A DNA stretch of 32,914 nucleotides from Chrysophaeum taylorii (Eukaryota > Sar > Pelagophyceae > Pelagomonadales > Pelagomonadaceae). The DNA lies in contig JAQMWT010000193.1 in the NCBI GenBank assembly GCA_029834535.1, positions 1 through 32,914 on the forward strand. The letters run 5' to 3'. The position numbers and the translations under genes were made by a program. The notes below the pieces were generated by a model. It did not search any database, had not been told where the DNA came from, and was given only the letters and a program-made list of their open reading frames with translations. Positions 1 through 32,914 of this stretch are shown here, one piece after another (position 1 is the first letter of the stretch; each line of letters starts with the position of its first letter).

Positions 1-121
1 CTGCTCGTCCCAGGATGCCGGAAGAAATCGCTCACATTCGCCTCTGGTTCCATCCTAAAGGTAATGCCATTGTTGAGCTCACCTTCGCACTGTCTCCGCT
101 AATCGAATTGATCTATCCACT

Positions 122-540
122 GTGGTCGACTACCAACCACTGGATGTATCTACTGGACAGTTTGACCCCTTAGTTGCCATGGTTGACGCTGACAATGCCC
201 CTTCCTTAGCACAGGAAGATAGGAAATCTACCACCGGGTTTGTCTTCTATCTTTTCAACTGCCTTATTGGTTGGAAAAGCAAATTCAACCGATTGTCTCC
301 TGCTCAACTCACGAAGCTGAGTTGATTGCCCTCAGTATTTGTGCTGATGAAGCTGTTTGGCTAGCAAAGCTGCTGTTGGAACTCTCCTTTGTCGTCAACC
401 CCACCTTCTACGTCAACAATGCTAATTGTGAGAACACCGCTGACCCTGTCGACTTCGATGACAATGACAACCCAATTGCTGAAAGAGTATGCGCTTCATC
501 AATACGAGTCCATCATGTTCCCGGCAAGCTGAACGGGCGG
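122..540 (+). pseudogene. Ty1/copia Pol fragment, RNase H domain
   Basis: This is the 3' end of a copia-type polyprotein covering the RNase H domain, which degrades the RNA strand during reverse transcription. Visible signatures are an Asp in MVDADNA (about 180), the copia-typical RKSTTGFVFYL stretch followed by a GWKSK-like segment, then STHEAELIAL with the catalytic Glu (about 310-340) and an AVWLAKLLLEL helix. The first part (122 to about 285) and the second part (about 271 onward) lie in different frames, so a one-base indel sits near 280. Downstream, YVNNANC stands where the family usually has a catalytic DN, so that Asp appears replaced. The 5' part of pol lies outside the window and I found no LTR after it. 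The assignment is safe at family level; the copy is dead. Confidence 0.75.
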
Positions 541-844
541 ATGGTTTTACAAGGCCACTTGCTGCTGAGTTCTCCACTTTTCGTTCTCTACTCGGTATGC
601 ATCATGCTTCTGACGACAAGCCTTTACAGGATTGAAGATACCTAACTCTAGTGACCGCAACGTCGTTAAACTAGCCCTGGCCTTACCTTCTCTTGCCACA
701 TTTTTTTTGTACACGGGCGAGTGTTGTTCATGTCTTTTCTTGACACTCCCGTGGCCGCGGCATCTCACTAGTCGGTTGAAGGACAGTCCTTTCTCGCTCT
801 CCACGGCCGAACCTTCCCCCAGGTTGTCGCAAAAGCAACGAACC

Positions 845-1486
845 ATGACTGCTACAACTGCAACCACACTGACTGCTGCGTTTGCACCGACACTAGCCGT
901 GCATATCTCACCTCAGTCGCTGACGACGTTCCAGGACGGCCTCAGTATTGACTATGCTGCTTACAAGCGAGGAATCTCTCTCCTTGAGAACTTCCGTGTC
1001 CCTGTCACCCCATTTCTCTCTTCTTTTATGCGAGTGGAACTCACACTGACCTATGAGTCTACTGACTTTTCATTGGTTGTAGACCTGACCACATTCATGT
1101 CCATGCGCTTACCCATTACTATACTTTGGGAAGCTGCTCCTGCTATTGCTTCTATTGGCTGCTACAGATGCCCCAAACGCGAACGCTTCATTTTGTCGCT
1201 TTCCTTTTTTTTTACGCAGTGCCTCAACGATCGTGGACAACCGACTTTCCTAGTCTCGACCACGTGCAGTTCCAAGGCACAAACACCTCGTGAACTCCCC
1301 ACTGAAGTGCCGAGTCACCTCAACACGGACGACCATAAGAAGAATGGTCACATCCCCATTATCACAACACCGATCAGTTTACTTGTGACTCGTGTTCGAA
1401 CACAGAGTCGCACAGCTCAGGCTATACAAGCCATCCATTCAGCATTTGATTACTACTGTTGCTCGATCGCGTGTACAACATCTTAA
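845..1486 (+). CDS. Unrecognised ORF, 213 codons
   Basis: This open frame starts at an ATG (845) and opens with a Thr/Ala-rich run. A non-ATG upstream extension to 632 is possible. I recognise no domain, and it has no clear signal peptide or membrane segment. It lies just downstream of the copia RNase H fragment, where an LTR and then another element's leader or Gag could lie, so a decayed Gag start is one option. A chance open frame is equally plausible. Confidence 0.15.
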   Translation: MTATTATTLTAAFAPTLAVHISPQSLTTFQDGLSIDYAAYKRGISLLENFRVPVTPFLSSFMRVELTLTYESTDFSLVVDLTTFMSMRLPITILWEAAPAIASIGCYRCPKRERFILSLSFFFTQCLNDRGQPTFLVSTTCSSKAQTPRELPTEVPSHLNTDDHKKNGHIPIITTPISLLVTRVRTQSRTAQAIQAIHSAFDYYCCSIACTTS

Positions 1487-1596
1487 CAACTACGCGTCAT
1501 CCTCTGATGATACAGAGCCGCTATTACTCCGGGATGTAATGTTCGGCCACACTTATGTTCAGGCAGAACATTAAGGCTTCCTGCACCCCTTTTTTT

Positions 1597-1880
1597 CCCG
1601 GCGTAGGTTGGCACCTATTCGCCTCCCGGGCGGGCCGGTTGGCAGCCGGAACGTTCGCAGTGGGACGGGGTATGGCCGGGGGGCGCAGACGGAAGGTTAT
1701 CGACGAGTTGGTTGTCAGTCACATCGCGGTCTCCCGTCGCATGGCGACAAGCTTGATGATCACTCTCCGCCGACCCACCTTTCGGCGCCCCTCGTCTACA
1801 GGCCCGTGATTCCGGACTGGCTCCTGCCGGTCCGGCCTGGCTCCCATGCTCGGGAGAGGTCTGAAGTTAGTTAGTTAGTT
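1597..1880 (+). repeat. SINE-like repeat, copy 1 (5'-truncated)
   Basis: This copy belongs to the dispersed repeat present six times in the window. It starts inside the family at CCCGGCGTAGGTTGG, so about 70-80 bp of the 5' end are missing. It ends with GGTCTGAAGTTAGTTAGTTAGTT, the family's (GTTA)n tail. Loss of the 5' end with an intact 3' tail is what target-primed reverse transcription produces. I found no target duplication for this copy. Confidence 0.8.
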
Positions 1881-2689
1881 CTACACAATCAAATAGTCCT
1901 CTGATTTGTACCTACGCTCATCATCATGGTCTAGCGCGTCCCGAGGTATCTAGCACTATACACTTTACCTTTCTCGTGTAGTTCTAGATGCCGCCTGTCG
2001 TGTTCTGAGGATATAGGGAACATACCTTTTCATTCCCCGAATTAAATAATTCCAGACGTTCACGATGAGACGGGATGGTTTCCCAGGTGACTTACCACTG
2101 CTTGCTAAATGCTCTGCACTGCCCTCGTATCTGTCTTTAACAACGAGGACAGCACGGTGTGAATAACACAGCGTTTTCTTAAAATAAAACGTGCAAAAAA
2201 TAAGAGAGCTAACCCTAGGATAGGGGGGTACTAACCCTAAACCCAATTTTGTATCTCTAGAAATTGAACTTGTTGACCAAACTTGACCGACCCCTTTAAA
2301 AATCCTCCAAATATCCCGCCCTGATTATTTGGCCAACTTTATTTCTGTATAGAACGGGTCTTAGGAGGATTTTCAAATAATCCTGTTGATGGAATCAACA
2401 GCTACGAATCGAATAATCCGACCGACCGACCGACCGTCCGTCCGTCCGTCCGTCCGTCAAGTATAGAAAAATAAAGGGCCGGCGCGGCAGGGCTTTGGTT
2501 GAAAAAGAGAAAAGAAAGTTAGAAAGGGGGGGGGGGAGGTTTAAAATGGAGTTGAACGGTGAAGGAGACTGGATTTGTTGCTGCTGCTATTGGATTTTTG
2601 TTCCATGCTTAGCTTCTGCTTGCGCGCGCGTTCCTGTATTATTTTTTGTTTTGTGTTTCGTTTCGTGGTAGTAAGACGTAACGCTCCTA
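1881..2689. other. Gene-free, AT-richer stretch
   Basis: No convincing gene is seen. The stretch is visibly richer in A and T than its neighbours. It holds interlocked inverted repeats (2299-2382), a CCGA/CCGT microsatellite (2418-2458) and a G11 run at about 2526. It may be an LTR or untranslated tail of a lost element, but no boundary is visible. Confidence 0.5.
2418..2458. repeat. (CCGA)n/(CCGT)n microsatellite
   Basis: About four CCGA units are followed directly by about six CCGT units, a compound tetranucleotide repeat with a single switch of the fourth base. Confidence 0.9.
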
Positions 2690-3145
2690 CCCCACAAAAC
2701 CACACATATCCTTCATGCAAGACACACACCCTCCCCTCTTAGCCAACTAACTAACTCACTAACTATCTAATTTCAGACCTCTCCCGAGCACGGGAGCCAG
2801 GCCGGACCGACAGGTGCCAGTCCGGAAATCACGGGCCTGTAGACGAGGAGCGCCGAAAGGTCGGTCGGCGGAGAGTGACCATCAAGCTTGTCGCCATGCG
2901 ACGAGGAGACCGCGATGTGACTGACAACCAACTCGTCGATAACCTCCCGTCTTCGCCCCCCGGCCATACCCCGTCCCACTGCGAACGTTCCGGCTGCAAA
3001 CCGGCCCACCCGGGAGGCGAATAGGTGCCAACCTACGCCGGGAGGGCGGATGCCCTCGCAAGGCTCAGGATTCATGAGGCACCGTCCTCCACCGCAACCG
3101 CGGTCAGCGATCAGGGTAAGGGTCCCCTCTTAGCAGTCGACCTTT
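2690..3145 (+). repeat. Non-LTR-like tail repeat, copy split by a SINE-like insertion
   Basis: Bases 2690-2743 and 3123-3145 together match the 3' flank of the PD-(D/E)XK-type ORF at 11360-11436: a C-rich stretch with CATCCTTCATG, then CACACACCC, CCCCTCTTAGC, AGTCGAC and TTTAAAGAC. In this copy the SINE-like element 2744-3122 interrupts the repeat between CTTAGC and AGTCGAC. Only the terminal part is present here, as expected of a strongly 5'-truncated insertion. Confidence 0.65.
2744..3122 (-). repeat. SINE-like repeat, copy 2 (full length)
   Basis: This full-length copy of about 379 bp lies on the minus strand. On the plus strand it begins with the complement of the (GTTA)n tail and ends with CGATCAGGGTAAGG, the complement of the 5' end. 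It is flanked by a perfect 12-bp direct duplication, TCCCCTCTTAGC (2732-2743 and 3123-3134). The duplicated target belongs to the tail repeat also seen at 11.4 and 11.6 kb, so the host sequence is known independently. Confidence 0.9.
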
Positions 3146-3283
3146 AAAGACGCAACGAGAGTTATGAAGTATTGACGTGGACACAAGTGGGGGCGAGCGA
3201 TAGGGGTGGGGCGTGATTGGTGTCGGTTCGTGGCAGCGTGGGAGGGAGGATTGGTGCGGTCGCGGGTGTGGCTTTCTGTCTTT

Positions 3284-3820
3284 TTATTCGAGGCGTGTTG
3301 TGGGTTCGGGGGTCGCATCGCTTGGCATGGCGCTTCTTTGAGCTTCGAGGTCAGCGACGCGGCGGGCGTAGGCGTCGCTCGCTTTTTCGGGGTTCCAGCA
3401 GCGGTTGTTGTCGTAGCCGTGGAGCCACGCGTGCAGGTCCGCGTTGTGGCGAAGCTTGACGAGCGCGTCGATTGCGCGGTCGTCTTTCATCAAGAAGCGG
3501 AGGCGGGCGCGTGTGGTCACGCGGGAGACGAGGACGTAGAAGACCACGAGCGTCATCCACTGGAGTTTTTTGCGGTGCGGGAGGTTGATGACGAGGCGCG
3601 GGAGCGTGCGACCTTGCAGCTTGTAATCTGTGAAGGCGAAAGCGAGCGTGTACGTGTGGCACCTGACTTTTGGGGTTGCGTCGTCGGCGCGAATGTCTGC
3701 TAGGGCTCCGGCTTTCTTTCCGCCGGCGCGGACGTGAGCTGCTACGGCTCTTGTCGTGGCGTCGAGGGCTCCGGCTATCTCGACGGCCCGGTCGTGTCGA
3801 AGACGATCGGCCGTGTCCAT
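3284..3820 (-). pseudogene. Pif1/Helitron-type helicase C-terminal fragment
   Basis: This 178-codon minus-strand frame resembles the last helicase motifs of the Pif1/RecD-like superfamily 1B. AFAFTDYKLQGRTL (motif V-like) is followed by LVINLPHRKK and FYVLVSRVTTRARLRFL (motif VI-like, ending in the usual SRV). The ATPase half with the Walker motifs is absent, so it cannot be a working helicase. It lies between the tail repeat (3145) and the broken end of E1 (about 3890), and its origin (host Pif1 family or Helitron) is undecided. It is not a close copy of helicase units A and B, which have KSQGQT and YVALCR instead. Confidence 0.55.
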
Positions 3821-3973
3821 CTTTCAGGTGCTTCACGGAATCTATGACCGTGGTCAGCTGGGTGCCCATGTCGTTGAGTCTGCTCTGAATCTCATGAGCG
3901 GCGCTCAACCGAGAGTGGCATTTGAACTGCCATCATCGCACGACTGGGCATCTTTCGTCTGTCGACTCTCCCA

Positions 3974-4918
3974 TCATCCTCGAGAGAGAGGTTTTTTATC
4001 GTTTCCGATGTACTTACACATCGCCACATAGTAGTCATCGGGTTCGCGGGTGCAAATGACGAGGTTCCCATGTTCATCCTTGTTGTGGGTCGAGAGGAAA
4101 AATCCACAATCCTTGCATGTGAGCTCGTACCGCTTTTTTGGATTCTCCTCTAAACGTAACGATTCAAACTTCGACTTCTTATCTTTCGGTCCCGAAGCAA
4201 GCGTTCGGCCTCCGCGTCCAGATGGCGGTTTCTGCGGCTTCCCGCTCGACGGGTTCGGCGAATTGCGGCTGCTGTTCCGCTCCGCCAACGCGGTCGCGAA
4301 ATCGTTCTCGAGCCACGTAATCAGTGACAGCGTCGCCGTAAACGTATTATACGTAGTCGGGTTCCCGCTGCGCATGGTTCGCACACAGGATTTTAATTCG
4401 CTGGACACCAGTCCACGTATCAAATACGAAATGATCTCAACGTCATTGAGGTCTCGATTGGCCGCAGAGCAGTAGGCCATCGCCTCGCTCTGGAATTTGG
4501 TGCAATAAGTGTGCACAGGGCGTTCCCCAGGTCGTTTCAGAACGGTCGCCTGGGTCGTACCATGAAGTTTTCGTAGTAATTCCTCTGTCGTCATAGGCAA
4601 AGGGCAACTCGATCGGAAATATCTCAAAATCTTGAGGCAGTACTCCCTGTTCAGTCGTCGTAGTCGTCGTACCACTGAACCGTACTCATCATCGTCGATA
4701 TCCCGACGTAAATACAAAGACGCTGGATGGTCAAGATCCTTGCACGCGTCCTTGTATTTCTTCAAGTGTTCCCGGGAAATCGGTGCGACTGTGTCACGCA
4801 AGCTTACTGGCAGTAGGTACCACAGCTTTTCCACGCTAAAATGGTCTTCGGCTAACGTACTCATCCCTGCGTCTGCATCTAAATCGAACTGGTCCTGGTC
4901 GCGACCATCAAGAACCAA
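3974..4918 (-). pseudogene. E1 Gag core with atypical Cys/His motif
   Basis: A 314-codon minus frame forms the structural Gag part of E1. The order of segments matches E2 Gag: a start like FDLDADAG, an HPASLYLRRD-like segment, an LNREYCLKILR helix, TTQAT, a helix with an EAMAYC core, and PTTYNTF. At the C-terminus (about 4050-4117) lies C-x2-C-x6-H-x10-C, which is not the usual retroviral knuckle spacing. The frame stays open upstream of 4918 as far as the stop at about 4975. Gag would package element RNA in the cytoplasm. I assign it from the E2 comparison and the linked PBS/LTR rather than from a recognised database domain. Confidence 0.6.
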
Positions 4919-5195
4919 TTTAAACGTTCCAGTCTTTAATCCGGAGGTTGATCGCCGATCCTTGCTGCGATCGTGTTAAGCTAGCACGCTGGCGAACCGG
5001 TCAGTGAAGTCCATGAGGAACTTCTGGTTGTCGATCTTCCCGTCGCTATGCGTCTCCTTATCTTCGTAATCATCGTCATCATAGCGCGGCTTCCTAACTT
5101 CCGCGCGTGTTCGTAGGCGGCGGCTCTTCCTCGGGTCGGGACCCCGGGCTGCTCGCCCGCCTCGATCGACTCGGTGTACGATATTCGTCCCTTTC

Positions 5196-5657
5196 TCAGG
5201 TCAATAAATCTACTCGATCTTGAAGTTCATCGGATCGAGCATGGAGTTCTTCTGCTCGAGAGTTCGCTTTCCGCACTTGCTCTCGTAGCTCTTCTGCCTC
5301 CTTCCGGCGTAGTCGCTCCTTTCGGTCGCTTTCTTCCGCGATCTGCTGTAGAAGTCTCTCTTGCGAACGTTCGTTTTCTCGGCGTAACGTGCGTAGATGA
5401 GCTTCGTAGAACTCGTTCATGTTCGTTGCATCCCGGGTTCGTGCACGCGTTGACGGAGCTGTCGGTTGCCCCTCCGCGGGCGCTTCCACCGGTTCACCGT
5501 CGTTGTAGTCCAGCTCTTCTTCATCGTTATCAACCTCGGTCGCGTGATCCTCATCATCGTTATCATCATCTTCGTCGTTCCGCTCGTTCGTCACCTCGGG
5601 ACGGCTTGACGGTTCGGGTTCTCGTATCTGCTCGTCAGCAGCATCATCTTCTTCCAT
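5196..5657 (-). pseudogene. E1 Gag N-terminal coiled-coil segment
   Basis: This 153-codon minus frame starts with MEEDDAADE. It has an acidic first half (runs of D and E, about residues 25-55) and a heptad-rich charged second half (RRENERSQERLLQQIAEES onward, to about residue 150) that should form a coiled coil. E2 Gag has the same layout: an acidic/Pro-rich start, then a long E/R/Q coiled coil, then the core. Between 5196 and 4918 the frame changes at least once; coding-like sequence continues in another frame (for example a DNQKFLMDFTDRF-like stretch near 5000). The protein is therefore broken in two or three pieces. Confidence 0.5.
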
Positions 5658-6106
5658 ATCGGCTCCGGCTCGCTCTAATCGGCCAAAGTCAGAACGGGTC
5701 CAAAATGGTTGGGTCGTCGTCGTTCTCGTGTTCCTTCGACTCTGGGACTTCTACTCGTCCACGACACGCGTAATCTCGTCGCAGCGTGCGTCTTCCACCG
5801 ACCGATCTATCAGTCCGGTGGGCGGCAGAATACGTCTCTGCCCGGCAATCAATGCCTCGGTGAGTTGCGATCTCACTCCGCTCGCCTGCGGCAGCGGTAC
5901 CCGGGTTGCGCGTCGGCTCAAACCGATTCGCGCGTCGTCACCTCAGACGACTAACGAATACGGCCGGGGAACTTTCCCACGGCGATGGTCCATCTTGACT
6001 CTTCGTCGGCGCGCTTGATCGGGGCGCGCGCGGTTTGTCCGGACCGTGTAGAGAATGCAAGATGCACTCGTCTGCTGCGACCGATATGGTCGCTCGAATC
6101 TCGTAT

Positions 6107-6116
6107 TCCTCCACCA
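6107..6116 (-). other. E1 candidate primer-binding site
   Basis: On the minus strand this is TGGTGGAGGA, placed two bases (GG) after an LTR terminus ending in CA. TGG is expected because it pairs with the CCA end of a tRNA. The same ten bases with the same GG spacer occur in E2 at 22187-22196. The matching tRNA is not identified. Confidence 0.5.
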
Positions 6117-6118
6117 CC

Positions 6119-6236
6119 TGTGGCGTAACAGGAAATTATGCCTACCTGGCGCACCTTCGAATCTAGGCTCGCCACACTGTGGCGTAACAGTAAATTATGC
6201 CTACCTGGCGCACCTTCGAATCTAGGCTCGCCGCTC
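6119..6236 (-). repeat. E1 LTR terminus with 59-bp tandem duplication
   Basis: Two direct repeats of 59 bp (6119-6177 and 6178-6236) begin with TGTGGCGTAACAG and differ at only a few positions. The TG at 6119 is the complement of the CA that ends the LTR next to the primer-binding site. The far end of the LTR was not found between 6236 and 6500. Confidence 0.55.
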
Positions 6237-6529
6237 GCGTCCGTGCCCTTGATGGAGTCACTGGACGAGGAAGGCCGTTCTCTCGCCAAACAACCACAAA
6301 CAACTTCCGTGCCTGGTCCTCACAACTTAAGGATCTGCTGTTGCTTTATGATTAAGATATTATCGAATCGCAGAAATCAGGGTGACACATGTCGCGGAAA
6401 AGGAAGATGTCACAGAGAAAACTGACATCATCAGAACGGAGTAGGGTGCCCCTGATAAGGGGGGGGCCCTAAATGAGGGGTAAGCCTTACGAAGCGGGAG
6501 TTGCTGCCACAACTGCTGTCTCGTCACGC

Positions 6530-7680
6530 TAGCCGCGGAATGGCGGGCCTTCGAACGACCATCGAAAACAGCACGCCTACACCGCGCATCAGCTGCTTCC
6601 CGTTGTTCTATCCGCCTAGCTTCACGACCTCAACCAGAAGAAGAAGCAAGACTGCAAAGAACGCCGAGCCAGTTGCTTTCAATTTTAGAAGAGTACGTTC
6701 ATCGGAAAGTAGACGTCGAATTCGCGCACCGGCAGCTGAAACACACGCGGGCTGTGATATACGGGAAGCCAGAGGAAGATGTTAGGGCAGTACTTCATCT
6801 CGAGCAAGCATGTGCCGCTGCTGGCGTCAATCTCAAATTCATCTGGGTCGACGCAGCGAAGGCGAAATCCATGCATCTAGATGCCGAGAAGCTCAAATTC
6901 GGGCGGGAACAGGAGCGCCTGTTGAAAGGGAAGCTCATCAAGGAGAAGGCCCGGTTTGATCCTACGACTGTTCCTATCCAGTGTATGACGATCTTGGCGA
7001 GGACATACGATTCGCCATCGCCTACTCGGTGAGCTTCCAATTCGCAAACGAGTTCCTTCCAGATAGCTCGAACGTGAACTTCGGTGATTTTACCCACACC
7101 AAGGCGGGTTGCTTGGGCGGGATTATCAAGCTGGATCCGAGCCAGCGGGTCGTGTCTGTGGACTTCGTGGGCTTTGCTGGGATGAACGAAAGCATGGAAA
7201 CCTGGAATGCTCTTACCAAAACGGCGCAGAAGTATCATAGCGAAGCGTACAACAACGACGCCGGGACACTGGTTGTCGACAAATCTCCCTCCGCTCTCGC
7301 ATCGATTCGCGAGAATCTCGACCAAGCGAATCCCTGTATATGCTCCTTGCGTCGCATGATCACAGTGTCGACTGGTGGCCCCAAGGGGATCGCGGACGAG
7401 TACAACGCCGCCACCAGCGCGTGAAATCCGGCCCAGCTCGAGCTCGCCAAGCAGAACATGTCGCCAAAGTTGCAAGCATTGGTTTCCGCTTTGCTCGAGA
7501 CTTTCAGGCTCCTCCATTCGCCCATGTGAAGAAAACCACTCAGCTGCGCTTAGAAGCAGGCGAGAAGTGCGCAGTTGCTGGGTGCTTCATGGGACTGCCA
7601 TCGCAGCACAGGCGTTCACGCTTCCGGCAGTTTATTCGCCTACAGTGCGCTGCCGCGCGCTCAGGGAGTTGATGTAGCCG
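6530..7680 (+). pseudogene. Mutator-like (MULE) DDE transposase, broken
   Basis: Coding-like sequence runs from EWRAFERP (about 6539) through PSQLLSILEEYV to about 6960. It then changes frame and continues as YDDLGEDIRFAIAY and FGDFTHTKAG (first DDE Asp, about 7080), with a later VVDKSPSAL (second Asp, about 7280) and ICSLRRM. This matches the spacing of MULE-type transposases, which cut and paste DNA through three acidic residues. An in-frame TGA at 7422 is followed by more coding-like sequence (NPAQLELAKQNMSPK) up to another TGA at 7527. The C-terminal part is split by the SINE-like copy 7692-8057 and may resume at about 8070. No terminal inverted repeats were found. The MULE assignment is by motif pattern only. 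Confidence 0.5.
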
Positions 7681-7691
7681 ACCAGCAAAAC

Positions 7692-8057
7692 TAACTTAAC
7701 TAACTTCAGACCTCTCCCGAGCATGGGAGCCAGGCCGGACCGACAGGAGCCAGTCCGGAATCACGGGCCTGTAGACGAGGGGCGCCGAAAGGTGGGTCGG
7801 CGGAGAGTGGTCATCAAGCTTGTCGCCATGCGACGAGGAGACCGCGATGTGACTGACAACCAACTCGTCGATAACCTTCCGTCTGCGCCCCCCGGCCATA
7901 CCCCGTCCCACTGCGAACGTTCCGGCTGCCAACCGGCCCGCCCGGGAGGCGAATAGGTGCCAACCTACGCCGGGAGGGCGGATGCCCTCGCAAGGCTCAG
8001 GATTCATGAGGCACCGTCCTCCGTCGCAACCACGTGGTCGGCGATCAGGGTAAGGTT
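7692..8057 (-). repeat. SINE-like repeat, copy 3 (full length)
   Basis: This 366-bp minus-strand copy is flanked by a 12-bp direct duplication with one mismatch, GACCAGCAAAAC (7680-7691) and GACCAGCGAAAC (8058-8069). The tail here is a short, irregular CTAACTTAACTAACTT on the plus strand. It interrupts the transposase-like sequence that flanks it on both sides, so it is younger than that transposon. Confidence 0.9.
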
Positions 8058-8069
8058 GACCAGCGAAAC

Positions 8070-8411
8070 AACTGCCGAGAATCCAAGTGCAAGCCAATTC
8101 GCAACCCACCGCGCGAAGTTAAACGCCGCCTTGGCAAATGACTCTTCAGAACCATGCTGCGCCTGCCCATGTCCCGACGAGGGCAAGGCGCTGTTCATAG
8201 CGGTAGTTTCCACTCAGACAAGATGCGGCGTGCTATTCTTTCGCGTGCGGCCATCTTTCTTGCGCATGCGACGATCTTTCTTTTTCTTGCGCATGCGGCC
8301 CTTGTTCTTTCGCATGTGACCATCCTTAATACCTCGCGTGTCTTCCATCATCTACCTGAGTGCACTTGTATGCCCCCATTCACTCGCACGCACAATTCCC
8401 TTAGCTTACAA
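8070..8411 (+). other. Possible transposase tail and imperfect 20-30-bp repeats
   Basis: Right after the duplicated target, a frame reading AENPSASQFATHRAKLNAAL (8080-8140) may continue the transposase. From about 8222 to 8325 four imperfect units share a CTTTC..GCRTGYG core (TCTTTCGCGTGCGGCC, TTCTTGCGCATGCGAC, TTCTTGCGCATGCGGC, TCTTTCGCATGTGACC). No further gene is seen. Confidence 0.35.
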
Positions 8412-8439
8412 AATTGAGGCCTCCGGGGAGGCCTCAATT
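8412..8439. repeat. Perfect 13-bp hairpin
   Basis: AATTGAGGCCTCC (8412-8424) is followed after two G by its exact complement (8427-8439). It lies in a gene-free stretch. It could be a terminator or a transposon-end hairpin, but the CTRR end expected of a canonical Helitron is not found just after it. Confidence 0.85.
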
Positions 8440-8842
8440 GGTCATTCAGCCGAAGAAGGGCCTTAACTCGGAAGTTCACCGACGAAAAGCACTGGGTGAC
8501 CAGCAGTGCCCCGCAGCACTGCCCCAGCCCTGACTTAGAGTATATGGCAGATGGGGCAGGCACCTGCCTTTCTGGTTCTGGCGAATGGACCAAGCAGAGT
8601 CCCGGCGAGGGCCGCGGGGCACCGGGGCAGGCCAAGGCTCCGCGTCTATTGTCACGGCGCGGCGCAATTGCCCGAAGAGCAGTCGAGGATCGCCACGTGC
8701 CACAATATGAAGTACACATCTGCTGGCACGAGCAACTCACTAGGCCCGGCGGCCGTTTGCAACATCCATTGCGCTGGTAACACAGGCGCGCACCGCCGTA
8801 GCCCGCGGGCGGGCATCAAAATACAAGAAGTACTTGAAATTG
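8440..8842. other. No gene recognised
   Basis: Short open frames exist on both strands here, but none shows a recognisable domain or support from a second copy in the window. Confidence 0.4.
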
Positions 8843-9136
8843 CCAGTGATGTGACATTTACCCATAAAAAATTCCTTGGTCAACCTTCGAGTCACATCGC
8901 TGGTTCCGCTTCGGCAAGCAGGGTCACATTACTGGTTTCTAAGAACCTGTGATGTGACCGCTTTTTCGTGTCGCGCTGAGCTCCGTCCTGGAACACGTGA
9001 TGTGACCCGAGTCGACGAGTGATGTGCCTATTTGTTGTTAGGGCAAGTGATCTGTGTTCGGAGACCCGACAAATGTAGAGAACCAGTGATGTACCATTGG
9101 AACGAGTGATATGACCTCGAGAACCAGTGATGTGAC
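8843..9136. repeat. Array of spaced GTGATGTGAC motifs
   Basis: Roughly ten copies of (CCA)GTGATGTGAC or close variants occur in under 300 bp, mostly direct, with two or three in inverse orientation (for example GAGTCACATCGC near 8889). The first and last copies are the most alike: each is CCAGTGATGTGAC followed by an R-TTTACCCA stretch. Spacing is irregular, about 20-50 bp, so this is a cluster of binding-site-like motifs and not a simple satellite. Confidence 0.7.
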
Positions 9137-9379
9137 GTTTACCCAATAAAGGGTAATAAATAACGAATTGTCAACAGCAGTGGGAGTACGACAGGCGTCC
9201 AAAAGAAGTGATTCCGATGAAAATGGAGATGCCTCTGCGCCCGCCCGAAAATGGAAGTGAAGGTACGGTCGTCGAATCACAGGAAACATCGTCGAGTATA
9301 TGTGGCTGGGTCGTTTAGAGATCGGACCTTATCAAAAATCGTCGTTTCGAGAAAATCGCCTTCAAAGGATTAACGTCCG
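9137..9379. other. No gene recognised
   Basis: This short stretch lies between the GTGATGTGAC array and unit A. It holds only short frames with no recognisable product. Confidence 0.4.
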
Positions 9380-9387
9380 ACAAGTGC

Positions 9388-9700
9388 AGGCCAGTAAGTT
9401 CACCTACTCCCAATCTCTAACCCCAGTAATTTCACCTGGTCCCAGTAAGTTTCATATAAGTTCACCTGGTCAGTAAGTCCACCTAGCTCACACCAACTCC
9501 TTTGAGCTCGTCGCTCTCGCCTCCGCCAATCTAAGCTGCTTTGATCAACACGCGCCGCCAACCTTTGAGTTTACTCTAAAAACCCTTTACTCTAAAAACC
9601 CCAGTATGTTCACCTGGTCCCAGTTTCACCTGGTCACTCAGTTCACCTAGTCCCAATCTCAAACCCCAGTAAGTTCACGTGGTCCCAGTAAGCTTACCTA
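9388..9700. repeat. Iteron-like array of AGTTCACCTGGTCC motifs (unit A)
   Basis: About ten variants of CCAGTAAGTTCACCTGGTCC occur here, broken in the middle by unique sequence and a short ACTCTAAAAACCC duplication (about 9572-9602). The same array in complement follows the helicase fragment in unit B (about 23450-23790), so it is an integral part of the mobile unit. Confidence 0.75.
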
Positions 9701-9729
9701 TAGTGCGCGTGTAGACACCGGGAGGGGGC

Positions 9730-10300
9730 TTATCGGTATTGCGCAGCACGTGTGGGGTAGGGTGGAGTCGTCGACCCAGATGAGTATATCCTCGGGGATG
9801 CCGATCGACAGAGAGCCACGTAGAGCTGGACGTGGCAGAAGACGGGCTTGGGAAAGAGGACGCCGACCTCGCGGGGCGTCTGGCCCTGGCTCTTGTTGAT
9901 CGTTTGGCGTAGGCGGGCCTTAAGGGATACAGGTTGGAGGAGCCTCGGTGACAACGACACGATCGATCATGTATCTGGCACCGTTGCAGTGGCCGTGCGA
10001 CGGGTCGAGGTTTCGAAGACCTTAAGCTCGCGCTCAAAGTCAGCATCCCGTTGGTTGTCAGGGAGTTGAAAACTCTACTGTAAAGAGCGAGGCGTCGTCT
10101 TCCGACCCAGCCTAGTCAGCCGAAAAGAACTCCGACGCCTCGTCTCTGGGAAAAAAAGGCCGCGGTCATGCGCACGTTGTCAGCATCGACAACATCGTTT
10201 CGACGGGGCGTGAGAATGGCGCGCTGAAAGAGCCGCCGCGGCTCGTGGAAATAGTCTGCGAGGTCGCCGTAGACGGCTTGGAGGATCACTGTCTGGCTCT
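9730..10300 (-). pseudogene. Helitron/Pif1-type helicase C-terminal part (unit A)
   Basis: Reading on the minus strand across several frames, I see a DLADYF/ERAIL-type segment (about 10265-10200), then LRNLDPSHGHCNGARYMID (about 10020-9955, the family's NLDPxxGxCNGTR signature), then PLRPAYA, and in the next frame QTINKSQGQT (motif V), VFCHVQLYVALCR (motif VI) to about 9730. Intact Helitron helicases unwind DNA during rolling-circle transposition. Here the ATPase N-terminus and the Rep domain are absent. The frame break between PLRPAYA and QTINKSQ is shared with unit B, so it predates their separation. Confidence 0.7.
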
Positions 10301-10343
10301 CGCGCCTACCTGATCCTTACTCTCGCGCCTACCTGATCCTTAC
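10297..10343. repeat. 23-bp tandem duplication
   Basis: CTCTCGCGCCTACCTGATCCTTA occurs twice in direct tandem near the outer end of the helicase part of unit A. Unit B has a single equivalent. Confidence 0.8.
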
Positions 10344-10368
10344 CGTAAATCGAGGGACAAACAAACAG

Positions 10369-11436
10369 ATTGCCCAACCGCTGCTGGGCTGAGATGTGTG
10401 CCCAGTACTTTGGCTACCCCTCTCCAGCTTGTTTGGGCCTCGTGGGCACTCGCATTCTGGGCACTGACGTCGTTCTCGACGCTCACGGCAAAGTGCTTCT
10501 CACGCAGGCCAACCTTGTCAACCGCGGAGGAGCGCGGACGACCTGGCATGACGGCCAGCTCGACTGCGTCCACGGCAGCGTCAAAGAGGCCGGCATCCCA
10601 GCCCTGTCCGAGGTTTTCGGCATCTTTGCTGACGTCGTCGCCCCTACCATTCGCACGCGCCTCTACGGCCGGTACCGAGGCAATCTCGCCCGACGTCAAG
10701 TCGTCCCAGACATCACCACGCTCGACAACAAGGAGCAACTCTACGACATCAAAACCCTCGCTTGGGGTTCGTTGTACACCGCCCACGCCCTCCATCCCTC
10801 CCACCCGTCGCCTGTCGATCGGCGCGCAGCGCAAGTCCACTCCGAATACCTCGCTAACGCCCGCGGCATCGACGCCATCATCCCCCAGCCGGGTACAGCA
10901 CCACCGCCTGGCTTCTTGGGCCCTGTCGAACAGCGGCTACGTAGCTACGGCACCGTCGCCGGCCTCGTCTTTGGTGCCTTCGGTGAGGCCAGCGCGGCGT
11001 GCCACGCTCTCGCCCAAACATGCGCAGAGCGCATCGCTGCGCGAACCTGGGTGACAAGCGGCTGCGCCAACTTCACAGAGGCAAAGGCGGCCCAAACTCG
11101 CCGCATCTACCGTGAGTGGGGGATCGCCAACGCATTAGGCCGGGCTCGCTGTGCCCTCACCGCCCTCACCCATGTCGCCGCCGCGGGGAACCCCACCCAG
11201 GCCGCCCGATCCCAGCAGGACGTCACCCTTCGTCGCACATACGTCCGGCGGCAGCATGCGTACGACCTACGGGCGGGGCCCGTCCTCTCTTCGCCTGCCC
11301 CACGCCTCGGCGATGACCCCGACTAGGTCCCGCGTACTTATCTCCGCCCGTCAGGCACATCCCTCATACCCCACAACCCCACCCACATCCTTCATGCTCC
11401 CCACACACACCCCCCTCTTAGCAGTCGACATTTAAA
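10369..11436 (+). mobile_element. Inserted 1,068-bp element, probably a 5'-truncated non-LTR retrotransposon
   Basis: The block is flanked by a perfect 13-bp duplication, GACAAACAAACAG (10356-10368 and 11437-11449). Unit B lacks the block, so B shows the empty site. Its ORF is open from the first base, as expected of a 5' truncation, and its 3' end is a C-rich stretch ending CTCTTAGCAGTCGACATTTAAA, found again as truncated copies at 11507-11615 and 2690-3145. No poly(A) is present. The non-LTR assignment is inference from truncation, variable length and target-duplication size. Confidence 0.6.
10370..11326 (+). CDS. PD-(D/E)XK-like protein, 5'-truncated
   Basis: The 318-codon frame has no ATG until 10394 and begins at the element's edge, so the N-terminus is missing. 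The middle reads VVPDITTL...LYDIKTL (about 10700-10770), giving PD-x11-D-x-K. That spacing fits the restriction-like endonuclease fold used by R2/CRE-type non-LTR elements to nick their target, among other nucleases. Farther on are an RAAQVHSEYLANAR helix and GPVEQRLRSYGTVAGLVFGAFGEAS (about 10920-10995), a second conserved-looking block. It ends at a TAG, followed by a 110-bp C-rich 3' flank. The nuclease reading is based on one motif; no reverse transcriptase is visible to confirm it. Confidence 0.45.
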   Translation: MPNRCWAEMCAQYFGYPSPACLGLVGTRILGTDVVLDAHGKVLLTQANLVNRGGARTTWHDGQLDCVHGSVKEAGIPALSEVFGIFADVVAPTIRTRLYGRYRGNLARRQVVPDITTLDNKEQLYDIKTLAWGSLYTAHALHPSHPSPVDRRAAQVHSEYLANARGIDAIIPQPGTAPPPGFLGPVEQRLRSYGTVAGLVFGAFGEASAACHALAQTCAERIAARTWVTSGCANFTEAKAAQTRRIYREWGIANALGRARCALTALTHVAAAGNPTQAARSQQDVTLRRTYVRRQHAYDLRAGPVLSSPAPRLGDDPD

Positions 11437-11506
11437 GACAAACAAACAGACAAACAGACAAACATCTGTCGATTAGTAGTTAGGACAAACAAACAAACAG
11501 ACGAAC

Positions 11507-11615
11507 GACTAGGTCCCGCGTACTTATCTCTCCCCGTCAGGCACATCCATCATACCCCACAACCCCACCCACATCTTTCATGCTCCCAACACACACCCCC
11601 CTCTTAGCAGTCGAC
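11507..11615 (+). repeat. Second copy of the PD-(D/E)XK element 3' tail
   Basis: This stretch begins GACTAGGTCCCGCGTAC and repeats 11322-11430 with few differences, ending at CTCTTAGCAGTCGAC. It starts exactly at the stop-codon region of the ORF, so it is either a very short truncated insertion or a local duplication. Confidence 0.75.
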
Positions 11616-11669
11616 ATCCTAACTACTAATCGACAAACAAACAAACATCTGTCGATTAGTAGTTAGGAT
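11616..11669. repeat. Perfect 20-bp inverted repeat with 14-nt loop
   Basis: Arm 11616-11635 begins ATCCTAACTACTAATC, and arm 11650-11669 is its exact complement; the loop is ACAAACA-rich. A single arm also occurs at 11467-11485 and, with one mismatch, at 22560-22579 at the outer edge of unit B. It is therefore the terminal motif of the helicase unit present here as a head-to-head pair. Confidence 0.85.
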
Positions 11670-11684
11670 TTCTAAGCGACCCAC

Positions 11685-12383
11685 ATGGTCGGGTCGCAGG
11701 ACGAGTGGCCGTTAGCCATGGCTCGGGCGCCGTTCCGCGTGGTAGACCTCAACAGCGTCTTCGACGGGCTGGATGAGGATGGACAGGCCCGTCTCGCGTC
11801 CTTCGCCTTTCAGCAAAGCTGCGGCGGCGCGCCGGTGCCGTCGCGGCGAGTATGGTGGTGGTGGTGACGATGACGACGAGTTTGAACTGGAGGGCCCGAT
11901 GAGCGCGAAAACTCGCTGTCCTTCGTTAGTAGGGAGGGAGGGAAACGACGCCGGCGGCGGTCTCGAGACGCTTCGCGGGCTGCACTGTCAGAGGCGTGTG
12001 GGACAGCTTTTGCCGGGCGCGCGTCGGACCGAGAGCAGGACGCAGTGGCACTAGCTCGAGGACAGGGACGCAGCCGCAAGCGGAGCACCAGCAACAGGAG
12101 CCAAGAACTGGTCTCGACTGTGTCCTCGTTGACAGACAGTGACGCTGCCTACAACGACTGCGAGCACTACCGTGCGCGCCTCGAGGTGCTGTCGAATCAA
12201 TGCAAGCCGGGCCTCGAGGCTCTCTTCCTCTCCAAACCTCCGACCCACCTCCCGGGCGGCTACCTCGTCGACCCCGCCCACATCGCCACCTCGCTCCGCG
12301 CCTACCGCGCCCGCGTCGCCTACCAGGCCGAGTCCACCCTCTCCGCCTTTAAATCCGAACTCCTCGCCGCCCCTTTTCATTGA
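11685..12383 (+). pseudogene. Host-like coding region of unknown function, frame broken or spliced
   Basis: A frame from ATG 11685 reads FRVVDLNSVFDGLDEDGQARL and stops at 11865. The neighbouring frame continues with GGGGDDDDEFELEGP (about 11855-11905). The original frame then resumes (about 11905) with a basic segment, SRDASRAALSEACGTAF, LVSTVSSLTDSDAAYNDCEHYRARLEVL (about 12110-12200) and LPGGYLVDPAHIATSLRAYRARVAY, ending at the TGA at 12381. The pieces look like one acidic-then-basic protein of about 230 residues. Either two indels or a short intron separates them. No domain is recognised and no second copy is in the window, which suits a single-copy host gene. Confidence 0.35.
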
Positions 12384-13172
12384 GGAAGGTACCTTTCTTT
12401 CGTTTCGTAGGAAAAGGAGAGGCCACCATGACCATCGTCATCTTTTTCTTTCGTTATGTTGTTCTTGGTGGTGGTGGTGTTGTTTAGTCAGAGCCAGCCC
12501 GCCGAAGCAATACTGCGACTTGTTCGTCCCCGAGCAGCTGTCCATGAACTGATGCACCACTCGCACGATGGGGTGCGGCAACATGCTGAATTTTTCCTTC
12601 TTCTCCTGGCGCTCACGCTCCGAATCCGCATCGATTGGTTCCGGCTGAACCGCCGTCGCACTACCTACAACGGACCTGGCTTCCTCGCAACGTCAGCGGA
12701 GTTAGCGAACTTTTTTCGTTCCGGCAAAGCGACCCACCTGGACGATGGGACCTTCGACAGCTCGTAACTCAGCGCCATCGTCACGGATCGAGGTCGCGCT
12801 TGGACGGATAGAAAGCTAACGCTGAGATCTAAACGACCGTATCAATAATATCTGCCCGGGTGGGCAAAATGTCCGGATTCTAAACGACCCAGCCACATAT
12901 TATTATTCCGGGCCACGTGTTCGTTCGAAATGAGGAGGAAGCGGAGTACGCATCGTAAGCGGCCATCGCACCGACGTTGTTCGTAGCCAAGACTCCCTAA
13001 TCGTCGTCATCGGTCGCGAAAAAACGTATGTGTAGGAAGGACTTCCGTCGCACCGAGTCTCAAGGCAGGCAGCACATAAATTATATTATTCCCTACCGCG
13101 AGCGGCGGGAATGAAGAGGCCGAAGGCGCTTCGCGACGACTCGAAGAAAGAGAGAGAGAGGGAGAGATAAAA
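12384..13172. other. Intergenic region downstream of the kinase gene
   Basis: I see no convincing gene. A CTAAACGACC motif recurs twice (about 12830 and 12881), each near a short A/T-rich AATAATAT or TATTATT stretch. A (GA)n-rich run lies at 13148-13168, just past the kinase stop codon, where the 3' untranslated region of that gene would be. Confidence 0.45.
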
Positions 13173-15578
13173 TTAGTCGTGGAGGGCCAAGACGACGACG
13201 GTGACGTTGTCGATGGAGCCCCGGCGGAGGGCCTCGTTGGTGAGGGCCTTGGCCGCGTGGTGGAGGTTTTGGTGGGCGTGGAGGTCGGCCCGGAGGAAGT
13301 TGAGGGCCGATTGCATGGAGAGGGCGTCCCAGAGGCCGTCAGTCGCGATAACGAGGAAGTCGTCGGTATCGGCGAGGGTGCGGACGGCAACTTCGGGGGT
13401 GGCCGTCAAAGTGGGCGGACCGGTCGCGGCCCGGTGCGCGAGGTCGCCGAAGCTGCGCGAGACGGAGAGCGAGCCGTTGAGCCTTTGGTTGACGAGAAAG
13501 GCGCCGGCCGCGGCGAGGCGCGCGCGCTCGTCTTGTCTGGTCGCGAGGCGGTGGTCGCGCGTGAGAGGGACGGCTGTGCCGTTTGCGCTGAGGACGCACC
13601 TCGAGTCGCCCGCGTGAGCGACGGCGAGGCGGCGCGAAGGTCCGTCGAGCAAGGCGACGAGGGCCGTAGAGCCCGACTTGTCGTCTGAAGCCGCGAGGCG
13701 CGCACAGCAGGCGGCGTCGCAGTCGGCGAAGGCTCCGACCATGGCGTGGAAGGCGTCGGCGTCGAGCCTCTTGACGATGGCCCCGTGGAGGTCGTGCTGG
13801 AGGAAGGTCGCGCACGCGGCGCCGTCGTGGCCGTCGAAGACGCCAACGTAGGCCAAGCCGGGCTTGCCGTCGGCGACGACCGAGAGGTCGGGGATGACGG
13901 TGACGCGGTCCTCCTGGGTCGGGCGCTGGCCGCGCGTGGAGTGGTAAGCTGCGCTCACGCGGGCGGCAGGGTTCGAGATTGGGGCGCGGATTGCCGCGCG
14001 GCCTCGGAACGAAACGGTGTTTGTCGGAAGAAGTAATTGTTGCTCTTCGATTTCGATCGAGACGTCGAGGTCGTTGCTGTTTCGGCAGGTGGCGATCTCG
14101 TCGTCGTCGTCCGAGTAGTCGTCGTCGTCGTCGGGCGTGGTCCGACGACGCGAGGGAGGGCGCTTGCGCAAGAAGGATTCCGCGCGGCGCCGTTGCTCGA
14201 GGGGTCCGAGACGTTGTTTTTTCGAGGGCGAGCCGCCGAGTTTGGGCATCGCGCCGAGCCAGGGGTCTCCCAGGACCTGCTGGATGGAAGCGCGGCGCGC
14301 GGGATCCTTCGTTAGCATGGTCGCGAGGAGCCGAGCGAGACCCGCGTCCACGCTCCCAGGAATCTCGAGGGCGTCGTGAATGATTTTGTGATAGAGGGCG
14401 AGGACCTTGTCGGCGACAAAAGGCGGTCTCCCGACGCAGAGCATGAACATCGTGCCGCCAAAGGCCCACACGTCCGCCGCGGGGCCCGAGTAGCTTTCGC
14501 CGGCGCAGATCTCGGGACACATGAAGGCGGGCGTGCCTGCCGTGTCGACAAGTCTGTCTTTGTCGTCACGTAGCATCTTCGCTATCCCGAAATCTCCGAT
14601 CTTGACGACCCCGTCTTCGCCGACGAGGAGGTTCTGGGGCTTGATGTCGCCGTGGACCACGTTCTGGAGGTGGAGGTACTCGAGGCCGCACGCGACCTGC
14701 CGAAACACGTGCCACAGCGCCCTCTCGGTCATCGCGTCGCAACTGTAGCTCGTCGCGTCGCCGTGGAGCACGTGCATCAAATCGCCCCGCTTCATGTACT
14801 CGAGGACCAAATACAACTTGTTGACGTTGGGGTCGTCCATCACCTCGTAGAGCCGGAGGACGTGGGGGTGGGACAGCTTTTTCATTATCGTAATTTCCCG
14901 CTTGATGTCCTCGAGCAAATCACCTCGCGGCGACGTCGGCTTGAGCTTGAGCGCGGATTTCGTTATGATTTTTATCGCGTACAGTTGGTCTGTCGTCTTC
15001 TCCTTGCACAGCCGCACCTCGGCGTAACTCCCGGTGCCGATCGACTCGAGCAATATGTAGTTGTTCACTATCGTCCGCTTCTTCACGTAGTCCCCCGACG
15101 TTGGCATCGGATGTGGAAGATCCGACGGCAAGCTCGCCCGCTTTCGATGAACCTCGTGCGTGTCCTTGACGCCCTCTTCCACGGGAGGAGACCGGCTGGG
15201 GGGCCTCGTCGGCGATAACTTTCGACACGGCGGCGTCCTCGTCGGTGTCCTCGTCGGCGTCCTCGTCGGCGTCGCGCTCTCGGATTTGTTCGGCGTCCGC
15301 ACCTCGCTCCGCGTCGTCGTCGTCGTCGTCCGTGGCTGGGTGTCGAAGGCGCACCAGTCGTACACCTCGTCGCTGCTCATGTCGTCGCTGTCGCTGTCCA
15401 CCGCCACCGTCGAGGGGACCTCTTTGGCCGGCGGCGCCGTGCTTTGGGGATCTTTGGTGCGTGGTGGCGGGCCCGGGGTCTTCGACTGCGGCCGGGCGAT
15501 GACCCGCGGTGTGCTGATCACCACCTGCGGCCTCTTCTCCTCCACATCTTCTTCCTTGGAGACTGCGCCCGACCCCAT
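13173..15578 (-). CDS. Ser/Thr protein kinase-PP2C phosphatase fusion
   Basis: This intact 801-residue protein is encoded without introns. Residues 1-160 are Ser/Thr/Pro-rich with a TPTR repeat (about 103-115) and probably disordered. The kinase domain (about 174-441) has the Gly loop GTGSYAEV (181-188), Lys203, Glu228, HGD at 309-311 in place of HRD, DIKPQN, DFG (329-331) and an FMCPE activation-segment end. It resembles the CaMKK/LKB1-related kinases that activate AMPK/SnRK1. An acidic linker follows. The PP2C domain (about 540-801) keeps EDR (556-558), DGHDG (582-586), GDSR (657-660), TDGLWD with Asp747, and DN (790-791), so all metal ligands are present. One polypeptide could phosphorylate and dephosphorylate a shared target. 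The gene is divergent from the gene at 15783. Being full length and uninterrupted, it is the clearest host gene here. Confidence 0.93.
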   Translation of the reverse strand: MGSGAVSKEEDVEEKRPQVVISTPRVIARPQSKTPGPPPRTKDPQSTAPPAKEVPSTVAVDSDSDDMSSDEVYDWCAFDTQPRTTTTTTRSEVRTPNKSESATPTRTPTRTPTRTPPCRKLSPTRPPSRSPPVEEGVKDTHEVHRKRASLPSDLPHPMPTSGDYVKKRTIVNNYILLESIGTGSYAEVRLCKEKTTDQLYAIKIITKSALKLKPTSPRGDLLEDIKREITIMKKLSHPHVLRLYEVMDDPNVNKLYLVLEYMKRGDLMHVLHGDATSYSCDAMTERALWHVFRQVACGLEYLHLQNVVHGDIKPQNLLVGEDGVVKIGDFGIAKMLRDDKDRLVDTAGTPAFMCPEICAGESYSGPAADVWAFGGTMFMLCVGRPPFVADKVLALYHKIIHDALEIPGSVDAGLARLLATMLTKDPARRASIQQVLGDPWLGAMPKLGGSPSKKQRLGPLEQRRRAESFLRKRPPSRRRTTPDDDDDYSDDDDEIATCRNSNDLDVSIEIEEQQLLLPTNTVSFRGRAAIRAPISNPAARVSAAYHSTRGQRPTQEDRVTVIPDLSVVADGKPGLAYVGVFDGHDGAACATFLQHDLHGAIVKRLDADAFHAMVGAFADCDAACCARLAASDDKSGSTALVALLDGPSRRLAVAHAGDSRCVLSANGTAVPLTRDHRLATRQDERARLAAAGAFLVNQRLNGSLSVSRSFGDLAHRAATGPPTLTATPEVAVRTLADTDDFLVIATDGLWDALSMQSALNFLRADLHAHQNLHHAAKALTNEALRRGSIDNVTVVVLALHD

Positions 15579-15782
15579 ATCCTTTTTTTCCTAACGCCTC
15601 TAGTAGGGGCCATTAAGAAACGCCGCCGCTGTAGCGAGCCGATAAGTTAGTGACAGCGCACCAAAACCCTCGTTTTTTTTTGATGAGTTGCAAGGTTTCT
15701 AAGGTATGTTTGAAACATACCTCGAGCCTGCCCACTATACAAATTTTCAGTACATTATGTCGTTTCGTACGAAGACGAAACG
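15579..15782. promoter_or_regulatory. Divergent intergenic region, likely bidirectional promoter
   Basis: Only 204 bp separate the start codons of the kinase-PP2C gene (minus) and the gene at 15783 (plus), so both promoters must lie here. A T9 run occurs at about 15672. At the plus-gene side TCGTTTCGT (15760-15768) and ACGAAACGA (15775-15783) form a perfect inverted repeat around the palindrome TTCGTACGAA and reach into the start codon. Confidence 0.5.
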
Positions 15783-16688
15783 ATGGTGCAGCCCCTTCGA
15801 AAGGCCACCGCGCCCGCCACAGGCCTCTCTGAGCGCGTGTTGAACGTTCAAAACGTCGGAGGGGAGGGGCCACCGCCGGCCAAGGCTGCGAAGGACCCCG
15901 CTGCGCTGCGCCAGCGACGCAGCGACCTGTGAGACAGCGAGTGCGTTTGCTGCATGAACAAACTTCAAGGCGCGGGGGCGGGGGAGTCCCTCGACTTGGG
16001 GAGGATTCTGTCGGTGACGGGCGAACTTCCCGTCACCTTCTACGCGTGCTCGGCTGTCTGCCGGAAGGACTTCGCGCCAACGAAGAAAGCCTGTTCAAGC
16101 GAGGTGCACGCAATCCGCCGCCGACTCTCCGACGCGCTCACGCGGCATCTGAACACTGACATTCGGACAGGCGACGCGGTCCACGTCTTTGAGGATCTAT
16201 CGCCCCACCGTAACGTCCATGAGTGCGACGGCACGGTCGAATCGCTCCACTACGACTCGAGCTTGGGAGCGGTGATGTTCACGGTGAAAACCATCATGAA
16301 TGGCACCGTCAAGGTGGGCTTGCAGGGGCTCGAGTCGCGCGGCATATCTCAGTCCACTGCCGCCTTGCTGCTGTCGCCGCCGCCGAAGCGAAAGTCGATG
16401 TCGGGAGGGCCGCCGCCTAGCCCGACCAAGAAGGAGCTCGAGCAGCAGCTGTCGCATCTCGAGAAGAAGTTAGCGACGTTGCGCGCCAGCCTCGAGTCGC
16501 AGTCCGACCGCGCCTTGCAGGCGGAGAGAGACCGCGACGCAGCGCACGACGACGCTCTCAACGCTGAGGTGGTGGCTGCGGCGGCGGAGGAGCGCCGAGA
16601 GCAGGCCGAGTTGCAGCTGGAGAAGGATGTCCGTGCCGCCGCATCTCGAGAGGTGCGCCTGGGAAGTTTTTCTCATGGACTTCCTTAG
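15783..16688 (+). pseudogene. Unknown Cys-containing coiled-coil protein, 3' end lost
   Basis: A frame from ATG 15783 runs to an in-frame TGA at 15930-15932 and continues past it through DSECVCCMNKL to about 16660. Cysteines are frequent (CVCC, YACSAVCRKDF, KKAC up to about 16100), which suggests a zinc-binding or disulfide-rich part. An SPPPKRKS/PPSPTKK basic linker follows, then a long heptad coiled coil (ELEQQLSHLEKKLATLRASL onward, about 16435-16640). From about 16650 the frame runs into E2 sequence and stops at 16686, so the true C-terminus is missing. If the ATG at 15954 is the real start, the TGA is irrelevant. I do not recognise the family. Confidence 0.45.
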
Positions 16689-16890
16689 CGGCGTCGGGTG
16701 CGTCAATGACGAGCACGACCTTATACGCGGTTCCGAACCATTCGTTGCTCCGGTATACACGCTGCGTCCCACCGCCAATCCCTCCGAAGAACATCGCGAC
16801 GGGAGTCACATTCTGAGGGATCCAGGAGAGCGCCTGGTGTTTGTCGAGGATTCCTGGTTCGGTGGCCCGTAATTTTACCTGATCTTGCGA
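16650..16890 (-). pseudogene. C5 cytosine-DNA methyltransferase N-terminus (E2)
   Basis: On the minus strand VTPVAMFFGGIGGGTQRVY (16768-16791 for the glycine core) matches motif I of C5 cytosine methyltransferases, the SAM-binding F-x-G-x-G-G loop. About 20 residues later KVVLVIDAPDAAKEVHEKNFP (NFP at 16661-16669) matches motif II and the family's A-x-x-x-x-x-NFP helix end. The catalytic part (PCQ, ENV) is missing because the element breaks off at about 16650. The fragment enters from the protease-linker frame by one frameshift near 16880. The enzyme would transfer methyl groups to cytosine C5 in DNA. The assignment rests on two adjacent motifs in the right order and spacing. Confidence 0.75.
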
Positions 16891-17290
16891 CGGCGCGTTC
16901 GGGGTTTGCGTACGCGGATCGTTGGCCGTCCGGTTCTCCGGGAGCTGGAGTTGGGTAACTGGTGACAGAGATCGTGAAAGATGCCGTGCCTTCGGGCTCG
17001 TTCTCGAGCGCGCTACCGGGGTCGGTGCTTGGCAATGGGGTTGTCACCTGAACTTCTTCTTGGCAGGTGACGATTTCCCCGCGTGCGAGCTCTTGGTCGT
17101 GGATTATCGACATCGGCGTGTCACCCATCGACGACACGGCCACTGCGGCCGCGGTCGGGTCTGAGCGGTCACATGTTGAGCAGGTCCCGGCTACGATGCC
17201 GAGGTGCTCCACGCTTGGCGCCGTGGCGAAGAAGGCTTCTCCGGGCTTCGGCGCTTGACTCAGCCTGACCGGAGTGTTGTGGGTTCGAAC
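16880..17290 (-). pseudogene. E2 linker between protease and methyltransferase
   Basis: Coding-like minus-strand sequence in one frame carries VRTHNTPVRLSQAP, KPGEAFFATAPSVEHLG, GTCSTCDRSDP and a Pro/Ser/Thr-rich stretch leading to the methyltransferase. It follows the stop of the preceding frame (17260) by a frameshift near 17270. No domain is recognised; the CSTC pair might bind metal. Confidence 0.4.
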
Positions 17291-18498
17291 GGGGTCGATG
17301 CGCTGTGAGCCGGTTGCGAACGCTCGGATTTCGGACGCGGTTGATTCGGCTCGTTGCTCGGCACAGACGGGTCCTCGGTCAGGGTTACAGCGGCCGAAGC
17401 TCGCTGAGGCGGCGGCGAGAGGAGATCTTTGTCGGTCAGTAATGGCGGCAGAGCTCTCTCGCCACCTTGGCTCCGACTCTGCGTCATCGCCTGCTCTCGA
17501 AAACTGTAGATCGGCGCCACGACAGGGTGTCTTTCGTGCACTGCCCGACAAAGGATGGCGGGCGACCGAACGATTTCCCCCGCGTATGGGAGCTTCATCA
17601 TCTGGAAGACTGTTTGGGTCCGCGAGAAGGAAATTCGGTCTCGGGGATAATCCACAACGGCGCCCAAGGCTCGAATATCGCGGGCTCCCAACAGAAACTG
17701 TTTGTTGGCGTCTGCCACGATTGCGACTACCGGTACGGCCATTTCGTCCGAGATGGATACTCGTAGGGCGATCCATTCTGGAATCGAGGTCGTGTTCTTT
17801 CCTGATCCGAAGAGTGTTCGCTCGAAAGGCAGCTCGCCGCTATCCAGCAACATCCCTAGCCTTCCCATTAGGCGTGCGAGGTCGCGACAGATGTAGGTGA
17901 CGTTGGCCATTCCGTCCACACCGATCACCGTGGCGTACGATGAGTTGCCTGGCTTGTTGAACACGTGGATGGGCATGAACGTCAGGCTGCCGGCTTCAAA
18001 GCAGTTAAGGACGCGCAGGTCTTTGTCGATCGTTTCGGAGTTGATGGAGGCGAAAGAGGAGTGCAGGCACGTGGCTTCTTCCTCCGTCCCTGCCATCGGC
18101 ATCGATACGTGCGCGCGTCCCACGAAGAAATGGCGAGCTCTCGACCACCAGCTCTCTCGGTTCGTTCGTGGATCTGCGGGCAGTTCTTCGATTCTCCGCA
18201 GCAACCGACGGCCTCTTTCTTCGCGCTCTAGAGCCGGGCTCTCGAATTCGGGAGATCTTCGTTCCTCGTCTTTCCGAAGCTCTTCGCGTTCTTCGGGTGG
18301 CTCGGGCTCCTTGTCGATTGTTCTCTCTTCCTTTTGGTGAGGGGTGACCTCGGCCCCGTCTGGGGTTTCATTTCGGTTCCATGATGCGGGGTCGGTTCGC
18401 TCAGGGTTCTCACGGGGCCCGGCGTCGTTGGCACGCTTCTTGTTCCACAGCCGCTTGACTCTCGTCCACATTCCCAACGCTCTGCACGGAGGTCTTAA
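17260..18498 (-). pseudogene. E2 aspartic-protease-like domain
   Basis: The minus frame follows the TGA at 18499 in the same frame as the acidic linker. After a charged E/R/K-rich start, the part about 18000-17600 has retropepsin features: VIGVDGMANVTYICRDLARLMG (candidate catalytic Asp at about 17916), a beta-rich middle with VVAIVADANKQ, then FLLGARDIRALGAVVDY (about 17697-17650), matching the ILGxDxL...VID end of retroviral-type proteases. The usual D-T/S-G is D-G here, so activity is doubtful; an LDSG 24 residues farther is an alternative. Retropepsins cut Gag-Pol polyproteins. The remaining 100 residues are a Pro/Ser-rich linker ending at 17260. Confidence 0.5.
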
Positions 18499-19580
18499 TC
18501 AGGCGCTTCTTGGCGGCGTGCAAGACGCTTGCGATCCGTGAGCTTTCTCGAGGCATCTCTCTTCCCGAGCTTCGCGCGTGGGCTCCTGGTCGGTTTCTTC
18601 GTTTTGTTCCGACCCTTCCGGGTCCGGCGTGTTCGGCTCCTGGGTGGATTCCTCGTCTGGCGGCGACTCGCTGGTATCGCTGCCAACATCGCGGCCGAGT
18701 TCGCGGCGGGCACCCCCTTGGGGAGAGTGCGGCGTCGCCCTCGACGTTGAATTGGGGTTAATATCGTTCTCGGACGTGCCGCCGTCGGCGTCATGGCCGC
18801 TTATGCCGGTCGCATCGTCGTTCGGATCCGTTTTGTCTTGGCGCGGGTCCGTGAACGCTTGGAAAAGGGCTGCTGCGATTTCTATGGCGGTTTCGGGTCC
18901 GCGCGGCTGCCTCAATGTGGCGTCGAAGAAGTCTGCCGGTTGACTGTCATGGTCGCCCGAACTGTCGCTATCGGAGTCGTCGTCATCGTTGATGAGATCG
19001 GGGACGTCTGTGTCCGAGTCGCGAGGGACCTCCGCGGTTGCGCTACCAATGCAGCTGGCCGCATCTTCCTCCTTCGCGCGCGAACTCGAGGCGTCGACGT
19101 CGTCGCTGACGTCAGTGGGTGTCGCGTCCGGCTCGTGCTGCCCCCAGTGGATGTCCTCTGCGTTTCGAATTCCTGGGCGGACCAGAAACGATAGTGCGTC
19201 CTCTTGTTGCACGTGCCAGCTGTAGTCAAGCGCCTTTGCGGTGAGTGATCGCAGATCGACCGCCGTTCGGGACGGCGCGTCATCGATGTCGATCTTCGGG
19301 AGATCGGCGTCCTCTTCCTCCAGGAGCGGGATTCCTTGCAAGGTGAGCTTGGCCTGTGCGATAGCGATTTCCGCTTGCATTTTGTCCAGCTCGTCCTCAG
19401 GGACCACGTTGATAGCCGTCGCGGAGTCGAACGTCGGATCAAGCGGGAAGGCCATTGCATACGGTTTCGGCGGCGGTTCGCTCGACGGTGTCGTTGTGAG
19501 CGCGGGGGACGGGCCCGAGGCTTCGAAAAACTCGCCGTCCGTACTGCTGGACGAGCCGAGGAGCGTGGCGTCGGTGATAC
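18499..19580 (-). pseudogene. E2 acidic Gag-Pol linker
   Basis: This minus frame holds ELDKMQAEIAIAQAKLTLQ (a short coiled coil), then a long acidic and Ser/Pro-rich stretch with runs such as DDDDSDSDSSGDHD and SPPDEESTQEPN. No domain is recognised. It enters from the Gag frame through the 47-bp tandem duplication 19534-19627 and ends at an in-frame TGA (18499-18501), after which the same frame continues into the protease. Confidence 0.45.
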
Positions 19581-19627
19581 GCCGTCCGTACTGCTGGACG
19601 ATCCAAGGAGCGTGGCGTCGGTGATAC
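19534..19627. repeat. 47-bp tandem duplication inside E2
   Basis: Units 19534-19580 and 19581-19627 begin GCCGTCCGTACTGCTGG and differ at two or three bases. As 47 is not a multiple of three, the duplication alone shifts the Gag frame into the linker frame. Confidence 0.9.
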
Positions 19628-20186
19628 AACATCCTGCTGCGCCGTCTCGCGATTGAGGTCCAAAGAAAGATCCCGCGTAATCCATCGATGATTGCGTACT
19701 CGAACTCGAGGAGTTTCGAGCCGCAAGCACGCGCTCAACGATCGCTTCAATCTGGTTGACCTGCACGGTGCCAGCATTCGACGAGGCGGTGGCGTGCGCA
19801 TTCGCCGGCGGTCGTCTGTCGCCGTTGTCTCGTGCGGCTTTTTGTTCTTTCTTCCAGGCTCCGTAAGGGAAGGTATCTTGTCCCTGCCGCCGTCGCGCCA
19901 TCATCGCCTGTTTATATGCGTTCGGGCGAGGGCATCGGAGTGAACCATCCTCGTTTCGCGTATGGTCGACCTTGAAATTTCCGCAGTTGCACATCGTCTG
20001 CATCCAGGCGGCTTTCTCTCGCATGCTGGGCCTCTTGTTCGCTTCCACATTGGGCTCTTCCTGCTGCGTCGCGTATGCGCCGGGCTTCCTGCGGTCGTGC
20101 GGGTCGCGCGGCGGCGAGTTGGTGGGCTTGCTGGGGTGCGCCTTCTGCCACGCGTCAAACTGGATCTCGTGCTGGAAGATCAGGCT
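19581..20186 (-). pseudogene. E2 Gag C-terminal part with Cys/His motif
   Basis: In the same frame as the Gag core and separated from it only by the TAA at 20187, this part reads SLIFQHEIQFDAWQKAHP, a basic segment, then TMCNCGNFKVDHTRNEDG and LRCPRP (about 19990-19930), giving C-x-C-x6-H-x9-C. E1 has the matching C-x2-C-x6-H-x10-C. A Gln/Asn/Ser-rich tail follows. The motif probably binds nucleic acid, as knuckles do in other Gag proteins, but the spacing is not the usual one. Confidence 0.55.
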
Positions 20187-21710
20187 TTATACCTCGGCGA
20201 AGGTATTGTACTGGTTGGGCGGATCGCATCGCGCCAGGTGAATCTTTTGCTGCAGCTTCGTTGATGCCAGTCCGGCGATCATTTGGTGAATCATCTCAAT
20301 ACTGTCCATCGACGTTCCCGTCAGCGCTGTATAGGCCGTGGCCTCCTTCTGCAGCGACTTGAGGTAGGTCAGGACCCAAGATTCGCCCTCCTTCTTCGGC
20401 GTGGTGGCTTGCGTGATGTTCCGGACTTTGTGGAACGCTTCCTCGGGTCGAGGCGCGGGTCGGCAGGCTTGGCGGAGCTGTTGTAGGATCCGTCTCACGT
20501 AGGAAAGGTTGAGGTCGCGAAGTTGCCGGATCTCTTCCTTGTACGACGTGTCGTCATCTGCGGAGAATTGCAGATTTAACGATTCGGGATGGCTCAGCTT
20601 TTTAGCACACAATGCCTCTGCCGCCTCTCGCCCTTCCTCCAACGTCGGCAGCACGGCCTGGCGCACGTCGTCCGCTAGGCCAAACGAGAACGAGTTGATG
20701 GAATAGTGGTCCTTCGACAATTCCCCTACGCTGAGGGTGGCCTCGTGATCGAACTGCCGCTGGTCCTTGCCCTCGATGTCCAGCTTGATCATCTCCATTT
20801 TGAGACGTCGGTGTCTCGGGGCGGCTGCGTCCGCGTATCCTCGGGACGACCGGGCGGCGGATGGCCCTTGACCCGCGGCTGCCCTTACCAACGCGGCGAC
20901 GATCTCGTCGGCCTCAGTGGGCTCCCTCTCTTCCTCTTGGGCTCGCGTGCGATTCGCCGGCTCCGTGCGTTGAAACGGCGGCTCGCTGCTCGGCGACTCG
21001 GAGTCGGATTCTTCGTGATCCGACTCGCGGGGGTATTCGGGTCGCGGTGGGAGCGCTCGCTGCTCTCGACGCGTCTTTAGCGCGCGCAATTCCTCCTGGA
21101 GATCTTGGATATGGGTCGCCGCGGCTTCGCGCGCGTGCTCCGCGTCCTCGCGAGCGCGTCGGAGCTCGTTCTGAAGGGCTTCCTTCTCTTCGCGTGTGAC
21201 GGTTTCGCTTCGAGCCGTCGCCGCCTCCTCGATCTGCGCCGCGATTTCTTGGGCTAGCAAGTCGCGCTCTTTCGCCTGCTTCTGGATCTCTCGGGCAAAC
21301 CTGTCGCGCTCTTCCTCGCGCTCTTGTGCTTGTTTCCGACTCTCCTCGTCTTGTATTCGGATCCGCTCTTGCAGTAGACCTCGCACTTCTTCGTCTTGCC
21401 TGGTGCGCTGCTGTAGCTGATATTGGAGCAGCGATACTATTTCCCGCATCTCACGAATCTCTCGGGAGCTTTCGGCGGTACGCTCATCTGCTGGTTCGGT
21501 TCGAGTCGCAGTCGTGGCGCTTGGATGCTCGCCCGTCGACTCTTCCTCCTTCTTCTCTTCGGCTTCCGTCGGTCTTTCGGTCTCTCGGCCCCGCCCATAT
21601 TCGGCGGTCAACGCCGGCGCGTGTGGCTGCGTCGGCGGGGTCTCTTTCTCTTCCGCCCCTTCTCTCTCGGTCGGGACGTCCTCGTCTCGTATAATGCGTC
21701 GCTTCGGCAT
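20187..21710 (-). pseudogene. E2 Gag, N-terminal and core part
   Basis: From ATG 21710 (MPKRRIIRDED) the minus frame is open for 507 codons. It has an acidic/Pro-rich start, then a coiled coil of about 170 residues (REIREMREIVSLLQYQLQQ through EAATHIQDLQEELRALKTRR, about 21480-21060), a Pro/Glu linker and the Gag core (about 20800-20190), with IKLDIEGKDQRQFDHEA, HPESLNLQFS, LNLSYVRRILQQLR, ITQATT and PPNQYNTFAEV aligned to E1. It ends at a TAA that sits inside the homologous core, as E1 reads straight through this point, so the stop is a mutation and not the natural Gag end. Confidence 0.65.
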
Positions 21711-22186
21711 CGTTGCTGACGCTGTCTCTCTCACTGCCTCTTGTTTGGCTTGGCCCGTTTTCTTGGACTCCGCTCACTCTTTTCCGGTGATCGGGTATTC
21801 GGTTTCCTTCGGGCTCGTCGGGCGAGTCGATGCTTGTCTTCGGGTTGCGCACAAAGATACGTATTAACACGTATGCTGCGCTCGACGCTCCGCTTCGGAC
21901 CGCGTCGGGGAGCTTCTTTGCCACTCAGCTCCCAAACTGGTGGCGATGCCGAGAATTCCTGTCTCGGTCGGGTACCCTTTGATGTTGTGCGTGTCTTCAC
22001 GCAAGCGTACGATCTCGTCGACGACTGTACGGAGCACGTAACTCGTGCTAGCCTTCTCCTGAGCGCCTTGAAGAGCTTCGGGGGTGATCACTCCCCGCGG
22101 CAACTACCGGCGGTGCTTGTGCTGTTCCCAACGCTTGGCTTGCGGTTGCAGGTTCGGAGATCTCGCCGATGTAGCAAGATCTCGTG

Positions 22187-22196
22187 TCCTCCACCA
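22187..22196 (-). other. E2 candidate primer-binding site
   Basis: This is TGGTGGAGGA on the minus strand, identical to E1, again two bases after an LTR terminus ending in CA. A shared context (GGTGGTGGAGGA then ACGAGAT on the element side) supports function in replication priming. Confidence 0.5.
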
Positions 22197-22198
22197 CC

Positions 22199-22559
22199 TG
22201 CGGCAGGAAAGGATTATGCGCGCTGACTTCTTACCCTGCTTCGAGTGTGCCCTCGACGTCTCGAGGGTGCCGAGCGGGTTGAGGAGCGCTTCCTTCCTGT
22301 CGTCTAACTTTCAAACTGCCCACGAGCTTCAATCCGAAGACTCGTAAGATGATTTATGTCGATTTGAAATGAGTAACTGCCAGGTGGCGTTGCAAATACG
22401 TGCGTCAGGGGTTTACGTAGAGTCCAGTAAACAGGAAATGGGGCAGAGAACTCGATAGAACTAGGGGTGGGGATGGCGGTGTGAGGGTTACCGCCACAAT
22501 CAACACCGTGCTGTCCTTTGTTGTTAGGAACAGGACACAGGGGCAGCCTACCACTTCTC
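22199..22559 (-). other. Probable E2 LTR sequence, no gene
   Basis: The stretch beyond the E2 primer-binding site should hold the 5' LTR. It begins on the plus strand with TGCGGCAGGAAAGGATTATG, resembling the E1 LTR start TGTGGCGTAACAGG. The other end of the LTR is not identified, and unit B begins at 22560. Confidence 0.35.
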
Positions 22560-22656
22560 ATCCTTACTACTAATCGACAGATGTTTGTCTGTCTGTCTGT
22601 TTGTCTGTTTGTCCCCCGATTTAGGGTAAGGATCAGGTAGGCCCGCGAGCCAGGCA

Positions 22657-23423
22657 TTGATCCTCCAAGCCGTCTACGGCGACCTCGCAGACTATTTCCA
22701 CGACCCGCGGCGGCTCTTTCAGCGCGCCATTCTCACGCCCCGTCGAAACGATGTTGTCGATGCTGACAACGCGCGCGTGACCGCTGCCTTTTTTTCCCGG
22801 AGACGAGGCGTCGGAGTTCTTTTCGGCCGACTAGGTTGGGTCGGAAGACGACGCCTCGCTCTTTACAGTCGAGTTTTCAACTCCCTGACAACCAACGGCA
22901 TGCTGACTTTGATCTCGAGCTTAGAGTCTTCGCAACCTCGACCCGTCGCACGGCCACTGCAACGGTACCAGATACATGATCGGGGGGCGAAGACGGAAGG
23001 TTATCGACGAGTTGGTTGTCAGTCACATCGCGGTCTCCTCGTCGCATGGCGACAAGCTTGATGGTCACTCTCCGCCGACCGACCTTTCGGCGCTCCTCGT
23101 CTACAGGCCCGTGATTCCGGACTGGCTCCTGTCGGTCCGGCCTGGCTCCCATGCTCGGGAGAGGTCCGAAGTTAGTTAGTTAGTTAGTTAGTCATGTCGT
23201 GTCACCGAGGCTCCTCCAACCTGTATCCCTTAAGGCCCGCCGACGCCAAACGATCAACAAGAGCCAGAGGCAGACGCCCCGCAAGGTCGGCGTCCTCTTG
23301 CCCAAGCCCGTCTTCTGCCACGTCCAGCTCTACGTGGCTCTCTGTCGATCGGCAACCCCGAGGATATGCTCTTCTGAGTCGACGACTCCACCCTACCCCA
23401 CACGTGCTGCGCAATACCGATAA
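22657..23423 (+). pseudogene. Helitron/Pif1-type helicase C-terminal part (unit B)
   Basis: The plus frame reads ILQAVYGDLADYFHDP, RLFQRAILTPRRNDVVD (helicase segment before motif V), FNSLTTNGM and, after a frame change, LRNLDPSHGHCNGTRYMI (22929-22982). There the SINE-like copy interrupts. After it come PLRPADA and, in the shifted frame, QTINKSQRQT, VGVLLPKPVFCHVQLYVALCR to about 23360. Like unit A it lacks the ATPase N-terminus and Rep domain. Confidence 0.7.
22982..23191 (+). repeat. SINE-like repeat, copy 4 (5'-truncated)
   Basis: Only the 3' 210 bp are present, from GGGGGGCGAAGACGG to a (GTTA)5 tail. Unit A shows the uninterrupted target (ATACATGATCGATCGTGTCG, near 9960), so this is a clean insertion between ATGATCG and TCGTGTC. 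No long target duplication is visible. Confidence 0.9.
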
Positions 23424-23449
23424 GCCCCCTCCCGGCGTCTACACGCGCA

Positions 23450-23790
23450 CTGTAAGTGAACTTACTGGGACCAGGTGAACTTACTGGAACCAGGTGAACT
23501 TACGGAGGTTGGAGATTGGGACTAGGTGAAATTAGTGACCAGGCGAACTTACTGGGACCAAGTGAACTTACTGGGGTTTTTAGAGTAAACTCAAAGGTTA
23601 GCGGCGTGTGCGGATCAAAGCAGCTTAGATTGGCGAGGGTGAGAGGGACGAGTTCAAAGGAGAGGGGTGAGTGGATGTGAGCACGAGTGGGCTTGCGCCG
23701 AACTTACTGGGGTTAGAGATTGGGACTAGGTGAACTTACTGGGACCAGGTGAACTTACGAGGGTTAGAGATTGGGACTAGGTGAACTTAC
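23450..23790. repeat. Iteron-like array (unit B)
   Basis: About eleven GGACCAGGTGAACTTACTGG variants lie in two blocks separated by unique sequence, complementary to the array in unit A. The phrase GGTTAGAGATTGGGACTAGG recurs as a longer subunit. Confidence 0.75.
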
Positions 23791-23861
23791 TGGCCTGCAC
23801 TTGTTTCTACAGAAGGGCAGCACAGTGGAAATTACTGTTCTCTAGGTCACGGGCACCAGTC

Positions 23862-23870
23862 TGGTATCGG
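23862..23870 (+). other. E3 possible primer-binding site
   Basis: TGGTATCGG lies three bases after an ACCA and about 50 bp before the Gag-like ATG, resembling the TGGTATC start of initiator-Met primer sites. With no LTR defined this is tentative. Confidence 0.2.
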
Positions 23871-23919
23871 TAGAGGAGGATTGCCAGACATCGCTTCTGA
23901 CGTTCCACCCCAAGCAAAG

Positions 23920-25481
23920 ATGCCAACAAGCAATCCATATCTACGGCAAGAGTTCGTCAACCAACGAACCCAACACCAACAAGACATGCAAGCACAAGAA
24001 GCTCGACTAGAAGCTCGGCACCAACAAGACATACAAGCACAACAAGCCCAACACCGACACGACATTCAAGCTTTTCACAACGAACTTCTCGGGCACTTGC
24101 AAGGTATCAATACCACACCACCACCTGCCGTCGCCGCAGCGACTGCTTCCTCCACTCCGGCTCCACAAGACCCCAAGAGCAAAGCCACCACCTTCACAGA
24201 CCCACCAAGCTCTGTCCTTAAGTCTATGGATTGTGCGCAAGTCACACCTCTGATGCTCTCCTATCATGCCATGCAGTTGCCCACCGAGCATTTGATGCAT
24301 GGAACCGGCATCACTCATTACTTCTTGCAGGGCTTCTACACATGGGAATCCGTCATACGCGGATATAACGATCTCGCCGACGCTCTTCTCGGCCACTGCA
24401 TCGCTGAACACGACAAGAACCCCGAACAACACGCCACAGCCGGCAACACCGCGGACTTTCCAGGTCGGCTGGTCTACTACCAGGGCGTCTACTGCAAATT
24501 CGGCAATTCGCCAAAGATTTTTACGACACCATATATAAACCCAAACTCCAAGAACTCCAAGCGCAAGATAAGGACCCCACCAATCCGTCGCAAGGAAAGC
24601 TCTATCCTATAACGCAACCACCCCACCTCCAAGACAAAGAAGCCGACTTTGTCGTGTACATCCGCGAGACCGTGCACCCCCTGTTTCGCCGCTTCCTGCA
24701 CGCCGGTCGTGCCTCTGTCAAACGCCCAGCATACGACGAAATCGACAAGCTCGGATCGTTCTCACCCAATAGGTCTCGAATTCGTTCACCAAGTCCGCTT
24801 AGCACTCGACAAACACACAGGCCAGAACCACGTTTATCACGCACATTATGAGTTTAACACGTACTCGGAGACTCAATTCAACCCGGAGATCCACGAGCCT
24901 GCACATTACATCGACTATCTTCTTCATGTTCAACAGCAACTCCGCCAAATCACCGACGACACCTCTTTACAACTCACCGATGGCATGATCAAAGAAGAGA
25001 TTCACAAAATCCTCCGCTTCAAGTACCCGTCCAGCTTACTGGACTCCCGCGCCCCAACCCACATCAAAGGCTTCGCTCGTCTTGCTAATTGTCTTCGTAC
25101 TCCAAACGACTCTCAGCTCCGTGACGAAGATAAAGCCGCGATCCATCATCTGTAAAAGCTGATTGCACGCATCACAGTCATCTCCACCTTTGAGCGCAAC
25201 TTCTGGGCTCACCTGACGCCCCACCACTCGCTCAACTTCAAGCCCCTCCGCTTTGTCACAGATTTCGGTCGCCTGCCCACCAAAGACCAAGATAATCCAC
25301 GACTTCGTCCTCGCCGCCTTGGTTTCCATCCCACCGAAGATGACGATGACGCGTCTCCCCCTGAATACGTAATACCTCCGGATCCAGATGAAGCATCTTT
25401 TGACGACGCCGACCTTGTCGACGCCTTTCTTACTGAAGCCGACCTCGATCTAGATGAGGACCATCCTCTCATCCAACACCT

Positions 25482-25483
<2 letters not shown>
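23920..25483 (+). pseudogene. E3 Gag-like protein, N-terminal and central part
   Basis: From ATG 23920 the protein starts with a Gln/His-rich coiled coil (HQQDMQAQEARLEARHQQD, about 23980-24080), then a Pro/Ala linker and a helical core (LMLSYHAMQLPTEHLMHG, GYNDLADALLGHCIAEHD). Frame 1 gives way near 24500 to QFAKDFYDTIYKPKLQELQ in the next frame, and near 24770 to FVHQVRLALDKHTGQ, YIDYLLHVQQQLRQITDD and KILRFKYPSSLLD. A single in-frame TAA (25153) precedes further acidic sequence (LVDAFLTEADLDLDEDHPL) up to the SINE-like insertion. Position, coiled coil and a following protease suggest a Gag; no knuckle was found. Confidence 0.45.
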
Positions 25484-25513
<30 letters not shown>

Positions 25514-25823
25514 CCTAACTACCTAACTAACTTCAGACCTCTCCCGAGCATGGGAGCCAGGCCGGACAGGCAGGAGCCGATCCGGAATCACAGAGGAAAA
25601 TCCCGCAGTTGGGGCAGAGGCGAGGGACGAGGACTCGTTGATGACGGACCGCCACTGCGCGCGGTCTCGTGCGAAGTCGTGCAAAAGCGTCGCAGGCCGC
25701 AAACGTGTTGGTCCACGAACAAACCTGTCCGTCGCGTTCTGCCCAACCGAGCGAACCCCATCCCAGCGCGGACTTTCCGGGTGCTAACCGGCCAGCCCGG
25801 GAGGCGATCAGGCACCGTCTCAC
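25484..25823 (-). repeat. SINE-like repeat, copy 5 (variant body)
   Basis: This 340-bp copy is flanked by a perfect 12-bp duplication, TCCAACACCTAC (25472-25483 and 25824-25835). It carries a long (CTAA)n tail complement. The last ~65 bp next to the tail and a block near the 5' end match the other copies, but the middle (about 25605-25765) is different sequence. It sits inside the E3 Gag-like frame. Confidence 0.85.
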
Positions 25824-25835
25824 TCCAACACCTAC

Positions 25836-26443
25836 ACGCTAATCGAAAGAAAATAATGTCCCGCCACGCAAAGAAACCCAAAAAGCACCCCAATCCCCGT
25901 TCGCCGTCATACTATGGCATCAATGACAGCCCCAAGCCCAAGGCAACACCGGTCACCCCTACCAAGCAGAAGCCAAATCCCCGTGTTCCCCCTATCACCC
26001 CTGACAAACGCGAACACCCGCACCTCCGCAAGGTCACCTTTCCCACACAAACTCATCCTCCCAAGCCAACCATCCCTGACCAACGGCTCAAATTTCCCCT
26101 TCGTGATGTCCGCCGCAAGCTCGAGACTATCCGCAACCTCAGTCAAGCCGGCCAGCAACACACCTCCAACCCTGACCGTATGAACAAACTCATCAAGCTC
26201 ATCACTACTATCCCCGACGAGATCCTCATCTCTAAGGCAGATAACGACGCCGCCGACTTTCTTCAGCTCCTCTCCTCCGACCACCCGCCGGATGATCCAG
26301 CTGATGAGGGCGTTATAGACGACGGCTCGATGTACGATGATCAAGGTCAACTCGGCTTGTATGATGATCATGGGCAACTCGGCTTATACGACGATCAAGT
26401 TCCCGAAATCGAAGCTCCACAAGAAGACTCGATCGAAGACTAA
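25836..26443 (+). pseudogene. E3 Gag-like protein, C-terminal part
   Basis: After the right-hand target duplication the frame continues with a basic, Pro-rich stretch (SRHAKKPKKHPNPRSP, TPTKQKPNPRVPPITP) that could bind RNA, a helix (DVRRKLETIRNLSQAG) and an acidic tail. The tail has a 27-bp repeat encoding YDDxGQLGL (about 26332-26400, nearly three units), ending at the TAA 26441. Without the insertion and one target copy it is in frame with the part before 25483. Confidence 0.5.
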
Positions 26444-26535
26444 GTACAACGCCACCAAGGTTATCTACGTGCTTTTCACCAAAGCCAGCTTTTTCGCTAA
26501 CGGTTGACGACGACGCCTGTGCCGCCAACCAAAAC

Positions 26536-26990
26536 TTGCTGAACCAGGCACCAAGCCTTGTGATGTCAAAATTTCCAACTTCATCGACAATTTCTTCCAG
26601 AGTCGCAGATTTCATGTGCGCTGTCTTCACCTCAAGTAAGTCACCCAAAAAGACTCACTCTCTGCACGGATGTAACGGCCCCGGCACTGAATTTTCGCTG
26701 CTTGATGGAGGCGCATCCTTTTGTTTCACCCGCACCATTAAAAACTTTGTGCCCGAGTCTATCCGCAGGATTCCCGATCATACCATCCGAATGGGACGAG
26801 GCACCCTCACCAGCAATTTCATTGGCATCAAACCATTGTAGCTGCAGGCCGCAGGCCTCTCCTCACATGACACCAGGGGCTCTACCGGCTATGCGCCATA
26901 TTTGGTTTTCCTTGTCGTTCCACACTTCCGACCAGGTTTGGAGGTTATAGCAACATCTCAACTCTTAGCCTTAAACGGTCAGGTAACAGA
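26536..26990 (+). pseudogene. E3 aspartic-protease-like domain
   Basis: The frame reads GTEFSLLDGGASFCFTRTIKNF (Asp codon 26704-26706), close to the LLDSGASxxF active-site start of retroelement proteases, with DGG for DSG. The second half (YLVFLVVPHFRPGLEVIATSQLLALNG, about 26890-26970) fits the beta strand and LG-like end of the fold, less well. An in-frame TAG at 26839 separates the halves. Downstream the same frame runs straight into the methyltransferase region. Sequence 26444-26640 is coding-like in changing frames. Confidence 0.45.
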
Positions 26991-27378
26991 CCCGCCACTG
27001 CCATACCCCCCATATCTATATGAGCTTCTGAAACACTCTACTTCAGATCCGCATGACTACAAAACGCTTTTAGGCACCACTGCTGTAGTTATCGCTCACA
27101 GACAAACCAACGGCCTCCTGTCCCTGCCCTCTCATCCTAAAAATGCCTTCGACCAAGTGGTCAGCTTCCACACTCGTCGTGACATGTCTCTCAAGGACGA
27201 AATCGCGAACATCACCCAAAAGGTCTCGAAAACTCGATCGCAGTCTCACTCTCTCGATTTCGCCAAATTGCAAGCCCACTCCGCTTTTTTGACGGAATCT
27301 TTCAGACTGCCGAGCCCCTATTTAGAATATGCGCTCACTGGCATCGCGGACCTCTCTGTGTACACACAATCCTCTCCG

Positions 27379-28265
27379 CTGCACGTTGCCATCATCGCAG
27401 GTGGACTCCACCAAGACGGCTTCGCTTACTTTCGCAAAAGATTCGACAAACAAGTCATTGTCGTAGCCACCTGTGAAATCAACCCCACTCACTATACGTG
27501 CCCGAGCGCAACATGTGTTCCCAGATGCCCAGCAATACAGGGATCTCCGGCAACTCACTGCCGATCTTCAAAATGAAAAACTCGCTTGCCTCGATTAGAC
27601 ATGGCAGTCTTCACCCTACCATGTCAACACCTAAGCACAATGAAGGAATACGACGGCTATGCGACCCCAGCGACTGCCGACCTTTTTGTCAACGAGCAAG
27701 CTCGCTTTGTTCGTCGCACGCTCCCGACCTACACCATCGTCGAGAACGTACCACCAAACCCAAAAACTCACCACGAGTACGCGCAACTCGCAAAACACGA
27801 TCAAAGTATGGGCTACTTTAGACACGCCGGTGTCTATAACGCCTCGTCCTTCGGCGATGCCTTCAGCAAGAACCGCTACCTCGCTGTTTTCGCTCGGCAC
27901 CCTTTAGATGGCTACAATCTAGAGAAAACCGCCTCCACCTGGTTCACATCCCCCTCCTAGCATGGTTCCCTTTTTGGGTCCTGTTCACACCATTCCAGCA
28001 GACCTATGGATACCTGCCCCCGCTCTTCGCGGCACCGTGGCTCGCTCGACATTGGATTACTATCGCCACGAGGCCCTCTTCTCGTATAAACCCGTCACCG
28101 AAGCCCAGCTCTCGATTTCCGAAAACGCCCGCATCTGCAAAATGCTCGCACGCCTCAAGGCTCCCTTCCTGGATCTCGGACTGGACGCAGACGGCACCCC
28201 CTTTGCCTCCATGGCTTCCATCCCGAACCTCCTGTTCTTCACATTGCTGCACAGTCATTTGCTAA
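27379..28265 (+). pseudogene. C5 cytosine-DNA methyltransferase (E3), nearly complete but frame-broken
   Basis: Motifs of the DNMT/Dcm family appear in order: LHVAIIAGGLHQDGF (motif I region, 27382-27405), CEIN (27475-27483), AQHVFPDAQQYRDLRQLTAD in the next frame (27506-27595), DMAVFTLPCQHLS with catalytic Cys (PCQ 27619-27627), YTIVENVPP with catalytic Glu (ENV 27742-27750), and YNASSFGDAFSKNRYLAVF (27844-27888, motif VIII with Arg). After TAG 27958 and a frame change come TEAQLSISENARICKML (about 28097, motif IX-like) and SIPNLLFFTLLHSHLL (about 28217-28264, motif X-like). Transfer of methyl to cytosine C5 in DNA is the family's reaction. The three catalytic residues survive; two compensating frame shifts near 27495 and 27595 break the ORF. 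It lies directly after the E3 protease domain in the same frame. Confidence 0.85.
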
Positions 28266-28537
28266 AGCACCCAACTCTCGCTGCCTGGAACACGCTTCGC
28301 TGCTTTCGCGCATCCGAGTCAGCACATGCATGCCAGTTGGATGGACCCATCTCAGGCACAGCCGCTACCGCGCTTGCATGCGGCTACTTCACGCGCGCCT
28401 CTCTCACGATCCATTCGCGCCCTCCCCAGATCCTGGCTTGCTCCCACCGGACCGCCTCCTTTTCGCCGCTACACGCCTTTTCTATGTCTGTTCCCAAAGG
28501 CCCGCTTTCCTGGTCGTGGCCTTCACCACCTCCTTAG
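28266..28537 (+). pseudogene. E3 tail after the methyltransferase
   Basis: The frame of motif X stays open to 28537, while a second frame (from 28330) gives HDPFAPSPDPGLLPPDRLLF and TRLFYVCSQRPAFLVV, which looks at least as protein-like. I cannot say which is real. No reverse transcriptase motif (such as YxDD) is seen. Confidence 0.25.
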
Positions 28538-28554
28538 CCAGGGGCCTAAAAGGA

Positions 28555-28912
28555 CCAGAAGTCCTGGTCCTCCAACGGACCTGGTCCTTTGGGGGTCCTG
28601 GTCCCTGGTCGGTCCTGTCCTCCCGAGGTCCGAGGTCCCCCGGGAGTCCTGGTCCTCGGAGGTCCTCGGTCCTCCGGGAGACCTCCGTCCTCTGAGAGTC
28701 CACCGTCCTCCGAGAGTCCTCGGTCCTTGGGGTTCCTCGGTCATTAGGGAGTCCTCGGTCCTTAGGGGGTCCTCGGTCCTTAAGGGGTCCTCGGTCCTCC
28801 GAGAGTCCTCGGTCCTCCGGGAGTCCTCGGTCCTTAGGGGGTCCTCGGTCCTTAGGGAGTCCTCGGTCCTTAGGGGGTCCTCGGTCCATAGGGGGTCCTC
28901 GGTCCATAGAGG
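28555..28912. repeat. 18-bp minisatellite
   Basis: Nearly twenty units of GTCCTCGGTCCTTAGGGG and close variants. Units toward 28740-28910 are most alike; those at 28555-28700 are more diverged. On the plus strand it encodes an SSVLRx hexapeptide repeat, which I consider incidental. It lies between the end of E3 and the E4 LTR. Confidence 0.9.
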
Positions 28913-28913
28913 G

Positions 28914-29150
28914 TGTAGTGGTTTTCTCAGATAACCGCCCCTCCTGGCCGGACCGGGGGCCTCAACAACCCTTTCTCCCTACCCGAACCGCGGGTGAAAC
29001 CACCACACGCCCGATCTCAGCGTAATACCTCACGCCATCACGAAATCGGACAATCAAAAGAGGGTAATATCAAGAAGACAGCAAGAAAGCAATACAAATG
29101 CCCGGTACATTGGGTCCAGTGGAAGCGCAGGTGAAGGTGTCGAGATGACA
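28914..29150 (-). repeat. E4 3' LTR, 237 bp
   Basis: On the minus strand the stretch starts TGTCATCTCGACACC directly after a run of nine G and ends CCACTACA. TG...CA ends, a preceding G-rich polypurine tract (29151-29160) and its position after the integrase C-terminus define an LTR. Near its end GTGTAGTGGTTT (28913-28924) and AAACCACCACAC (28997-29008) form a 12-bp inverted repeat with one mismatch. Confidence 0.65.
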
Positions 29151-29160
29151 CCCCCCCCCA
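29151..29160 (-). other. E4 polypurine tract
   Basis: On the minus strand TGGGGGGGGG immediately precedes the LTR's TGTCA, the expected site for plus-strand DNA priming. Confidence 0.55.
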
Positions 29161-29280
29161 TAAATGCAAGGTCAATACCAGGGCAACAATCAGGGTAAGT
29201 CAGGTGGCAGGCAGGCAAGTGGGGGAAATGGGCGTTACTGCCACAGGAGCCCCCTACTTGAGATGAAGTCGTCCTCGACT

Positions 29281-29895
29281 TCAAGGGTGACGAAGGTCAC
29301 GCTCACGAATGGTACGATAAGCTCGTTCAGCTACATCAGCAGGAACTTTGTTGCTGTGGAGATCGAAGTTAGTGACGAGGACATCGATTTCATCCGGGCG
29401 AAAATCAGTCACACAGGGTTCACAGCCCTCCATGTTTGGTCGTAGGCGTGTGAAGCTACCTCCGTCAGGATCTTTGTATTCTGATCTTAAGCGCCGCTCA
29501 GCCAGAGGCTTAGTAGGATCAAAGACGCGAGGATCATCGCGTGGTCCCAAATCGGTATAATAGTGAAGCGCAACTGTGTCATTGTCGTGGTCATATTCTT
29601 CGTAGACTTCGGCAACATAGATACGCTTCTTCCACGCGTTGGATCGTCCTTTCACCCTGAAAATCACGAACTTACCATGTTTGAACCGGTCGCGGTCCGA
29701 GGGTAAATGTAGAGGGGCTGAAGAAGTGTCGATGGTTGGCAGTTTCAAAGGCACAATCTGTTGGACAGATACTACAACCGATTCAGCATCATCGTCGTTA
29801 ACGTCTTGAATTTCATAAACGACGGGAGAGATCTTTCTAGTAACCATGTAAGGTCCGCGCCAACTGGGCCGTAGCTTGTGGCGTGTTTTAGGCAC
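29281..29895 (-). CDS. E4 integrase C-terminus, GPY/F module and tail
   Basis: The longest open piece of E4 (204 codons) begins KTRHKLRPSWRGPYMVTRKI (29890-29830), the GPY/F module that follows the integrase core in many Ty3/gypsy elements and aids DNA binding and target choice. It is followed by about 150 residues with an acidic/aromatic middle and DFRPDEIDVLVTNFDLHSN near the end. The upstream junction reads through a frame change into KAQESQKLNYDAHQ and then the SINE-like copy. It is open by itself but cannot be expressed as part of an intact Pol. Confidence 0.65.
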   Translation of the reverse strand: MPKTRHKLRPSWRGPYMVTRKISPVVYEIQDVNDDDAESVVVSVQQIVPLKLPTIDTSSAPLHLPSDRDRFKHGKFVIFRVKGRSNAWKKRIYVAEVYEEYDHDNDTVALHYYTDLGPRDDPRVFDPTKPLAERRLRSEYKDPDGGSFTRLRPNMEGCEPCVTDFRPDEIDVLVTNFDLHSNKVPADVAERAYRTIRERDLRHP

Positions 29896-29995
29896 GAAAC
29901 GCAGAACATAATCACCTGGGAAAACTGGATGTCAACTTGGTGGGCATCATAGTTGAGTTTTTGACTCTCCTGTGCTTTCTGATGAGCTCGTGTAA

Positions 29996-30354
29996 TGATC
30001 GCCGACCGCATGGTTGCTATGGAGGACGGTGCCTCATGAATCCTGAGCCTTGCGAGGGCATCCGCCCTCCCGGCGTAGGTTGGCACCTATTCGCCTCTCG
30101 GGCGGGCCGGTTGGCAGCCGGAACGTTCGCAGTGGGACGGGGTGGCCGGGGGGCGAAGACGGAAGGTTATCGACGAGTTGGTTGTCAGTCACATCGCGGT
30201 CTCCTCGTCGCATGGCGACAAGCTTGATGATCACTCTCCGCCGACCCACCTTTCGGCGCCCCTCGTCTACAGGCCCGTGATTCCGGACTGGCTCCTGTCG
30301 GTCCGGCCTGGCTCCCATGCTCGGGAGAGGTCTGAAGTTAGTTAGTTAGTTAGT
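29996..30354 (+). repeat. SINE-like repeat, copy 6
   Basis: This 359-bp copy is flanked by a perfect 8-bp duplication, TCGTGTAA (29988-29995 and 30355-30362). It starts at TGATCGCCGACC, about 10 bp inside the longest copies, and ends with (GTTA)4. It interrupts the E4 integrase: the coding sense before 30362 (HSRLVTR) continues after the copy as TRAHQKAQESQKL. Confidence 0.9.
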
Positions 30355-32914
30355 TCGTGTAACGAGTCGACTATGAAATTCAAACTTGCTCTTAAAGTCC
30401 ACCAAAATCTGATGACGTGATTGCGGTAGATCACACTGTTCACCCAAAAGATTGTAATCGGGTGGTAACAGGGGTTGCTTGCCAGTACGCATCATGAAAG
30501 GTGAAATCTTCGTTCCCGGAATGTACATCCTATTGTACATGAATGACACATATGGGAGGAAATTCGACCAATCTGGCTGACGCACATTCATCGATGCCAG
30601 CTCGCAAGAAGGCTTTGATTAATCGTTGACACGCTCAATATGATTACTCTAAGGATGATACGGAAGGGTGTACGATAACGTACGTTGAATTGACGAACGT
30701 GCAGAAATAACCGTTCGCGAACTCATTTCCATTATCCGTGACTATGCACCGCGGGGAGCATCCCTCAAGTAAAATCTTGTCCACAAACGCGTTCAAAATC
30801 GAAATCCTGCTTCGTGTTGATCAAGAGCTAATTTCAAGGATGCTGCATCGTACATTGCAGTATGTCGCGTGTACAGGTCAGCGCGCATAAATGAGGTGCA
30901 ATCAAATCCATACCTGCGGACATAGCGAGTCTCCGACGTGATTGCGGTTGACAGAGCAAATCACGGCGGCAAGAGCATGGTGGATCGATCTTCTGGCAAA
31001 TAATGCAGGCATTGACGAACTCATTAACGGATAGATGAGACGTTTGGCCACCAATACCGTTCTAAGATTTGCGATTCGCTGTGGAATCTCGTACTATATG
31101 GCCTCCGAACAAGCCTCGGTGATGCATGGCGATCACAGCATGCATAGACAGAGGGACCACAATAAGACGTTGAGAATCTGAATCATCGACCTTATACAAC
31201 ACGTTGTCATCAATCTCATATGGTACGGATGACGCGCTCGTCTAGATCACTCTGTTCCGAATCGAGCTTCGTCTGATGCGCTGCATGTTTCCTTCCAGCT
31301 TGTTCTTTTGCTATCTCATAGTGATCTCATCCTCCGCTTGATCCGCAAAAGGGGGCGTTCAGGAGTCAACTGAGCTCAGATTCGTACGAGAATCGAGGCG
31401 GTTGTACGTTCTGATCGCGTACTAACTGCGCCATAGCTGCGGTGGGTCCGCTGTCCAAAATCAGCATACGCCGTCACCGAAGAGAAGTGAAGCAAGCGGT
31501 GCCAGGGACATCGGTGGGGATTTATTGGAAAATCAAAAAGCTTCATTGATCGGTTCCCGTCTTCATCTTTCTCGATCGATTTTGTCGATAGGATTGCGCG
31601 ACAGACAATGCGGAATACGCGTAGCCAGGGGAGCTTCCAGGTTTGTATCCGAGCTCCCGGTCCGAACGCAGCAAGCCGCATAGCCCGTCGTGCTAACTGT
31701 GCAGACGTATGATTTGAATCCCACAGAAGCGTTGATTACGATGATCCGTCTCTAACTTCGTCTGATGACCTTCGATATAAATCGGAAATTTTCCGAGACG
31801 AAGCGCTGCAGTTTCAAGCGCCGAGATCATACTTCCTCATCGACTTAGGCACGGTTCGACTCCAGTACTCGATAACTTCTCTTCGATTCTTCATCTTCCA
31901 TCGTCGTCAACGACTGGTAGCTTTTGAAATAGGTAAGCACCCAACCCAGCGCGCGGAAGCATCAGTTCGGAATGTAAAAAGGCAACGAGTAATCAGGATG
32001 GTAGGCAGCCCTACGACGTGACAATAACTCGATGATGGTATCCCAAGCTCCCTGACACTCTTTCGTCCACTTGAATTTCACGTCCGGCAACGTCAGTTGT
32101 CTTAATGGCTCTGCAACTTTCGCAAAATTCCTTACATAACGCCGGCAAAAGCTCCCATTCAAGGAAAGAATCGCACTTTAGGGTCAGCATCCGACAAGGG
32201 GCGCCAGGGGTAGGCATGTGTGATGAAGCTCTAAAGTTGAAAAATTTGATGGAAGAAATTAAGGTTAGGGGTAGATAGATGACCCAAAAACCAATGACTT
32301 TGGCATAAAATGAATGTCTTGATCTTGGCGCTGTACCCATAAAGGCGAGATGAGAATAACTTACACTGCAGAGCGCGCCGTGATTCGTATCTGCGTGACC
32401 GGCGAGGCCTTGTATAGTCGATAGCCACGAGATCACGACGCGACCATGGCGACAGTAGGTGATTCAACTGCTTTACAAAACAAGCATCTCGTTTGACTCC
32501 CAAGGTAGAAACGTGTGGCGAGCTCCCAGAGGACTGAAGATGAAGGTGACCACGTAACATCCAGCGACAATCGTAAATTGTGATAGCCCCAACGAATATC
32601 CAAACTGGAACGACAAAATGTCGTAGAAGCATCGCCCATCGGCCGCGCTCACACTCAGCCAGCATAATCGGCGAGCGGCAGCATTGAGGCGCCGTAGGTC
32701 GACAGCTGGCCTTGTAAGTGAGAGTGCAGGCTCAGCACCTTTCTTAGGCAGCATCAAAATGGGAAACTCCATGGAGAATTCGCCCGGGACAGACGAAACT
32801 CCGTGTCCGGGTACGTAAGCAATCTACATCCGCAAACATTCAATCTTTCGACAACCGATGGCAAGGAGTTTTGACGGGAGTCGGGTTCTCTTTGTTGAAC
32901 CGGAACGTCACTTC

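Follow-up and report, generated by a model that had tools for sequence, protein, structure and literature searches.

The window, that is, the whole stretch of DNA analysed here, comprises 32,914 nucleotides of contig JAQMWT010000193.1 (C193), one of 697 contigs in the 70.8-Mb genome of Chrysophaeum taylorii. It holds an element remnant at positions 23806 to 28539 that is homologous to other repeats of the same genome. This copy is a dead, 3'-truncated, and broken Ty1/Copia element with a cytosine methyltransferase region, and all of its own parts lie on the forward strand. The last 39 bp of the 3' end of the 5' LTR are left (23806 to 23844; blastn with two LTRs of other copies, 82 to 85%), and another repeat (23192 to 23806) lies directly upstream of them. 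A Gag remnant in several frames follows at 23977 to 26497 (tblastn with the Gag of copies L010 and L020, 44 to 75% amino acid identity). Inside it, a foreign dispersed repeat of about 320 bp is inserted at 25484 to 25826, as seen from a gap in homology and from 87 to 96% matches elsewhere; copies of this repeat are also present in L005/L026, L009, L015, L022, L031, L034, and L036. The N-terminus of Pol (26461 to 27384; tblastn, 70%) contains the protease-like letters DGGAS at 26704 to 26718, of which DGG was kept in 19/19 sequences searched (18 loci plus the window), and an in-frame stop at 26839 to 26841. The C5-methyltransferase remnant lies at 27385 to 28539, identified by its match to the Pfam profile PF00145, and the order of a methyltransferase behind a protease-like domain, which had been read from the letters at the outset, is thus the order found.

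Within the methyltransferase remnant, translation and a family motif search placed the motif I-like letters IIAGGLHQDGF at 27391 to 27423, motif IV PCQ with the catalytic cysteine at 27619 to 27627, motif VI ENV at 27742 to 27750, and motif VIII FGDAFSKNRYLAVFAR at 27850 to 27897, positions that were determined manually on the translated frames. The greater part of the presumed target-recognition region comes after them. The domain is broken by an in-frame TGA at 27574 to 27576, the second stop in the Pol frame; Pol residues 1 to 497 nevertheless align in one frame to 26461 to 27954 (tblastn, 70%), with frame changes near 27954/27962 and 28501/28504. Homology to the family ends at 28539, corresponding to about residue 692 of the L010 Pol, and 3' of this point the window showed no further family Pol sequence. 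Motifs IX and X (residues ~785 to 825 in the L010 Pol), integrase, and reverse transcriptase (RT) are therefore absent from the window copy. The original prediction of a domain with all catalytic motifs was thus borne out for the motif I-like letters, PCQ, ENV, and motif VIII, which occur in this order, and failed for motifs IX and X; the complete set is present only in other genomic copies. The segment 27577 to 27957 matched PF00145 with an E value of 1.5e-9 (38.2 bits; cut-off, 22), and the domain was also matched in a genome-wide search with the same profile (E value, 7.7e-8).

Shortly 3' of the truncation point, a GC-rich repeated stretch was observed at 28583 to 28905. A 141-bp piece of the family LTR (80 to 84%) lies separate from the element at 2119 to 2259 on the reverse strand. 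A dispersed repeat of ~210 to 365 bp occurs five times in the window (1596 to 1880, 2758 to 3121, 7689 to 8055, 22981 to 23192, and 29996 to 30352), in both orientations and with 94 to 99% likeness; it is present in many other loci, and some 75 to 90 bp of it are common to the insert in Gag. Another repeat, of ~960 bp, was found at 9380 to 10343 and as a reversed copy at 22623 to 22982 plus 23192 to 23806 (82 to 94% mutually; 96% to L009). It adjoins element copies in L009, L039, and the window, which perhaps reflects an insertion preference. A second retroelement of another type lies on the reverse strand at 29281 to 31061, with a match to PF22938 (integrase p58 C-terminal; E value, 1.3e-6) at 29281 to 29931, followed by broken open reading frames (ORFs) that the repeat at 29996 to 30352 interrupts. 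An 801-amino-acid ORF at 13173 to 15578, also on the reverse strand, joins a protein kinase (E value, 3.4e-61) to a PP2C phosphatase (E value, 9.7e-51). Ten further ORFs of the window had no match in Pfam, and a scan of the window against Rfam gave none at the gathering threshold.

A multicopy Ty1/Copia family

A genome search with the family's own domain returned at least 152 pieces of the methyltransferase, and an RT search returned at least 131 pieces of the family RT. In both searches the best candidates were scored, and the counts may include doubles, because contig pairs C25/C521 and C10/C297 carry family copies at nearly equal coordinates and identity, suggesting that haplotypes were left uncollapsed or contigs duplicated. 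PF00145 itself gave 57 matches among the best 123 of 474 candidates; 55 of them coincide, compared by eye, with places of the family, and the remaining two are host-like genes, L001 and L002.

The fuller copies are LTR retrotransposons of 9.35 to 9.64 kb with LTRs of ~200 bp and the domain order Gag, protease, methyltransferase, integrase, and reverse transcriptase. LTR pairs, with starts 9.15 to 9.44 kb apart, were present in six of nine contigs examined; none was found in C314, C328, and C104 within the stretches examined. All six pairs are flanked by 5-bp target-site duplications (GAATT, GTATA, GTTAG, CTCAC, AGGAG, and TCTCC), and their LTR-LTR identity is 0.92 to 0.98 over gap-free columns. 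The LTR termini of these six copies read TAGAGA...TCTCTA, not the usual TG...CA, and the perfect duplications directly adjoin them. No clear tRNA primer-binding match was seen 3' of the 5' LTR in the letters of the LTR flanks.

In copy L010, an ORF of 578 amino acids overlaps a Pol ORF of 1952 amino acids. The former had no Pfam match and was named Gag from its position. The latter matches the DNMT profile at residues 349 to 475, rve at 1016 to 1110, and RVT_2 at 1686 to 1933 (E value, 1.6e-38). PF00145 and RVT_2 were found in one frame in both long Pol ORFs scanned (L010, 1952 amino acids; L009, 1868 amino acids). The integrase profile PF00665 (rve) scored only below its cut-off (E values, 0.0061 in L010 and 8.7e-4 in L018), and the family's integrase region aligns to that of the related protein P0001 described below. 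No profile match to RNase H was obtained in the ORFs scanned, the L010 ORF ending just after RVT_2. An integrase placed before RVT_2, together with the LTRs, assigns the family to Ty1/Copia, not to Gypsy, DIRS, or LINE as in published cases; in line with this, LTRs are present, and six ORFs scanned held no Pfam match to a tyrosine recombinase or a LINE endonuclease-RT.

Linkage between the domains was assessed on the first 74 DNMT places listed, 45 of which have a family RT on the same strand 2.5 to 6.5 kb downstream (median, 4251 bp) and 29 of which do not. Conversely, 24 of the 57 near-full RTs have one of these 74 DNMTs upstream. Many copies are thus partial, and the fuller ones are linked. 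The initial proposal of a retroelement-borne C5 methyltransferase is supported by the significant PF00145 match and by the fuller copies, in which the domain is linked to Gag, protease, integrase, and RT and enclosed by LTRs and target-site duplications; the genome search did not return an unlinked host gene in their place. That proposal gave neither the Ty1/Copia type of the element nor the extent of the family, and its idea that the enzyme marks the element's own DNA or evades silencing is an inference.

Identity and conservation of the methyltransferase domain

On the real METHYLTRANSFERASE question, PF00145 matched all 12 open stretches of other copies. The profile match ends after motif VIII, but the family sequence continues as far as RYATLNEIAKFG and ALANAVPHHML. 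When six copies plus P0001 were combined into a profile and searched against the PDB, C5 cytosine methyltransferases came first among 27 hits up to an E value of 1. The nine top-scoring chains belong to HaeIII, to HhaI, and to two entries that carry only the name cytosine-specific methyltransferase (E values, 4.8e-4 to 0.039), all of which we take to be bacterial. DNMT1 chains followed at 0.31 to 0.62 and two DNMT2 entries at ~0.9; seven RNA helicase chains at 0.24 to 0.28 mark where chance begins, and there was no DNMT3 chain among the 27 hits. When P0001 was left out of the profile, the sole hit was 8yf3 (E value, 0.027). Motifs IV to VIII of the family align with M.HaeIII, M.HhaI, and 8c56, presumably enzymes of the bacterial restriction-modification type. 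The letters of motifs IX and X align weakly to the corresponding end of 8c56 and M.HaeIII, the second PDB stretches over these motifs not being significant alone (i-E values, 7 and 100). Those three enzymes are free-standing, whereas here the domain sits in a retrotransposon polyprotein with about 300 amino acids between motifs VIII and IX.

Searches of a protein database with the domain returned no homologue. Alignment A3 of the family domain scored E values of 0.069 against L001, 0.022 against L002, and 4.8e-6 against a phage KP15 methylase, and scans of IMG/VR with the family alignment A2, L001, P0001, and P0002 returned no relative. Judged from these comparisons, the family's methyltransferase is very diverged. 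An AlphaFold model of a P0001 piece and three window pieces was uninformative (mean pLDDT, 37).

Across 18 loci and the window, PC was kept in 19/19 sequences, Q in 18/19, VEN in 19/19, ENV in 18/19, and the motif VIII arginine in 19/19; motif IX-like letters were present in 16/18 loci and motif X-like letters in 17/18, three of the latter with the asparagine changed. One locus holds two copies, and the best match was taken for these counts. The less damaged copies thus keep the key residues, which suggests that the element uses its enzyme. The domain is under purifying selection: among seven open copies, dN/dS was 0.11 to 0.20 in 15 of 21 pairs and 0.24 to 0.62 in the other six, five of which involve L009, a copy with a local shifted stretch. 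Low values extended in most pairs over the core, the presumed target-recognition region, and motifs IX and X. For integrase-RT, dN/dS was 0.10 to 0.29 in 12 of 15 pairs and 0.34 to 0.63 in three. The domain is therefore about as constrained as the replication enzymes, on estimates that come from open copies and are biased towards constrained ones. We are close to certain that the element is of the Copia type and that its C5-methyltransferase domain is under selection.

Related Copia lineages

A second Copia lineage was found in the same genome (L041 on contig C560 and L040/L020 on C681); on C681, an element of the window's family seems to lie inside one of the second lineage. Its RT is 41 to 43% identical to that of L010, and its region before the integrase aligns with the family domain (hhalign probability, 93; E value, 3.4e-7). 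This region had no match to PF00145. In place of PCQ it has ECT and in place of ENV it has EEM, with the cysteine, glutamate, and arginine kept. The canonical form of the motifs is thus not kept everywhere, PC and ENV as such having been lost in this lineage.

A search with integrase-RT gave 75 proteins, and a C5 methyltransferase was found only in P0001 and P0002, as scored with a profile that includes P0001 itself; two plant gene models, P0029 and P0051, carry other methyltransferase names or domains. P0001 (2396 amino acids; ENA contigs, the longest 10.5 kb) shares the protease-methyltransferase-integrase-RT layout and aligns with the family over all four domains, at 29% over 489 aligned residues in the methyltransferase and 38% over the integrase and RT. 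In its methyltransferase, PCQ is kept and NEM stands where ENV would be, and the domain alone falls below the PF00145 cut-off; a 327-amino-acid piece of it finds the family with an E value of 4.5e-26 and the window copy with 1.2e-13. P0002 (2207 amino acids; a 7.9-kb ENA contig) matches PF00145 at residues 133 to 453 (E value, 4.5e-14) as well as RVT_2. Its domain precedes the protease-like letters and reads SPECQPF and VETLP. Because this domain hardly resembles that of the family (hhalign probability, 6), it may represent a second acquisition or one that has moved and diverged.

In a tree of Copia RTs, one branch (support, 98/94) sets apart the family, the second lineage, P0001, and P0002, and within it the family, the second lineage, and P0001 group together (97/90). 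The tree holds 63 of 79 rows given, 16 with fewer than 180 aligned residues having been dropped, and its midpoint root serves for drawing only. The second-lineage domain further matches 31 places that are on the list of neither group (23 to 27% identity; E values, 4.5e-8 to 2.8e-6), six of which lie 4.0 to 5.0 kb upstream of a same-strand RVT_2 match, compared by eye among the best 150 of 1670 RVT_2 candidates. A broken fragment on the reverse strand of L039 (5645 to 5998) shares 28% identity with the domain and begins with CQHFRITGMYD, but other letters stand at the ENV and arginine positions; it is perhaps a further diverged lineage. It is conceivable, somewhat short of probable, that a C5 methyltransferase is a standing part of Pol in a whole old Ty1/Copia clade, represented here by several, perhaps most, Copia lineages, one of them canonical and the others drifted.

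Proposed function and known systems

In LTR elements, a position in Pol between protease and integrase entails cotranslation and packaging into the particle. From the sequence of the family, we infer catalytic activity, DNA rather than RNA as the substrate, packaging, and a benefit to the element. In a functional copy, the domain would be synthesised together with Gag-Pol, packaged, and freed by the protease, alone or joined to the integrase. Cytosines of the element's cDNA, the nearest DNA substrate for a packaged enzyme, would then be methylated around reverse transcription and before integration, so that a new insertion would arrive premethylated and pass as host-like DNA. Alternatively, premethylation could confer resistance to nuclease or deaminase attack, or could keep the insertion quiet and so spare the host. 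We consider the enzyme likely to be active, regard the element's DNA as its fairly plausible main substrate, and favour, with restrained confidence, the methylation of the element's own cDNA by a particle-borne enzyme. Methylation of cDNA has also been proposed in PMC5890265, which states that the LTR Copia elements of Symbiodinium carry no DNMT domain. That Copia elements elsewhere are mobile in the absence of a methyltransferase counts against this reading.

CpG observed/expected was 1.01 to 1.04 in six elements compared with 1.31 in a host ORF region, and TpG was 1.08 to 1.15 compared with 0.84, the two sets differing in base composition too. Among LTR-pair substitutions, 8 of 23 transitions were in CpG context, and there were 27 transversions. 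Since CpG is not strongly depleted and substitutions were so distributed, no clear footprint of methylation was seen in the CpG and TpG of the six elements or in their LTR pairs. This absence would also fit an RNA methyltransferase resembling DNMT2, which marks tRNA with the same fold and chemistry; such an enzyme could act inside the particle on the genomic RNA of the element or on its primer tRNA, and the two weak DNMT2 hits in the PDB search point the same way. For SymbioLINE, methylation of RNA is brought up in section 11 of PMC5890265. The top nine PDB chains nevertheless argue for a DNA enzyme, and the ORFs scanned showed no RNA-binding domain. DNA C5 methyltransferases carry their target-recognition region between motifs VIII and IX, where the family has its ~300-amino-acid segment. 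On balance, an RNA substrate appears unlikely.

The drifted letters of the second lineage, whose region is still present before the integrase, and the NEM of P0001 would suit a domain that is no longer an enzyme and serves Pol as a structural or nucleic-acid-binding part, for example, in integrase targeting, with letters partly kept by descent. We think this quite improbable for the window's family, in which the catalytic letters are all but invariant and dN/dS is low in most pairs from the core through to motifs IX and X. Taken by itself, the window copy is damaged and no RT follows it, which would suit a host methyltransferase gene, or a chance run of motif letters, beside unrelated repeats. 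This reading deserves next to no credence and was rejected on the strength of the linked copies in the genome. The two host-like DNMTs, L001 (360 amino acids, adjoining a chlorophyll a/b-binding match that hints at the lineage of the probably photosynthetic host) and L002 (which we take to be DNMT5-like from its letters SCVDYSSLN), differ in sequence from the element's domain.

A DNA methyltransferase carried by a retrotransposon is a known idea; what is new is the superfamily, the diverged enzyme, and its wider distribution. Cytosine methylation is one of the main cellular weapons against transposons, and here the type of enzyme that applies it sits inside a transposon. A multicopy family under selection, with relatives on two ENA contigs, indicates that the enzyme has been taken up repeatedly or kept long by retroelements. 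Its use to the element becomes testable, be it in methylating cDNA or RNA or in controlling the silencing of the insertion itself, and the natural series from canonical motifs in the window's family to drifted ones in the second lineage can be used to ask which step needs catalysis.

Published retroelement C5 DNMTs comprise LINE and DIRS elements in Symbiodinium and a Gypsy element in Klebsormidium, according to PMC5890265, and Gypsy and DIRS are repeated in PMC6338049. The two host lineages named in the original prediction agree with these sources, with one caveat. Section 5 of PMC12344493 (2025) places "DNMT3 members" in "LTR Copia and DIRS families," citing the 2018 paper that reports Gypsy; the wording describes a DNMT in an LTR Copia element, as here, but the DNMT3 label does not fit the family. 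Since the section names no element, host, or sequence, "LTR Copia" may be a slip. Besides this sentence, neither a Copia element with a DNMT nor any further retroelement C5 DNMT was recognised in the literature searched, subscription literature being mostly outside its scope. Ty1/Copia would thus be a further retroelement superfamily with the enzyme, after LINE, DIRS, and Gypsy.

The closest known case is KnitGypsy-Dnmt3 of Klebsormidium nitens (PMC5890265, section 9), likewise an LTR retrotransposon whose Pol ORF includes a C5 methyltransferase under purifying selection (reported Ka/Ks, <0.2). It is, however, a Gypsy element with a Dnmt3-type enzyme, whereas the present family is Ty1/Copia by RVT_2 and by an integrase before the RT, its RT groups with Copia, and its diverged enzyme resembles HaeIII and HhaI, weakly DNMT1 and DNMT2, and no DNMT3 in the PDB. 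SymbioDIRS-Dnmt3 and SymbioLINE-Dnmt are multicopy C5-methyltransferase retrotransposons as well, but the former has a tyrosine recombinase and the latter lacks LTRs (PMC5890265, sections 6 and 10). Methylation of CG in yeast has been shown for isolated domains of SymbioDIRS-Dnmt3 (section 10 of that paper); the LINE and Gypsy enzymes gave no activity, a result called inconclusive there. Sola1 of Ectocarpus (PMC12477816) is likewise a mobile element with a DNA methyltransferase, but it is a DNA transposon in which a separate gene encodes a predicted N4-cytosine or N6-adenine enzyme.
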